This document shows positions 1 to 64,000 of a stretch of DNA of 64,000 nt, one piece after another. Source of the stretch: Dictyobacter arantiisoli (GTDB taxonomy: Bacteria > Chloroflexota > Ktedonobacteria > Ktedonobacterales > Ktedonobacteraceae). The position numbers and the translations under genes are program-made. The notes below the pieces were generated by a model. That model made no database searches and was not told the origin of the DNA. It saw only the letters and a program-made list of their open reading frames with translations. Positions within the stretch are counted from its first letter, which is position 1. Each line of letters opens with the position of its first letter. Location: assembly GCF_008326305.1 (NCBI RefSeq), contig NZ_BIXY01000015.1:1-64000 (forward strand), written 5' to 3'.

Positions 1-65
1 AAAATCTCCTTTACTACTTTTGCCTTAAATTCTGCCGTGTGTTGTTTTCTTTTTTGCTTTTCCAT
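1..65 (-). mobile_element. IS3-family transposase OrfA, N-terminal fragment running off the left edge
   Basis: Read on the minus strand from an ATG at 65, the first 21 codons give MEKQKRKQHTAEFKAKVVKE and continue off the window. That is the characteristic start of the helix-turn-helix OrfA of IS3-type elements (the ...YTAEFKAKVV... motif). Known family role: OrfA provides DNA binding and is frameshift-fused to the OrfB DDE transposase. The end of the element should lie roughly at 66-115, where the neighbouring TPR reading frame begins without a start codon. I could not define the terminal inverted repeat because the other end is outside the window. Confidence 0.75.
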
Positions 66-105
66 GAATCAATTTTATCTTACGAGCCAACTTTTTTCTG
101 TCTGA

Positions 106-798
106 ATTTCTAGGGGCATTATAGATATTGCAAATAAAATAAACCATCCGGCAACAATTGCAATCTCTTTACTAGGTAAAGGTACCGAGCTTGACCGATC
201 AGGAAAACATCAAGAAGCTATTGAATGTCTTGAAGAAGCACGAGACGAATCATTCAGAGCCAGCAAACATGTATCAGCCCTTATAAATGCCTATTTAGCA
301 CGTGTCTATGCAAGTAGTGGTCTATCTGAAAAATTTAAGCGTGCTATAAATACGGCTGAAAAGATAGCAACCGAAATCACGCTTTATTATGGAGATGGAA
401 CAGATTTTGTCTTTCACTCCCTTAGTGGGATACTCGCCGAGCGGAGCTATGGTTATTTAGAAATTAGAGAACCTCAAAGCACACTTGACATGAAAGCTCA
501 GATACAAAGACAAATAGCTGTAGAGGGTAATATATGGCTTGATGCGTGGATACCCTTAGACTGGGCGAGAGCCTACTTGATGCTAGGAGATATCAATAAA
601 AGCGTTGAAGCAAGTGAAGATTTTTACAAAAAGGCTACTGCAATAAGGTCACCACATGCAAAGAGCCGAGTATTTAGATTGTTGAATACTATGGAGGCAG
701 CCGGATATGCTGAAGAAGAGGCTGTAAAAAACTTTCGTAGGGAACTCTACGAGTCGTCACCAGGACAGGCTAATACAAACGACCTGTATATATTATAA
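106..798 (+). pseudogene. TPR-repeat protein, 5'-truncated by an IS element
   Basis: One open frame runs from just after a TGA at 103-105 to the TAA at 796-798 but has no plausible start until an internal ATG at 490. The translation before 490 is clearly protein-like: helical TPR-like stretches such as GKHQEAIECLEEARDESF and LARVYASSGLSEKFKRAINT. The frame begins right next to the 5' end of an IS3-type orfA, so the simplest reading is a TPR protein (in this lineage often the C-terminal half of an XRE-TPR regulator) whose N-terminal part was removed by the insertion. It ends in a strong hairpin that contains its stop codon. It is not expected to give a functional protein. Confidence 0.6.
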
Positions 799-849
799 GC
801 AGAAACAAGAGCGCAAGGTTAGTTACTTTGCGCTCTTGTTTCTGCTTAT
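795..849. terminator. Bidirectional hairpin terminator between convergent genes
   Basis: There is a 22-bp perfect stem (795-816 with 828-849) and an 11-nt loop. It contains the stop codon of the rightward TPR remnant (796-798) and the stop codon of the leftward XRE gene (846-848), so it ends both transcripts. Confidence 0.85.
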
Positions 850-1064
850 TTCTCTTCTGGTACATCCTCTATAAGTTCTGAAACCTCAACACCTAAAACT
901 TTAGCCACTTTTATAAGAGTGCTATATGCCACATCCCTATACGGATCTTTATAAATACCGCTCATTGTACGAGGATGCACGTCAGCCGCACGCTGTAATT
1001 TTGTTTGCGTCCAACCTTTTTCAGTAGCAACCTCTTTTATCTTTAATCTTATTGGCATATTCAC
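846..1064 (-). CDS. Small XRE-family helix-turn-helix regulator
   Basis: This 72-residue protein is almost entirely one Cro/C1-type HTH domain: IKEVATEKGWTQTKLQRAAD (helices 1-2, roughly residues 8-28), then HPRTMSGIYKD as recognition helix, and STLIKVAKVLGVEVSELI as the closing helices. Such single-domain proteins are typically repressors or antitoxin-like regulators on mobile elements. No toxin partner is adjacent: its downstream neighbour is the TPR remnant on the other strand. A TATACT -10 lies on this strand at 1084-1089, overlapping an oppositely directed promoter, so autoregulation or control of the divergent gene at 1305 is plausible but inferred. Confidence 0.8.
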   Translation of the reverse strand: MNMPIRLKIKEVATEKGWTQTKLQRAADVHPRTMSGIYKDPYRDVAYSTLIKVAKVLGVEVSELIEDVPEEK

Positions 1065-1083
1065 AACCTCTCAATTTTTGGCT

Positions 1084-1089
1084 AGTATA
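1084..1089 (-). promoter_or_regulatory. -10 element of the XRE regulator promoter
   Basis: On the minus strand this reads TATACT, about 20 nt upstream of the ATG at 1064. A good -35 is not obvious. It sits within 10 nt of the -35 of the divergent promoter, a usual layout for a repressor and its target. Confidence 0.45.
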
Positions 1090-1098
1090 CACGAAAAC

Positions 1099-1127
1099 TT
1101 GACAATTGAATAGACTCACATTATGCT
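1099..1127 (+). promoter_or_regulatory. Sigma-70 type promoter reading toward the gene at 1305
   Basis: TTGACA at 1099-1104 and TATGCT at 1122-1127 are separated by exactly 17 bp. The implied 5' leader of about 170 nt contains two hairpins, 1186-1192/1204-1210 (GGCCTAC stem) and 1248-1255/1263-1270 (TACGCTGT stem), before the AAGGAG ribosome site at 1288-1293. Confidence 0.55.
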
Positions 1128-1304
1128 ATCACTATAGACAGACATTTAGTGAGTTCACATAGTGCCTAAATGGCAAATAAAAAACGGCCTACGTGTGCAA
1201 GATGTAGGCCATTAGAGAGACGAAGCCTGTTAAACATTCAGACTCTCTACGCTGTTATTTTTACAGCGTAAGAGCCATTAGTCAAGCAAGGAGAAGCTTG
1301 TATT

Positions 1305-1595
1305 ATGGCACAGCAAGTTTTAAAAAAAGCCTCGTACATGGTTTGTATTGGTAATGCCGCAGTCACTACATATGACAAGCAATTTTTTGATGGAGCAAAG
1401 CGGGGTTATAGTGAGTATACACAGAATTACCGAGGGAAAATATTAACAGAGCGAGATATTTACTTAATCATTATGCAGATTGTTGATGTAAAACATTCTG
1501 AAAATTATCAGGCAGGTATCATAGCTGGATGGATGGCAGCTATGTTTGAAACAAATCCTACCGAATGTAAACTTATCAAAATGTCCCAAGAGTAA
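1305..1595 (+). CDS. Hypothetical protein of the mobile region (96 aa)
   Basis: I do not recognise this 96-residue protein. It has a clear ribosome site (AAGGAG at 1288-1293, 11 nt before the ATG) and a good upstream promoter. It has no membrane segment; the C-terminal half carries a mixed hydrophobic stretch (NYQAGIIAGWMAAMFE) that looks like a buried helix. Two cysteines (residues 14 and 88) are not in a metal-binding arrangement. It lies between the XRE regulator and the structured repeat/serine integrase, so it is probably element-encoded, perhaps an accessory or recombination-directionality factor, but that is only a guess from position. Confidence 0.6.
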   Translation: MAQQVLKKASYMVCIGNAAVTTYDKQFFDGAKRGYSEYTQNYRGKILTERDIYLIIMQIVDVKHSENYQAGIIAGWMAAMFETNPTECKLIKMSQE

Positions 1596-1596
1596 G

Positions 1597-1814
1597 AACC
1601 CCAACCTTAGAGCAGGACCGCTAAGTGCTAAAAATCAGACCACTTACAGGCTATAGTATGCTTCGCATGACTTCAGCGCGGCTCAGGGGTAATGCAATAG
1701 CAACCGTAGCCGCGCTGAAGTCACCCAAGGGTACCATAGCCTGTAAGTGGCAAGCGCAAGCGTCTGATTTTTTTTACGCACTTAGCGCCCTGAAGATACA
1801 TTGTTAGTTGGGTT
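1597..1814. other. Nested, multi-level inverted repeat (candidate structured RNA or cruciform)
   Basis: Helices found by eye, from outside in: 1597-1605/1807-1814 (AACCCCAAC with GTTGGGTT, one bulge), 1619-1628/1778-1787 (10 bp perfect), 1631-1640/1762-1771 (10 bp perfect), 1641-1654/1736-1749 (14 bp perfect) and 1669-1683/1708-1722 (15 bp perfect). Small side hairpins sit at the junctions (1658-1668, 1723-1732, 1754-1761). The two arms are perfectly paired in blocks but differ between blocks, so this is not a simple transposon terminal repeat. It lies between a hypothetical gene and a serine integrase promoter. The nominal 60-codon ORF inside it is a shadow of the palindrome. A single-strand origin, a transfer origin or a non-coding RNA are all possible. 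Confidence 0.7.
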
Positions 1815-1962
1815 AAGCGCCTCTGGCAGGACTTAGCACAACTAGGAGACAGCAGCTTTATTTATAGCTAATTCCATAATGGGAATCGTTTCTTACCCTT
1901 AGATGGCAGTGATAAAAGAGACATGCACACCCCTATAAACCAGCCTGTAGAGGGAGTTTACA

Positions 1963-1991
1963 TTGACAAATTGATGAATTTATGATAAAAT
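1963..1991 (+). promoter_or_regulatory. Promoter of the serine integrase
   Basis: TTGACA at 1963-1968 and TAAAAT at 1986-1991 have 17-bp spacing. Because the promoter overlaps an upstream in-frame ATG at 1982, the true integrase start must be downstream, at 2072. Confidence 0.55.
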
Positions 1992-2071
1992 ATTTACGTT
2001 ACCAGTGTTACCCCTCTAAGAGGGAGGATGCAATATATTTTAATGTCATTAGCATGAAAGGATGTCATACA

Positions 2072-3829
2072 ATGGCAGCAGATTACAACCAGAATGAAAA
2101 ATATAGAGGCTTACGCGCTTTAGAGTTTCTACGTGTTAGTTCAGTAGAACAAGAAAAAATGTATGGTTGGCCTCGACAACATGCAGAGATACAAAAGAAG
2201 TTAATTGACCCCTTGTCTTTAAGAATTGTAGATACATTACGAGATTCATATACAGGCTTAGAGTTTCAAGAACGCGAAGCGCTTCATGTTGTACTTGATA
2301 AGGCGAAAAAAGGCGAGTATGACATTTTAATCATGGATATGTTAGACCGACTTGGAAGAAAAGGACTAGAACGATAAATTTACATGCTTCAACTAAAAGA
2401 AGCCGGTATACGTGTTGTATCAGCAGATCCAGAAGATCATAGCGACGATGAGTCATCCTGGGGGGAATTAATACGTTATTTAAGAGGCAAAGCAGCAGAG
2501 GACGAAGTAAAGAATATACGTCATAGAACAATGGGAGGGAGACGAGCAAAAGCAACCGGAGACCCTGAAAAAGGAATACCCCCTATGCTTATATGTGGTG
2601 GTCATAGCCGATACGGTTATAAGTGGGTTACAAATGATAAGGGCCGAAAAATAGGAACAGAGCCAGATCATACTGTTATTTATGTTTCGCAAGACGGCAT
2701 TGAATGGACAGGTGTGGATGTAATCAAGTTCTTATTCCAATCATCAGCAAATGGGGCTACTATCAAGAGAATAGCCGTAACTTTGAATGAAATGGGCGTA
2801 CCGTCTCCATATAAGCTAAAAGGGATTCAGAGAAGGGATGCACATAAGGCAATATGGCAACCGTCAGCAATCGCACGTATGCTTCGAGACAAGGGATATG
2901 CAGGAGAAGTAACTTTATTTAAGGAGAAAGTAGTAGGAAAAAGATCGAACGCGAAAAGACCAGGAGCAAAAAGCGAAATTCGTGAAAAAACCGATCCCTC
3001 AGAACAAGTTACTATAGAAATTCCTAGCATTATATCAATAGAACTATACCAGCAGGTGCAGAAGCAGCTAGACAAAAATAAAAGGCAAGCCGGACGCAAT
3101 AACAAAAACCCTGAAGATTTTTTAATGCGTTCAGGGTTAGCTTTTTGTGGGTATTGTGGTTCTAGAATGATGGGCAAACGCCGAGTTCGTAAGAACAAAA
3201 ACGGAACAGAAACGCCTCTTTTTGGTTACACCTGCATAGGAAGATACGGCCAGTTAGAAAAATGTAAAGGTTGTTGGATAGACGCCAGAATAGTAGATAG
3301 GGCAACGTGGGAGAAAGTAATTGAAATCATTGATAATCCTGAAGTAGTTGACGAAGCAGTTACTAAAAAAAGAAAGAAAGACCCCACAGCAGGGAACCGA
3401 GTCAAGATAAAAACTAAGATCAAAGAGATTGAAGCCCAGCAGGAGACTTTTAGAACTCAGTTACGTGACCTTATGTTAAAAGGAGTACTTGACCAAGGGA
3501 CACAGGAATTTCTTTCAACAGAGCTAAAACAACTATCCGAAAGATTGCAGGAATGGAATACTAAACTTATAGAAAACGAGGATGTACATCAAGAATGGAA
3601 AAAAATTGAAGATAAGTTGAACGATGTACACAAAACTTGTAGACAACTAAGCGAGCAAATACACGATCCTGAGTATGCCCCAACATATCAAGAAAAGCGT
3701 GATTTAGTTGAATTTTTCAAAATCACAGCAACTATATGGAAAGCAGATCATAGCCCAAGATTCAAATTAGAATCGAATGTTGTTGATATTGTAACCGACC
3801 TCTCATGTCTGGCATGGCCGGTAACGTGA
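2072..3829 (+). pseudogene. Large serine recombinase (integrase) interrupted by one in-frame stop
   Basis: Start at 2072 (MAADYNQ) is chosen for the GAAAGGA ribosome site 8 nt upstream. The N-terminal resolvase domain has the catalytic-serine motif FLRVSSVEQE and the DMLDRLGR motif of the family. The frame is then cut by a TAA at 2375-2377 and continues in the same frame (IYMLQLKEAGIRVVS), exactly where a serine recombinase should continue, so one codon (for example CAA to TAA) is the only damage seen. The second part carries the recombinase domain, a zinc ribbon (FCGYCGSRMMGK ... CIGRYGQLEKCKGC) and a C-terminal coiled coil (about 3420-3660), as expected of phage or ICE integrases. Its last codons overlap the symporter gene fragment, placing it at an attachment junction. 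Confidence 0.85.
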
Positions 3830-3830
3830 C
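3795..3830. other. Putative attachment-site junction (attR) between element and symporter gene
   Basis: The integrase frame and the symporter frame overlap here (the integrase stop is at 3827-3829; symporter homology begins about 3803). Serine integrases insert at short cores, and the gene sits immediately beside one end. The crossover core cannot be fixed without the left junction, which lies outside the window. Confidence 0.4.
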
Positions 3831-4401
3831 CGCCTTCAATACTGTCTGGACGTATGACCTTTACAAATCGTATATCAGGAAAGAGGCCCCCGACAACCAC
3901 TATCTGTGGATGGGTCGTATTGTGACAGTAGTGGGTATTCTTTTGAGTGTTGCCACGGCCTATATCGCGTCAAATTTCTCGAGTATCATGGACTATGTAC
4001 AGGCGTTATTCTCGATCTTTAATGCTCCATTGCTTGCAACATTCTTGCTGGGAATGTTCTGGAAGCGTACAACACCCTGGGGTGGTTTCTGGGGCTTGCT
4101 GATTGGTACCATCTGCTCCATTGCCCTCTGGCTAATGGAACAGTCTCTCCATCTTTTCTCGCTGGGAAGTTCAGAAGGTTCAAGCATGTGGCGTGCCTTA
4201 ATTGCCTGGGTCGTCTGTCTGGCAGTGACCATAATTGTCTCCCTGTTTACCAAACCAAAGCCTGACTCCGAACTGGTGGGTCTGGTTTACAGCATGACGC
4301 CAAAAGCAACGGTAGTTGAAACTGTCTGGTACAAGAGGCCAAAGGTGCTGGCTGGGGCCGCATTATTGATCTTCGTTGTGCTAAACATTATCTTCTTCTA
4401 A
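3805..4401 (+). pseudogene. Sodium/solute symporter (SSS family), C-terminal fragment
   Basis: The 198 residues match only the last third of an SSS/SLC5-type transporter: the GNVTAFNTVWTYDLYKSYIR segment that follows the conserved mid-protein helices, then about four to five membrane helices (GRIVTVVGILLSVATAYIAS, LFSIFNAPLLATFLLGMFW, GGFWGLLIGTICSIALW, ALIAWVVCLAVTIIVSLF, LAGAALLIFVVLNIIFF). Full-length members have about 500-550 residues and 13 helices. The missing N-terminal two thirds would lie left of the serine-integrase element. An internal ATG at 3805 gives an open frame but there is no ribosome site of its own and the product would lack the sodium and substrate sites. Confidence 0.75.
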
Positions 4402-4422
4402 GCGTTGAAAGGGGAAACAGCT

Positions 4423-4680
4423 ATGAGCCAGTATGAAGAGCAGAAAGAAATGAAAGCAGCCGAGAGCTCAGCAGAACCGAAAGAAAGAATGGTGATTGCA
4501 TTACCTATCGGTGCCACGATTGGGGTGATTGGTCTGGTGCTGCTACTATATGGTCTGCTTGGTCACGTTGACTATAGCCACAGCGCAAATATCAATATAA
4601 ATCTCTGGTGGGGTTTGGGGATGATTGTCTTTGGTATTGTTATGTGTGCTGGTAGCTACATTTCAGGCCGCAAACGGTAA
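4423..4680 (+). CDS. Small two-helix membrane protein downstream of the symporter
   Basis: Start at 4423 (MSQYEEQ) is chosen because AAAGGGG lies 8 nt upstream; a TTG at 4405 inside that ribosome site is unlikely. The product has about 85 residues: a charged N-terminus, then two membrane helices (ALPIGATIGVIGLVLLLYGL and WWGLGMIVFGIVMCAGSYI). It starts 21 nt after the symporter stop and so forms an operon with it. Small two-helix partners following SSS transporter genes are common; I infer it was the partner of the now broken symporter, with no function beyond that visible. Confidence 0.7.
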   Translation: MSQYEEQKEMKAAESSAEPKERMVIALPIGATIGVIGLVLLLYGLLGHVDYSHSANININLWWGLGMIVFGIVMCAGSYISGRKR

Positions 4681-4720
4681 CTATGTGAGCTATCTTTGAA
4701 ATAACAGAACAGCGTTGTTT

Positions 4721-4759
4721 ACCAGTGCGAATGCTTCTGTCAGGAGCATTCGCACTGGT
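4721..4759 (+). terminator. Terminator of the symporter operon
   Basis: There is a 15-bp perfect stem (4721-4735/4745-4759), a 9-nt loop, then ATTGTTTT. Confidence 0.8.
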
Positions 4760-4958
4760 ATTGTTTTATCATCTCTTTTTGCATTTTGAGATCCTGACGT
4801 AAGAAATAACATGCTTTGACTGGAGGTAACCGGAACAACACCGGCAACTATGGGATTTGTATGGGTATGGTATACTTCGCAACGACAGTGCATAAGCTAA
4901 ATAATAGCATAGCCATAAGCAGGCGCTGTATACTAGTAGCAATGTAGGAGTACGAACG

Positions 4959-5438
4959 ATGGCGGAAGCACGGCAGGAATTTCCCATAGAGACACAATTG
5001 AAGAAGGATATCCAGGATGCGCAACGAAATCGAGATCAATTGCGCCTGGATACGTTACGTATGGCTTTAGGTTCGATTCATAATCTTGAAGTTGCTCGTA
5101 CTGATCGCAAGCATGCAGAATTTGGACAACCACTAACCGAGGCCGATTGCATCAAGGTGCTTGAGCAAGAAGTAAAGAAGCGGAATCAGGCCATCCCTCT
5201 GTATAAGCAGGGTGGACGTACCGATCTAGCTGAAAAAGAGCAGCATGAGATGGAGATTTTGCAGGTATATCTGCAGTCCTCTCAAATGAGCGATGATGAG
5301 TTACAGGCTCTCATAACCCAGCTGATAGAGCTGCACGGTAAAGAGTTTCGTAAGGTGATGCCACTGGCAGCCAAAGAGACCAAAGGACGTGCCGATGGAG
5401 GGCGTGTGCAGCGATTGGTGAGAGAATTGACCCAATAA
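4959..5438 (+). CDS. GatB/YqeY domain protein
   Basis: This is a 159-residue full-length YqeY-type protein: IETQLKKDIQDAQRNRD at the start, LDTLRMALGSIHNLEVAR in the first helical bundle, the central KRNQAIPLYKQGGRTDLAEKE motif, and a C-terminal segment ending AAKETKGRADGGRVQRLV that matches the tRNA-binding tail shared with the GatB subunit of amidotransferases. The family is soluble and usually sits near translation genes; its exact biochemical role is not settled. AGGAG lies 9 nt before the ATG. It is a single-gene unit bounded by terminators. Confidence 0.9.
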   Translation: MAEARQEFPIETQLKKDIQDAQRNRDQLRLDTLRMALGSIHNLEVARTDRKHAEFGQPLTEADCIKVLEQEVKKRNQAIPLYKQGGRTDLAEKEQHEMEILQVYLQSSQMSDDELQALITQLIELHGKEFRKVMPLAAKETKGRADGGRVQRLVRELTQ

Positions 5439-5453
5439 GTAGATTGAGTTCAT

Positions 5454-5536
5454 TTTCCTTGCCTGGCAAAAGAAAAGCCCACCGGATAACAAGTATATTG
5501 TTGTTCGGTGGGCTTTTCTTTTGCCAGGCAAGGAAA
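5454..5536. terminator. Very long perfect hairpin after the YqeY gene
   Basis: There is a 31-bp uninterrupted stem (5454-5484/5506-5536) around a 21-nt loop, with an A-rich run on one arm and a T-rich run on the other, so it can act in both directions. Confidence 0.8.
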
Positions 5537-5949
5537 CATGTGAGCGCGAAAAATTATGCTTGAAGATCGCGGAACAGATAGGATTTAAACACTTTGTTGT
5601 GCGCCCAGATGGAGATAATAAATATGCTGATATGGTATAGTATCTGATAAGAATAGAGAATGTATGTGGATTAGTAGAGATAAAGCTGCTTTAAGCAGTA
5701 ATATGTAGGAATGCATACTTCCTATAGCCTCAACCCGGGTTAATTACTACATGCATGTGCGAAGTGAATGATGCTGGCTAATGCATTGAAGTGCCTGTAC
5801 GCTGGCTTGTTTGAAGCTCTGATCTGAGTTGCCCCGCAATGCACACCTGTAGCGTCTCTGGCAAGGTACAATCAACGTAATGGGTCGGATGCAAAACACT
5901 GTCTGATAATTGAGTGTCGCATCAAATTTTATGATGGAGGATGCATGCT
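5537..5949. other. Intergenic region upstream of the LON-domain gene
   Basis: No convincing gene is present. A short open stretch on the plus strand ending at a TAG near 5640 (…GFKHFVVRPDGDNKYADMV) has no start codon and may be a gene relic or chance. The GATGGAGG ribosome site at 5933-5940 belongs to the next gene. Confidence 0.5.
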
Positions 5950-6603
5950 ATGTCTACTGCAGCAATTGAGTTACCTTTGTTCCCTTTAAATGTGGTGCTC
6001 TTTCCTGGTACTGTATTACCCTTGCATATCTTCGAGTTACGCTATCGCCAGATGGTGATTGATTGTCAAAGAGAGGATAAGCCTTTTGGTATTGTGCTGG
6101 CGAAGGCTGGTAGCACCTTTATGCATGAAGAGACACATGAGATAGGAACATTAGCTGAAATCCATAGTTTGCACAAGCTAGAAGATGGTGGCTATGATTT
6201 AATGGCAGTAGGTTTGCGGCGTTTTCGTATTGTAAGCCAGCATCATGATAAGCCCTATCTCTCCGGTTGGGTTGAGCCATTTGAGGATGTTGCTGAACGT
6301 GATGAAGCATTAGATCATCTTGTTCGACATGCGCGTAATCTGTTTATAACCTATCTCAATATGCTCTTAGAAGCTCCCGACGAGAATTATTTGTATGCCA
6401 AACTTCCTGAGTCCCCTGAAAACTTGTCTCATTTCATTGCATACTTTCTGGAAATTGAAGATATAAAAAAGCAACGTTATCTTGAATTGCATTCTACGCA
6501 GCAACGGTTTGTAGAAGAAATTGCAGTTCTACGTCGCGAAATCCCTTTGATGCGATATTTGTTATTCAAAAAGCCTGGAGACGACGTGACTATGTTAAAC
6601 TAA
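5950..6603 (+). CDS. LON N-terminal (substrate-binding) domain protein
   Basis: Start at 5950 (MSTAAIELPLFPLN) is 9 nt after a GGAGG ribosome site; the ATG at 5941 touches that site and is less likely. The 217 residues begin with the ELPLFPLNVVLFPGTVLPLHIFE signature of the LON substrate-binding (PUA-like) domain, followed by RYRQMV and the GxLAEI core, then a helical C-terminal half. There is no AAA+ or protease domain, so it is the stand-alone LON-like type, whose role is usually only inferred as peptide or protein recognition. It is soluble and transcribed alone. Confidence 0.9.
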   Translation: MSTAAIELPLFPLNVVLFPGTVLPLHIFELRYRQMVIDCQREDKPFGIVLAKAGSTFMHEETHEIGTLAEIHSLHKLEDGGYDLMAVGLRRFRIVSQHHDKPYLSGWVEPFEDVAERDEALDHLVRHARNLFITYLNMLLEAPDENYLYAKLPESPENLSHFIAYFLEIEDIKKQRYLELHSTQQRFVEEIAVLRREIPLMRYLLFKKPGDDVTMLN

Positions 6604-6731
6604 TGGCATTGCTCTAGTAGTAGAATTCAACCAGCGCTACTACGCAATATATAGATAGCATAGGTTCTTATGGCACGCAGATTGAGCTGAGCCTTTGCGT
6701 GTTCATAAAGAAAATGGAGAATGAGAGAGAC

Positions 6732-7091
6732 ATGACTAATTATCAGAATTTCCGGCAACGGCTTGATGCTGTTTTACGTACCCGAGATGTTGAGCGGGTA
6801 CGCGAGTTTTTGATTGCTGAAGGACAGTGGGATGAAGGTGTACCAGCAGATCCCTCATTTGCAATGTGGATGATGATCGCTGCCTCACCAACGTTAAAAG
6901 AACTCCATCCACAGGCACTGGCCTGGTTGAATAGCAATGGGCATAGTAGTGAGGCTCAGGCTGTCTCTGGCAAAAGTTCCTCTTCCCCACGTACCAGTTC
7001 AGGGACACGCTCTTCCAATGCTACGGGACGTTCCGCCTATGCTCCTAAAAGCAAACGTTCTGCGCCTCCACGTTCAAATAAGCAGAGATAA
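6732..7091 (+). CDS. Hypothetical protein with basic Ser/Arg-rich tail
   Basis: I do not recognise this protein. From the ATG at 6732 it is 119 residues long. The first 75 residues are ordered and helical (FRQRLDAVLRTRDVERVREFLI ... DPSFAMWMMIAASPTLKELHPQALAWL). The remaining 45 residues are a low-complexity Ser/Arg/Lys tail (SGKSSSSPRTSSGTRSS...), probably disordered and possibly nucleic-acid binding. In-frame starts at 6699 (GTG) and 6714 are alternatives; GGAG at 6716-6719 favours 6732. It follows the LON-domain gene by about 130 bp on the same strand. Confidence 0.6.
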   Translation: MTNYQNFRQRLDAVLRTRDVERVREFLIAEGQWDEGVPADPSFAMWMMIAASPTLKELHPQALAWLNSNGHSSEAQAVSGKSSSSPRTSSGTRSSNATGRSAYAPKSKRSAPPRSNKQR

Positions 7092-7374
7092 CGTTTTCTC
7101 GTGGTGTATTGATAATTTGACTCATGGAATGCCGGCGTGATATAACATCAAAAATAAGGCAAAAGAGAAACAACTTCCTGGTTTGAAACAGTCTTTGCCT
7201 GCTACAGAGATCAAAGCTGATCTTGTACGCTGTGTCTATTTCAAGCTATTGTACCATGGGGTAAGCAAGAATCGCTGCTGATTAACAACTGGCTACGTAT
7301 ATTCTATTTGCCTCCAACGGTATGATAAAGTTGATACAAGTGCTTATTGATTTACAGAGGTTTGGAGGATCAGA

Positions 7375-9375
7375 ATGAGTCAAACGTTGTCCTGGGGTAT
7401 TATAGGAACTGGACGCATTGCTGGCATTTTCGCAAATGGTCTGACGAAGTCACAAACAGGAAAGCTCGTAGCTGTCGGAAGCCGAACGCAGGAGGCTGCT
7501 GATCGTTTTGGCGCTACCTGGAACGTCGCGCACTGCTACCATAGCTATGAAGATTTGCTTGCTGATGATGAGGTACAGGCTGTCTATATTTCTACCCCTC
7601 ATCCTATGCATGCTGAGTGGGCTATCAAAGCGGCAGAGGCGGGCAAGCATATCTTATGTGAGAAGCCGATTGCACTTAATCATGCGGGTGCTATGGCAGT
7701 TATCGAGGCCGCGCAACGTAATGATGTCTTTCTCATGGAAGCGTTTATGTATCGCAGCCATCCTCAAATCGCCCGACTCACAGAATTGCTTCAAACAGGT
7801 ACGATTGGCGATGTGCAATTAATCCAGGCCTCCTTTGCCTTTCGTTCAGGTTTTAATCCTGAGAGCCGTCTCTTACAGAATGCCCTCGGCGGTGGTGGTA
7901 TCCTTGATGTCGGTTGTTATTGTACCTCGATGGCGCGTCTGGTTGCGGGCATCGCGGTGGGTAAACCTTTTGCCGATCCTATTCAGGTGACGGCGACCGG
8001 CCATATTGGTGCAGAGACTGGCGTAGATGAGTATACCGTAGCATCGCTGGCTTTCCCTGGTGCTATTCTGGCGCAGTTGTTAACCGGTGTACGACTCAAC
8101 GCGGAGAATCACGTACGTATTTATGGCTCTGAAGGGTCGATTACGTTAACCACTCCCTGGAATCCTCCGGCTGGACAGGCCACACAGATTGTGGTGCAAC
8201 GCGCTGATCAAACCGAGATCGAGCAAATTACGATTGAATGTCCAGATGATTTATACAGCCTGGAAGCGGATACCGTTGCTGCCCATATTCAAGAGCGTCA
8301 GTCTCCGACGGTGAGTTGGGAGGATACGCTGGGGAATATGCGTACCCTGGATCAATGGCGGGAGGCCATTGGCTTATCCTATAATGCGGAGCAGCCGCAA
8401 GGAGCCGATCAGCATCTCCCTGTTCATAAACGCCCGCTTGCGGTACATGCACAGAACATTATGAAATATGGACAGATCGCAGGTGTCGAGAAGCCAGTTT
8501 CGCGCCTGGTAATGGGTGTTGACAATCAAACCATCTGGTCGCATGCTGTAGTGATGTTTGATGATTTCTTTGAACAGGGCGGCAATTGCTTTGATAGCGC
8601 TTATATCTATGGGCGCGGTCGCTGCGAGGAGATCCTGGGACAATGGATTAAAAACCGTGGCGTGCGTGAGCAGGTTGTCATTCTTGATAAAGGGGCGCAT
8701 ACTCCTAATTGTAATCCCCAGGCATTGCACTCACAGTTTATGGAGAGCCTTGATCGCTTGCAGACGGATTATGTTGATGTTTATATGATGCATCGCGATA
8801 ATCCAAACATTCCTGTGGGTGAGTTTATTACTGTGCTCAATGAACATAAAAACGCAGGAAGAATGCGTGCCTTTGGCGCATCAAACTGGTCGATTGAACG
8901 TATTCAGGAAGCGAATGAGTGGGCAGCAGCACATGGTCTGGTTGGTTTCTCTGCTATCAGTAATAATTTTAGCCTGGCACGCATGGTTGATCCAGTCTGG
9001 GCTGGCTGTATTGCTGCCTCGGATGCACAATCACGAGCCTGGTTAGAGCAGACACAGATGCCGATCATGCCCTGGTCCAGTCAGGCGCGCGGCTTCTTCA
9101 CGGGGCGTGCCCATCCTGATGACCGCTCCGATGCCGAACTGGTCCGCTGCTGGTATAGCAGTGATAATTTTCAGCGTTTGGAGCGTGTAAACCAGATGGC
9201 TCAGGAGCGTGGTGTGTTGCCCATCAATATAGCGCTCGCCTATGTGCTCAATCAGCCCTTTCCCACTTTTCCGTTGATTGGTCCAAGGTTGCTCTCCGAG
9301 ACGCGTACATCTTTACCCGCTTTAACGGTTGAGCTTACCCCCGAAGAGCTACGCTGGTTAAATTTAGAGGCTTAG
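7375..9375 (+). CDS. Gfo/Idh/MocA oxidoreductase fused to an aldo-keto reductase
   Basis: This is one 666-residue frame with two complete enzyme domains. Residues about 4-335 are a Gfo/Idh/MocA dehydrogenase: Rossmann motif GIIGTGRIAGIFANGL, the ISTPHPMHAEWAI segment and the HILCEKPIA motif with its catalytic lysine. Residues about 345-666 are an aldo-keto reductase with a visible tetrad: Asp and Tyr in NCFDSAYIYG, Lys in VVILDKGAH, His in VYMMHRDN, and a C-terminal cofactor segment ending ALAYVLNQPFPTFPLIG. Both families use NAD(P)(H) on sugars or related polyols, so the fusion may couple oxidation and reduction of a sugar. The substrate is not predictable. TTGGAGGA precedes the ATG. No frameshift or domain loss is seen. 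Confidence 0.9.
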   Translation: MSQTLSWGIIGTGRIAGIFANGLTKSQTGKLVAVGSRTQEAADRFGATWNVAHCYHSYEDLLADDEVQAVYISTPHPMHAEWAIKAAEAGKHILCEKPIALNHAGAMAVIEAAQRNDVFLMEAFMYRSHPQIARLTELLQTGTIGDVQLIQASFAFRSGFNPESRLLQNALGGGGILDVGCYCTSMARLVAGIAVGKPFADPIQVTATGHIGAETGVDEYTVASLAFPGAILAQLLTGVRLNAENHVRIYGSEGSITLTTPWNPPAGQATQIVVQRADQTEIEQITIECPDDLYSLEADTVAAHIQERQSPTVSWEDTLGNMRTLDQWREAIGLSYNAEQPQGADQHLPVHKRPLAVHAQNIMKYGQIAGVEKPVSRLVMGVDNQTIWSHAVVMFDDFFEQGGNCFDSAYIYGRGRCEEILGQWIKNRGVREQVVILDKGAHTPNCNPQALHSQFMESLDRLQTDYVDVYMMHRDNPNIPVGEFITVLNEHKNAGRMRAFGASNWSIERIQEANEWAAAHGLVGFSAISNNFSLARMVDPVWAGCIAASDAQSRAWLEQTQMPIMPWSSQARGFFTGRAHPDDRSDAELVRCWYSSDNFQRLERVNQMAQERGVLPINIALAYVLNQPFPTFPLIGPRLLSETRTSLPALTVELTPEELRWLNLEA

Positions 9376-9433
9376 GCATGGTTCAGAATGAGCTCAGATC
9401 AATGTGACAACTTTGAACAACCCACACTGTGAA

Positions 9434-9478
9434 AAATAAATCCTGAGAGGGCCTCCTGAGCGGCTTCAGGATTTATTT
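9434..9478 (+). terminator. Terminator after the oxidoreductase fusion gene
   Basis: A 13-bp stem pairs 9434-9446 with 9466-9478; CCCAC/GTGGG flanks extend the pairing outward. Confidence 0.75.
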
Positions 9479-9599
9479 GTGGGTGTTTCCATCGTTCACA
9501 ACTGTCACATCCATTTGAACCTTGCCTTAGCGTATCATCTCCTGTCAGGGAATGTATAGAAGTTTTTGAGGCAGGCTGGAACTTTTCCAGCCGCCTTTG

Positions 9600-11243
9600 T
9601 TAATCTATATCTGCCCATCTCCAGAGAGAGAGTTCGTAAGGAATATCCTTGTGCTCTAATAGAATGCGAATGGCCTGAAGATTTGCGGTAAATTTCTGGT
9701 CTTCTTCAGCGGTAAAAATCCCTTTCTGGATAAGTTTCTCCAGGAGGTAGAGCATAAAAGGATTTTTCTGGATGTGCGCAATCTTTGCTGGCTCGATTTT
9801 GCTGGCATGTGCCAATTCGATCAGGAAACGACGTGCCTGATAGCCAAAAATGGAGAGTGAATAGATATATTTTCGTGCTGGTTCGTTTTTTTGTGGGGCA
9901 TAAAAGTATTCTTCTGCGAATAAAATGCTTCCATCCCGCTCAACGGAGACAGTAAAGGTATAGATGTCTCCGGCATTTTTTCGATATTTATCAAGTAGCA
10001 TGCATTTTGCCATGCTCTGGTCTTCGAGCGGATGCACATGGCGGGCTGAAGATGAATTGCGTGGCAACCTCTTTTCGATTTCTACTGCTCCTCCTTCAAG
10101 TAATAGCTCTCTTTGTTGACTGGTTAAACCTTTAACACCAAAGATGTTGGCACCTTTACAGGCTGGTTTTGGATGTATGATGCGCTGTTGTTGTGTGTTT
10201 AGATCAATGAAAGCGCATTCTTTTTGGAGCGGTACGATGAGTGATTGCGTGTGTGCATTTACATAGATGTTTTCAATGTAGTGCCCTTTTAAATGAAAAG
10301 CTGTTATCTTTTTATGTGTGATCATATCCCATAACTCTATCGCATGGTTATTTTTATCGCTTACTACTATTTGGGCATTCCAGGGAAGCACTGTCATTGT
10401 GGATAGATTGTCTAGATAGGGAACTTGTTCCTCCTGGCTATCTCGTAGACGACTTTGAACTATCCCTGTGGCGAGATCTATGAGCCATACATCCCGTCCA
10501 CGGCTTTTTCCCTCCATAAGCACAAAGATTTTGTGGTTGGAGAAAGGATAGAAGCTCAATGCATGAGCTTTACCAGGAATGCGGAACACCCCAATTTTTT
10601 GTTGCTTTACTACATCCCAGAGTATTATTTCACCACGCTTACTGGCTACAGCGAAAAAGTGACTGTCGTTACTAAAGGCGAAAGCGGATGTCATGCCTGG
10701 CAATTCTTGTATTTGTTTTTTGTTTACAATATCGATCAAAAAGATTTTTCCCTCTGAGTCGTATTCTGCAAGTAGATATCCATCGGGACTGAAGCTGAGA
10801 TGTTCTGCCATCCCTTTAATTGGGAGCGTATATTCGCGGCGACCGTTGTTGAGATTCCAGAAATGGATCGTATAATCACTACCACCACTGACCAGATATG
10901 GTTTGTGAGGATGAAAGGCAAGGCTTGTTAGATTGTTGAAGTGTCCTGGCAGGGTACGTATGCGACCTTCATCTTGCAGGTTCCAGAGTAAGATGTTGTG
11001 ATTCTCAAAGTATGTTCCACTCGCCAGCCATGTGCCATCCGGGCTCAATGCTGCATGGGAAAAATACGGTCGTGCTAGTAATTTCACATCTGTCATGTCT
11101 GCATAACGAAAGTCCGCATAGTCTAGTTGTGCATGAGTAAATACTGTCTCGCGCAGGGATGCATGCGAAAAATTAGCTCCAACCAACTCTGCACCAGTGA
11201 AATTATACCCATCCAGATTTTGATATACATAGATTTTACGCAA
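9600..11243 (-). CDS. Pentapeptide-repeat / WD40-repeat protein
   Basis: The TTG start at 11243 is supported by GAGGAGG 7 nt upstream. Residues about 10-55 carry pentapeptide-type repeats (AELVGANFSHASLRETVF, AQLDYADFRYADMTDV). Residues about 60-345 contain about seven WD40-like blades (for example LSPDGTWLASG...ILLWN, LAFHPHKPYLVSGGSDYTIH, LSFSPDGYLLAEYDSEGKIF, FAFSNDSHFFAVASKRGEII), enough for one beta-propeller. The last 200 residues are unrecognised and helical. There is no signal peptide or membrane segment, so it is a likely cytoplasmic scaffold protein. A second WD40 protein with a different N-terminus lies at 27985. Confidence 0.85.
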   Translation of the reverse strand: MRKIYVYQNLDGYNFTGAELVGANFSHASLRETVFTHAQLDYADFRYADMTDVKLLARPYFSHAALSPDGTWLASGTYFENHNILLWNLQDEGRIRTLPGHFNNLTSLAFHPHKPYLVSGGSDYTIHFWNLNNGRREYTLPIKGMAEHLSFSPDGYLLAEYDSEGKIFLIDIVNKKQIQELPGMTSAFAFSNDSHFFAVASKRGEIILWDVVKQQKIGVFRIPGKAHALSFYPFSNHKIFVLMEGKSRGRDVWLIDLATGIVQSRLRDSQEEQVPYLDNLSTMTVLPWNAQIVVSDKNNHAIELWDMITHKKITAFHLKGHYIENIYVNAHTQSLIVPLQKECAFIDLNTQQQRIIHPKPACKGANIFGVKGLTSQQRELLLEGGAVEIEKRLPRNSSSARHVHPLEDQSMAKCMLLDKYRKNAGDIYTFTVSVERDGSILFAEEYFYAPQKNEPARKYIYSLSIFGYQARRFLIELAHASKIEPAKIAHIQKNPFMLYLLEKLIQKGIFTAEEDQKFTANLQAIRILLEHKDIPYELSLWRWADID

Positions 11244-11477
11244 AAATCGTCCTCCTCATGGCCCTATCCCTGTCAATTACGTTCCATAATATATCTTACT
11301 AGTTTTACATATTATAACATTTATACGCAACACTTTAGCATCAGCTTCTAGAGGCCGTTTTATATCTTAATGCAAAATTAACATCCCCCTGGACGACGCA
11401 ATAAAAAAGTCCTTTTTTTTGTTGTCATTGAAGTTGGTTGATGCGATAGCATATATATCTTAGGAAGGAATTATTCT

Positions 11478-12710
11478 TTGTCTAAAGTTGAAGTGTCCCC
11501 TTCTATTGCGAATGATACAAGAGGTGAAGCTGTTACGTTTGATCGACGACTGGTCTGGCTTATGGCTGTCGCATGTGCATTGGCAGTAGCAAATCTTTAT
11601 TATATTCAGCCGATGTTGGCATCTATGGCGCGCGATTTTTCTGTGTCCGTAGGACAGGTAGGTGTGGTGGCTACGATGGGTCAGGTCGGCTATGCCTGTG
11701 GTCTTTTACTCATCATTCCTCTGGGTGATAATTATAATCAGCGTAAACTGATTGTTGGCATGCTGGTGGCAGTTATTATTGCTCTGGTTGCAATGGCCCT
11801 GGCTCCTTCAATCTTATTGGTAACAGTGGCAAGTTTCCTGGTAGGATTGGCGACCGTTGTTCCGCAATTGATTATTCCTTATGCTGCCAGCCTGGCTCCA
11901 GAAAAGGCGCGTGGACAGGTCGTTGGAACGGTAATGAGTGGTTTGTTGATTGGCATTTTACTGGCCCGGACATTGAGTGGTTTTATCGCGGCGCAATGGG
12001 GCTGGCGTGAAATGTATTGGATTGCAGCCGTGATGATGATTGTGTTGGCGGTCGTGGTGCGTTTCTTCTTGCCCAATGATCTTTCAGCAAAAGGCTCCAT
12101 GAGTTATCCTCAATTGTTGCATTCACTGTGGGATCTGCTACGAGAAGAGTCCATCTTACGTGAAGTTATCATATTCGGATCTATGGCTTTTGGTGCTTTT
12201 AGCGCCTTCTGGGTTACCCTCTCATTCTATCTAGAGACGCCTCCCTACCATTTCGGAAGCGAAGTTGCAGGTCTGTTTGGTCTGGTCGGCGTTGTTGGGG
12301 CTCTGGCGGCCTCACTGGTTGGTAAGATTGCTGACCGTCGTGATCCTCGTTTCGCCAATGGTGTCTCCCTGGTTATTACACTGATATCCTTTGTGCTGAT
12401 GTGGCTAGCCGGACAATGGCTTGTTGGATTAATCATTGGGACGATCTTATTAGATCTGGGCACACAGGCCAATCAGGTGACTTCTCAGGCGCGTATCTAT
12501 AGTATCAGGCCAGAAGCTCGCAATCGTATGAATACAGTTTATATGTTCTGCTATTTTGTGGGTGGCTCACTGGGCTCAATGCTTGGTACCTTTGGCTGGG
12601 GAGTGGCAAAGTGGAATGGTGTCAGTCTGGTAGCTTGCGCCTTCCTGGTTGTTGCTCTGGTAGCTTATGCCTGGCGTACCTTAAAATTACGTCAGTATAT
12701 GCACGCTTAA
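11478..12710 (+). CDS. MFS transporter (12-helix exporter type)
   Basis: The TTG start at 11478 has AGGAAGG about 9 nt upstream; no ATG is available in frame. The 410 residues contain about 12 hydrophobic helices (LVWLMAVACALAVANLYYIQ, YACGLLLIIPLGD, LIVGMLVAVIIALVAMAL and so on) and the MFS loop motif after helix 2 in degenerate form (PLGDNYNQRKLIV). The order and the PYAASLAPEKARGQVVG segment resemble the DHA1/YnfM branch of drug or metabolite exporters. The substrate is unknown. The gene is monocistronic and convergent with the EF-G-like gene across a long hairpin. Confidence 0.88.
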   Translation: MSKVEVSPSIANDTRGEAVTFDRRLVWLMAVACALAVANLYYIQPMLASMARDFSVSVGQVGVVATMGQVGYACGLLLIIPLGDNYNQRKLIVGMLVAVIIALVAMALAPSILLVTVASFLVGLATVVPQLIIPYAASLAPEKARGQVVGTVMSGLLIGILLARTLSGFIAAQWGWREMYWIAAVMMIVLAVVVRFFLPNDLSAKGSMSYPQLLHSLWDLLREESILREVIIFGSMAFGAFSAFWVTLSFYLETPPYHFGSEVAGLFGLVGVVGALAASLVGKIADRRDPRFANGVSLVITLISFVLMWLAGQWLVGLIIGTILLDLGTQANQVTSQARIYSIRPEARNRMNTVYMFCYFVGGSLGSMLGTFGWGVAKWNGVSLVACAFLVVALVAYAWRTLKLRQYMHA

Positions 12711-12747
12711 TCAGTCTAGATTTAATCATCTCTGTTCGTTTTCATGT

Positions 12748-12818
12748 TACGTGGGGCCAGAGAAAAAGCGCCTGCGTCAATTCAAAGGAAGCAGGCGCTT
12801 TTTCTCTGGCCCCACGTA
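12748..12818. terminator. Long bidirectional terminator between MFS and EF-G-like genes
   Basis: A 28-bp perfect stem (12748-12775/12791-12818) with a 15-nt loop lies between two convergent stop codons. Confidence 0.85.
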
Positions 12819-12830
12819 GATCATAGACGA

Positions 12831-14885
12831 TTATTTATGGATGATTTCCTCTTGTTTCTTGGAGAGGAGGTCTTGTTGGACATTGGCTGGAACTTCAGCG
12901 TAGTGCGAGAATTCCATGCTAAACGAACCTCGTCCCTGCGTGATGGAGCGGAGATCAGTTGTGTAGTGGAGCATCTCTGCCTGAGGGACGGCTGCTGTGA
13001 TATGTTGATAGCCTTTTTCAAGCGACTCCATTCCCAATACATGTCCGCGTTTGGTATTAATATCGCTCATGACATCCCCCATGTTCTGTTCAGGTATCTC
13101 AATCGTGACATTCATGATTGGCTCAAGTAGCACCGGATTCGCCAGAGGAACCGCTTCCTGCATACCAAGTGAGGCCGCGACCTCAAAGGATTGTGCGGAA
13201 GAGTCAACTGGATGGTATTTGCCATCGATGAGGGCAACTTTGACATAGACCATGGGATTTCCTGAGATGAAGCCCCGCTTCAGGGACTCGCGAATGCCTT
13301 TCTCGACACCTGGAATGAATTGCCCTGGTACTACACCGCCGACGATTTTATCCTCAAACACAAATTTCTGCTCGCTATTACGAGGTAGTGGCTCAATCTC
13401 TAACCAGACATCGCCGAACTGTCCGTGTCCACCGCTTTGACGCTTATGGCGACCATTCGCACGTGCTTTCTTGCGAATGGTTTCCCGATAGGAGATCCGT
13501 GGATCATGGGTTAGCAAATCAACTGCATATTTGCGTTTCATGCTCTCCACGAGAATTTGCAGGTGGGTTTCTCCCATTCCCGCTAGCAGCACCTCGGCAG
13601 TTTCTGGATCACGGGTCACGCGGATTGTGCGATCTTCTTCTACGACACGGGCCAGTGCACTGCTCATCTTGTCTAGATCGGCCTGACTGTGTGGAACGAT
13701 AGCGACTGTATAGCAGGGGTGAGGGAAGTCAATCGGCGTTAAAGCTGTGCTATTGTTTTTGTTGCTGGTGAGAGTATCCCCGCTATGGGTATGGGTCAGT
13801 TTGGCAACTGCACCGAAATCGCCAGTGGAAATCTCAGTCGCCGGTTCTTGTGTTTTGCCATGTTGAACAACAAGCTGGCTCATACGCTCATCTGCGCCAG
13901 TCTGCACATTGAAAAGATGGATATCAGACTTTAGCGTTCCATTAAAGACACGGAATGTCGAAATAGCGCCAACTTGTGCGGAAGCAGTTTTAAAAACAAA
14001 GACCGCTACTGTATTACCGAGCGCTTTTATCTCTTCGTTATCGATATCTTGTGGGCTGGGAATATAATCAACTATCGCGTCGAGTAATGTTTGAATCCCA
14101 ATATTTTTCGTTGCTGATCCACAGACAATTGGAATGATGCTACCGGTACACATACCCGTTTTGATAACGGAATGTACCTCTTCATCGCTGAGTGCAGTAC
14201 CATCCAGGAACTTTTCCATAATCGCGTCATCACCCTCTACGGCTGACTCGATTAACTGGTCACGATACATCGTGATCTGTTCTTGTAGTTCAGAAGGAAC
14301 TGGAATTTCATGTATACTATTGCCGTTTTCAAAGCTATAACCTTTGCGGGTAACCAGATCGACAACGCCGCGAAAGTTTGCCTGCTCACCAATCGGTATC
14401 TGTAACGGTACGACTTTCGGGCCGAAATTTGTGCGGAGAGAAGTGAGAGCCTGTTCAAATGAGGTATTTTCGCGATCAAGTTTGTTGATCAATATCACGC
14501 GAGGCAGGTTTCGTTCATCGGCGTAGTGCCAGGTAAGTTCAGTACCAACTTCTACACCTTTCTCTGCTGTTACTACTACCAGCGCTGCATCTGCTACGCG
14601 TAGGCCGGCTTTGACCTCACCAACGAAGTCAGGATAACCAGGAGTATCAATAAAGTTAATTTTGTGTTCTTTCCATTCCACTGGCAATACTTTGACCTGT
14701 AATGACATGCGTCTTTTAATCTCTTCAGGATCATAATCAACGACGGAGCTTCCTTCATCGACCTTTCCTTGACGAGTAACGGCACCACTATCAAAGAGCG
14801 CGGCGTCAATCAGTGAAGTTTTGCCTGCTCCAACGTGAGATATCAGTGCAATATTGCGAATCTGTTCCGTCCGATAAACCTTCAT
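12831..14885 (-). CDS. Elongation factor G-like GTPase (EF-G2-type paralogue)
   Basis: Start at 14885 (MKVYRTEQ) is 9 nt after AGGAGG; the GTG at 14894 abuts that site. This is a 684-residue translational GTPase with G1 HVGAGKTSL, G3 DTPGYPDF and G4 NKLD, then EF-G domains II to V, including the domain IV segment RHKRQSGGHGQFGDVWLEIE. Canonical EF-G has AHIDAGKTT at G1 and is about 695 residues; the variant G1 and overall pattern fit the EF-G-like paralogue group found beside a true FusA in many bacteria. That group is known to bind ribosomes, but its cellular role is unclear. No rpsL/rpsG/tuf neighbours are present, which also argues against it being the housekeeping fusA. Confidence 0.85.
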   Translation of the reverse strand: MKVYRTEQIRNIALISHVGAGKTSLIDAALFDSGAVTRQGKVDEGSSVVDYDPEEIKRRMSLQVKVLPVEWKEHKINFIDTPGYPDFVGEVKAGLRVADAALVVVTAEKGVEVGTELTWHYADERNLPRVILINKLDRENTSFEQALTSLRTNFGPKVVPLQIPIGEQANFRGVVDLVTRKGYSFENGNSIHEIPVPSELQEQITMYRDQLIESAVEGDDAIMEKFLDGTALSDEEVHSVIKTGMCTGSIIPIVCGSATKNIGIQTLLDAIVDYIPSPQDIDNEEIKALGNTVAVFVFKTASAQVGAISTFRVFNGTLKSDIHLFNVQTGADERMSQLVVQHGKTQEPATEISTGDFGAVAKLTHTHSGDTLTSNKNNSTALTPIDFPHPCYTVAIVPHSQADLDKMSSALARVVEEDRTIRVTRDPETAEVLLAGMGETHLQILVESMKRKYAVDLLTHDPRISYRETIRKKARANGRHKRQSGGHGQFGDVWLEIEPLPRNSEQKFVFEDKIVGGVVPGQFIPGVEKGIRESLKRGFISGNPMVYVKVALIDGKYHPVDSSAQSFEVAASLGMQEAVPLANPVLLEPIMNVTIEIPEQNMGDVMSDINTKRGHVLGMESLEKGYQHITAAVPQAEMLHYTTDLRSITQGRGSFSMEFSHYAEVPANVQQDLLSKKQEEIIHK

Positions 14886-15549
14886 AAAACCCACCCTCCT
14901 GAGTTTCTACGCAGCAGTAGCCTGAGGTTCAGACGATGCGGTGGAGGTCTGCCTTAGACCAACCGGTGCGATGCGGCCATGCAAATGGCTGTTTCGGTAT
15001 AGAGAAAATGGTATCGCTTCTCCCTTCCCATTTAGTAGGCGTAGACCTAGTATATCAAAATTATGCAGTATATTCAACGGTATATCAACACGTAACATTG
15101 TGGTGCAAACGACGTCTGTTTGTGTTTTTCACTGAACAGCTTATGCCGCAGGTATCAGTTTCTCAGCTTCTTTATGAAGCGCATTATTATTGGTGACCGT
15201 GTAGTGTAAGGTTTTAATCTGAGCATACCTATGTAGGAATGTAATCGGCACTGCGGACTATTTGTTTAGTTGCTGACGAACTTATGCAGCTTACTTATGC
15301 AGCTTACTATGGAGTACAAAAGGTGTACAAGATAGGAATGAATCAGATATAGTTCTGTGTATGACTTATGATGAGATAGGGATGTTTTCGTATTGGAATC
15401 GCGTTGAAACGACAAATTTCTCAGTACATGGGTATTATGATTGGAGCATAGCCAGAAACTCAGCTGTTCCGTATCTAACGTTGAATGCATGGCATGTTAT
15501 ACTGAAGGCAACTTTGCTCAACATAGTTAGCCTGAAAGGGGAGATGTGC
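14886..15549. other. Divergent intergenic region between EF-G-like and SHMT genes
   Basis: I see no gene that survives scrutiny in these 660 bp; in-frame starts upstream of 15550 lack ribosome sites and add residues foreign to SHMT. A perfect tandem duplication of a 13-bp unit (ACTTATGCAGCTT) lies at 15280-15292 and 15293-15305. No glycine-riboswitch-like structure was recognised. Confidence 0.5.
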
Positions 15550-16845
15550 ATGACTATTGATATACATGATATTGAAGAGATTATTCAGCAGCAAAATGTG
15601 TGGCGTCAGACGCAGACGATCAACTTAATTGCCAGTGAAAATACGCCCAGTGAGGCTGTGCGTCGGGTACAGAATTCTGATTTTATGGGTCGCTATGCCG
15701 AGGGACATCCCAATGAAGGCGAGCAGGTGAATCGCTACTATCAGGGAACGCAATACATTGACCGTATCGAGCATATGGCTGAGCATGAATTGCTGGAATT
15801 ATTTGATGCTAAACAGGCTGATGTGCGGCCCATTAGTGGTAACGCAGCCAATACTGCCCTGGCATTGAGTATTTTACGCGGCGGTGATACGGTAATTGCT
15901 AATTCCACAGATGCTGGTGGACATATCAGCCATGGGGCTGTGGGTGTCTTTGGACGGCGTATTCAAGATCGTGGTCAATCGCTCAAAGTTGGTGGAAGTA
16001 ATTCCATTCATCTGAACTATCTGCCATTGACGGAAGATCGGTATCATGTGAATGCGCAGAAAACTATCGAACTGGTGGATCAACTCAATCCACAACTGGT
16101 TATCCTTGGCAAGAGCCTCTTTTTGTTCCCAGAGCCTGTTTCAGAGGTTGCAGCTTTCTGCCAGACAAAAGATATACCCGTGTTGTATGATGCGGCCCAT
16201 GTGCTGGGCTTGATCGCCGGAGGACAATTCCAGTCCCCCTTGCAGGAGGGGGCTACCTGGATGACGGGTAGTACCCATAAAACCTTCCCAGGTCCACAGC
16301 GTGGTATCATTCTTGGCAATCTGGGTGATCCTGCCGCACTCAAGAAATACTGGCAGCCAGCGGACCGTGGTGTCTTTCCTGGTTCATCGAGCAATCACCA
16401 TCTCAATACATTGCCGGCCTTACTGGTTGCTATTCGTGAGATGAAGCGTTATGGTCAGGCGTATGCCGCTCAGATTGTACGCAATGCTCAGGCATTGGGA
16501 CGGAGTTTAGATGAACTGGGCACACCGGTTGAGGCACGCGAGTTTGGCTATACACGGAGCCATATGATCGCGGTCAATGTTGCCCAATGGGATGGTGGCG
16601 TTGAGGTAGCAAAGCGACTCGAAGAAAATGATATTATTGTGAACTATAATATGCTGCCGGGTGATGCTGATCCACGCAATCCCTCTGGATTACGCATTGG
16701 CGTCTCTGAAATGACCCGCTTTGGGATGGATGAGCCTGCGATGAGTGAATTGGCTCAATTAATTCATGATGCCGTACGTGGCAAAAAGGTGAAAGATGCG
16801 GTGCATTCTTTGCGTTCTCGTTATGTAGACATGAACTATGTTTAA
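15550..16845 (+). CDS. glyA: Serine hydroxymethyltransferase, archaeal-like subtype
   Basis: Start at 15550 (MTIDIHDIEE) follows AAAGGGGAG by 7 nt. The 431 residues carry SHMT hallmarks: LIASENTPSEAVRR, the GRYAEGHP and RYYQGTQYID substrate segments, DAGGHISHG, YDAAHVLGLIAGG, and the PLP lysine in GSTHKTFPGP (about residue 243). The family converts serine plus a tetrahydropterin to glycine and the methylene-pterin. Details differ from bacterial GlyA: KSLFLFPEPV replaces the usual GASAYPR segment, and FQSPLQEGATWMTGSTHKTF matches the archaeal (methanogen-type) SHMT pattern. It could be the only SHMT or a second paralogue; only the rest of the genome could tell. The gene is monocistronic. Confidence 0.85.
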   Translation: MTIDIHDIEEIIQQQNVWRQTQTINLIASENTPSEAVRRVQNSDFMGRYAEGHPNEGEQVNRYYQGTQYIDRIEHMAEHELLELFDAKQADVRPISGNAANTALALSILRGGDTVIANSTDAGGHISHGAVGVFGRRIQDRGQSLKVGGSNSIHLNYLPLTEDRYHVNAQKTIELVDQLNPQLVILGKSLFLFPEPVSEVAAFCQTKDIPVLYDAAHVLGLIAGGQFQSPLQEGATWMTGSTHKTFPGPQRGIILGNLGDPAALKKYWQPADRGVFPGSSSNHHLNTLPALLVAIREMKRYGQAYAAQIVRNAQALGRSLDELGTPVEAREFGYTRSHMIAVNVAQWDGGVEVAKRLEENDIIVNYNMLPGDADPRNPSGLRIGVSEMTRFGMDEPAMSELAQLIHDAVRGKKVKDAVHSLRSRYVDMNYV

Positions 16846-17114
16846 TTTCATCTTTTGGCTGAATGTCAGGGCGCGTGTGGCAGAGATCAGGGCAAAAGAA
16901 GCGTTGTTCTGATCTCTCCAGGTACCTTTCGATACATTTGCTTGCTTTCTTTCGTTACAAAAGATGAGATCTCTTTTCTAATCACGCAAATATTTCTGGT
17001 CAATACGTCTATGTATAGTAGAAGGAATAGGATCAAGATCAGCGGGTGCGTGATAGGAACGCTCTTCATGAGCATAAAGCAAGCTATAGAATTAATAGAA
17101 GTGGATATCTTTTA

Positions 17115-18974
17115 ATGGAAAGTAACGATCACCTCATCGGCAAACAATTGGGCACATGTGTCATGGATCGTGTCATTGGTACTGGTGGTATGGGGGTGGT
17201 CTATCTTGCACATCAGACGCGCCCTGTACGCGATGTAGCGGTAAAGGTTTTACGATCAGGTGCTGGCATTTATACAGAGGCGCATAAAGAATTTCTTGAG
17301 CGCTTCCGCCGCGAAGCTAATGTAATAGCTCGACTTGATCATGTGAATATTTTGCCTGTTTTTGAGTATGATGAGCAGGATGGGTTAGCATATCTTGTCA
17401 TGCCCTATCTGGCAGGTGGTAGTTTGCGTACCTTGTTGGAAGAGCGTGGTAAACTCACAGCCCAGGAAGCCTTGAAGTATCTTGAACAGGCCGGTTCAGC
17501 TCTGCAATATGCCCATGATCATCAAATTATTCATCGCGATATTAAACCCGGCAATATGCTCTTCCATGCTGATGGTCGTCTGGTCCTGGTTGATTTTGGC
17601 ATTGCTCGCATTACACGCGATAGTACGGTCAACCATACTGGTTTGTCTGATCCTTCATTGACGGCGATTGGTCAGTTTCTGGGATCTGTTGAATATATGG
17701 CCCCCGAAATGGTGCAGGGCCATAAGGTGGACCATCGAGCGGATCTCTATGAGTTAGGGATTGTCCTGTTTCAAATGTTGACAGGGCGCGTCCCATTTAA
17801 GGGAACCAGCCCGCTGTATATTGCCGCGATGCAGGTGAATGAAAAGCCGCCTTCTTTGCGACAATTGAACCCAACAATTTCTCCTGCATTGGATGCAGCA
17901 GTGCAAAAAGCTATCGCGAAGAATGCTGATGATCGCTATCATTCTGTACGTGAGATGGTGGAAGCAGTGCGTGCAGCTATTATGACGCCCTCATCGCCCT
18001 CTTTAGATGTTTTAGATGGATTAACTGGACCTACGCCCTCATTGGTCCAGGCGAAGCTAGCGATAAATAACACGATCGTTTCACAGCCATCTCAATCCGT
18101 GCCAACACCATATTATCAGCTGCAACCTCCGACGACATCTGCCAGTGGGCCCATGTATCCCTCTAATCCAATCTATAGAGATTCATCAAACATGTCGAAT
18201 CCTGCAAATTTCCCAGATTCGCGTCATCTGGCACCTGGTGCTCTATCAATGAATCTTCCCCATACGTCGCCTGCTCAGTCTCAAGTACCATATCATATTG
18301 AATATGGCTCACAGCATACGCCTTATCCAGACAGTTCTGTACCCTATTCGGGAGGACATGTGGAGTTTGAGACTGCAGCGGTGCCATATTCATCCCATCA
18401 AGCCCCTCCGGCAGCCAGTGCACACACCTCTCAGAGATGGATGGGATGGATATTGGCTTTATGTATCATTATTGTCCTGGGAATAGTTGGAATTGTCTTG
18501 GCGCCGGGTCTACTCGCGCATGTATGGAGGTCTAATGGACCAGTAACGTCCGCGACGGCGACCAGTCAGGCCACGGCGACCAGCCAGGCGACGGCAACTC
18601 CCATTGCCAGTCCTACCACTTCCCTGGATCCCATCAAACAAGTGCAGGCGGAGGTTGCCACCTATTTTGATGATATCAATCAAGCACATTACCAGGACGC
18701 TTATGATCAATGGTCACTAGATTATAAAAACGCGACGACCTATCAATCATTCAAGAATGGCTATGCAATGACTCAGCATGATGATGTGACATATGATGAG
18801 GTAACACAGAATAAGGATGGCACCTATAAAGTCAATGTGCGCATTGCAGCGAACGAATACACGAATGATGGTGGTACAACGCTTAAATATTATACGGGAT
18901 ACTACATGGTTGGAGCGGATGCCAATGGGAATTGGAAGCTGCTGACATCTTCTAAAATACTGGCCGCATCTTGA
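17115..18974 (+). CDS. Transmembrane serine/threonine protein kinase (PknB-like)
   Basis: Start at 17115 (MESNDHLIGKQLG) puts the kinase domain at the N-terminus as usual; a GTG at 17046 would add 23 atypical residues. All kinase landmarks are visible: GTGGMGVVY glycine loop, VAVKVL lysine, HRDIKPGNM catalytic loop, VDFGIAR, and APEM. A Pro/Ser/Tyr-rich cytoplasmic linker (about residues 295-438) leads to one membrane helix (WILALCIIIVLGIVGIVLAP, about 440-463), a Thr/Ala-rich repeat (TSATATSQATATSQATATP), and a roughly 115-residue extracellular domain with no PASTA repeats. It probably senses an external signal and phosphorylates cytoplasmic targets; ligand and substrates are unknown. It is convergent with ligA. 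Confidence 0.92.
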   Translation: MESNDHLIGKQLGTCVMDRVIGTGGMGVVYLAHQTRPVRDVAVKVLRSGAGIYTEAHKEFLERFRREANVIARLDHVNILPVFEYDEQDGLAYLVMPYLAGGSLRTLLEERGKLTAQEALKYLEQAGSALQYAHDHQIIHRDIKPGNMLFHADGRLVLVDFGIARITRDSTVNHTGLSDPSLTAIGQFLGSVEYMAPEMVQGHKVDHRADLYELGIVLFQMLTGRVPFKGTSPLYIAAMQVNEKPPSLRQLNPTISPALDAAVQKAIAKNADDRYHSVREMVEAVRAAIMTPSSPSLDVLDGLTGPTPSLVQAKLAINNTIVSQPSQSVPTPYYQLQPPTTSASGPMYPSNPIYRDSSNMSNPANFPDSRHLAPGALSMNLPHTSPAQSQVPYHIEYGSQHTPYPDSSVPYSGGHVEFETAAVPYSSHQAPPAASAHTSQRWMGWILALCIIIVLGIVGIVLAPGLLAHVWRSNGPVTSATATSQATATSQATATPIASPTTSLDPIKQVQAEVATYFDDINQAHYQDAYDQWSLDYKNATTYQSFKNGYAMTQHDDVTYDEVTQNKDGTYKVNVRIAANEYTNDGGTTLKYYTGYYMVGADANGNWKLLTSSKILAAS

Positions 18975-19064
18975 TATATTTGCAATCTTTGAGCATGTGT
19001 CCGACTCTTTTATCTTTGCAATCTGTACACATGAGTTTTCCGCTCCCGAGGTGCTCAAAACATT

Positions 19065-19119
19065 TTTAGTAGGTGTAGCACGAAGCATCCTTCGAACGCT
19101 TCGTGCTACACCTACTAAA
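19065..19119. terminator. Bidirectional terminator between kinase and ligA
   Basis: There is a 22-bp perfect stem (19065-19086/19098-19119) and an 11-nt loop, flanked by TTTTT and AAAG. Confidence 0.85.
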
Positions 19120-19135
19120 GTAAGTTGCTTGCTTG

Positions 19136-21283
<2,148 letters not shown>

Positions 21284-21292
21284 TTATTCTTT

Positions 21293-21580
21293 TTAGTAGA
21301 CGTGATAGTGGAGAACTTCTGGATTTTCCTTATAGAGACCATTGATCGGGTCACGCCACTGCTTAAACAAATCACTATTTCGGAAATCCTGCGTATGAGC
21401 TTCCAGTGAAGACCAGACGACCGATAACATATAGCGTCCCGGCTTTTCAACACAGCGGGTAGCATTGGCTGAAATGCACTCAGGATGTTGACGAATAAAC
21501 TCGATACCTTGAATGATACCCTGACCTAATTCTTCTTCTTTGCCCGCAAGTGCGATGAAAATTGCAACCTCGGTAACCAT
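21293..21580 (-). CDS. ABM-domain (antibiotic biosynthesis monooxygenase-like) protein
   Basis: This 95-residue ferredoxin-like alpha/beta protein opens with MVTEVAIFIALAGKEEELGQG, then HPECISANATRCVEKPGRYMLSVVWSSLEAH and FRNSDLFKQW, the standard dimeric ABM layout. AAGGAG lies upstream. ABM proteins include small cofactor-free oxygenases and haem-degrading enzymes; nothing here points to one substrate. It lies just upstream of ligA on the same strand, with about 66 bp between. Confidence 0.85.
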   Translation of the reverse strand: MVTEVAIFIALAGKEEELGQGIIQGIEFIRQHPECISANATRCVEKPGRYMLSVVWSSLEAHTQDFRNSDLFKQWRDPINGLYKENPEVLHYHVY

Positions 21581-22022
21581 TATGAAATGCTCCTTGTTGA
21601 TAGAAATGATGAGTAAATTTCATCGTATAATCAGAGCGATTTTCCCATGCGGCAAACCTACAATGGGATGAGTAAATGCCTCTCTGATCAACTCTGTTAT
21701 CCTATCATGATACACGAGCCAATGTCTATCGTAGCTACAGAAGCCTTTTGAAGACACTTTACATGATCGCTCCCTTGCTACACGGCAGCTTACGAAATCT
21801 TTTTCAACGTCAAAGGTGCGGAAATTCCTGACAGGAGGATACGGAAACCAATCATAGCTCATGCTGTATAATCAGCAAAACAATAATAATCAGAATAACA
21901 ACAACAATAACCGCCGTCGTTACAACAAAGGTGGATGCTCATTCTTCCCTGGCCTGCCAGCAACTGGCAAGGATCCAATAAGCATGCTCTCACTTGATAT
22001 AGGTAGAGTGTGCAGAGGGGGT
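21581..22022. other. Intergenic region between ABM and PLD lipoprotein genes
   Basis: No well-supported gene is present. A plus-strand ORF at 21861 starts with an Asn/Gln-rich run from a CAA/AAT-type repeat and runs into the PLD gene; it lacks a properly spaced ribosome site. Confidence 0.45.
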
Positions 22023-23111
22023 TCAGGTTTGTTGAGATACGGACCAGTCCTGTTGGAATGTTTGTTGTAATGCATTCAGCGCCGTTGCATCGCTAATGAC
22101 AATTCCTAATTCTCGGTTTGCTGTGAGCGAGGCGGTAGAGATATTCTCAGAGCCTACAAAGGCCTTTTGCTGATCTACAATGATGATTTTTGCATGCATA
22201 TAGAGTTGGGTATCTTCTTTGATCTGGATACCACCCTGTTTGATCTCTGTGATACCCGCACTATTATTGTCAGTGGGGGAATTGTTATTGGATGGAAGGA
22301 TAACCTGGACCTGGATGCCTCGTTTCTTGGCATTGACCAATGCCTGCTCGATTGAGTTATCCTGCATTTCCTCTGCTTCAATCATGAGCGATTGCTTTGC
22401 CGTTTGAATAAGCGCCAGGAAGGTAGAGCGTGAGTTTACTGGACTAACTACCAGGTGTGTACTACTGAATGTGACCTGGGTGCGTCCCCAATCTGCCAGA
22501 AAGATACTCTCAACATCTTGTACATCGGCACTATTGTTATCAATAATGCCATATTCGCGGTTTTGAAGCGTACGGCTGCTCCCCAGTGCTGACAGGGTAA
22601 AATTGCTCGTCATAATGTATGCGCTATGGTGATCAATGACCATGCCTTTTTCATGCGTCAATGCAAACTGTGGGTTTGTTGTTTGTGTAGTGACTCCCGC
22701 TGCTCGCAAGCGATCTAGCGTCTGGTTCGGAGCAACGGAGCCACTACCATAAGGATGATCCTCAAGCATTACACGGACATCGATCTGACGTTGTGCAGCG
22801 TCTTCTAATGCTTGGATTATCTTCTTATCGGTGAGGAGATACATTTCCAACCAGACTGATTTTTTCGCACCGGCGAGTGCTGATATAATCACATTCTCTC
22901 CATCTGCCGGTTCTATAAACAGTTTGACGTTTTGGGCCCCCTGAAGGACCACGCCCGGGTTTGTTGTACCTGTTGTTGCGTTGCTACTCTGCTCATGATT
23001 GGGGTTTCCACCAAAAATGGAGACATTCTGGCAACCTGTTAAGAGTAGACAAAGCATACCCATAATTAGAGCATACCAGATGGATTTTGATCGTGTTAAT
23101 AAATGGTTCAA
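22023..23111 (-). CDS. Secreted phospholipase D-like lipoprotein
   Basis: The TTG start at 23111 has GGGAG about 6 nt upstream. The 362 residues open with a lipoprotein signal peptide ending in the lipobox LLLTGC (Cys about 27), so the mature protein is anchored outside the cytoplasmic membrane. Two HKD-type half-sites follow: THEKGMVIDHHSAYIMTSNF and MHAKIIIVDQQKAFVGSENI, each with HxK and downstream Asn, as in PLD-superfamily phosphodiesterases and cardiolipin-synthase-like enzymes. Both catalytic His/Lys pairs are intact, so activity is expected. The substrate could be phospholipid or nucleic acid. It lies downstream of hppA on the same strand with a 180-bp gap. Confidence 0.9.
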   Translation of the reverse strand: MNHLLTRSKSIWYALIMGMLCLLLTGCQNVSIFGGNPNHEQSSNATTGTTNPGVVLQGAQNVKLFIEPADGENVIISALAGAKKSVWLEMYLLTDKKIIQALEDAAQRQIDVRVMLEDHPYGSGSVAPNQTLDRLRAAGVTTQTTNPQFALTHEKGMVIDHHSAYIMTSNFTLSALGSSRTLQNREYGIIDNNSADVQDVESIFLADWGRTQVTFSSTHLVVSPVNSRSTFLALIQTAKQSLMIEAEEMQDNSIEQALVNAKKRGIQVQVILPSNNNSPTDNNSAGITEIKQGGIQIKEDTQLYMHAKIIIVDQQKAFVGSENISTASLTANRELGIVISDATALNALQQTFQQDWSVSQQT

Positions 23112-23290
23112 AAAAACTCCCTCTATCTTCCCTCATACATGCGCCCGCTTATCATTGAACAGCTTCCTGCTATATATATACAGCGCAAACTTAGAAAAAT
23201 GGAAAAAAATGGGAGAGGGGAGGGAAATAGGAGATGCGGCCTTGATTCTATACAGACGCAAGGCCGCACACAGGTTTTGGTGCTGGACAA

Positions 23291-25549
23291 TCAGGGATGG
23301 AGGGCGATGAAGAGTGGTGCGAGCACCAGAGTAATAGTACTTAGCAATTTGATAAGTACGTGTAGCGAGGGCCCAGCGGTGTCTTTGAATGGATCACCAA
23401 CGGTATCGCCAACAACGCTGGCCATATGGGCTTCGCTCTTTTTGCCGAGTACAGTACCGGTAGTATCATTGCGCCCAATCATCTCCCCCTGCGCATTGAC
23501 ACGCAGGTAGCCAGCTTCAATGTATTTTTTTGCATTATCCCAGGCACCACCTCCGTTATTAAGTACCAGTGCCAGCACAATGCCGCCCATGGTACCTACC
23601 ATCAGGAATCCTGCTACAGCTTGTGGTCCCAGCACGGAGCCGACTATGACAGGAGTAAAGACGGCGACAATACCAGGGAGGATCATCGCATGTAAAGCAC
23701 CTCGAGTACTGATATCAACGCAGCGTGCATAATCTGGATCAACCCGGTCCTCAACCCGTTCAGCCATAATCTTAGGATTTTCGCGGAACTGCCGACGTAC
23801 CTCTTCGATCATGCGTTTCGCTGCATCACCGACGGCGCGAATGGCGAGCGAGCTAAAGAAGAAGATCAGCGTGAGACCGATCAACGCGGCGATAAAGACC
23901 AGGATGTTCGCCAGATCAACGCTATAGACAGTAGGATTTTTCTTGTATGAGTAGAGCACATCCAGGTATGCACTGAAAAGCAGGAAAGCGGCCAGTGCTG
24001 CTGAACCAATGCCATACCCTTTTGTAAGTGCCTTGGTAGTATTCCCAACGCCATCAAGCGCGTCTGTAATATCGCGAACGGTTTCGGCCTCACCACTCAT
24101 TTCGGTGATACCACCAGCATTATCTGTAATCGGTCCAAAGGTATCCATCGCTAAAATGTAGGCACAACTCATCAACATACCCATGGTAGCTACTGCTGTG
24201 CCAAAGATGCCTCCAACATTAATCACACCTGGATTGGTTGCGACACTGATTGGAATACTTACCTGACTACCAAAGAAAAATGAAAGTCCCAATGCTGCTG
24301 CAATGGCTAATATTGGCAAGGCGGTACATTCAAAAGCTACCGACATGCCAGTGATAATGGTTGTCGCAGGTCCTGTCAGGGTTGCGCCAGCGATCTCACG
24401 TACCGGTCGCCATGTGCCTGCTGTATAGTATTGCGTAATGAACACGAAGGCTATACTGAGGAGAATACCCACCGTACCAGCCAGACCAAACCATGCCCAG
24501 GCGGGTAAGTTATGCGCGCTCAGGTTTTGACCACCAAGCATCAGATAACTCCCGACAAAGATGCCAATCACTGAGAGCACACAGGTAATGTAGTAGCCAA
24601 TATTCAGTTGTTTCATGGCGATCTCACCCGGATCGCGTCCCGCCGCTTTATCGGGTTCAATAACGACGGAAGGTCTGACGTAGAGGAGGCCAATAGCAGA
24701 GGCAATCAGGCCAAAGGCACGTACTACCAGCGGGAAGAGAATCCAGCCAGGATTTTTGGTAGCCAGGTAAAGGGCAACGCCCAGAATCATGGCACCGATA
24801 TTCTCGGCTGCCGTTGACTCAAACAGATCCGCACCACGGCCAGCGCAATCTCCCACATTATCTCCCACCAGATCTGCGATCACAGCAGGATTACGTGGAT
24901 CGTCTTCTGGAATGCCAGCTTCTAGTTTGCCAACCAGATCAGCTCCCACATCGGCGGCCTTTGTATAAATTCCACCACCAAGCTGGGCAAAGAGTGCGAC
25001 AAAACTAGCACCAAAGCCAAAGCCTACAATGAGAGATGGAACTTTGTCGATGCTGTTGCCAATGCTGTATAAGAGGAAGATGATTGAGACGCCCAGGAGC
25101 GAGAGGGCTACGACCAGGAAACCAGAGACTGCACCCCCACGCAGCGAAACCATCAGAGCCTCACCCAGGCTACGTGTTGCGGCACTGGCTGTGCGGCTAT
25201 TTGATTTGACCGCCACATACATGCCGATATAGCCCGAAACACCTGAGCAGAATGCACCAATGAGGAATGCCACAGCGGTACGCCATGCCAGATCAAACTT
25301 TGTTGGACTATCCCCATTGCTGAGCAGGTAGAGGACAGCCGCAACGACGATTGCCGCTACAATAGAGAGGATTGAGATGGTGCGGTATTGTCGATTGAGG
25401 AACGCCATGGCGCCTTTAAAAATGGCGTTGGCGACCTTTTGCATGGCAGGAGTACCAGTATCTTTGCGTAATACAAAGCTGGCAAGATAACCAGCAAAGG
25501 CTATAGCAAGAACTCCTACAACGATTGGAACCCAGATATAGTTGCTCAC
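23291..25549 (-). CDS. hppA: Membrane-bound proton-translocating pyrophosphatase (K+-independent type)
   Basis: The GTG start at 25549 has AAGGAGG 10 nt upstream. The 752-residue integral protein has about 16 membrane helices and the acidic motifs of the family: DLVGDNVGDCAGRGADLFES near the first active-site segment and GDTVGDPFKDTAGPS near the last. In the K+-sensing loop it reads GNTTKALTKG: Lys rather than Ala at the key position is the known mark of K+-independent H+-PPases. It hydrolyses PPi and pumps H+ across the cytoplasmic membrane. It lies downstream of a soluble family II PPase on the same strand, across a 450-bp gap holding a perfect palindrome. Confidence 0.96.
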   Translation of the reverse strand: MSNYIWVPIVVGVLAIAFAGYLASFVLRKDTGTPAMQKVANAIFKGAMAFLNRQYRTISILSIVAAIVVAAVLYLLSNGDSPTKFDLAWRTAVAFLIGAFCSGVSGYIGMYVAVKSNSRTASAATRSLGEALMVSLRGGAVSGFLVVALSLLGVSIIFLLYSIGNSIDKVPSLIVGFGFGASFVALFAQLGGGIYTKAADVGADLVGKLEAGIPEDDPRNPAVIADLVGDNVGDCAGRGADLFESTAAENIGAMILGVALYLATKNPGWILFPLVVRAFGLIASAIGLLYVRPSVVIEPDKAAGRDPGEIAMKQLNIGYYITCVLSVIGIFVGSYLMLGGQNLSAHNLPAWAWFGLAGTVGILLSIAFVFITQYYTAGTWRPVREIAGATLTGPATTIITGMSVAFECTALPILAIAAALGLSFFFGSQVSIPISVATNPGVINVGGIFGTAVATMGMLMSCAYILAMDTFGPITDNAGGITEMSGEAETVRDITDALDGVGNTTKALTKGYGIGSAALAAFLLFSAYLDVLYSYKKNPTVYSVDLANILVFIAALIGLTLIFFFSSLAIRAVGDAAKRMIEEVRRQFRENPKIMAERVEDRVDPDYARCVDISTRGALHAMILPGIVAVFTPVIVGSVLGPQAVAGFLMVGTMGGIVLALVLNNGGGAWDNAKKYIEAGYLRVNAQGEMIGRNDTTGTVLGKKSEAHMASVVGDTVGDPFKDTAGPSLHVLIKLLSTITLVLAPLFIALHP

Positions 25550-25852
25550 GATAAAACTGCCTCCTTATGAACCGGGTAAGAAGTTCGTCGCATATCAACA
25601 GTGATAGCAAGGACATCGTGATCGAACCATGTTAGAAGTAAACTATCGCATTCTAGCTACAGAACCTGAACGTACTGAGGACTGCGAAGTGTTTGTGGAA
25701 TTTTTACAATAGCCACTTCTATCTAACGAGGAGTACCCAAGTTGTATCATAGTGTAACATAGTGAATGGTAGATGGCAAGAGCACAAGCTTTATTAGCAG
25801 AGCTTTTCTTTGTTCTCAAGAAAACAGAGGTCGATTTAATAGACTGTTTCAT

Positions 25853-25916
25853 AATAGATGGGTTTGGCGGCTCACCTACAATCCGGATTGTAGGTGAGCC
25901 GCCAAACCCATCTATT
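25853..25916. repeat. 64-nt perfect zero-loop palindrome
   Basis: Positions 25853-25884 are the exact reverse complement of 25885-25916, centred on CCGG with no spacer. It lies about 300 bp upstream of hppA and about 85 bp beyond the stop of the CBS-PPase gene. As RNA it would make a 30-bp stem with a minimal loop and could end ppaC transcription, although no T-run follows on the minus strand. It could equally be a DNA-level site. Confidence 0.9.
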
Positions 25917-25999
25917 GATGCGTGCTACGGACGCATGGACAGAGCAAAAGCAAAGAGCGTTAAGGTTGTTTCTCAGGCTGGTATCGCATGCATTATTGT

Positions 26000-27652
26000 T
26001 TAGTGTACGCCGCTTGTTTCTGAGAGAATGGTTTCAATGCGCTCTAACTGTGGGACAACTTGTTTTTTACGTGAAACCAGGCCCTCAACCACAATCGAGC
26101 CTCCATCGGCTTCCAGTGGACGCCCAAACGCTTCAGCAACAGCTTGTTCTCCACCGCAGATCAGCAGATGGCAACGCATATTGATAATATCCACAATCAT
26201 AAACAAGAAGGAGGTGTACGCACGCTCTTGCAGAATATGCAGCATTGTTTCCTTCAGCTCATCCATACGAGATTCAACTGTGGCTGGACTGGCAGTTTCA
26301 ACGGTTCCTACTGCGAATTTATGGTTTTGGACTGTGAATTCTTTAAAATCAGATGTGATTAATGCTTCGGCTGGCTTATCGGTCAGATCTTGTGCTGCGG
26401 CCGCAAAAATAGCCTGCCCGTATTCTTCAAGATCCTCGCCAGCAATGGCAGCCAGCTCGGCGGCAACGCGCTCATCGCGTGCTGTGCAGGTTGGGGAGCG
26501 GAGAATAAGCGTATCGGTGAGTAATCCGGCCAGTAAGACTCCCGCTATCTCTTTAGGAATTTCCACACCGGCTTCGTGATAAAGATTGGTAATAATCGTG
26601 CCTGTGCAGCCAACTGGATCAGCCCGGAACAAAATTGGCTTATTTGTATGAACATCTGCAATGCGGTGATGATCAATAATACCTAGCAGTTCCGTTTCTT
26701 CAATACCATCAACGGCCTGTGTGCGTTCATTATGATCCACGAGATAGACCCGTTTTGGTCGCGCTTTGATGAGATCTGTACGCGAAATGTAACCGACCAG
26801 TTTGCCATTGTGATCCACCACGGGCATGGAGCGCAAACGGGCCAGGGCTGGTTGTACATCACTCATATGATCATCAGGGTGGCAGAATGTGAACTCGCGA
26901 TTCATGATTTCTGAGGTCTTAATGCTCAGGTTGATCAGGCGTACTACAGTGAAGGTATGGTGGGCAGTGCTGATAACCATGACACCTTGTTGACGTGCGG
27001 CTGCCAGCGTGCGTTCAGAGATCAATAGATCACCAGTGATTACCAGTGCGGCGGCACCATGTTCGATGGCCATCAACTGAGCATCTTCACGGTCTCCAAT
27101 AACAACAAGGCACCCTTCCTCAACATAATCGACCATCGTTTCTGCTTCCATTGCGCCTACCAGAACGCGGCTACCGAGTTTGCGCCGTCCTTCAACCAGC
27201 ACGCGTCCTTTGAGGACACTGACAAGATTGGCACGTTGCAACGGAATTCGATTTAACGAGGAAGGATCTAAATCATTAAAGTACAGTTTAGCAAGATCAT
27301 CGTGGGCAATCATACCCTTAACAAAGTTTTCGTCATCAATGACTGGCATCGAACCACGATTGTGCTGCTGGAGTAATTGGCCAGCCTCAAATACTGGTTG
27401 GTCAACGTACGCAGAAATAATGCCACGGCGCATAACGTCGCGCACCTGAAGGTAAACATCTTCCAAGGCCTCGGGGACGTCGAGTTGAAACCGATTCAGC
27501 ACAAACTGAATCTCTGGCTTCAAGTCCCCATGACGGGCGGGAATGGCCTGATCTTCGCCTTGCGCACGCAAAAGATATGCATAGGCAATAGCGGAGGCTA
27601 CTGAATCCATATCGGAATTCTTGTGCCCCATTACATAAATTGGTCTTGTCAT
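26000..27652 (-). CDS. ppaC: Family II inorganic pyrophosphatase with CBS and DRTGG domains
   Basis: The ATG has GGAG 10 nt upstream. This is a DHH-superfamily Mn-dependent PPase of 550 residues: N-terminal DHH half (GHKNSDMDSVASAIAYAYL), an inserted CBS/DRTGG/CBS regulatory block (about residues 70-310; MPVIDDENFVKGMIAHDDL and MPVVDHNGKLVGYISRTDL are the two CBS cores), the remainder of the DHH core (GIIDHHRIAD, PVGCTGTIITNLY), and the DHHA2 domain ending in SRKKQVVPQL. In characterised relatives the CBS pair binds adenine nucleotides, inhibiting or activating PPi hydrolysis, and the DRTGG domain binds diadenosine polyphosphates. The usual GHKNPD motif reads GHKNSD here. Confidence 0.94.
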   Translation of the reverse strand: MTRPIYVMGHKNSDMDSVASAIAYAYLLRAQGEDQAIPARHGDLKPEIQFVLNRFQLDVPEALEDVYLQVRDVMRRGIISAYVDQPVFEAGQLLQQHNRGSMPVIDDENFVKGMIAHDDLAKLYFNDLDPSSLNRIPLQRANLVSVLKGRVLVEGRRKLGSRVLVGAMEAETMVDYVEEGCLVVIGDREDAQLMAIEHGAAALVITGDLLISERTLAAARQQGVMVISTAHHTFTVVRLINLSIKTSEIMNREFTFCHPDDHMSDVQPALARLRSMPVVDHNGKLVGYISRTDLIKARPKRVYLVDHNERTQAVDGIEETELLGIIDHHRIADVHTNKPILFRADPVGCTGTIITNLYHEAGVEIPKEIAGVLLAGLLTDTLILRSPTCTARDERVAAELAAIAGEDLEEYGQAIFAAAAQDLTDKPAEALITSDFKEFTVQNHKFAVGTVETASPATVESRMDELKETMLHILQERAYTSFLFMIVDIINMRCHLLICGGEQAVAEAFGRPLEADGGSIVVEGLVSRKKQVVPQLERIETILSETSGVH

Positions 27653-27984
27653 ACAATAGATCTCCGGCTTTGGGTCGAGTTGCTCATCATTCTCTTTTTT
27701 GGAATATTTCGGGCGACCTTACAGTCAGCCTACGTCTATTATGAATAGCATCGTCAAGCTTTTCTGTGTGTTTAATACATACCCTTCAATCTTTTCCGAG
27801 AATATTTATCGCTATCATATCACAGAACCACCTCCCTGTATTCCTTTCTTGTTTCTGTTTCCTTGTGCTCATCTGTTAGAAGACTTGCTTCTAGTCTTTA
27901 CTAGCCTTTTTGGTTAATCTCGATGAAAAAAGGAGACCTGGCGTGCTACACTATACATAATGGAAGAGACATAGGAGGGTCTAC
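27653..27984. other. Divergent intergenic region between ppaC and the WD40 membrane protein gene
   Basis: No gene is seen. An AT-rich TACACTATACATAAT stretch around 27946-27960 is a possible -10 for the rightward gene, whose ribosome site is AGGAGGG shortly before 27985. Confidence 0.4.
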
Positions 27985-29544
27985 ATGCAGAAATATGAAG
28001 TATTAATAGATGGAAGTGGATTTGGAAATCCATTTCCTATAGCTGTGGCAATGGATATGCCTATTGCTGTACTTATGCCTGAATTGGTACGAACGTTACA
28101 TCTACCAGAAAAAGATTTATTTGGTAAACCTCTCGTTTATGTTTTGCGACATGCCACCAGTGGTCGTATTCTTCCAAACAATCAATCGCTACGTGCTGCT
28201 GGTATTTTGCCTGGTATGCATCTTACTTTGGATTCTTCAATCACGGAGAATGTGCCTGTACCTCCTGTACCTCTTGCATCTACTGAACTGGAACCTGCGC
28301 AAGCCGCGCTGGTCACTCCTCTCGCATCCACTGTAACCGTGCTATCGTCTCCTTCCTCTCCATTCCAGTTGAACAAAGATCTTCATGCATCGGATACTCT
28401 TTCAGATGCAGCGTCATTCGCAACGTTTCCCGCAACAGAGGATGTTCAGGCGCTGAGTACAAAGAAACAAGGCGAAGTATCGCGACGCACGTTCCTATTA
28501 AGTTTTGGGGCGCTCTGTGGTATCGGAGGGATTGGTTTAGCTTATGCTGCGTACCGTTCTTTATTACCAGTCGGAACGGCACTGCCTGTACATACTGCCC
28601 CTGCTCCAACCACACGTCCTGTTGTACAGCGAGCGGTGGTTGCCAGAGCGCGCTTGACGTTTACAAAGCATGCGCAATTTGTGCGTACTGTTGTCTGGTC
28701 ACCTGACGGAACACTATTGGCGAGTGGTGCTGAAGATGCGCATGTCTTTCTTTGGAATCAGAATGGCGTCGTGCAACATGATTTGCAACTGCCAGGTGGT
28801 GTTCATGGGCTTGCTATGTCACCTGATGGTACTCATCTTGCAACGGGCGCCAACACGCAGGTAGCATTCTGGGATACGCATACTGGTCGGCGGGTGGCAC
28901 ACTCAAATCATCGCCATACCCAGGCAGTAAATGGGGTGGCATGGGCAACTCAAAATGCGCAGCAAATCGTTTCAGTCGGCGCTGATGAGCGTGCAATTGT
29001 CTGGGAGCCACAGCATTATCAGGCGCAGTTAACTTATAAACGACAAGCCACACCGCTTACTGCCGTTTCATGGAGTCCCGATGGACAGACGGTAGCTACA
29101 TCCTCTCAAGATGGTATGGTGCATGTCTGGAAGGCTGCTACGGGTCAGGACAACCATGGTTTTTATCAGGATAGCCAATTCGCGACGCGTGCCCTGGCCT
29201 TTGCCCCAGGCGGGATGCAACTTGCCACTGGTAGCGATGATGGGATAGTACGCCTCTGGAATGGACTTCGCTGTATAAATGATGGGATGCAATGTATGGA
29301 TGCTCCTCAACGGCTCCAAATTTCAAAAGCAGCTATCCGAGCCCTTTCCTGGTCTCCTGATGCCCGTTTTCTGGCTGTTGGAACCAATGATGGTAGGCTT
29401 GTCTTGCTACAGACCACATTGCAGATGAAGCAGGTTTTTGCTCAAAATCTGGGAGAGATTGTCCGTAGCATTGTTTGGTCACCTGATGGCAAGCAGTTAG
29501 CCACAGGGAGTGGGAGCAAAGTAACGCTCTGGGATATCATGTAA
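27985..29544 (+). CDS. YukD/EsaB-like ubiquitin-fold domain, internal Tat-type membrane segment, seven-bladed WD40 propeller
   Basis: This 519-residue protein has three parts. Residues 1-85 look like a YukD/EsaB ubiquitin-like domain (VAMDMPIAVLMPELVRTLHL ... YVLRHATSGRILPNNQSL ... AAGILPGMHLTLD). Residues 86-160 are a Pro/Ser/Thr linker. Residues 166-190 are SRRTFLL followed by a hydrophobic stretch, a good twin-arginine-type signal but internal rather than N-terminal. Residues about 220-519 are seven WD40 repeats (VVWSPDGTLLASGAEDAHVF, VSWSPDGQTVATSSQDGMVH, LAFAPGGMQLATGSDDGIVR and so on). The ubiquitin-fold domain should be cytoplasmic and the propeller outside. YukD domains belong to WXG100/type VII secretion; no such genes are nearby, so that link is inference. 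Confidence 0.88.
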   Translation: MQKYEVLIDGSGFGNPFPIAVAMDMPIAVLMPELVRTLHLPEKDLFGKPLVYVLRHATSGRILPNNQSLRAAGILPGMHLTLDSSITENVPVPPVPLASTELEPAQAALVTPLASTVTVLSSPSSPFQLNKDLHASDTLSDAASFATFPATEDVQALSTKKQGEVSRRTFLLSFGALCGIGGIGLAYAAYRSLLPVGTALPVHTAPAPTTRPVVQRAVVARARLTFTKHAQFVRTVVWSPDGTLLASGAEDAHVFLWNQNGVVQHDLQLPGGVHGLAMSPDGTHLATGANTQVAFWDTHTGRRVAHSNHRHTQAVNGVAWATQNAQQIVSVGADERAIVWEPQHYQAQLTYKRQATPLTAVSWSPDGQTVATSSQDGMVHVWKAATGQDNHGFYQDSQFATRALAFAPGGMQLATGSDDGIVRLWNGLRCINDGMQCMDAPQRLQISKAAIRALSWSPDARFLAVGTNDGRLVLLQTTLQMKQVFAQNLGEIVRSIVWSPDGKQLATGSGSKVTLWDIM

Positions 29545-29580
29545 ACATGTAAAAAGCTTTTGTGCTTACATGATATCCCA
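29530..29580. terminator. Terminator hairpin overlapping the last codons of the WD40 gene
   Basis: The 15-bp perfect stem (29530-29544/29566-29580) has its left arm formed by the final four codons and the stop codon of the rightward gene. It lies 8 bp from the stop of the convergent polyprenyl synthase gene. Confidence 0.75.
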
Positions 29581-29587
29581 CTTGTGG

Positions 29588-30709
29588 CTAATAAGCCGCG
29601 GTTTCGACGAATTGAATCATTACTTTCATATCGCCGATGGCTCGACTGGATAAGGATGTGTTAGTGGTGGGATCTGACACAGCATCCAGAGCCTCATATG
29701 CGGTCTGGCATTGCTGTTGTAGGAAGGTGCGACAATAAGCCTGCGTCTGTGTACGTGCGAGAATTGCCAATACCTGCGTGGCTTGTTCACTATCCATCGG
29801 TGTTTCCTGACTATAGATTGTTTGGAGTATTTGAAGATCCTGGCTGTTCGCATGTTCAAGTGCATGGAGAATAGGCAGGCTTTTTTTACGGCGATAGATA
29901 TCCCCTGCCTGTGTCTTCCCCAGTTCTTCGGATGTTGCCCAGACACCAAGCACATCATCACGTACCTGAAAGGCAATCCCGATGGCTTGTCCAAAACTGG
30001 CTAAACGTTGAATCGTAGACTGATCACGTGTACCCAGCATCGCGCCCATCTCAGCGGCGCAGCGCATCAGGGCTGCTGTTTTGCGACCGATCATATCAAG
30101 ATACATCGAGACAGAAATATCCTGGCGTTGCTCAAAGCTGATATCCAGATATTGGCCTTCTGCGATTTCCAGCACGGTACGATCCAGGACAGAGCCTAAA
30201 TGTGCGGCGATATCGCCTTCTACTCCGTTTTCCAGTACCCCCCAGAGTGCAAAGCGTGCCAGGCCAAACATACCATCGCCTGTATTGATGGCTTGTGGTA
30301 CGCCCCAGATATTCCAGAGCGTGGGACGATGGCGGCGCTCTGTATCACCATCTTCGATATCATCGTGAATCAAGGTGAAATTATGGGTAAGTTCGATAGC
30401 GACTGCCGCAGAGAGGGCGCGTTGTAGATAACTCTCTGGAGAGGTAGCATCTTTTGCCAGTTCCCAGGCTCCTGCTGCCTCATAAGCCAGGAGAAGTAAG
30501 GTTGGACGCAGCAATTTTCCAGGATTACTTCTGGTGAGTATCAGATTAGCATCTACCCAGCCCAGATGGTATTGCATTTGTCCATAATAAGCATCAAGGG
30601 CAGCAATCCCGGTTGCGCCAGCGACCTTCTGCAGTGTCGAGCGCAAGGCTGCGTCAATTGAACGCTGATGCCTGAGCAGAGCGGATTGTAAAGTTGTCGA
30701 TAAGACCAT
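29588..30709 (-). CDS. Trans-isoprenyl diphosphate synthase (polyprenyl synthetase)
   Basis: This 373-residue all-helical enzyme has the first aspartate-rich motif LIHDDIEDGD, the second motif QVRDDVLG, and the GKLLRP segment at the IPP site. It elongates allylic diphosphates with IPP; product length cannot be fixed from sequence by eye, though the class serves quinone tails, carotenoids or hopanoid/sterol precursors. The second motif is DDVLG rather than DDxxD, as in several short-chain bacterial members. The gene follows a zinc-finger membrane protein gene by 75 bp on the same strand and probably shares its transcript. Confidence 0.93.
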   Translation of the reverse strand: MVLSTTLQSALLRHQRSIDAALRSTLQKVAGATGIAALDAYYGQMQYHLGWVDANLILTRSNPGKLLRPTLLLLAYEAAGAWELAKDATSPESYLQRALSAAVAIELTHNFTLIHDDIEDGDTERRHRPTLWNIWGVPQAINTGDGMFGLARFALWGVLENGVEGDIAAHLGSVLDRTVLEIAEGQYLDISFEQRQDISVSMYLDMIGRKTAALMRCAAEMGAMLGTRDQSTIQRLASFGQAIGIAFQVRDDVLGVWATSEELGKTQAGDIYRRKKSLPILHALEHANSQDLQILQTIYSQETPMDSEQATQVLAILARTQTQAYCRTFLQQQCQTAYEALDAVSDPTTNTSLSSRAIGDMKVMIQFVETAAY

Positions 30710-30784
30710 GAATATGATGATACGAGATGGTATAGCGCGTAATCGCTATGCGCCTCGTCCCCTTTCTCTCCTCTGTTGCCGATG

Positions 30785-31279
30785 TTATGGGTGTAGATAG
30801 AAGAAAACACCGGCTGCAATGGTGCCAACTACTACGACTGTGCGTGCCAGTCCACGAATACCACCAATTCTACGCAATGGCGAACACATATCGCAATAGC
30901 GATTAATATATTGGTATCGATGTCCTCGCAATCCCTCACGTGCAATGACGACATCTTCGTCCTTGCTCTGGGTATGCAAATCGTCGCAGATATAGCGGCC
31001 GCAGCCATGACAATTCGATTGGTCTACATAATGAGTGGTTTTTGAGAGAGACCACTGATCTGGATAGACCTGGGAACCACAGACATAACACACCTGTGTT
31101 TGTGCCAGCTTCATCTGTTTTTCAGCGCAAGGTGAATGTTGTTGCTTGGGGAAATGTTCCTGACAGAAGCACATATGGCAATCAGGACAACGCCCCAGCG
31201 CTTCCTCAGAGCATTCGTGGCAACGACGAGCGGCATTAACACTACGTTGATAAGTTTGTGTCTCAGTGGTGTTTTGCAT
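30785..31279 (-). CDS. Cys/His zinc-binding protein with C-terminal membrane anchor
   Basis: The 164 residues start with a B-box-like zinc knuckle (RRCHECSEEALGRCPDCHMC, then FCQEHFPKQQHSPC), continue with further pairs (CYVCGSQVY, NCHGCGRYIC, YCDMCSPL), and end with a single hydrophobic helix (RTVVVVGTIAAGVFFYLHP). At least three zinc sites can be formed from the cysteines and histidines. The topology suggests a cytoplasmic zinc domain tethered at the membrane. I do not recognise a named family; similar small Zn-ribbon tail-anchored proteins occur in this lineage. It is upstream of the polyprenyl synthase gene. Confidence 0.75.
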   Translation of the reverse strand: MQNTTETQTYQRSVNAARRCHECSEEALGRCPDCHMCFCQEHFPKQQHSPCAEKQMKLAQTQVCYVCGSQVYPDQWSLSKTTHYVDQSNCHGCGRYICDDLHTQSKDEDVVIAREGLRGHRYQYINRYCDMCSPLRRIGGIRGLARTVVVVGTIAAGVFFYLHP

Positions 31280-31662
31280 ACGTATTTTTATCCCCAGTCG
31301 TTATTGGATGATCACAAAAATAAAGTGATCGTATGTATACAATAAAGATGTTTAAAAACGTGCCTACAGGTAGTATAGCACTGGTAGATCTGTGTGGTAT
31401 AACGAATAAGGCTCTCATCTTGTGTTAGAGGGGCCTGAAAGACCTATTTACTCTCGCTTTGCATGCTCTTTTTTCCCTGTTTTGTGTAGCCAGGAGTAAT
31501 GTGTGTACATGATTCAATTGAGCGCTGGAGAGAGTTGTGTATAGAGAATGGTATCGTCAGTTGTTATTTTATAGAATAGCAACCCCTCTCTGGTATTTTC
31601 ATATGGTAGCGAACACGGTATGATGATGACAGTGTTATGTCGCTAGCAAAGGATGATTATTT
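31280..31662. other. Divergent intergenic region upstream of folP
   Basis: No gene is seen in these 383 bp. An AAAGGATG ribosome site precedes the folP ATG. Short hairpins only; no recognisable riboswitch. Confidence 0.45.
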
Positions 31663-32541
31663 ATGGCTGCATCTGTCAATAATACTTTCCCGCCGATGAG
31701 TTGGGGTGAGCATACAGTTATCTGGGGCCAACAGACATATGTGATGGGGATTGTGAATGCAACGCCCGATTCTTTTTCTGGTGATGGCTTACAAACTGCT
31801 GTGGATTGGGTCCAGCGTGCTGTAGAGCAAGCCCGGCATTTTGTGGCACAGGGAGCGCGGTTTATCGACGTCGGTGGGGAATCTACCAATCCCCATGCGA
31901 CCTTTGTAGAGGTGGCAGAGGAAGCTGCCCGTGTTGTTCCAGTTATCCAGGCGCTACGGACGGCACTACCAGCGGAAATAATTATTTCGATAGACACATA
32001 TAAAGCAGCAGTGGCCTCTCAGGCCCTTGAGGCAGGGGCGGACATGATTAATGATATCTGGGGGCTACAGCATGATCCTGAGATGGCTACCGTTGCTCAT
32101 GAGCATGCTGTGCCGGTAATCTTGATGGCGAATATGCGTGGCTCTACCAGATACGAGATTGTGAGTGATGTCATCCGTTTTTTATCCGCCTCGATTGAGC
32201 GTGCATTGAAAGCTGGCATTGCCTGGGAGCGGATTATGGTTGATCCAGGCATCGGGTTTGGTACAACGCCTGAAGAAAACTTGATACTGCTTCGCCGCCT
32301 GGGCGAGTTGCGTGTGCTGGGACGGCCCATACTATTGGGTACTTCGCGCAAAGCGACAATTGGTCTGGTACTGGGCGGTTTGCCACCATCAGAACGATTA
32401 GAGGGAACGGCTGCCACTGTGGCCTCAGGCATTACTCAGGGGGCGGATATCGTTCGTGTGCATGATGTACCTGAAATCATGCGCGTTGTGAAAATGAGCG
32501 ATGCTATTGTGCGCGGAACATGGTCACAAACTGAGGTGTAA
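31663..32541 (+). CDS. folP: Dihydropteroate synthase
   Basis: This 292-residue TIM-barrel enzyme joins p-aminobenzoate to the pterin diphosphate in folate synthesis. Motifs: MGIVNATPDSFSGDG at strand 1, DVGGESTNPHA at loop 2, SIDTYKA, the NDIWG pterin pocket, DPGIGFGTTPEEN, GTSRKATIG and RVHDV. Two deviations are notable: GGESTRPG is the usual loop 2, so the conserved Arg is Asn here, and the MHM motif reads MANMRG. The rest is intact, so it is probably active. It overlaps nothing and leads into folC after 16 bp, forming an operon of two folate genes. Confidence 0.9.
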   Translation: MAASVNNTFPPMSWGEHTVIWGQQTYVMGIVNATPDSFSGDGLQTAVDWVQRAVEQARHFVAQGARFIDVGGESTNPHATFVEVAEEAARVVPVIQALRTALPAEIIISIDTYKAAVASQALEAGADMINDIWGLQHDPEMATVAHEHAVPVILMANMRGSTRYEIVSDVIRFLSASIERALKAGIAWERIMVDPGIGFGTTPEENLILLRRLGELRVLGRPILLGTSRKATIGLVLGGLPPSERLEGTAATVASGITQGADIVRVHDVPEIMRVVKMSDAIVRGTWSQTEV

Positions 32542-32557
32542 AAAGGAGAGCACTCTT

Positions 32558-33976
32558 ATGAATTATCAAGCAGCATTAGATTATATTTATGGTTTTACCG
32601 ATTATGAACGCAGTGGAAAATATACCAGAGATCGTACTGAAAATATTTCGCGCGAGGTTGAATTATTAAAGTTATTGGGTAATCCCCAGGAACAGTATAG
32701 CAATACATTGATTGCGGGTACCAAAGGAAAAGGCTCAACAGCTGCTTATATAGAGCGTGTGTTACGTGCGGCAGGCCTGCGCACTGGCCTGTATACCCAG
32801 CCTGATTTACACACGTTCCGTGAACGATCACAGGTTAGCGGTCGGCTGATTAGTGAGCAAGAGGTAGCGGATCTGATACCAGAGCTACGTACAGCGGTTG
32901 AGCATATTCAGTCCAGGGAAGCATTTGGTCCATTTATTACCTATGAAGTAGGCACTGCACTGGCTTTCCTGTATTTCGCACGTCAGCAGGTTCAACATGC
33001 CGTTGTCGAGGTGGGCCTGGGAGGACGCCTGGATGCGACCAACGTTACCCATCCTCTGGTTTCGGTCATAGCTTCGATTAGCTATGATCATATGAGTATT
33101 CTTGGTGATACGCTGGCAAAAATCGCGACCGAAAAGGCGGGCATCATTAAACAGAATGGCATTGTGGTGACTTCAGCCCAGTCTCCAGAAGCTCTGCTGG
33201 CAATTGCTGAGATTGCTCGTCAGCGGCAAGCCCAGATGATACGAATTGGAAGTATAGCGGGTGATCCAGCTGAAGCTGAAGTGGCAGCCGGTAAATTACC
33301 TCCTTTGAGTTATCACTATCAGGTGCTTGAGCAGCATGAGACTGGACAACGCTTCTCAATACAAACCCCTGCTGGTAGCTATATGGATCTGGAGACACCG
33401 TTAGTCGGTGTGCATCAGGTGGAGAATGCAACGCTGGCCCTGGCAACGTTGGAGGCTTTACGTGAGAAAGGGATTGCATGGGATGAGGCGGCCTTACGCG
33501 CCGGATTTGCGGCAGTACGTTGGCCTGCACGTATTCAGATTGTGGGACGCGCACCGACTATTGTGGTTGATGGCGCTCATAACGCTGACTCAATGCAAAA
33601 ATTACTGGCAACCTTGCATTCAATCTTCGAGGCCCATCGTGTGCTGTGTGTGGTCGGAGTGAATAAGGATAAAGATCTCTCTCATATGATACAGGAACTG
33701 GCGCAGGTTGATGCAGTCATTCTTACACATGCTAATAATCCACGTGCTGTGTCGCCAGTTGAACTACAGGCACTTTTTGAGGAATATGCACCACATGTAC
33801 CGATCTATCTGGCTGAAACCACGAACCAGGCACTAGATCTGGCGCTAGATCTGGCTGACCAACATGATCTGATTTGTGCGACCGGTTCGCTCTATCTGGC
33901 GGGTGAGGCGTTACGCTGGGCTGCGGCCCATGGCGATGCTGTGGCTGCCTCGGGCATCGAGGGGACCGATCATTAA
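32558..33976 (+). CDS. folC: Dihydrofolate/folylpolyglutamate synthase
   Basis: Start at 32558 (MNYQAALDYIYGF) follows AAAAGGAGA. The 472 residues are full length: ATP P-loop GTKGKGSTAAYIERVL, the mobile loop, the LGGRLDATN motif, the SYDHMSILGDT and KAGIIK segments, and the C-terminal ligase domain with VVDGAHNADSM. It adds glutamate to dihydropteroate and reduced folates. It is co-transcribed with folP, and its stop codon lies within the stem of the downstream terminator. Confidence 0.94.
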   Translation: MNYQAALDYIYGFTDYERSGKYTRDRTENISREVELLKLLGNPQEQYSNTLIAGTKGKGSTAAYIERVLRAAGLRTGLYTQPDLHTFRERSQVSGRLISEQEVADLIPELRTAVEHIQSREAFGPFITYEVGTALAFLYFARQQVQHAVVEVGLGGRLDATNVTHPLVSVIASISYDHMSILGDTLAKIATEKAGIIKQNGIVVTSAQSPEALLAIAEIARQRQAQMIRIGSIAGDPAEAEVAAGKLPPLSYHYQVLEQHETGQRFSIQTPAGSYMDLETPLVGVHQVENATLALATLEALREKGIAWDEAALRAGFAAVRWPARIQIVGRAPTIVVDGAHNADSMQKLLATLHSIFEAHRVLCVVGVNKDKDLSHMIQELAQVDAVILTHANNPRAVSPVELQALFEEYAPHVPIYLAETTNQALDLALDLADQHDLICATGSLYLAGEALRWAAAHGDAVAASGIEGTDH

Positions 33977-34026
33977 AGCTTAATGGTAGCCTTCACCGTT
34001 ACGGTAAAGGCTACCATTAAGCTTTA
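33974..34026. terminator. Bidirectional terminator containing the folC stop codon
   Basis: The 20-bp perfect stem (33974-33993/34007-34026) starts with the TAA of folC and ends 4 bp before the stop of the convergent gene. Confidence 0.85.
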
Positions 34027-34029
34027 TAT

Positions 34030-35610
34030 TTATGACCAGCCTTCGATAGAGAATAATGTGTAGAGGAGTTGGGTGGTGAAGATAAAGAGGAGGTCTGCTG
34101 AAATGGCTTTGTGGGCTGCTTGCTGTTGCAGGAGCATTTGAACTGTTTGTGGATTGAAGATGCCGGTCTGACGAATCGCTTCTGGTGTCAGGGTATGGGC
34201 GATGCTGGCAGTATTGCATATTTGTTCTGGCGTAGGAGCCGGGATGTTAAGCGGAAGGATGGCTGGATGCGCTGGAATGTCCAACTGCTCATGTTGTAGC
34301 AGCGCGGTAAGAATGCCTTTGTCTTGTAGCAGGTTTGCGCTGTTGACCATTGTTTCCATGACATATGGCGTTAGAAATGGTGAGCGGAGTACCATGCTTT
34401 CGTGGATTGCGAGTTGTTGCCAGGGCAGCATCAGCCTATCAGCCAGGTCGAGGTGGAGACCAAGATAATGCTGGCTTTGGAGACTATCTGGAAACTGTCT
34501 GGCCCGACGGATCAATTTTTGGGCGTGACGTGTCTCTTCCCATGCTTCCTCCTTCTGTAGCTGTTGCCTGACGTCTCCTGACCAGAGTTGGGAACTGATG
34601 CTTTCTGCTGGCATACGCGGTTGCCTAAGGGCGGTCAGCCAATCTTCTCTTTCTGGCTGGAGCGGATCTGAGGTGGTTAATCCGAGCAGTGCCTGGGCAC
34701 CCAGCCCGCTAAAAGCGATGCGTGCTCCAGTGATCTGAGCTGCCGTATGCAGAAGCTGATAGATCGCAAGGGAGCGTGTATCACGGCAAGGCGCTTCGAT
34801 CCCCAGTAATGTGGCGTTCCAGCCCTCTGGATCACTATTGGCAGTGATCGCCAGGAGGGATAAATCGTACATGTCTGTGACTCGTTGCACGTTTTTCCAT
34901 GCTTTGGTAGCTAACATTTTTGATGTACCCAATGCGGCTGCAGAAAGCGGTTCTTGGATGTGAGATGCCAGATAGGCTGCGACCAAACTGGAGGCGGAAC
35001 TGCCACTGATGAGACTGATGATCTTGTCGTGTGAGGGTTGTAATGAACTGATGGCTTGTTTGAGTAGTGTTTGAACGTTTGCTGCCAGATCTTCATGTGG
35101 AAGTGGAGCGACCAGTGAAAAATCGCTGGCCGGGCTGACCACTGTTTTAGTGTGTTGCCAGCGTAGAATAGAGCCTGCTGGTACGACGTGAATATCTTTA
35201 AAGGCTGTCCAGGGGGCAGGGATAAAGCCATGGCGTCTCAGGGCCTCCAGGGCCGCGATATGCAGGCACCGGGGAACCCCAACTGCAAAGAGGGCTTTGA
35301 TCTCGCTGGCAAAGAGCAAATTGCCTGGAGCTGGCCAATCTTCAATGTAGAAGAGCGGATAGGCACCTGTCAGCGGACGTCGATAGACCAGGGTACGGCG
35401 ATCGGGCACCCAGTCCAGTACCGCTGATTCCTTCTGTTGCGGCATACTGTAGGCCGTATCAGCAAAGGCGATAAGCCCGGACCCGGCCTGGACACTGCGT
35501 GCGGTTTCCCCGCCATGCCGTTCCAGTATGCCGCCCATTGCCGTTAAGGTCTGTTCAATAATCTCCGGTGGTACTTGTTCGCCTGTCAGCCATCCTGCGA
35601 GCACGGGCAT
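34030..35610 (-). CDS. Degenerate asparagine synthetase-like protein (predicted pseudoenzyme)
   Basis: Start at 35610 (MPVLAGWLTG) is preferred because AGAAAGG lies upstream. The protein follows the AsnB layout over 526 residues: an N-terminal glutaminase-like half and a C-terminal synthetase-like half. But the family's Cys2 nucleophile (MCGIAG) reads MPVLAG, the ATP-PPi loop SGGxDSS reads SGSSASS (about residue 202), and the SGxGADE motif reads SGLGAQAL. Fold-defining segments survive (LLFASEIKALF, PAGSILRWQ, SPFLTPYVMETM). So neither ammonia production nor adenylation is expected; a regulatory or scaffolding role, or an altered chemistry, would be inference. It is convergent with folC and follows a small acidic-protein gene on the same strand. 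Confidence 0.75.
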   Translation of the reverse strand: MPVLAGWLTGEQVPPEIIEQTLTAMGGILERHGGETARSVQAGSGLIAFADTAYSMPQQKESAVLDWVPDRRTLVYRRPLTGAYPLFYIEDWPAPGNLLFASEIKALFAVGVPRCLHIAALEALRRHGFIPAPWTAFKDIHVVPAGSILRWQHTKTVVSPASDFSLVAPLPHEDLAANVQTLLKQAISSLQPSHDKIISLISGSSASSLVAAYLASHIQEPLSAAALGTSKMLATKAWKNVQRVTDMYDLSLLAITANSDPEGWNATLLGIEAPCRDTRSLAIYQLLHTAAQITGARIAFSGLGAQALLGLTTSDPLQPEREDWLTALRQPRMPAESISSQLWSGDVRQQLQKEEAWEETRHAQKLIRRARQFPDSLQSQHYLGLHLDLADRLMLPWQQLAIHESMVLRSPFLTPYVMETMVNSANLLQDKGILTALLQHEQLDIPAHPAILPLNIPAPTPEQICNTASIAHTLTPEAIRQTGIFNPQTVQMLLQQQAAHKAISADLLFIFTTQLLYTLFSIEGWS

Positions 35611-35662
35611 TGGTTCATCGCCTTTCTGCAATCACCGGGCTATTTTAGCCGTTATGTGTGTC

Positions 35663-35935
35663 CTATCTATTATCAACTAGCGGGACATCTGAGCGGCGTA
35701 TCCAATTTTTATTGTAATAGGCATAGGTATCATCGCGATCATAGTATTCATTCGTCAGGTCACACTCGGTCCAGTTTTCCTCAGTGCCCTGTTCGGCTAG
35801 CTTTTTAACGACAGCTTTGATGACATCAGGCCCCTCGGTGCGATCGACACCTGGAAAGAGTTCTTCGGTTACATCACCATCAAACTCAACCACTTGATTT
35901 TTTTTCGTGCCACGTAAAATATAGTACACGTACAT
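35663..35935 (-). CDS. Small acidic hypothetical protein
   Basis: I do not recognise this 90-residue protein. It is rich in Asp, Glu and Tyr (YYDRDDTYAYYNKNW), with an N-terminal beta-strand-like start (MYVYYILRGTKKNQVVEFDG) and no membrane segment or cysteine. It is about 50 bp upstream of the asparagine-synthetase-like gene on the same strand, so the two may be co-transcribed and act together. Confidence 0.65.
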   Translation of the reverse strand: MYVYYILRGTKKNQVVEFDGDVTEELFPGVDRTEGPDVIKAVVKKLAEQGTEENWTECDLTNEYYDRDDTYAYYNKNWIRRSDVPLVDNR

Positions 35936-36426
35936 CTTTGAATTCTCTCCTGCCTCGTATTTGATGAACGCTGGTCATACCTCTGGATCTCTCGCGATTC
36001 AGTCACGATATTCCCGCTCATAGAATGAAAGTAACTGGATCATACCATAACCACGTGGCTCTGTTAAGATGATTTTTTTCTGTGCTTGTTCTCCTATTTT
36101 TGCGATGTCTTTTGTGCTCCTGGAAGATAATATCCAGGATAAATCCTTCCCGACATTGTCTTTCTTTGCAAAATTTTAATGCCTTTAGCCTGTATACATA
36201 TGTTATACTATAGATGCTTGCTCTGGCTTTTATCCACGAATGAGGGCACTTTTACCTGTGGTCATAAACCGATTTTCTGCCAAAAGCCTTTTTTGTTGAA
36301 TTTTCCGTGATCGCATGGTACATTTAACTATATCAGTAGATTAGAACATACGTACAATTTGTTGTAAGGTATGAGGAAGCTACCTGTCAGGGACAGAATG
36401 AAACAAGAACATTATAGGAGTTTTTA
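35936..36426. other. Divergent intergenic region upstream of the C39-like protease gene
   Basis: No gene is seen in these 490 bp. It is AT-rich, with a TATACATATGTTATACTATAG stretch near 36193-36214 that could hold a -10 for either direction. Confidence 0.4.
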
Positions 36427-37467
36427 ATGACTATTGTCCTGGTTACGCTTTTGGCAATAGCTATTACGCTAGTTTTGGCAGGATTATTCCTTTCACCCAA
36501 ACCTCAAGCACCTGTACAACAAGATTTACCCTATGCTACTCGCAATGGTACTCGTGTGTATCGCAGTGTGAGTAGCCAGGCTTATAAACCAGAAAAAAAT
36601 GTTCGTTTGCAGCGCACAGCCAGGATAGATACTAACTACCGGCCGACTAAATCCTACAAGCGATCTCTCGATCAGTATGGGGCCTCTTTTTCATCCAGCA
36701 ATTTTGCCCATTTTCGTTCTTTACTCAATGTGAAGCAATTAATTTCGCCTCGTGATGGGGAACCAACTCCATGGTTGGGCATTTGTTTGATTCTTATTGC
36801 AATGTTTGGCCTGGGGATGTATTCACTCCAACCATTGTTTGCTGCGCGCTCCAATGCCAGCGTTATTTCCCCATTTTGGACGGAAACATCTCCTGGAGCC
36901 ACTCCTCTTGCTACTCCTCAGACTGCTTCAAAGTCCGTTGATACTAATTCACCACCGGTATTTACCTCTGCCGGTGCTTCGCAGGCGCTGGTTCGCGTGA
37001 ATCAAATGTCTGCGAGCCAATATAATTCTAACGATGAATTTAATACGTGGTCGGCGGCTGCATGCTCGGCTGCTTCAATGACCGAGGTTATTAACGCCTA
37101 TAAACACACGAATTATCGTGTTACTGATATTCTCAAAGTAGAATCTGGCCTGCATCAAATTACCCCGGAGCTTGGTTTGTTGGATGCCAATGGTATTGAT
37201 GCGACGGTAGATAAATTCGGTTTTAAAGCCTTCCATTTGCAAAACGCAACGTTAGATGAAATTATCAGTATTGCGAATAAGGGTCGTCCTGTCATTGTCA
37301 GTTATCCACCACCACGAGTTGAGGGCGGCCATATCCTGGTTCTGCGTGGCGGCCAGGGAAATAATGTCTATATGGCTGATTCATCCCTGCTGAATAAAGC
37401 CGTTATGACGCGCGCTGATTTCTCTTATTATTGGGGTGGTTTTGCTGTCGTCGTCACACCTAAATAG
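36427..37467 (+). CDS. Membrane-anchored C39-like cysteine peptidase
   Basis: The 346 residues have a first hydrophobic helix at 2-24 (TIVLVTLLAIAITLVLAGLF), a basic loop, and a second at about 119-140 (GICLILIAMFGLGMYSLQPLF). The C-terminal 150 residues fit the peptidase C39-like fold: the catalytic Cys region WSAAACSAASMTEVINAY, the active-site His in EGGHILVLRG, and the Asp in VYMADSSLL. The glutamine of the oxyanion hole, usually just before the Cys, is not obvious. It probably cleaves a protein or peptide outside or at the membrane; no bacteriocin or leader gene is nearby. It is transcribed alone. Confidence 0.8.
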   Translation: MTIVLVTLLAIAITLVLAGLFLSPKPQAPVQQDLPYATRNGTRVYRSVSSQAYKPEKNVRLQRTARIDTNYRPTKSYKRSLDQYGASFSSSNFAHFRSLLNVKQLISPRDGEPTPWLGICLILIAMFGLGMYSLQPLFAARSNASVISPFWTETSPGATPLATPQTASKSVDTNSPPVFTSAGASQALVRVNQMSASQYNSNDEFNTWSAAACSAASMTEVINAYKHTNYRVTDILKVESGLHQITPELGLLDANGIDATVDKFGFKAFHLQNATLDEIISIANKGRPVIVSYPPPRVEGGHILVLRGGQGNNVYMADSSLLNKAVMTRADFSYYWGGFAVVVTPK

Positions 37468-37533
37468 CTTGTGATAGCGTAATCATTTGCTCGACTCAGG
37501 TGAAATGAAAAAAACATGCTAGATCGGCCATGC

Positions 37534-37651
37534 GTCATCCCGAAGTTGATACCATTGGGAAACCCTCCGTTCTCTCCTGGCAGAACGACAAAGCCGCGCT
37601 CAATTTGAGTTCTGCAGAGAAGTTTCCCAACGGTATCAAGTTTGGGATGAC
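37534..37651. repeat. 118-bp imperfect inverted repeat (MITE/REP-like)
   Basis: The outer 30-nt arms 37534-37563 and 37622-37651 match as reverse complements at 27 of 30 positions (GTCATCCC...TTGGGAAAC). Pairing resumes inside after a small gap (TTCTCT/AGAGAA and GCAGAAC/GTTCTGC). There is no ORF inside. Confidence 0.7.
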
Positions 37652-37791
37652 TTATGTAATATAATCCTTGACATCATTTGTGTGAGGCACATATATTTCA
37701 TATGTGAATAAAAAGTAGACGAGATTGTTGACAAGGGTGTGCTGCTCTACGAACAATCGATGTGTTAATCCCCATGTTTGGGGTCTCCATA

Positions 37792-37855
37792 AATTTGACA
37801 CTGCTGGCAAACTCCTGGGACGTGTTTTGCTTGAGTTTGCCAGCAGTGTCAAATT
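37792..37855. repeat. 23-bp perfect hairpin in gene-free region
   Basis: The stem is 37792-37814/37833-37855 with an 18-nt loop, more than 300 bp from the nearest coding region on either side. It may be an orphan terminator left after gene loss. Confidence 0.65.
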
Positions 37856-38144
37856 CGGGTGAAGATCAGTTCTCTGAGCTCAAAAACGAGCCCGTTCTTT
37901 CTCACTTTTATTGTATCACCTCCTGTCTACTAGCACACTGTCTTTTTGGACGATTTTTTTTGGCGTTCTTTCCCCTATACTCAGGTGGAAGCGACCCACT
38001 CTGGCGCATCTGCGGTGAACGCTCTCCTTTGAGCAAAGATACCTCTCATGTTTGTGCTCAAAAAGCACATGCTTCAGCGGGCATGTGCTAGACCCTCGTC
38101 GTGTGCGAAAGGTGGCCTTACGTGCCGTCACCGCTTAATAATAG

Positions 38145-38272
38145 TGTTGGCGAATACCACAATGGATGGAAACAGGGACGTTGGCGGTCAAAAAACTCCA
38201 GCCTGACAGGCAAAATACAACAAAAACTGCCTGGTTTTGGTACCGTTCCACTCTCAATGTCATTCGCCAACA
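38145..38272. repeat. 128-bp segment bounded by 11-bp perfect inverted repeats
   Basis: TGTTGGCGAAT at 38145-38155 and its exact reverse complement at 38262-38272 enclose a segment with a further CAGGCA/TGCCTG pair and no ORF. No clear target duplication is seen at its flanks. It is a candidate MITE. Confidence 0.5.
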
Positions 38273-38300
38273 GAGCCTTAATGGGGCTGTACCAGGCTAG

Positions 38301-40997
<2,697 letters not shown>

Positions 40998-41044
40998 TGG
41001 GGAAGATGTTGTTTTCCTCCTGGGGAGCTAAATAAAAGATGAAA

Positions 41045-41079
41045 GCCGCCAGGAAGGCGGCCCAATCAGGGCCGCTTTC
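41045..41079 (+). terminator. Hairpin after rph
   Basis: Two alternative stems share this stretch: GCCGCC/GGCGGC (41045-41061) and AAGGCGGCCC/GGGCCGCTT (from 41054). A short T-containing run follows. Confidence 0.5.
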
Positions 41080-41142
41080 TCAGACGGAAAAGTTATTATA
41101 TGAGTCAATTTCATAATGTTCAATAGCTAAAGTTGAGAGAGG

Positions 41143-41976
41143 TTATTCTTCGCTGCCAGGCATGGGCGTTTTTGGCTCTGGTGGTACATGCAATTTGACG
41201 CGGCGGAAGCCCTCGGCGAACTGCATCTCCAGTCCTTTCTTCTCTTTTGCCTCTTTCGCCACCATCGCTGCACGCTCACGAATGCGTTGGCTCATGCTGT
41301 CCCGGTCTTCTGGATTAAACTGTGATGCATGGCACATCAAGCCTTTTCCCTTTTGATCGATGCTGGTTGTAACATCGACATAGGTGTTGGTGGTTGGGGA
41401 ATTGAAGAGATAAATTTCATGGACACGGTATGGCTGCAAGTTTTCCGCCAGCAATTCGCGATAGGAACGTGGATTGCCCGCAAATGGAAAAATGGCATCC
41501 AACACGATATTACCCGTGGCACGATGATCGGGATGATTGAGATAGCCAGTTGCCTGGGGTTTCTCATCCGGATCGGGTCCCATGATATGGGCGGTAGGAT
41601 CGTGTGTAAAGACAACACGAGGACGATATTTGCGGATCAATTTGACGACGCTGCGGCGTGCCTCTTCGCTATTGACCAGATGCCCATCGTGATTGCGCAA
41701 GAACTCAACGGCCTGTACCCCATAGGTTTCGGCTGCTAAACGTTGTTCCTGTTCGCGCAACAACATAAGCTCTTCATCGTTTTGGCTTGGAATCTCACTG
41801 CCTTCAGTGCCATCTGTCATGACAACCCAGACTATCTTTTTGCCCTGGCTGGCCCATAATGCGCAGGTTGCAGCCGTGCCAAAATCGTTATCATCTGGAT
41901 GGGCTCCGATGACCATCGCCTCATAATCAGGCGTGGTTAACATTTCCATCGCGCCCTCAGCCGTTCTATCTCCCAT
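41143..41976 (-). CDS. PIG-L family (LmbE-like) N-deacetylase
   Basis: The 277 residues have the zinc-binding start AHPDDNDFG (usual form AHPDDxE(F)G, so the Glu is Asn here and the Asp follows), the WVVMTDGTEGSE strand-loop, THDPTAHIMG, and the second metal motif NHPDHRATG. The family removes acetyl groups from N-acetyl sugars such as GlcNAc-Ins or lipid-linked GlcNAc. No mycothiol or bacillithiol genes are adjacent, so the substrate is open. It is upstream of, and convergent with, rph, and next to a lipoate ligase on the same strand. Confidence 0.88.
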   Translation of the reverse strand: MGDRTAEGAMEMLTTPDYEAMVIGAHPDDNDFGTAATCALWASQGKKIVWVVMTDGTEGSEIPSQNDEELMLLREQEQRLAAETYGVQAVEFLRNHDGHLVNSEEARRSVVKLIRKYRPRVVFTHDPTAHIMGPDPDEKPQATGYLNHPDHRATGNIVLDAIFPFAGNPRSYRELLAENLQPYRVHEIYLFNSPTTNTYVDVTTSIDQKGKGLMCHASQFNPEDRDSMSQRIRERAAMVAKEAKEKKGLEMQFAEGFRRVKLHVPPEPKTPMPGSEE

Positions 41977-42002
41977 TGTATAAAAAACCTTTCATTGCCT
42001 AT

Positions 42003-42860
42003 TTAAATAGTGGTTGAGGATGATTCTACCATCAAGCGCTGTCGTTCATCAGGGATGAGAACGCGCTCAAATGCTTTAATCACTTCCTCACTAGTAATAA
42101 CACGTTCAAGTAGGGTATCTAATCCCACTGCGCGCTCCAATAATCCTGTTTGGAGGAGTGTTTGTTCCTGTTGGGTATGCCCCAATAGCTGCGCGAGGAC
42201 CTGCGTATCCCATTGTAAAAGCACACCGGCCTGCAGCAGGCTTCCAGCGCGGCGACGGATCATATCAAATCCCACCACCTTGCGTTGTCCAGAGACCACT
42301 TCGTATGGTGAGAGGCTTCCATAGCACGCACGATTCATCAAGATTTCATAATCACGAGTCGCGGATTGTTTCCGTAAGGTCCGTTGGGCATGCGCTTCTT
42401 CTGGTGGCACTGTGCGAGTCTGCGCTCCCAACTGTGCCAGAGCCGCTACCCAGGCTTCTCCAAACCAGCGATAAGATTCCACCAGGTCAGGAAGATGCAA
42501 TGGATGATCCGCTGGTAAGACGACATCTAAACTCAATAATGTCGGACCAACAAGGACTGCCGTACCGCCAGCACGTCGATGATAAATAGGCATTGATCCA
42601 GCTATGAGTGCGTCTGGATTAATAATGTGCTCTTTTTGAGAAAAGCCCAGGACAAGTCCAGCAGGCTGAGCCAATGACCAGTAAAGTGTTCCTGGATCTC
42701 CTGGCTGAAGCATACGTAACAAGTGTTCGCTCTGTTCAATGTGTTGCTGTTGATCAGCAATCGTGAGCGGATAGATGAGCCAATTATTCATGTATCTCTT
42801 CGAAGCCATACCTGGACGGCTCTCGTAATCCTCTGTAAACATGCTCGTGTAAACGCTCAT
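42003..42860 (-). CDS. Lipoate/biotin protein ligase family protein
   Basis: This BPL/LplA-type protein of about 285 residues is recognised by the nucleotide-binding core HRRAGGTAVLVGPTLLSLDV (RRxSGGxAV type) and the second motif GQRKVVGFDMIRRRAGSLLQ (GxKxxGxxQ type), and by DQQQHIEQSEHLL at the start. It attaches lipoate or octanoate to E2 or GcvH proteins, or transfers from octanoyl-ACP. The start is uncertain: ATG 42860, GTG 42890 or ATG at the MNNWLIYPL segment all lack a clear ribosome site. No lipoyl-domain gene is in the window. Confidence 0.85.
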   Translation of the reverse strand: MSVYTSMFTEDYESRPGMASKRYMNNWLIYPLTIADQQQHIEQSEHLLRMLQPGDPGTLYWSLAQPAGLVLGFSQKEHIINPDALIAGSMPIYHRRAGGTAVLVGPTLLSLDVVLPADHPLHLPDLVESYRWFGEAWVAALAQLGAQTRTVPPEEAHAQRTLRKQSATRDYEILMNRACYGSLSPYEVVSGQRKVVGFDMIRRRAGSLLQAGVLLQWDTQVLAQLLGHTQQEQTLLQTGLLERAVGLDTLLERVITSEEVIKAFERVLIPDERQRLMVESSSTTI

Positions 42861-43031
42861 GATTCTACCACGAAGATGGCTGAGTGTCACGACTTGCTGG
42901 GCTGGAAATAGTTCTGAGGGAGTTCCTTCTTAAATTGTATGATAAAATGATGAGCATAGAGAAAAGAATGCTTGAGTAGTATTCTGTACATCTTCAATGT
43001 GGTTTGTTATTTTGCTATAAGGATAAGTGAC

Positions 43032-43829
43032 ATGCATGACACATTATCCTCTCTGGTTGAGAGGGCTATGACCGGGCTCCCTCGTCCTCTTGAGTTTTAT
43101 TTACTTGAACATAGCAGACTCCCCGGACCACGCGCCAATCTGGAATTGGCAAATGATGTGGCCTATTTATTAGCAACCGCCAGTGCTGAACATCCTCAGG
43201 CTGTGCTTTCTCTAATAAAGACCTTTTCGAATGGTGATCGTCAACTGGTGACGAGCGGTACTCCCGAAGAATTCGTGATGCTCTGTGGCATCGTCTCTGC
43301 TGGCGCGTGTGCCTCTGTACGGAGCGAATGGCGCGAGCAGATAACTGAGTTGTTAAATCATTATGCCTGTAGTTCTTCATGGCGTGTGCGAGAGGCAGTC
43401 TCAACGGCCTTTCAACATCTTTTGAGTGCTGATACTCGGATGACGTTGGAATGTTTGTTACAGTTAGCGCAGAGTCACAATTTTTTACAGCAACGCGCTG
43501 CTGTAGCAGCCATCGCTGAACCGCGTTTGCTTTATGGTCCCGAGTTGTGTGAAGATGCTTTACAGTTGCAGCGTATCGTACTTGAACAGTTAGCACGTGT
43601 GCCGGCTTTAGAACGAAAAAACGAAGATTTTCGCGTCTTGCGCCGCGCCCTTGGGTATACATTGAGTGTAGTCACTGCTGCGTTGCCAGAGAAAGGGTTC
43701 GCGTTGATGCGCGAGTGTGCGCTGTGGAACGATCATGATGTCCATTGGATTCTGCGGGAAAATATGAAAAAGAAGCGTATCGCAAAATTTACGCAGGAGA
43801 TTGCCAGGGTGACAGAACTTCTTCCTTAA
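43032..43829 (+). CDS. HEAT/ARM-like alpha-helical repeat protein
   Basis: Start at 43032 (MHDTLSSLVERAM) follows AAGGATAAG. The 265 residues are entirely helical with repeat-like pairs (WREQITELLNHYACSSSWRVREAVSTAFQHLLS, TLECLLQLAQSHNFLQQRAAVAAIAE), the pattern of HEAT or DNA-alkylation-repair-like solenoids. No catalytic motif is visible. The function is unassigned; protein or nucleic-acid binding is the family-level guess. It has no close partner, being monocistronic. Confidence 0.65.
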   Translation: MHDTLSSLVERAMTGLPRPLEFYLLEHSRLPGPRANLELANDVAYLLATASAEHPQAVLSLIKTFSNGDRQLVTSGTPEEFVMLCGIVSAGACASVRSEWREQITELLNHYACSSSWRVREAVSTAFQHLLSADTRMTLECLLQLAQSHNFLQQRAAVAAIAEPRLLYGPELCEDALQLQRIVLEQLARVPALERKNEDFRVLRRALGYTLSVVTAALPEKGFALMRECALWNDHDVHWILRENMKKKRIAKFTQEIARVTELLP

Positions 43830-44178
43830 ATATTTTAGCCAAATAGTGTTGGTAAAGAGGGGTGTTGAAGAAAAAGCGTGCGTGAAATGTATTGGGATTG
43901 CTAGTTCAGACCGTCTATGGTATCATGACACGCTGATAGGTAACAGAAGGAAATATTACGCACCGAAAGCTTGAGTTGCTCCCAGACGGCTACTCTTCCT
44001 CGTTTTCTCTTTGTAGATGTTGAGGTATGTGGTGAAGACCTACCCATGCTCTTCTATCTCAGTCTGCTCTGCGAATGGCTCATGCCTGCTCTGTTGCCGA
44101 TTGGATATGTGCTGGCTAACACTGGCTAACACTGGCTAACACTGGCTGAGTAAGGCTGCAGCAAGAAATTTGGAATAC
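43830..44178. other. Intergenic region with 10-bp tandem repeat
   Basis: No gene is seen. CTGGCTAACA is repeated three times exactly at 44112-44141, followed by a partial copy to 44147, just ahead of the methyltransferase start. Confidence 0.6.
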
Positions 44179-45231
44179 ATGGCAAACCTTTTCTATGCAA
44201 TGACGATGCCAGGTCTGGAAACGCTGGCTTTCAGTGAGATTCGTGCGAAATTATCCGGGGCTGAACTTGTGAAATTTATGCGCGGAGTCGCCCTTTTTCG
44301 TAGCCCAATGATATATGAGGATATCCTAGATTTACGTACAACGGAAGATGTTTTCGCATCGCTGGTCCATATTAAAGGCTTGCGCCGTGGACCTGAAGGA
44401 TTGCGGGTCTTACATAGCGCGACGCTAAATGCAGATCTTGAAGCCGCGTTAATGAGCTGGCGGCGTACCCACCATGGAGCGCGTCCCCGTACATGGCGTG
44501 TCGTGAGCCAGATGACTGGCTCCTACGATTTCCGCCGTATGGATGGTGGTAAGGCTATCTCTGATGCTTTGCGCCGTAGCTTGCCTCGTGGGATGCGTCT
44601 GGTGGAAGATGATGCGGATCTTGAGGTGTGGCTCTGGTTAGGAAGTGGCGACGTTTTAATTGGCGTGCGTTTAAGCGACGCTAGCATGCGCCATCGTACC
44701 TATAAGCGTGAGCATCTTCCTGCATCTCTGCGTCCTACCGTGGCTGCTGCCATGGGCTGGTTATCGCGTCCAGATGAGCATGACATTGTTCTTGATCCTC
44801 TTTGTGGTGCTGGCACTATTCTGATTGAGCGTGCCCTGTTGGGCCCTGTGGAGGATGCAATAGGTGGTGATATCCGTGATGAAGCAGTCTCATTAGCCAG
44901 ACGGAATGCTCGTGCCGCCGATGTAGACGCTACCTGGAAGGTGTGGGATGCTCGTACCCTGCCTTTGTCTGCCTCGAGTGTGACACGTATTATCACAAAC
45001 CTGCCCTTTGGTAAGCAAATCGGCACCAAAGAAGAAAATGAGCAACTTTATACGACACTCATCCAGGAGTTTGATCGTGTGCTGGCTCCCAAAGGCTTAA
45101 TGGTTTCATTGACCAGCGAAGATCGTTTATGGGATACCATCCTTCGTGAGCATGACTGGCGTATCATCAAAAAAGTAGTTTTTGTGGTGTTGGGTCAACC
45201 TGCAAGTATTTTTGTCACTGAACGTTCCTAA
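44179..45231 (+). CDS. THUMP-type RNA (guanine-N2) methyltransferase family protein
   Basis: The ATG at 44179 is preferred over the TTG at 44170. The 350 residues have an N-terminal half like the ferredoxin-like/THUMP domain of RNA methyltransferases (AMTMPGLETLAFSEIRAKL) and a C-terminal Rossmann methyltransferase: SAM motif DPLCGAGTILIERALLG, acidic GGDIRDEAV, and the catalytic TNLPFGKQIG (the NPP(F/Y) type, here NLPF). This is the UPF0020/Trm14/RlmL group that methylates tRNA or 23S rRNA guanines. Which RNA cannot be told. No flanking operon partner exists. Confidence 0.88.
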   Translation: MANLFYAMTMPGLETLAFSEIRAKLSGAELVKFMRGVALFRSPMIYEDILDLRTTEDVFASLVHIKGLRRGPEGLRVLHSATLNADLEAALMSWRRTHHGARPRTWRVVSQMTGSYDFRRMDGGKAISDALRRSLPRGMRLVEDDADLEVWLWLGSGDVLIGVRLSDASMRHRTYKREHLPASLRPTVAAAMGWLSRPDEHDIVLDPLCGAGTILIERALLGPVEDAIGGDIRDEAVSLARRNARAADVDATWKVWDARTLPLSASSVTRIITNLPFGKQIGTKEENEQLYTTLIQEFDRVLAPKGLMVSLTSEDRLWDTILREHDWRIIKKVVFVVLGQPASIFVTERS

Positions 45232-45349
45232 GGTCCGTATGCACATATGTATGTAATATTTCCCCTTTGCATACTACTGCATGTGTTCATAGTCGCGTTT
45301 TTTTGTAAAGGGGATCAAACAATTAGTTTTCAGAGAGGAGACTACTCCC

Positions 45350-45916
45350 TTGGGTAATGCAACAACTGCTAATTTTCGTAACGGCATGGTGATCCGCTAT
45401 AATAATGATCTGTGGACATTGACTGAATTCCATCATGTCAGTCCTGGCAACTGGCGTGCGTTTGTACGTACACGCTTGAAAAATTTGAGAAATGGACGTG
45501 TGATTGAGCAGCGTTTCCGTGCTGGCGAAGATGTCGATGAGGTAAGGGTGGAGCATCAAAACTGGCAGTTCCTGTATATTGATGGTACTGATTATGTCTT
45601 TATGAATACAGAGACGTTTGATCAGCAGCCGATTGCAAAAGATATGTTGGGAGATGCCGTCAAGTTTTTAAAAGAGCAGGACGAAATCGAGATGCTGGTA
45701 GATGGTGATACTATTATTGCTGCTGTCCTACCTAATTTTCTTGAACTCACGGTTGAAAGTGCTGAGCCTGGAGTACGTGGTGATACCGCCAATAACGTGA
45801 CGAAGCCAGCCACATTGGAGACTGGTGCCGTTATCAACGTCCCGCTTTTTGTGAATCCCGGGGATCGTGTTCGCGTGGATACCCGCACCGGCCAGTATGT
45901 TGAGCGTGTGAAATAA
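45350..45916 (+). CDS. efp: Translation elongation factor P (Asn34 variant)
   Basis: The TTG start at 45350 has AGAGGAG 9 nt upstream. The 188 residues have three EF-P OB/KOW domains: NFRNGMVIRYNNDLWTLTEF, KNLRNGRVIEQRFRAGEDVD and the C-terminal NVPLFVNPGDRVRVDTRTG signature. The tip of the loop that reaches the peptidyl transferase centre reads VSPGNWRAF, so residue 34 is Asn, where E. coli has modified Lys34 and others Arg. EF-P relieves ribosome stalling at polyproline. An unmodified Asn tip implies no lysylation or rhamnosylation; modification genes are not present in the window. Confidence 0.94.
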   Translation: MGNATTANFRNGMVIRYNNDLWTLTEFHHVSPGNWRAFVRTRLKNLRNGRVIEQRFRAGEDVDEVRVEHQNWQFLYIDGTDYVFMNTETFDQQPIAKDMLGDAVKFLKEQDEIEMLVDGDTIIAAVLPNFLELTVESAEPGVRGDTANNVTKPATLETGAVINVPLFVNPGDRVRVDTRTGQYVERVK

Positions 45917-45990
45917 CTTAACGATAGTATGTTGCTCTGCAGGTTTTTATTTTCCTGTATAGGTAGGTATGGCGTGCGATTCAGAAGCAG

Positions 45991-46018
45991 AGGGCTAGCG
46001 TTATGCTGGCCCTTTTTT
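45991..46018 (+). terminator. Rho-independent terminator of efp
   Basis: AGGGCTAGC (45991-45999) pairs with GCTGGCCCT (46005-46013) around a 5-nt loop, followed by six T. Confidence 0.85.
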
Positions 46019-46031
46019 GTTGGGTATTATT

Positions 46032-46478
46032 TTAATGGACAGAGAAAAATACTACCCAGAGATGAGGTCCAAAAATACACAATCCAATCAGGATTGAAAA
46101 AATTGCGCTTGCCAATACGGCTCCTGCTGCAACGTCTTTGGCGATCCTGGCCAGAGGATGATAGTCTGGTGTTATCAGATCCACGCATGCCTCTATCACT
46201 GTATTAAACATCTCTGCAATAAATACTGCGCTGATGGTTACAAGGAGAATGGCAAATTCGATGGCAGAGAGATGAAGTATTGCGCCCAGGACAATTACGA
46301 GGGATGTTACCGCAATATGCACACGGGCATTACGTTGTGTACGAATAGTATAACCAAGTCCACGAAAAGCATACCCAAAGCTACGCACAAACTTCGCGAA
46401 TTCGCTTTTAGGAGCGGTATTTGGCAAAGGTGCTGGCGCAGGTTTCGTTGCCTCGGGTGACGGTGATAACTGGTTCAT
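46032..46478 (-). CDS. dgkA: Diacylglycerol/undecaprenol kinase (DgkA type)
   Basis: The 148 residues have a Pro-rich N-terminus followed by the small three-helix membrane kinase fold: RNARVHIAVTSLVIVLGAIL, IEFAILLVTISAVFIAEMFNTVIEACVDL (metal and ATP site NTxIE) and KDVAAGAVLASAI. It phosphorylates diacylglycerol or undecaprenol in the cytoplasmic membrane. Its start codon overlaps the ybeY stop by 4 bp, a tight operon also common in other bacteria. Confidence 0.93.
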   Translation of the reverse strand: MNQLSPSPEATKPAPAPLPNTAPKSEFAKFVRSFGYAFRGLGYTIRTQRNARVHIAVTSLVIVLGAILHLSAIEFAILLVTISAVFIAEMFNTVIEACVDLITPDYHPLARIAKDVAAGAVLASAIFSILIGLCIFGPHLWVVFFSVH

Positions 46479-47059
46479 CCTCGATATGCCTTTTGTCCCA
46501 TCTTTTGTAATACTGCTTGTTGGATACCCACCATTGCCTGATATCCTGACTCTGTATGATCATCATAGCCGATCAGGTGTAAGATACCGTGTGAGAGCAG
46601 GTAAATCAATTCAGTTGTGTTAGCATGTCCGGCCTGTTGTGCCTGGCGTAAGATAGTTGGCCATGAGATGATGATATCACCAAGGTTAGTAATCATGCCA
46701 GGAGGGGTAATAAAAGTTGTATTTGTCTCTGATGAGGGGGGTAAGGAGGTATCGTCCTCATCTACCCGAGGAGGCCACAATTGATCTTCTGGTGCTTGCA
46801 CAATAGGTTGCTCAAGTAATGGAAAGGAAAGAACATCGGTGGATTTATCTTGTTCACGATATTGTTTATTCATATCGCGAATACCTTCATCATTCGTTAT
46901 GAGTAAGGTCAGCATGACTTGCTGCGTAATACCAGCGTTCTGAAGTGTATTGGCAACAACACTATCCAGATCGATGGTGGCAAGGACCTGTTCCACATGG
47001 GTATTTTGTTGTTCATCACTAAGATTGACATAAAGTTCGATGGATGGATGTTCCTGCAT
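46475..47059 (-). CDS. ybeY: Endoribonuclease YbeY
   Basis: The 194 residues carry the zinc site HGILHLIGYDDH at the C-terminus and the STDVLSFPL strand. It processes 16S rRNA 3' ends and takes part in ribosome quality control. Between STDVLSFPL and LGDIIIS there is an insert of about 35 residues rich in Pro, Asp and Glu (about residues 84-120) that ordinary YbeY (about 155 residues) lacks; it is probably a flexible surface loop. It is upstream of dgkA with a 4-bp overlap. Confidence 0.94.
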   Translation of the reverse strand: MQEHPSIELYVNLSDEQQNTHVEQVLATIDLDSVVANTLQNAGITQQVMLTLLITNDEGIRDMNKQYREQDKSTDVLSFPLLEQPIVQAPEDQLWPPRVDEDDTSLPPSSETNTTFITPPGMITNLGDIIISWPTILRQAQQAGHANTTELIYLLSHGILHLIGYDDHTESGYQAMVGIQQAVLQKMGQKAYRG

Positions 47060-47327
47060 ATATTTGTTCCTTAAAATAGGATAAAGACAGCAGTGAGGGG
47101 ATAAAGCACATCCGATTTATCAGTGTTTTCATAGGTGAGCGTGTAAAATGGCAATCTACCATTCTGCACGCTCATCTCAAACACCCCACGCTGTGCAGGC
47201 GGGAGGCAAACTGCAAACAGTTTGCCAATGAAGAAAAGTAGAGCAGTAGAACTACCTATCTTATCTTACTTGCTGGCATGATCTAGAAGGTACCAAGGGT
47301 AGAGTAAGCAATTAGTAGTATCTAAAA

Positions 47328-47510
47328 TTATCTCTTGCTGGCTGCTTTACGCCGCTGAGTTGCTTCTTTTCTTTTCCGTTTAATGCTTGGCTTTTCGTAA
47401 TGTTCGCGACGGCGAGCTTCAGCTAGAATACCCGCTTGCTGAATCTTACGATTGAAACGTTTTAACGCCGTTTCAAATACTTCGTGTTCGGCAATTCTTA
47501 CTTCTGTCAC
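47328..47510 (-). CDS. rpsU: Ribosomal protein bS21
   Basis: The GTG start at 47510 follows AGGAGAGGGG by 8 nt, giving the normal 60-residue protein ([20 protein letters not shown] ... [18 protein letters not shown]). A longer upstream frame to 47648 is not supported. It is a small-subunit protein acting in initiation near the anti-Shine-Dalgarno region. It lies downstream of a flippase-like gene. Confidence 0.93.
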
Positions 47511-47648
47511 CGGATTCACCCCTCTCCTGGCCTGTTTTCGAGGTAGGCAAGGGTGCACGGTTAGGCGCAATGGTCTTGCATACTTCTGGACCTGCGCAAA
47601 AATTATAGTGTAGGCTTTCGTTTGTGTCAAGCCATTGGAATCAGGCAA

Positions 47649-48806
47649 TCAGGCAGGTTTTCTGGAGGTTTTTTTCCCAAATGCTACCAGGAAGACGATA
47701 AAGCCAATCACAAGAATACTGAAGAGGGTAATTACACGGTCAAGTACAATGGCAGCTGCCGTTTGATTGATAAGATCTGTTCCCTGATAAAATAGCGCAA
47801 TCATGGCTGCCATGCCGCCCTCAACCAGACCGACTCCGCCCCCTGTGGCAGGAATGACGGTTAACAAAGCTTCACCTAATCCGATAAAGATTGCTGCTGC
47901 AAGAATATGGATAAGGCTACCACTCATTAAATTGAGCGAGAGAGCGATGAAAAAGAAGCGTAAGGCTTCACAAGCCCAGACCCCCACTGTGAGACCTGCC
48001 AGTAGTGGTAAGCGACGGAAAGAGCCCAGTGTTCCTTCCTGGAAGTGATAATATTGTTCTCGAAAGCGCACTGGCACACGTTTAGCAATCTGCTCGCGTG
48101 TCACCCGCAATACAAATAAGCCTGCTACACCAATTACGACGGCCACCAGGAGTATTTGCATTCCCAGACGAATTTGCGAGGGCATATGTTGATGGAGACT
48201 AATTAGAATGGCAGGAATAAAGAGCATGAGCAACACAATTAAATCCAATAAGCGTTCTGCCAGGACTGTTCCAAAACTCCGTGTGGTTGAGACATTGATT
48301 TCCTGGCGCAGAAGATACGCTCGATATAAATCTCCCAACTTGGCTGGCACGATGACATTGGCAAAAAATGAAATGTACACAATTTCGACAATTTTTTTGA
48401 AGCCTGGCAGATGAATGCCATTCTCTGCTTTGAAGCCCACATTTTCCAGAAGTAAGCGCCAGCGCAGTGCTCGCAAGCCGAAAGAGAGATAATAGATGAT
48501 GAATGCTGCCAGGAAAAAGGCCAGGTTGGCATGTTTCACTGCCGCCCATGTTTTTTGCGGGTTGATGTTTGCCTTTTGCGCGAAAAAGATGAGGGCGATC
48601 ATCACCACTACAAGTGGCACAAGGGTACGCCAATGTAAGAGACGTTTTCCCAGCGCCAGTTGTTCACGGGTCACATCGGTGGATGGCTGATTCTCCGCAT
48701 CTTTGTGATCAGACTGTGTAGTATTTTTCACTGATTTCTCATATTGCTGTTCATCAACACCTACGACAACCTGATGTGAGGGCCTGTATTCATCTCTACC
48801 CCACAT
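47649..48806 (-). CDS. Lysylphosphatidylglycerol synthase-type / flippase-like membrane protein
   Basis: Start at 48806 (MWGRDEYRPS) has GGAG 9 nt upstream; the GTG at 48821 overlaps that site. It has about 385 residues: a charged 50-residue N-terminus, then about eight membrane helices with motifs of the UPF0104/YbhN (AglD-like) family, such as YLSFGLRALRWRLLLENVG, FANVIVPAKLGDLYRAYLLR, TTRSFGTVLAERLLD and IPATGGGVGLVEGGMAAMIA. The family includes the flippase half of MprF and glycolipid proteins. There is no soluble synthase domain, so a lipid-flipping or lipid-handling role is more likely. Confidence 0.87.
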   Translation of the reverse strand: MWGRDEYRPSHQVVVGVDEQQYEKSVKNTTQSDHKDAENQPSTDVTREQLALGKRLLHWRTLVPLVVVMIALIFFAQKANINPQKTWAAVKHANLAFFLAAFIIYYLSFGLRALRWRLLLENVGFKAENGIHLPGFKKIVEIVYISFFANVIVPAKLGDLYRAYLLRQEINVSTTRSFGTVLAERLLDLIVLLMLFIPAILISLHQHMPSQIRLGMQILLVAVVIGVAGLFVLRVTREQIAKRVPVRFREQYYHFQEGTLGSFRRLPLLAGLTVGVWACEALRFFFIALSLNLMSGSLIHILAAAIFIGLGEALLTVIPATGGGVGLVEGGMAAMIALFYQGTDLINQTAAAIVLDRVITLFSILVIGFIVFLVAFGKKTSRKPA

Positions 48807-49298
48807 CAGAACATTCTCCACGTTCCATTTGTTCTATCTCTATTTAGTATACCTACGTGTCTAAATGTACGTACGTGACCTCAAGAATATTCTTTTCCCT
48901 GTTGATTAGTTATACTGATTAATCAGCTCCTTGTAAAGCTTAAAGCAATATTTTCCTGGTAAAATATCAGCTTTTGTTCAGTGTTAGATATATGCTTGTA
49001 GGAGGAGAAGATAGTTATACTCATGTCGTTCACGTGAGGATGCTCTATTTTTCCCCGACCAATCAGAAAGGCACCCCTTATGAGATGTTATCCTGTGATC
49101 GAAGTCAGTATTGGATGAAGGCGAAGATATGGAGTAGAAAAAAATGATATGCAGATATTGTTGAGAAAGTCTTCTTTGTGCATATTTTTTATTATGGCAT
49201 CTTAATTGTTGCTTACATCTACTCCATATTTTTTGTATAATTAAGCCTGGTAACTTCTATAAGCCTGTATAGATTAAATAGACGTTATGTGCAATTGG
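48807..49298. other. Intergenic region between flippase-like and epimerase genes
   Basis: No gene is seen in these 490 bp; it is AT-rich with only short palindromes (for example CTGATTAATCAG near 48915). Confidence 0.45.
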
Positions 49299-50249
49299 TT
49301 ATGAGACAGTTGAGTACCGGGTAACACGTTTGCTGAACCACTCGATGGTTTGACGTAATCCGTCTTCCATATTTACCTTGCGCTGCCAGCCTAACATCTG
49401 TAATGCCTTGGTCGTGTTCGCTCGACGGCGCTCAGGATCATCAACGCGACTGGTCTCAAAGCGAATTTCAGATGAAGAATTACACAATTTGACAATCATT
49501 TGTGCATATTCAAGGACTGTATGCTCCTCGGAGCTACCCAGATTGAAGACTTCACCTGCTGTATTTGGTGTAAACATAGCTCGTATCAAGCCATCTACCA
49601 AATCACTGACATAAGTGATGCTGCGGGTCTTGTTTCCATCTCCATAAATAGTAATAGGTTCATTTTTGATTGCCTGGGTAATGAAATTAGGAATCATACG
49701 CCCATCTTCAATGGCACTATTGGGACCATAGGTATTGAAAATGCGTACAATGCGGACATTGGCTTGATACTGGCGGTAATATTCCATAACCAGTGTCTCG
49801 CCCAGACGTTTGCTTTCATCATAGCAGGCGCGTGGACCAATTGGATTGACGTTTCCCCAATAATCTTCGCGCTGTGGATGAACCAGTGGATCTCCATAGA
49901 TCTCTGAAGTTGAGGAGATCAAAAAGCTGGCGTTATTTTTGCGTGCGAGCTCGAGCATACGATGGGTACCAGTGCTGTTGACGAGAATCGTTTCCAGGGG
50001 ATGTTCAAGATAGCCTACGGGGCTGGCCGGACTGGCAAGGTGAAAGATGGCATCTGCCTCACACTCAAAGGGTTGCGTCACATCCTGTTCCAAAAAAGTG
50101 AAACGAGGATTATCAATAAAGGCTTGAATGTTTAGTTTTGAACCTGTGATGAGGTTATCTGCACAGAAGATAGTATGACCTTCTTCGAGTAGACGCGCAC
50201 AAAGATTAGAGCCAATAAAACCTGCTCCACCGGTAATTAGAACTTTCAA
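49299..50249 (-). CDS. NAD-dependent epimerase/dehydratase, UDP-glucuronate decarboxylase-like
   Basis: The TTG start at 50249 has GGAGG about 6 nt upstream. The 316-residue extended SDR has GGAGFIGSNLCARL (NAD), the catalytic triad in STSEIYGD and YDESK, and the segment VHPQREDYWGNVNPIGPRAC, which is the hallmark of UDP-xylose synthases, plus RIFNTYGP. Likely reaction: UDP-glucuronate to UDP-xylose, supplying a cell-envelope sugar. Other UDP-sugar epimerases share the fold, so the substrate is inferred from the motif. Confidence 0.9.
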   Translation of the reverse strand: MKVLITGGAGFIGSNLCARLLEEGHTIFCADNLITGSKLNIQAFIDNPRFTFLEQDVTQPFECEADAIFHLASPASPVGYLEHPLETILVNSTGTHRMLELARKNNASFLISSTSEIYGDPLVHPQREDYWGNVNPIGPRACYDESKRLGETLVMEYYRQYQANVRIVRIFNTYGPNSAIEDGRMIPNFITQAIKNEPITIYGDGNKTRSITYVSDLVDGLIRAMFTPNTAGEVFNLGSSEEHTVLEYAQMIVKLCNSSSEIRFETSRVDDPERRRANTTKALQMLGWQRKVNMEDGLRQTIEWFSKRVTRYSTVS

Positions 50250-50577
50250 CGAGAACCTCCAGCTATAAATAATATCTCTGAAAGATATTTGTACCTAATG
50301 GTAGACGATTTGAGTAGTGGTTGGTAACGAGAATAGTACAAAGGACATCAAGTTTGCTCTATACCTCTTCTCAGATACTCTCTAACCTTGTCAAACCCAT
50401 GAACGATGGTGATGGTTCCCTACATTCCCTGTGCGCTTTGCTCACCTGTTGCCATAGAGGGACAACGAAATTTTTATAGCACAGCCACGCATCATGGATG
50501 GCTTTATGTGTTCTTTCCTAAGATCAATACGTTTTGTTCTTCAAATTCGTCGCAGGTTGTTTACATATGCACCTGTT
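50250..50577. other. Intergenic region
   Basis: No gene is seen. A short hairpin AATATCT/AGATATT lies just upstream of the epimerase gene. Confidence 0.4.
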
Positions 50578-51264
50578 TTATATGGCTTTTGCTTGGATGC
50601 GTTTCCACCGCTGGTAAAGCACTTCATCTCCCCAACTGAGAAAGCCGCTGGTCGTAAATCCATGGATGATAATAACCGCGAGCAGTGAATGAGGTCCAGG
50701 AAGGAAGAGATAGACCAGGCTAAAAACCACCCCGGCCAGTCCAACGCCGCCGACGCTCCGCCAATTCCATTTGCCCAGCCGATGATAGAGGGTATAGATT
50801 GTTGTGCTCACTGCCCATCCAAGGAAGAGAGAATGACTCCATTGCATGACAGCTGCGAGGATCAAGCCACGAAAAAAAAGCTCTTCAACAGGACCATTGA
50901 TAAAAAGGTAGAACACAGTTTGCATACATTGATCGCCAGGCGTCGGTTTACGGAAGGCACGACCAACGATATACATACGATAAGTGGCGGCAAATGCTGC
51001 CATGCCAATACCGACACTCAGACCAATGCCCAGATGAAGTGGCACATTCGTCTGGGTGATGCCCAGGAAAGAGAGAGGGAGATGAAAAATCAGAATATAG
51101 ATAAACGGTAGTAGTCCCATAGGAATGATACGCATAAGAATATCCGGCCACATCCAGCGCCATGAACTGGAAACGGTTGAATAAACTAGCTTTGATGATG
51201 TATCTGATGCCACCCTGCGACCCCTTCTTGGGAGAAAGATCGTTTTTTCTTGCGTTGTTGCCAT
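50578..51264 (-). CDS. CPBP-family intramembrane metalloprotease
   Basis: The ATG at 51264 (MATTQEK) is the probable start; a TTG at 51276 is an alternative. The 228 residues have about six to seven hydrophobic helices and the glutamate-based active site NGPVEELFFRGLILAA (EExxxR), the helix with His in YTLYHRLGKW, and the distal HGFTTSG. CPBP (Abi/CAAX-like) proteases act within the membrane; substrates in bacteria include bacteriocin-related and regulatory peptides. No such genes are adjacent. Confidence 0.85.
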   Translation of the reverse strand: MATTQEKTIFLPRRGRRVASDTSSKLVYSTVSSSWRWMWPDILMRIIPMGLLPFIYILIFHLPLSFLGITQTNVPLHLGIGLSVGIGMAAFAATYRMYIVGRAFRKPTPGDQCMQTVFYLFINGPVEELFFRGLILAAVMQWSHSLFLGWAVSTTIYTLYHRLGKWNWRSVGGVGLAGVVFSLVYLFLPGPHSLLAVIIIHGFTTSGFLSWGDEVLYQRWKRIQAKAI

Positions 51265-51394
51265 TGATAGACACAAGCTTCCTGACTTGCTCTTTTAAAA
51301 GCAGGTTAAATGATGTTAAGTAAGTGTTATCAGTGTAAACAATCAGAGCGTTATTGTCCAGTAGTCAGGAGCATGAGCAATTATTTTTGATATG

Positions 51395-52051
51395 CTAGTC
51401 TACAAAGCGTTGGAGTTGAGCCAGGCCTTCCTGCACTTCTTGCAGTGAGAAGTCGCCATTTTCAAGATCGGCTCTATTTTTTGCTTGCAAGCGTTGATAA
51501 AAAGCATGACCAGACTCAAGCATTTGTGGCTCTGGATAGTGCTCAAGATAGTCAAAGAGGATATTTTCCGCCTGGGCATACATTCCTAGTTGCTCATAAT
51601 AGCGGAATAATTTTTTTTGAACATAGGATGGCAATTCATACGCAGAAAGTTTATCAATCAGGACTTTAGCATCTCCATACAGGGGAGAATCAAAGGCAAC
51701 GTGTTCTTGATGGAGCAATTCCAATAACAAATAAAGGGACTTTACATAGCGATAGTAACTGTCATTGCTGTTCCCTAAATTATCATACGTTTCTCCTTCT
51801 TCTTTGAGCAAAGAAGCGATCCAGAGACAGGCTTCGGCATTGAGTTTACCGATAGGTGAAAGAGCCTGAAGGAGCATCTCGTCTGAGAGTGAATTGATAA
51901 AGCGAGATGTCATACCAGTGAATTTTAAGAGAAGGTTATCGATAGCAATTAACGTATCTTCATTCTGATTCCGTTTGCGTAAACCGATCACTATCGAGAG
52001 TTCATAGCCGATTTGCTCCGCCAGACGCAGAATATAGTCTTTATTGATCAT
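51395..52051 (-). CDS. Helical TPR-like protein (DUF6483-like)
   Basis: The 218 residues are all helical. The N-terminus MINKDYILRLAEQIGYELSIV resembles the DUF6483 family. The C-terminal half has TPR-like pairs (YVQKKLFRYYEQLGMYAQAENILFDYL, HAFYQRLQAKNRADLENGDFS, LQEVQEGLAQLQRFV). The function is unknown in the family. It is on the same strand downstream of gltX, separated by a hairpin. Confidence 0.7.
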   Translation of the reverse strand: MINKDYILRLAEQIGYELSIVIGLRKRNQNEDTLIAIDNLLLKFTGMTSRFINSLSDEMLLQALSPIGKLNAEACLWIASLLKEEGETYDNLGNSNDSYYRYVKSLYLLLELLHQEHVAFDSPLYGDAKVLIDKLSAYELPSYVQKKLFRYYEQLGMYAQAENILFDYLEHYPEPQMLESGHAFYQRLQAKNRADLENGDFSLQEVQEGLAQLQRFVD

Positions 52052-52092
52052 CGCCCCTCACTTTCTGTCTTTGTCTGTGGCGATCACTAGTA

Positions 52093-52124
52093 ATCCAGGG
52101 CACTCATGGTTGAGTGCCCTGGAT
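52093..52124. terminator. Hairpin downstream of gltX
   Basis: The 14-bp perfect stem (52093-52106/52111-52124) has a 4-nt loop; a T-run follows only on the plus strand. Confidence 0.65.
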
Positions 52125-52142
52125 GTTTTTCTGATGTATGAC

Positions 52143-53657
52143 TCAGCCCAACCTGGCGATAGCCTGATCAATGCGTTGCATACACACATCCCGTCCCAAC
52201 ACCTCCATCATCTCAAAGAGAGGAGGAGTCGCGGTGCGTCCACTGACAGCTGTACGGATAGTCCCAAAGACCTGTCCATTTTTCAGGCCTAATTTTGTCA
52301 CTAACTCACGTAATTGAGCTTCGAGGATACTATGTTCCCAGGTGGATAAGCTATTGAGCAACGTGCGTGTTTGGAGCAAGGCTTCGCGTGTGCTGGCGGC
52401 ATCCATCTTTTTCTGAATCAGAATATCCAAACTATAGTCAATCTCTTTCTCATAGAAGAAAGAAACGACGTGTGCAGCCTCGCCTAACGTTTTCAGGCGC
52501 TCATGTTCCAGAGCCAGGACTCGTGTTGTATATGCGCGATCCAACGGACGGACAATGCTTGCGGGGAGTCCACCTTCATCCTCAGCGAGCTCCATATAAG
52601 GAATGGTACGTTCCACGAGCTCTGCCAATGGCAGATTGCGAATATATAAACCATTCATCCACAGCAATTTATCGGGATCATAGATGCCGGATGAGATACC
52701 AATTTTCTTCAATGTGAAGGCTTTGATGAGCTCATCTTGAGTGAAAATCTCGGTCTTATCATCATATGCCCAACCTAAGAGTGCCAGGAAGTTAAACACG
52801 GCCTCGGGCAGGTACCCCTGCTTCTTATAGTCTGACCAGGATGGTGCGTTGCGCCGTTTGCTCAACTTCTTTTTATCCTTGCCCAGCACATTCGGGACGT
52901 GATAGAACAGTGGTACAGGCCAGCCTAAGGCCTGATATATTTGTACATGACGAGGTGCGCTGGAAATCCACTCTTCACCACGTAGCACATGAGTGATCTT
53001 CATCAGGTGGTCATCAACCAGATGGGCCAGATGATAAGGAGCCAACCCATTGGTTTTCATAATGACAGTATCATCGATATCACTATTTTTGAAAACCATA
53101 TCCCCATGTAATTCATCATGAACGACGGTCTCGCCCTCCAGAGGCATCGCGAAACGCACGACCCAGGTTGCGCCGCTGGCTTCAATGGTGGCTCGCTCTT
53201 CCGGGCTTAGATAGCGGCAATGGCGATCATAGCGGGGAGGCAGCTTATTGGCAATTTGTTCTTTACGCATGGCATCTAGCCGCTCAGGTGTACAATAGCA
53301 GCGATACGCATGACCTGACTCAAGGAGTTGGTTCGCATACTGTTGATAGAGAGCCTTGCGTTGTACTTGATAGTAAGGACCATAAGGGCCACCAATATCT
53401 GGGCCTTCATCGACATCCATGCCTAACCAGCGCAGACCATCGGTGAAATCTTCAACCGCTCCTTCTACAGTGCGTGCCAGGTCTGTATCTTCGATGCGCA
53501 AGATAAATTTGCCACCACTATGGCGAGCATAGAGCCAGCTGAAAAGAGCAGTACGAAATGCACCAATATGTAGAAATCCGGTAGGACTCGGTGCGAAACG
53601 GAGACGGGGGGCATTGGTAGCGTCTGACCCCTCCGCATGGTTGTCGATTTGTGTCAT
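52143..53657 (-). CDS. gltX: Glutamyl-tRNA synthetase
   Basis: This 504-residue class I synthetase has RFAPSPTGFLHIGAFRTALF (HIGH motif as HIGA), a KLSKRRNAPS (KMSKS) loop, the connective peptide and an alpha-helical anticodon domain. The tRNA recognition could be discriminating or non-discriminating. AAGGAG lies about 13 nt upstream of the ATG. The C-terminal end (MQRIDQAIARLG) is complete. Confidence 0.95.
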   Translation of the reverse strand: MTQIDNHAEGSDATNAPRLRFAPSPTGFLHIGAFRTALFSWLYARHSGGKFILRIEDTDLARTVEGAVEDFTDGLRWLGMDVDEGPDIGGPYGPYYQVQRKALYQQYANQLLESGHAYRCYCTPERLDAMRKEQIANKLPPRYDRHCRYLSPEERATIEASGATWVVRFAMPLEGETVVHDELHGDMVFKNSDIDDTVIMKTNGLAPYHLAHLVDDHLMKITHVLRGEEWISSAPRHVQIYQALGWPVPLFYHVPNVLGKDKKKLSKRRNAPSWSDYKKQGYLPEAVFNFLALLGWAYDDKTEIFTQDELIKAFTLKKIGISSGIYDPDKLLWMNGLYIRNLPLAELVERTIPYMELAEDEGGLPASIVRPLDRAYTTRVLALEHERLKTLGEAAHVVSFFYEKEIDYSLDILIQKKMDAASTREALLQTRTLLNSLSTWEHSILEAQLRELVTKLGLKNGQVFGTIRTAVSGRTATPPLFEMMEVLGRDVCMQRIDQAIARLG

Positions 53658-53987
53658 ACGAAGAATGGTTCTCCTTCAACTACTTTACTACATTGCCGAT
53701 GTTACCGATCTATTGTAACATAGTATAATCATGAGTGGATAGCATGGCATGTAGCCAGTTGTGCGAAGCTTATTTTACCCTTGCTACATAATCGATATCC
53801 GCGTGGGCCTGTTGTTCATTACCCTGGTGGCAGCTAGTACAACCTCATTCTACACCCAACCGTACTACTTATTGTGAAGAGACTGTGACACACAATAGAA
53901 TGTAGAGAAATGCCTGGAGATATGGCACTAAGTCCGGTCACCGGATTGCGCTGATATGGCTTGTGTCAGATAAGAAGGAGCATAGTT
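53658..53987. other. Divergent intergenic region between gltX and the YggT-like gene
   Basis: No gene and no T-box-like structure are seen. AT-rich stretches near 53710-53730 could hold the gltX promoter. Confidence 0.4.
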
Positions 53988-54638
53988 TTGGAAATTAGCT
54001 TTCGCAAAAAAGTGCCTGAAGCAACTGATGAGCATGATCTGCCAACTGAACCGGTGTCCCCACTAACAGATCCATCAGCCCCTCGATCAGGAGTAGCAAG
54101 TAGATCAGCAAATGAGGCAAGTAACCCTGTTCCATCTGTATCCTGGCAGCCTTTTTATGCCGCACCTCCGGCACAAAATTATCCTATCCTACCAACCTTC
54201 CCGACGGGAGACGAGAACGAGAATATACAGGAACAGGAAAAGTCATCGGTTATCTGGCAGCTGGGATTGCATATCTATGTGCTCAAAATGTTGCCATTAG
54301 GAGTGGGATGCTGTTTCGTTGCTTTGCAACTTGTGCTCGTCACGCGTTTTATTTGTAAAGCATTACTGATTGACTCAGCCATACCCTGGATAAATAGCGT
54401 GTATGGGTTGAGCGAAATAGCATTGCTCCCGTTTCGCGCCTTATTGCCATCGTTAGATCAAGCCTTTTTTTTACGGGTTGAGCCGTATACAATCGTGGCG
54501 ATTGTATGTTATGGACTCTGTTCACGCTTGCTGGTACGCCTGCTGAAAATGTTGATACGTATCCATGTCTCAGCATATGGACGAGCAAAACAAACTATGC
54601 AGATGGGAAGTACTGCTGCCTCTGATTTGAACAAGTAG
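53988..54638 (+). CDS. YggT-like membrane protein with Pro/Ser-rich N-terminus
   Basis: The TTG start at 53988 has AAGGAG 7 nt upstream. It is about 216 residues long: a soluble, low-complexity region to about residue 90, then a hydrophobic domain (LKMLPLGVGCCFVALQLVLVTRFICKALLI ... INSVYGLSEIALLPFRALLP) that fits the YggT pattern of helix, turn, PFR motif and second helix pair, then IVAIVCYGLCSRLLVRLLKML. YggT proteins are small inner-membrane proteins linked to ion homeostasis or cell division; no division genes are adjacent. Its stop lies 1 bp from the convergent nuclease gene, and no hairpin separates them. Confidence 0.6.
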   Translation: MEISFRKKVPEATDEHDLPTEPVSPLTDPSAPRSGVASRSANEASNPVPSVSWQPFYAAPPAQNYPILPTFPTGDENENIQEQEKSSVIWQLGLHIYVLKMLPLGVGCCFVALQLVLVTRFICKALLIDSAIPWINSVYGLSEIALLPFRALLPSLDQAFFLRVEPYTIVAIVCYGLCSRLLVRLLKMLIRIHVSAYGRAKQTMQMGSTAASDLNK

Positions 54639-54639
54639 C

Positions 54640-55176
54640 CTAGTCCTTACCGAACTCGTCTAAAACATCCAGGCTATTAATGAAATCGCGATAAGCATCT
54701 AGATTTTCCTCTTCTTCTAAAGGCTCTTCGAATTTCGTCACAGAACGTGTTGTCGGTAAAGAAGGCTCTTCATTCGATTCTGGAATCACTCCTGCCCGTT
54801 CCAGAACACCCTCATCAACATAGATAGGTGTTTTGGCACGTACTGCCAATGCAATAGCATCGCTTGGCCGGGAATCAATTTCTATGTGGCGTCCATCTAC
54901 ATCCAGCACAATGCGTGCGTAGTAGATTTCATCGATTAAATCAGAAATTACGATGCTTACAATTTTCGCATTCAATTCCTCAATTACATTTTTGAGCAGA
55001 TCGTGGGTGAGTGGTCGGGGTGAGGACGCTCCCTGCAGCTCGACGGCAATCGCATATGCCTCTGCATACGCTATCCAGATGAAGAGATAGCGCTCTTGCT
55101 TCGTAGCTTTCAAAATGACCACTCGCTGCTGCGTAGCCAGATTTATGCGCACGCTCTCAACTTTCATCTCTACCAT
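54640..55176 (-). CDS. Bifunctional nuclease family protein (DUF151)
   Basis: Start at 55176 (MVEMKVESVRI) matches the family start; upstream in-frame codons to 55272 look like leader. It has about 178 residues. The conserved core is QQRVVILKAT, RYLFIWIAYAEAYAIAVELQG and the strand-turn IVLDVDGRHIEIDSRPSDAIALAVR, typical of DUF151/BFN proteins. The C-terminal 45 residues are acidic (EPLEEEENLDAYRDFINSLD), an addition to the domain. The family has been described as having DNase and RNase activity in plants and as having stress roles in bacteria. Confidence 0.87.
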   Translation of the reverse strand: MVEMKVESVRINLATQQRVVILKATKQERYLFIWIAYAEAYAIAVELQGASSPRPLTHDLLKNVIEELNAKIVSIVISDLIDEIYYARIVLDVDGRHIEIDSRPSDAIALAVRAKTPIYVDEGVLERAGVIPESNEEPSLPTTRSVTKFEEPLEEEENLDAYRDFINSLDVLDEFGKD

Positions 55177-55508
55177 AGTTTTTCTGACTCTCTCTTTCGT
55201 GCGTGGGTCCGTCGAATACCGGATGCCTCTATTGTACACCTGACGAAGTATTGAGCGCAAATCAGAACGCATCTTTGAATAGCTTGGCGTATCTCAATGT
55301 TCCTTTGCAAGGAGTATAACAAAACCTGCTGTGGCTGCCAAGTCCTTATGGGCGATGAAGCAGAGTAAGAATAAATTTTTGAAAAATACGTTCAAAAAAA
55401 GCTTGTATTGACAGTGCTGTTGTGGTATTATCTTCTGGAATAGTCGTTCTAGTTTTTGCTGTGTGGGGATGTTAGCCGAAGGTGTTCAGAAAGACAGGAG
55501 ACCATACT

Positions 55509-56153
55509 ATGTCGTTGGAGCAAGCCAGCGAAATACAGCGCCGCATGTATGATTTCATTGTAAATTACATGAAATCTGAGGGGATGCCCCCTACCAATCG
55601 TGAGATTGGTCGCGAATTGAATATTGCCAGTACGGGCCATGTTGACTATCATCTCACAATGCTAGAAAAGAAGGGCTTGATCTCTCGGCAGGCGAAAAAG
55701 AGTCGAGGCATTAAGCTGACAAAACAGGTGCAAGAAGGTATCCCCGTCATGGGGATCATTGCTGCAGGTGAGCCGCTAGATATTTTCTCAGACGCTTCAA
55801 GCTCAATCAATATTGGGAGCGATATGATTGAGACGGAAAATACCTACGCATTGGTTGTGCGCGGACGCTCGATGATTGAAGATCACATTTGTGATGGGGA
55901 TTATGTGGTTATTAAGCCACAATCAACCTGTCAAAATGGAGATATCGTTGTGGCTGTCCATATGCAAGAGGGCGCGAGCGGTAGTTCTACTCTGAAACGT
56001 TTCTTTCAGGAAAAAGAACATAATCGTGTTCGCCTCCAGCCAGCCAATTCAGAACTTGATCCCATTATGATCCCCAAAAGTGTCTGGGATCGTGAATGGC
56101 AGATTCAGGGAAAAGTGGTGGCAATCTTCCGCCAATGCATCGCAGCAGCTTGA
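55509..56153 (+). CDS. lexA: LexA repressor
   Basis: Start at 55509 (MSLEQASEIQ) has CAGGAG about 9 nt upstream. The 214 residues have an N-terminal winged helix (about 1-70, PPTNREIGRELNIASTGHVD) and the S24 peptidase dimer domain with cleavage site AAGEP (Ala86-Gly87), catalytic Ser121 in GRSMIEDHICDGD, and Lys163 in STLKRFF. This is the SOS master repressor, which self-cleaves upon RecA activation. The operator in this lineage could not be recognised upstream by eye. It has no co-transcribed gene. Confidence 0.95.
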   Translation: MSLEQASEIQRRMYDFIVNYMKSEGMPPTNREIGRELNIASTGHVDYHLTMLEKKGLISRQAKKSRGIKLTKQVQEGIPVMGIIAAGEPLDIFSDASSSINIGSDMIETENTYALVVRGRSMIEDHICDGDYVVIKPQSTCQNGDIVVAVHMQEGASGSSTLKRFFQEKEHNRVRLQPANSELDPIMIPKSVWDREWQIQGKVVAIFRQCIAAA

Positions 56154-56544
56154 ACATGCACTGATATCGTACTCTTGAGTACTGTCTCATTGCTGATAGA
56201 CCATGCGCTTTATCTACAAGGCAGTTAACGTGATCGCGTATCGTTTGGCCGTAAGGGCTAGAGAAGAAGTAATAAAGATACGCTTGATCATGTAGACTGC
56301 CTTGTCTTTTTTTGCTTGTTTTTCATTATTCCTAATTTGTTAAAAGAGGCAGATTTAGTATTTTTGTCTGGAAAATAGCATGAGCAACGTATTGTGTACT
56401 ATACTCACGCTTGTAATCAGCTTTGAGCAGTTCTTAAATGCTGAGTGCCCTTGTACTCTTTAGCTGGTTTTGGTATACTCTCTTTAGCATGGTGATGAGT
56501 TGTACTAGGGACTCTTACGTGTTGTGGTAGTTCAGAAAGGATGC
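56154..56544. other. Intergenic region after lexA
   Basis: No gene is seen in these 390 bp, and no clear hairpin terminator. Confidence 0.4.
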
Positions 56545-57630
56545 ATGCTTTTGTTAAAGGCTGTTGCTACGGCATTAGTGCTTATTGCTGGAGCCGCGGT
56601 TGTTCTCTGGTATGCTAATACCCTCAACTCCTGGGTGGTCGGTGGTTTAATTGGTGGATTGGCTGCCCTGCTGATCAGTATTCCTATCTCCTTGATTATT
56701 TTCACCTATCTCGCGCGTCGTCACGATGAACGCACTGCGCAGGATGATGAAGCGGATAGCTATGAGAGATCTTTGCGCCCCAGATATGTCTATCGAGAAG
56801 TGCCTGAACGCATGGCGCAAAATGTCTATGTTGAAGCGGAAAGAGATTACGAGCCTGCGCATCGAGGTGTCTGGGGAGAAGAGTACGAGGAATGCGACGA
56901 GTATGATATATATGAAGCAGCATATGACGAGAATGAGTTCCGTGATTTTCCTGAACCCATATACAAACAAATTCCACGCTTACCTGCTGCTCGTCAACAG
57001 TCCCTCTCGCGTGCTCCTTCTACCCGGCGTAATGCTATGAATAATGAACCGTTTTCGGAGACTGAGGCACGCAGTCGTCGTAAGACAACGCGACGCCTAA
57101 ATCAGCACCAACCGATTTTTCCAGGCTATCAGCCTGAGATGACGCGTGGTCAATTTCAGTCACAAGCGTTACGTATAGCTCGTGAAGAGGCGTATCGACG
57201 TATCGAAAATGCTGAAGATATCCCATCTTCGGCTCTCCCACCCTCTCAAAAAAGCCAGGAACGCGACTATCCGCCTACGACACATGAGTATCGTCATACT
57301 TATCGGGAGCGCCAGGACGCAACAGCATTCCCACGCAATGCACGGCAAGGACGAAGAATCGTAGATGCCAATCCATTACCCAATAGTACCGTTCGTCCAG
57401 ATCCTGAATTCTCCCAGAAACAAGATCGTCTCATTGAGACCTACAAAGATCCTGAGACAGAAACTTTGCCTCGCAACTATGCTACCGGAGACCTGAAAAA
57501 GCCGCTAGTGCGCCGCGCACCTTATATGTATGATGATGATCCATTGAAAATGGAACTGGCCCAGCAGGTAGAGCCACCTGTGATAAAGCGCTCGACACGA
57601 CATCTTTCGACAAAGCCTGATGAGGAATAG
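56545..57630 (+). CDS. Membrane protein with long charged, probably disordered tail
   Basis: I do not recognise this protein. From the ATG at 56545 (AGAAAGG 4 nt upstream; the GTG at 56524 is an alternative) it has about 361 residues. The first 60 residues hold two membrane helices (LLLKAVATALVLIAGAAVVLWY, VVGGLIGGLAALLISIPISLII). The remaining 300 residues are strongly charged with many Arg, Glu, Tyr and Pro residues and repeats such as EYEECDEYDIYEAAYDENE and RQDATAFPRNARQGRR, and look disordered. It lies upstream of the DedA gene, perhaps in one transcript. Confidence 0.65.
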   Translation: MLLLKAVATALVLIAGAAVVLWYANTLNSWVVGGLIGGLAALLISIPISLIIFTYLARRHDERTAQDDEADSYERSLRPRYVYREVPERMAQNVYVEAERDYEPAHRGVWGEEYEECDEYDIYEAAYDENEFRDFPEPIYKQIPRLPAARQQSLSRAPSTRRNAMNNEPFSETEARSRRKTTRRLNQHQPIFPGYQPEMTRGQFQSQALRIAREEAYRRIENAEDIPSSALPPSQKSQERDYPPTTHEYRHTYRERQDATAFPRNARQGRRIVDANPLPNSTVRPDPEFSQKQDRLIETYKDPETETLPRNYATGDLKKPLVRRAPYMYDDDPLKMELAQQVEPPVIKRSTRHLSTKPDEE

Positions 57631-57727
57631 GCATTTTTACCTTTGTTTTCGGTCCTATCAGTCCTGGCCTCTTTCAATAAAATATGCTAGTATAAATCAA
57701 AATGCGAGCTTTACGAAGGAGGCATAA

Positions 57728-58597
57728 GTGGCTCATATCACTGACGTGTTAACTCAAATCATTACGAACCTATATATTTCTACAGGATTATTAGGTCTCG
57801 TGTTAGCAATGGCAATTGAAAGCTGTTGCATTCCATTGCCGAGCGAAATTGTTATCCCTGTAGCCGGGTTATTATTTAATCAGCATAAAATATTAAATGG
57901 AACAACAACTCCGGTTGGTCTGGTTTTAATTGCCCTGGCTGGCGCGGTTGGTTGCCTACTTGGATCAATGATAGCTTATGGCATCGGCTATAAGGGCGGG
58001 CGTCCACTTATGCTGAAATACGGACGCTATGTCTTGATTTCTCAGCACGATGCTGATCTTGCTGATCGTTTCTTTCAGCGTTGGGGAAGCGCGACGGCGT
58101 TCTTCTCTCGCTTGTTGCCTGTGGTGCGAACGTATATCTCGTTGCCCGCTGGTATGACGAAAATGTCATTTAGCAAGTTTTGTGTGTATTCGTTTGTTGG
58201 CTCTTTTCCCTGGTGCCTTCTGCTCGCATACGCAGGTTATGTACTGGGTAACAATATGGCCGTCATCGACCCATATTATAAGAGTTTTGAGTATGTTATC
58301 GTCGCTTTAGTTGTTGTCCTTGTTGTTCTTTATGTCTGGCGTCATATTCGCAACGACCGTCGTGCTCGCGCCGAGCATACTGTAGCTGAAGCGCAAGCCG
58401 CCAATGCTGCACCATTTGCACAGCCTCTGAATAATGCTCCCTATCAGCAGCAACAGTATCAGCAGCAGCCTGTTAAGGGTGGTCAATTTCAGCAACCTAA
58501 CAATGGTAGCCAGTTCCAACAGCCTTATGACAATCAGGCACCTCAAAATTGGCAACAGCCTCAAAATCCATCCCAACCTTTGCCTCCTCGTTGGTAA
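57728..58597 (+). CDS. DedA-family membrane protein with Gln/Asn-rich tail
   Basis: The GTG start at 57728 has GGAGG upstream. The 289 residues begin with the DedA domain (about 1-205): IESCCIPLPSEIVIPVAGLL, LGSMIAYGIGYKGGRPL, and the FSRLLPVVRTYISLPAGMT and FCVYSFVGSFPWCLLLAYAGY segments, with the conserved acidic and arginine residues of this lipid-scramblase-like family. The tail (about 215-289) is Gln/Asn/Pro-rich (QQQQYQQQPVKGGQFQQPNN), cytoplasmic and probably disordered. DedA proteins take part in undecaprenyl phosphate or phospholipid translocation. Confidence 0.9.
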   Translation: MAHITDVLTQIITNLYISTGLLGLVLAMAIESCCIPLPSEIVIPVAGLLFNQHKILNGTTTPVGLVLIALAGAVGCLLGSMIAYGIGYKGGRPLMLKYGRYVLISQHDADLADRFFQRWGSATAFFSRLLPVVRTYISLPAGMTKMSFSKFCVYSFVGSFPWCLLLAYAGYVLGNNMAVIDPYYKSFEYVIVALVVVLVVLYVWRHIRNDRRARAEHTVAEAQAANAAPFAQPLNNAPYQQQQYQQQPVKGGQFQQPNNGSQFQQPYDNQAPQNWQQPQNPSQPLPPRW

Positions 58598-58603
58598 TAA
58601 ACG

Positions 58604-58671
58604 TATCTTTCATTAAAACAAAGCCCCCTATAGTTTTCATGCTATAGGGGGCTTTGTTTTAATGAAAGATA
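58604..58671. terminator. Long bidirectional terminator between DedA and AI-2E permease genes
   Basis: The 30-bp perfect stem is 58604-58633/58642-58671 with an 8-nt loop, flanked by A/T runs. Confidence 0.88.
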
Positions 58672-58686
58672 GTAGGAATCGGTCGT

Positions 58687-59829
58687 TTATGTGCTGTTGC
58701 TGTTTGTCACATCTGGCAGCGGCGTGGTTGTTTTCGCTTCAAATTCTTCGGGATGTTGTTGGCTCCAGGAACGCCAATAGGTCACAATCAGAATCTGGAT
58801 AATGCCAGCAATGGGAGCAGCGAAAAGCGCGCCCAGCAGACCAAATAATTGTGCTCCGATCAATAGTGCTCCAATCGAAACAATGGGATGAATGCCTACG
58901 GAATGACCCAGGATACGTGGAGCTAAAATCTGTCCATCCAGCCCTCCCTGCACTATGCCAGAGAATGCCGTGACGATCAGCCCGGTCTGCCAACCTTTGG
59001 TGAGAAAGGTGAGAATAATCGCCAGGCCAACCGAAAGATATGAACCAATTTGTGGCACAAACTCAAAGACAAAAATGATAATGGCTAGCAACGTTGCATA
59101 AGGAGCACCGATGATAGTATAGCCAATCCACATAATGATGCTAATAATGGTTGCCAGTGTAATTTGCCCGCGCACAAATCCTCCCAGCGTATGATGCAGG
59201 GCATCCAGAAAGAAATTTATTTGGCTGCGCCAGCGTAATGGCGTTTTAGTACGAAACCAGTTTAAAGTTCTGTGTCCATCGATCAGGAAATAAACGCTGA
59301 GCGATGTAACTATGATGATATTAATAACCACAATAAAAATACTATTGACCAGTGGAAAGACATTTCCAAGTACCGAGAGTACGTAGTTGAGTACTTGCTG
59401 GCTTGAATTGAGAAGATCATTGGGCGAAATATGCATTTGTGGAAGCTTTTTGATGAGCGGTTGTAAAAATTGTAGAAAGTGGGGAAGATTATTTTCAATT
59501 GCCAGGAGTAAAGTAGCCAGCTGCCCAATTGCGGTCAGGACCACGAAGTAGATAAGTAAGAGGAGCAGTGCCAGGATACCGATATAGACAATCAGAATAG
59601 CCAGTGGACGTGGAATAATACGCTCAAGTAAATTCACCAGAGGATAAATAACATATGCGATGATTGCAGAAATACCAATGATGACCAGGGACGCAAAGAT
59701 TTTGTTCAGCACAAGCGTGGCGACACTGATAATGATGATCCACGCAACGATGGTGAGCGCAATTAGAAAGCGTCTTGCCCAGACAGTATTGGATATTTCT
59801 TCATCATGGGGATGTATGTCTGGACTCAT
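58687..59829 (-). CDS. AI-2E family transporter
   Basis: The 380 residues have about eight membrane helices and the family signatures YVIYPLVNLLERIIPR, ALHHTLGGFVRGQITLATIISI, EFVPQIGSYLSVGLAIIL and the HSVGIHPIVSIGALLIGAQLFGLLGALFAAP C-terminal block. The family includes Na+/H+ antiporters and possible autoinducer exporters; the substrate is not predictable. It is convergent with the DedA gene. Confidence 0.9.
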   Translation of the reverse strand: MSPDIHPHDEEISNTVWARRFLIALTIVAWIIIISVATLVLNKIFASLVIIGISAIIAYVIYPLVNLLERIIPRPLAILIVYIGILALLLLLIYFVVLTAIGQLATLLLAIENNLPHFLQFLQPLIKKLPQMHISPNDLLNSSQQVLNYVLSVLGNVFPLVNSIFIVVINIIIVTSLSVYFLIDGHRTLNWFRTKTPLRWRSQINFFLDALHHTLGGFVRGQITLATIISIIMWIGYTIIGAPYATLLAIIIFVFEFVPQIGSYLSVGLAIILTFLTKGWQTGLIVTAFSGIVQGGLDGQILAPRILGHSVGIHPIVSIGALLIGAQLFGLLGALFAAPIAGIIQILIVTYWRSWSQQHPEEFEAKTTTPLPDVTNSNST

Positions 59830-60129
59830 GTATCAATCCTTCTCTGCTACCGCCAGGGTGTCTGTTTAGTACAGCTATCAGTACATTGAGCGTGATGACA
59901 ATAAACCTGATCAGAAGATACCAGATTATGCAACTTTTTGTGTCAACCGAAAGATGTAAAGCAGAGAGGGATTTTAGGAGAACATTCTGAGACGTGTAAA
60001 AACTGTAATCGCTTCTGGGCTGTGAGATGGATTAGATTGCATGAGGCACAAAGGGAGCAAGTGATGCTCAAGTAAAGGAAATTGAGGAAGCAAGCTGTAT
60101 GGGTTGCTTCCTCGGAAATAGGGATTGCT
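59830..60129. other. Intergenic region
   Basis: No gene is recognised; only short, weak inverted repeats. Confidence 0.4.
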
Positions 60130-60408
60130 TTAGAGCTGGCTTTTCTCGGCCTGGGCATTCTGCTCTGCATCTTCCGTGTTCATTTTACCTACGAACATGT
60201 AGGCATCGTGACGAACACTGAATGAGCGAACCAGACGATCGTTCGGACCTGGTCCACCACTGGCTGATTGACGCTCGCGAATGAGAAAGATTTGTTCAGT
60301 GAGGGGTTGGACGTAGTAGCGATTTCTCATGAATAAGATTGCGCCGAAATCCCTACATTTCCACATAGGGAGAATGCGCGCCTCCTTGTTTGTAATAATA
60401 CCCATCAC
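60130..60408 (-). CDS. Hypothetical protein (up to 92 aa)
   Basis: I do not recognise this protein. It lacks membrane segments and cysteine pairs; the best conserved-looking part is RNRYYVQPLTEQIFLIRERQ then GPNDRLVRSFSVRHDAYMFVG. Several starts are possible; AAGGAGG upstream of the MWKCRDFG segment favours a shorter product of about 78 residues. It is isolated, with gaps on both sides. Confidence 0.5.
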   Translation of the reverse strand: MMGIITNKEARILPMWKCRDFGAILFMRNRYYVQPLTEQIFLIRERQSASGGPGPNDRLVRSFSVRHDAYMFVGKMNTEDAEQNAQAEKSQL

Positions 60409-61126
60409 AGCGATGCTGTAGGTGGCAAAACAGTAACGAATGGTTCGATTTTATCTTAGACGTGATGTAACGTTCCTCCGACACTGCTCCTCATAAGGAG
60501 CCTCGCCAGGCGCATGAGTGTCTGTGTTTTTGCCCATGTGCAATGCTATGATGGTTCTGGCTGGTGGATCGTGATTGTTCGTCCTTGCTATATATTCCAG
60601 AATCCATATCACATTTGTAATAACAACTATGCTTCCTTGCAGAAAGATGTGATCGCGAATATAGGTGAGTCGCAACGCTGTTTGTGATAGGTATGTACTA
60701 TGCACATTGTCTTGTACGAGGAACGGGGCTCAGGAGAGCAAACGTAAGACTCTATAAGTATACACTATTTTTCTGCAAAATGCCATAGGGAAGAAAAGCA
60801 AAAAAAGAACTTCCTCTTTACTTACGCATAATTTGCATGCTAAGCACACTCATTTATGATGCTTTTCTCTCTTTATTTTTCTTCTGCGCCAGCATCGTTA
60901 CTTGAAAAAGCTGTCCGATTATGAATCATGCCAGATCGTATGCGCAGGGTTGATAGGCGAGAATGTATTCTGTTTTCTTGGGAACACGTGCTGATTAAAG
61001 AAGATGCTGATCACTATCGTTGAGATCTATGATCAATATCAGTGAGAAGAGGATTGTGTAGTAGGATCAGAGAATGTTTCAAGCTCACTTCCAGGCGTTT
61101 TTTTAAGGTATGCAGAAGGGGCAACG
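60409..61126. other. 718-bp region with no supported gene
   Basis: A minus-strand ORF (60451-60705) lacks a ribosome site and any family resemblance. AT-rich segments near 60760-60880 probably hold the promoter of the APC transporter gene. No strong hairpin is seen. Confidence 0.45.
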
Positions 61127-62566
61127 ATGAGTAATGTAATCTGGCGCAAAAAAGATATCTTGCTGTTGCAGTCGGAAGCAGAAACAAGTACCCAACTCAA
61201 GCGAACCCTGGGGGTATGGAGTTTGACGGCAATAGGTCTTGGAGCCATTATTGGAGTTGGAGTGTTTGTCCTCACGGGGGTGGCGGCTGCGACGCAGGCT
61301 GGCCCGGCCATCGCGATCTCATTTATTATTGCTGGTCTGGCCAGTTCTGCTGCCGCATTGTGTTATTCCGAGTTTGCCAGTATGATTCCTGTAGCCGGCA
61401 GTGCCTATACCTATGGCTATGCGGTACTTGGCGAATTGCTGGCCTGGATTATTGGTTGGGATTTATTGATTGAATATACTCTGGTTGTTTCTGTGGTTGC
61501 AATTGGCTTATCTGGTTATGTAAACGCGCTATTGGTGAGCGTAGGTATCCATATTCCTGCTATGATTGTCGGCGCTCCTGGTACTGGTGCAGGACATGGG
61601 GTGGATTTATTTGCGATCTTGATCTGTCTTTTTACCTCCTGGCTCCTGACACGTGGCATGGAAGAGAGTGCGCGCTTCAATTCTATCGTAGTACTCATCA
61701 AGTTGCTTTGCGTCTTGATTACTATTGTGGTGGGGGCCTTTTTTATCAAGCCGGGCAACTGGCATCCCTTTGCTCCCTTTGGATTTCCAGGCATCATGGG
61801 TGGTGCGGCATTGGTCTTTTTTGCGGTATTTGGCTATGACGCAATGAGTACCGCTGCTGAGGAGGCTAAACATCCACAACGTGATCTCCCACTGGCGATA
61901 CTCATTTCGCTATTGATCGCGCTGGTGCTCTATGTCCTGATGAGTCTGGTGTTAACAGGCATTGTTTCCTACAAAACACTCAACAACTCGGCACCAGTTG
62001 CCAATGCGTTTCTGGCCTTACATTTGCCTATTGTCTCAATCATTGTTTCAGTGGGGGCTATTGCGGGTATTAGTAGTGTGCTGTTTGCCTTTATGCTGGC
62101 GGCAGCGCGCATCTGGTTCGCGTTGAGCCGGGATGGATTATTGCCCGTCTGGTTTGCGCACACTCATCCTGTCCATAAGACACCCTATCGCCCGACCTGG
62201 ATCATTGGCATCGTTACCGCTGTGGTGGCTGGCTTTATTCCAATCGCTGTGGTAGCTGAACTGGTGAATATTGGTACTCTGTCGGCGTTTGTAATTGTTT
62301 GTGCCTCGATTATTATCTTACGGCATACCCAACCAACAATTCCGCGCAGGTTTAAGACCCCATTTGTACCTGTTATTCCGATCATTGGTATCATTTTTTC
62401 GCTCTGGCTTATTATCAGTCTACAACCTGTCACATGGATACGTTTTTTGATCTGGCTGGCCCTGGGCCTGGTCGTTTACTTTTTGTATGGTATCAAGCAC
62501 AGTCGATTGAATATACCAGCTGTCCCAACGGCGATAGAAGAAGATACCAATAATCCAAAGAGTTAA
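61127..62566 (+). CDS. APC-superfamily amino acid permease
   Basis: The 479 residues have 12 hydrophobic helices. The N-terminal motif GVWSLTAIGLGAIIGVGVFVLTGVAA carries the unwound helix-1 glycine signature (GAIIGxGxF) of amino acid/polyamine transporters; PAIAISFIIAGLASSAAALCYSEFASMIPVAGSAYTY and FFAVFGYDAMSTAAEEAKHP match the cationic amino acid transporter branch. It imports or exchanges amino acids across the cytoplasmic membrane; the exact substrate is unknown. GGGGCAACG precedes the ATG. Confidence 0.9.
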   Translation: MSNVIWRKKDILLLQSEAETSTQLKRTLGVWSLTAIGLGAIIGVGVFVLTGVAAATQAGPAIAISFIIAGLASSAAALCYSEFASMIPVAGSAYTYGYAVLGELLAWIIGWDLLIEYTLVVSVVAIGLSGYVNALLVSVGIHIPAMIVGAPGTGAGHGVDLFAILICLFTSWLLTRGMEESARFNSIVVLIKLLCVLITIVVGAFFIKPGNWHPFAPFGFPGIMGGAALVFFAVFGYDAMSTAAEEAKHPQRDLPLAILISLLIALVLYVLMSLVLTGIVSYKTLNNSAPVANAFLALHLPIVSIIVSVGAIAGISSVLFAFMLAAARIWFALSRDGLLPVWFAHTHPVHKTPYRPTWIIGIVTAVVAGFIPIAVVAELVNIGTLSAFVIVCASIIILRHTQPTIPRRFKTPFVPVIPIIGIIFSLWLIISLQPVTWIRFLIWLALGLVVYFLYGIKHSRLNIPAVPTAIEEDTNNPKS

Positions 62567-62568
62567 GG

Positions 62569-62670
62569 CTAGCTCGTTGCTCCTGTACTGCGGGCGAGGG
62601 TTGTAAAGATATCAATGGCAGCGAAGGCGGCGCAAGCAAACATTGCTGTGCGAAAGCCACTGATAAACAT
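62569..62670 (-). pseudogene. Possible C-terminal relic of an MFS transporter
   Basis: The last 33 codons of a minus-strand frame (MFISGFRTAMFACAAFAAID...) read like the final helix of an MFS exporter; upstream codons do not continue the family. Its stop lies 3 bp from the APC stop codon. This is weak evidence. Confidence 0.3.
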
Positions 62671-63003
62671 CACTTGCAAAGAGTGTATCTTCTCCAGCAT
62701 AAAAAGGCAAAGATCATCAGGCGGCAACATTGCAAATGAAGAGAAATAGAGAGGATAAAGAGAAAGTCCGGCTTTGAGGAGTACGTATGCAAGACCATTG
62801 CGAGACAACAGAAAGGAAGGGATGCATCTTTGTGCCGGACTTATAAAAACTATAGAATGCTTGCTTAATTTATACAAGACATCATCAGTCAGAATGAATT
62901 GTTCTGATACGCTTCAAGCTGCTTAGAGACAGGCTTTAGCCGTGTCGATAGTTGCTAAAATAGCTCAAATCAAAAGTACTAGTTGGGGTTGGAAAATGAA
63001 AGA

Positions 63004-63036
63004 GGCGAGAAGCAGTTAACCTTACTGCTTCTCGCC
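63004..63036 (-). terminator. Terminator of tmRNA
   Basis: The 13-bp perfect stem (63004-63016/63024-63036) is followed on the minus strand by CTCTTTCATTTT, just beyond the tmRNA 3' end. Confidence 0.8.
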
Positions 63037-63045
63037 CCTTGCGTC

Positions 63046-63415
63046 TGGTGGAGATGAGGGAGAGTTGAACTCCCTGTCCAAACGGCCCTACCGAGGAATG
63101 TACTACAGGTTTAGTCGATGTATTTCTTTATCGCCTTGGGCTCCCATCGACAGGATTCCTAAGCGTTGGCCCTCTAGTCTTTAGTGACAGTTAGAAGACG
63201 GTGGCTGCCACTGCACCTCGTGTGTATGACGCCTGGAACCGCCCCCACGAGGAAAAGGCGGGCAGACGTCGCATCGCTACTTCTTAGGCAGCGAAAGCGA
63301 ATTGTTGTGTTGCTGGTTTGGCAACTATGTTTTGTCGGTTGTTTAACGAGAGTGCGTACCGACACCTCGACCTGCAATTCTTCAATCCAACCGCCTGTCG
63401 AAACCCGACATCCCC
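63046..63415 (-). ncRNA. ssrA: Transfer-messenger RNA (tmRNA)
   Basis: On the minus strand the gene starts GGGGATGTCGGGTTTCGACA and ends CTCATCTCCACCA, the tRNA-like acceptor ends (GGGGAUG pairing with CAUCUCC) with encoded CCA, and the T-arm GGGAGTTCAACTCTCCC. The length is about 370 nt. The tag reading frame is at 63284-63322: resume codon GCC and AKPATQQFAFAA then TAA, a proteolysis tag with the usual hydrophobic end. It rescues stalled ribosomes with SmpB. The 3' end is adjacent to a hairpin terminator, and a promoter lies upstream. Confidence 0.96.
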
Positions 63416-63485
63416 AGATGAAGAAATTGGCTAGCGTTGTGAGAGTTATCCTTTTCGAGCTTTCCCCCCTGCTAACGTATTGGTT

Positions 63486-63514
63486 AGTATATCATAGACG
63501 TTGACAAATAGCAA
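63486..63514 (-). promoter_or_regulatory. Promoter of ssrA
   Basis: On the minus strand TTGCTA (63509-63514) and TATACT (63486-63491) are 17 bp apart, implying a leader of about 60 nt removed by RNase P. Confidence 0.6.
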
Positions 63515-63671
63515 TATCTTTTTCTGGATTTTCTTCTCTTTAACTTTTTCTCTTTACTCATGCGTGTCCGCACTCCAGGTGTTCATCACATACTAAAATG
63601 GCGCAGGCATGTGAGGGTCTACTCGCTCGCGAGTAGCGAGGCCTTGATGGGAGAACCGCGCTTACTGTCAG

Positions 63672-63698
63672 GATGAGAGAGAGTTGAACTCCCTGTTC
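63672..63698 (-). repeat. Degraded copy of the tmRNA 3' T-arm region
   Basis: Of 27 bases, 25 match tmRNA 63053-63079 in the same orientation. It lies 257 nt beyond the tmRNA 5' end. The changes weaken the T stem to GGGAG/CUCUC. Confidence 0.7.
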
Positions 63699-63813
63699 TT
63701 TGCTATGGCTCAGTTGCGAGGAGGTACGTGGGCTTTGTATAATGATGGACGGTATGATGATTAATGGTACCATGGACAACATGGTAATCAGCCAAGGTAG
63801 GTAGGTAAACTTT

Positions 63814-64000
63814 ATGGCGCAGTCCAAACGCTCGCTGGTGCGTATCGCGCATCGGGGCGGTTCGCTTCTTGCCCCTGAGAATACATTGGCCGCTTTTCGG
63901 AATGCTTTGACAATGCCTGTGGATATGCTGGAATTGGATGTGCAGATGAGCCGTGATGGTCAGGTTGTGGTGTTTCATGACGCTACAGTTGAGCGTGTGA
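63814..64000 (+). CDS. Glycerophosphodiester phosphodiesterase, N-terminal part (runs off the right edge)
   Basis: The ATG at 63814 follows an AAGGTAGGTAGG ribosome site. The 62 visible codons contain RIAHRGGSLLAPENTLAAF and ELDVQMSRDGQVVVFHDATV, the substrate and metal motifs of GDPD (UgpQ-like) enzymes, including the catalytic His residues in HRG and HD. It would hydrolyse glycerophosphodiesters to glycerol-3-phosphate and an alcohol. The rest lies outside the window. Confidence 0.9.
   Translation, partial: MAQSKRSLVRIAHRGGSLLAPENTLAAFRNALTMPVDMLELDVQMSRDGQVVVFHDATVERV

What the first reader, a model, noticed from the sequence alone, without database searches (positions are those of the whole stretch)
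1597..1814. Four-level nested inverted repeat next to a serine integrase
Five helices (8-15 bp, most perfect) nest inside one another over 218 nt, with small hairpins at the junctions. This is more elaborate than any terminator in the window and is not a transposon end. It lies in an AT-rich mobile segment between an unknown small gene and an integrase promoter. It could be a single-strand replication origin, oriT, a retron-like or other structured RNA, or a recombination substrate.
Basis: seen in the sequence. Interest (0 to 1): 0.75.

Follow-up and report, generated by a model that had tools for sequence, protein, structure and literature searches.

The report
Nested DNA hairpin hitch-hiking in mobile elements
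The elaborate hairpin is real: it is one copy of a roughly 250-base structured module, not in the Rfam library, that turns up inside many unrelated mobile elements of one bacterial family and keeps its shape while its sequence changes, so it is probably a small mobile or shared piece of folded DNA (or RNA) of unknown function.

Summary
Window 1619-1787 folds into a nested hairpin with mini-hairpins at the junctions, far beyond chance (z about -9 on one strand, -8 on the other). Two covariance models and BLAST found about 30 copies in 12 of 29 genomes of the window's bacterial family (Ktedonobacteraceae, from a matching public record) and none elsewhere in the phylum. On 22 distinct copies, 52 of 64 pairs change on both sides with pairing kept; no shuffle and no slid register comes near this. 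No Rfam family matches. A 3' part is conserved too, so the module is about 250 nt. It lies inside or next to unrelated mobile elements: serine-recombinase elements (this window), IS110 elements, a Tn554-like transposon, conjugative and phage-integrase elements, in either orientation. A related IS110 lacks it cleanly. G-U and A-C mismatches are about equally common, so there is no sign of selection for RNA wobble pairs. Best reading: a REPIN-like, non-autonomous hairpin module acting as folded DNA, moved in trans; the mobilising enzyme is not identified. A structured RNA shared by mobile elements remains the main rival. New variant of a known kind.

The parts
1619..1628 (+). P1 5' arm CGCTAAGTGC (pairs with 1778-1787)
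   Evidence: perfect 10-bp helix, sequence differs between contexts but pairs in each copy
1778..1787 (+). P1 3' arm GCACTTAGCG
1627..1635 (+). conserved basal motif GCTAAAAAT (5' side of the P1/P2 internal loop)
   Evidence: same in G035, G027 and G000:C120 copies
1767..1779 (+). conserved basal motif ATTTTTTTTACGC (3' side of the internal loop; ATTTTCTTCACGC or AATTTCTTCACGC elsewhere)
1630..1640 (+). P2 5' arm (pairs with 1762-1772)
1762..1772 (+). P2 3' arm
1640..1658 (+). P4 5' arm (pairs with 1732-1750)
1732..1750 (+). P4 3' arm
1658..1668 (+). junction mini-hairpin P5, ATGC-TTC-GCAT
   Evidence: sequence; equivalent hairpin in other copies
1723..1732 (+). junction mini-hairpin P7, ACCC-AA-GGGT
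   Evidence: sequence; equivalent hairpin in other copies
1755..1762 (+). junction mini-hairpin P3, CGC-AA-GCG
   Evidence: sequence; identical in the G035 copy
1668..1683 (+). P6 5' arm TGACTTCAGCGCGGCT (pairs with 1708-1723)
1708..1723 (+). P6 3' arm
1684..1707 (+). apical loop; the equivalent loop is split by a group II intron in two IS110-borne copies
1819..1856 (+). conserved 3' part of the module, GCCTCTGGCAGGACTTAGC...ACTAGGAGACAGCAG; in the class this motif with no mismatch occurs five times, four of them just downstream of such a hairpin
1982..3829 (+). large serine recombinase of the host element, broken by in-frame TAA at 2375-2377 (Resolvase, Recombinase and Zn-ribbon domains)
   Evidence: not part of the module
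3805..4401 (+). 3' half of a sodium:solute symporter gene split by the host element (other half on contig C20)
   Evidence: marks the element's right end

Best explanation
The feature is one copy of a roughly 250-nt structured module: nested hairpin P1-P2-P4-P6 with junction mini-hairpins, plus a short conserved 3' part. It is carried as a passenger or part inside many different mobile elements of Ktedonobacteraceae. Shown: the family, its covarying structure, its module-like boundaries, its occurrence in both orientations in unrelated elements, a clean absence in a related IS110, and a similar frequency of G-U and A-C mismatches in its helices. Inferred: it works as folded DNA (a hairpin formed when the strand is single, at a replication fork or during transfer). 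It spreads as a small non-autonomous unit moved in trans by a recombinase, transposase or HUH enzyme that reads the fold and not the arm sequences. In mode it would be like REPINs of the RAYT system, but with a different and larger fold. In this window the copy rides in an element inserted by a (now broken) serine recombinase into a symporter gene.
For: Copies: (G035). Covariation: 19 of 32 pairs on 9 copies; 17 of 28 pairs, score 0.449 against 0.147 shuffled; 52 of 64 pairs on 22 distinct copies, 92.7% of cells paired against 77.5% shuffled and about 40% when slid. Different host elements. Copies from different element types share only about 0 to +250 nt. IS110 type 1 carries it sense and type 2 antisense; a 79%-identical IS110 lacks it with the element's end intact. 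In the best-aligned helices (P2, inner P4, P6) 16 G-U against 14 A-C cells among 677 Watson-Crick; over all main helices 51 against 37, p 0.17. A group II intron sits at the same point of the apical loop in two copies; IIC introns are known to target DNA terminator and attC stem-loops (PMC4424553), but the class of this intron was not determined. Compensatory arm changes are reported for REPINs (PMC3116915).
Against: No mobilising enzyme was found. No target-site duplication or empty site with near-identical flanks was found; the IS110 comparison is between diverged elements. Copy number is low (1-8 per genome). Loops and the 3' part are conserved in sequence, as in functional RNAs. Arm complementarity could also be kept by template-switch repair without selection. 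Near-equal G-U and A-C counts argue against RNA only if the alignment is right at those cells.
Confidence: 0.42

Rival explanations
1. A structured non-coding RNA shared by mobile elements, transcribed from the host element, acting in trans or on the element (for example as an anti-defence or copy-control RNA).
For: Very strong covariation, conserved loops and a conserved 3' part, present in many element types as an accessory would be, near-exclusive association with mobile elements.
Against: No significant excess of G-U over A-C (51 to 37). No conserved sequence upstream of the hairpin that could be a promoter. Orientation relative to neighbouring genes is not fixed. No Rfam match.
Confidence: 0.3
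2. A bidirectional terminator or insulator that shields mobile elements from outside transcription.
For: Basal A and T tracts in the window's subfamily; some subfamily-B copies end in a short GC stem followed by T-rich sequence; position at element edges in IS110 elements.
Against: No intrinsic terminator predicted at 1200-2200; subfamily B lacks the T tract at the hairpin base; a terminator does not need this size, these loops or the 3' part.
Confidence: 0.12
3. A replication or transfer origin on single-stranded DNA (oriT, or a single-strand origin).
For: Copies next to VirD4 coupling-protein genes in G027 and G035, a relaxase gene in G027, and a RepSA-like initiator in G033.
Against: At least eight copies are in IS110 elements and three in Tn554-like elements, which need no such origin; the complete 6.9-kb G035 element has no relaxase or Rep gene recognised.
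Confidence: 0.1
4. Neutral relics: long inverted repeats kept perfect by template-switch repair, without any function.
For: Whole arms differ between copies yet pair perfectly; few half-way mismatches.
Against: Loop sequences, arm lengths, junction mini-hairpins and the 3' part are conserved across copies at 70-85% identity, which arm repair does not explain.
Confidence: 0.06

Closest known systems
REPINs / REP-BIME repeats with RAYT transposases
   Same: Small extragenic hairpin element, compensatory changes in arms, thought to move as single-stranded DNA in trans (PMC3116915).
   Different: REPINs are shorter and built from two conserved REP sequences, at high copy in extragenic space. This module is about 250 nt, nested with junction hairpins, 1-8 copies, carried within other mobile elements; no RAYT gene was recognised next to the copies examined.
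Integron attC sites
   Same: Folded single-strand recombination sites conserved in structure more than sequence (established knowledge); targets of group IIC introns (PMC4424553).
   Different: No attC core boxes recognised, no cassettes or integron integrase beside the copies examined.
IS110/IS1111 bridge RNA
   Same: Structured sequence in a non-coding end of IS110 elements, with internal loops (PMC11208160).
   Different: Found in many elements without IS110 and antisense in one IS110 type; one long nested hairpin; a related IS110 lacks it.
Large mobile-element RNAs of unknown function (GOLLD, ROOL)
   Same: Covarying structured sequence carried by mobile elements, function unknown (from my own knowledge; named in PMC12286853).
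   Different: Not homologous by Rfam scan; much smaller; RNA status not shown.

Membership tests
Any Rfam 15 family | score at or above a family's gathering cut-off | tested here: not met
   window scan gives only tmRNA far away; permissive scan of 1500-2000 gives only chance microRNA matches
REPIN / RAYT system | two inverted copies of a conserved short REP | tested here: not met
   arms differ completely between copies
REPIN / RAYT system | cognate RAYT in the genome | not tested
REPIN / RAYT system | many copies spread over extragenic space | tested here: not met
   1-8 copies per genome, nearly all in mobile elements
IS110 bridge RNA | always encoded in a non-coding end of an IS110 element | tested here: not met
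   many copies lack IS110 nearby, including this window
IS110 bridge RNA | two loops complementary to target and donor DNA | not tested
   not examined
Intrinsic terminator | GC stem followed by a run of T | tested here: not met
   no terminator called in 1200-2200; no T tract at the hairpin base in subfamily B
Retron msr-msd | adjacent reverse transcriptase gene | tested here: not met
   no reverse-transcriptase domain among the neighbouring genes that were scanned
oriT | adjacent relaxase or mobilisation genes | tested here: not met
   relaxase met at G027 only; most copies have none
attC site | core boxes RYYYAAC / GTTRRRY at the base and an integron context | tested here: inconclusive
   boxes judged absent by eye; no integron search made
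Structured RNA under wobble-pair selection | G-U clearly more frequent than A-C in helices | tested here: not met
   51 G-U against 37 A-C, p 0.17; 14 tRNAs gave 37 G-U and 0 A-C, though the tRNA finder favours this

The most novel reading that the evidence does not exclude
A new class of fold-defined module that unrelated mobile elements (insertion sequences, transposons, integrative and conjugative elements, phage-like elements) have each acquired and keep under structural selection, as a shared RNA or folded-DNA device, for example against a host defence or for exploiting a host factor.
Probability: 0.28. Interest if true: 0.8.

Novelty: new variant of a known kind. Interest (0 to 1): 0.58.

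Why it matters
It is a compact structured element, with very strong covariation and absent from Rfam, that links very different mobile elements of one bacterial family. If it moves by its fold, it is a new miniature mobile hairpin outside the RAYT model. If it is kept for a function, it points to something that many mobile elements in these bacteria need. Either way the set of copies and the two covariance models make it testable.

Tried and rejected
Exact DNA patterns and BLAST in IMG/VR, phage and plasmid collections: no copy. A first genome contigs pattern found nothing. A second, built on the basal motif GCTAAAAAT...ATTTTCTTCACGC, found 93 loci; of the 80 scanned with the first covariance model only one is a clear copy. 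The others include nested hairpins of Chryseobacterium and relatives that share the basal motif yet do not match the model and are not in Rfam; I treat them as unproven analogues. I considered Rfam 'skipping-rope' from memory, but no scan matched it. An IS110 bridge RNA was considered and dropped because copies occur without IS110. An insertion junction of the host element was checked: att junctions for the window (core AT, contigs C20/C15) and for a second valS copy (contigs C69/C120) were read, and the hairpin is not at either junction. A search for an empty site around the G026 copy gave no clean empty site.

Full report
WHAT IS THERE. Window 1619-1787 contains four helices nested in one another (P1, P2, P4, P6) with mini-hairpins at the junctions. 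The region folds far better than shuffled sequence on both strands (z -9.1 and -8.2). A short motif downstream (1819-1856) is kept. Rfam has no match.

FIRST RELATIVES. BLAST in 47 genomes of the class found one relative in G035. Read on the proper strand it has the same four levels with different arm sequences, the same GCTAAAAAT and CAAGCGCAAGCG pieces and the same 3' motif. A covariance model from these two (R1) found copies in G027, in a second place of the window's own genome (contig C120) and in G032. BLAST from the G027 copy opened a larger subfamily B, and a model of five B copies (R2) brought the total to about 30 in 12 genomes, all in one family (29 genomes held); none in the other 18 genomes of the class. 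A search of 400 genomes of the phylum gave no further genome, though only a few candidates per genome were scored there. The window's subfamily A and subfamily B are joined by the G027 copy, which both models find (R1 E 2.3e-16, R2 E 5.5e-13); R2 does not find the window itself at 1e-5.

COVARIATION. On nine copies of both subfamilies RNAalifold gives 32 pairs, 19 with compensatory changes. For P4 and P6, 94.5% of cells pair, 17 of 28 pairs change on both sides, and the covariation score is 0.449 against 0.147 (sd 0.027) in shuffles and 0.03-0.06 in slid registers. On 23 R2 matches (22 distinct) 52 of 64 pairs change on both sides, 92.7% of cells pair, score 0.417 against 0.148 (sd 0.009). That alignment was fitted to the model, but the slid controls fall to about 40% paired. 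P1 differs wholly between copies and still pairs, with 8-16 bp in six of nine copies, 4 in one and 3 in two.

RNA OR DNA. In functional RNA helices G-U wobble pairs normally far exceed A-C mismatches (established knowledge). Here there are 51 G-U and 37 A-C cells over the main helices (p 0.17), and 16 against 14 in the best-aligned helices P2, inner P4 and P6. No conserved sequence precedes the hairpin across element types, and its orientation relative to neighbouring genes varies. This favours a constraint on DNA, or on both strands alike, but does not prove it. Template-switch repair of inverted repeats could produce part of the covariation.

WHERE IT LIVES. Of about 30 copies, nearly all lie inside or within a few kb of mobile-element genes. 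Serine-recombinase elements: the window; G035, a 6.9-kb element splitting rtcB; G032 contig C9 (a weak model match); and by its position near an att junction the valS element of the own genome. IS110 elements: type 1, a homologous unit from -1670 to +300 of the hairpin start with the transposase on the same strand; type 2, a unit from -92 to +2220 with the transposase on the opposite strand. Tn554-like elements with two overlapping tyrosine recombinases, in G025 also a TnpB-like gene, including one in the window's own genome. VirD4 neighbours in G027 and G035 and a relaxase in G027. Phage-type integrases and a RepSA-like gene. For G026 and one G032 copy only short transposase-like fragments are near, not tested by profile. 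The background frequency of mobile genes in these genomes was not measured.

MODULE BOUNDARIES. Copies in different element types share only about 0 to +250 nt around the hairpin: hairpin plus the 3' part (GCCTCAAGCTCC..GGATGCTTGATGAGCCTNCGGCTC in subfamily B; GCCTCYGGCRGGACTTAGC in A). A type 1 IS110 relative in G032 (79% amino-acid identity) has the element's end but lacks the module. In two other type 1 copies a group II intron sits at the same point in the apical loop (Rfam Intron_gpII in one, the other judged by its shared 5' end); the two inserts are 93% identical over their first 184 nt, so this may be one event.

HOW IT MOST LIKELY WORKS. The parts that are shown are the family, the structure, the module boundaries and the association with mobile elements. 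The mechanism is inferred: a non-autonomous hairpin unit recognised by fold when single-stranded and moved in trans, comparable to REPINs (PMC3116915), where compensatory arm changes are also common. No mobilising enzyme was identified, and a structured RNA used by mobile elements is the main rival.

THE HOST ELEMENT IN THIS WINDOW. It splits a sodium:solute symporter gene; the other half is on contig C20. Joining the flanks suggests a core dinucleotide AT. The recombinase gene has an in-frame stop, so this copy is probably no longer mobile by its own enzyme.

LIMITS.

Noticed in passing
window 2375-2377: In-frame TAA inside the catalytic domain of the serine recombinase (frames 1982-2377 and 2384-3829 are one reading frame): a broken gene.
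   Followed up: partly
window 1-120 and L132 end (G000:C69): The window's left end is the edge of an IS3-like insertion sequence that also ends contig C69; the contig break is at this repeat. The IS type is judged by eye.
   Followed up: no
L132 (G000:C69) and L026 (G000:C120): A second copy of valS in the own genome is split by another element at GATCGCTG-GTT-ATCGCG; an intact valS is on contig C1.
   Followed up: partly
L029 719-9145: In G035 a 6.9-kb serine-recombinase element with Baseplate_J-like and FG-GAP genes splits rtcB.
   Followed up: partly
L155 and L156 (G025): Tn554-like pair of tyrosine recombinases followed by a TnpB-like gene (OrfB_IS605, Cas12f1-like TNB domain): an unusual combination, present twice.
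   Followed up: partly
L207 and L234: Group II intron inserted at the same point in the apical loop of the hairpin in two IS110 elements.
   Followed up: partly
L034, L049, L066, L077, L102 and others: Chryseobacterium and other Bacteroidota carry tandem or single nested hairpins with repeated C-TA-AAA / TTT-CTTAA-CG internal-loop motifs, not matched in Rfam; relation to the Ktedonobacteraceae module unproven.
   Followed up: partly
window 5453-5536: Long inverted repeat downstream of the gene at 4959-5438 (CCTTGCCTGGCAAAAGAAAAGCCCACCGG...), looks like a long-stem terminator.
   Followed up: no
window 63046-63415: tmRNA gene on the - strand.
   Followed up: no
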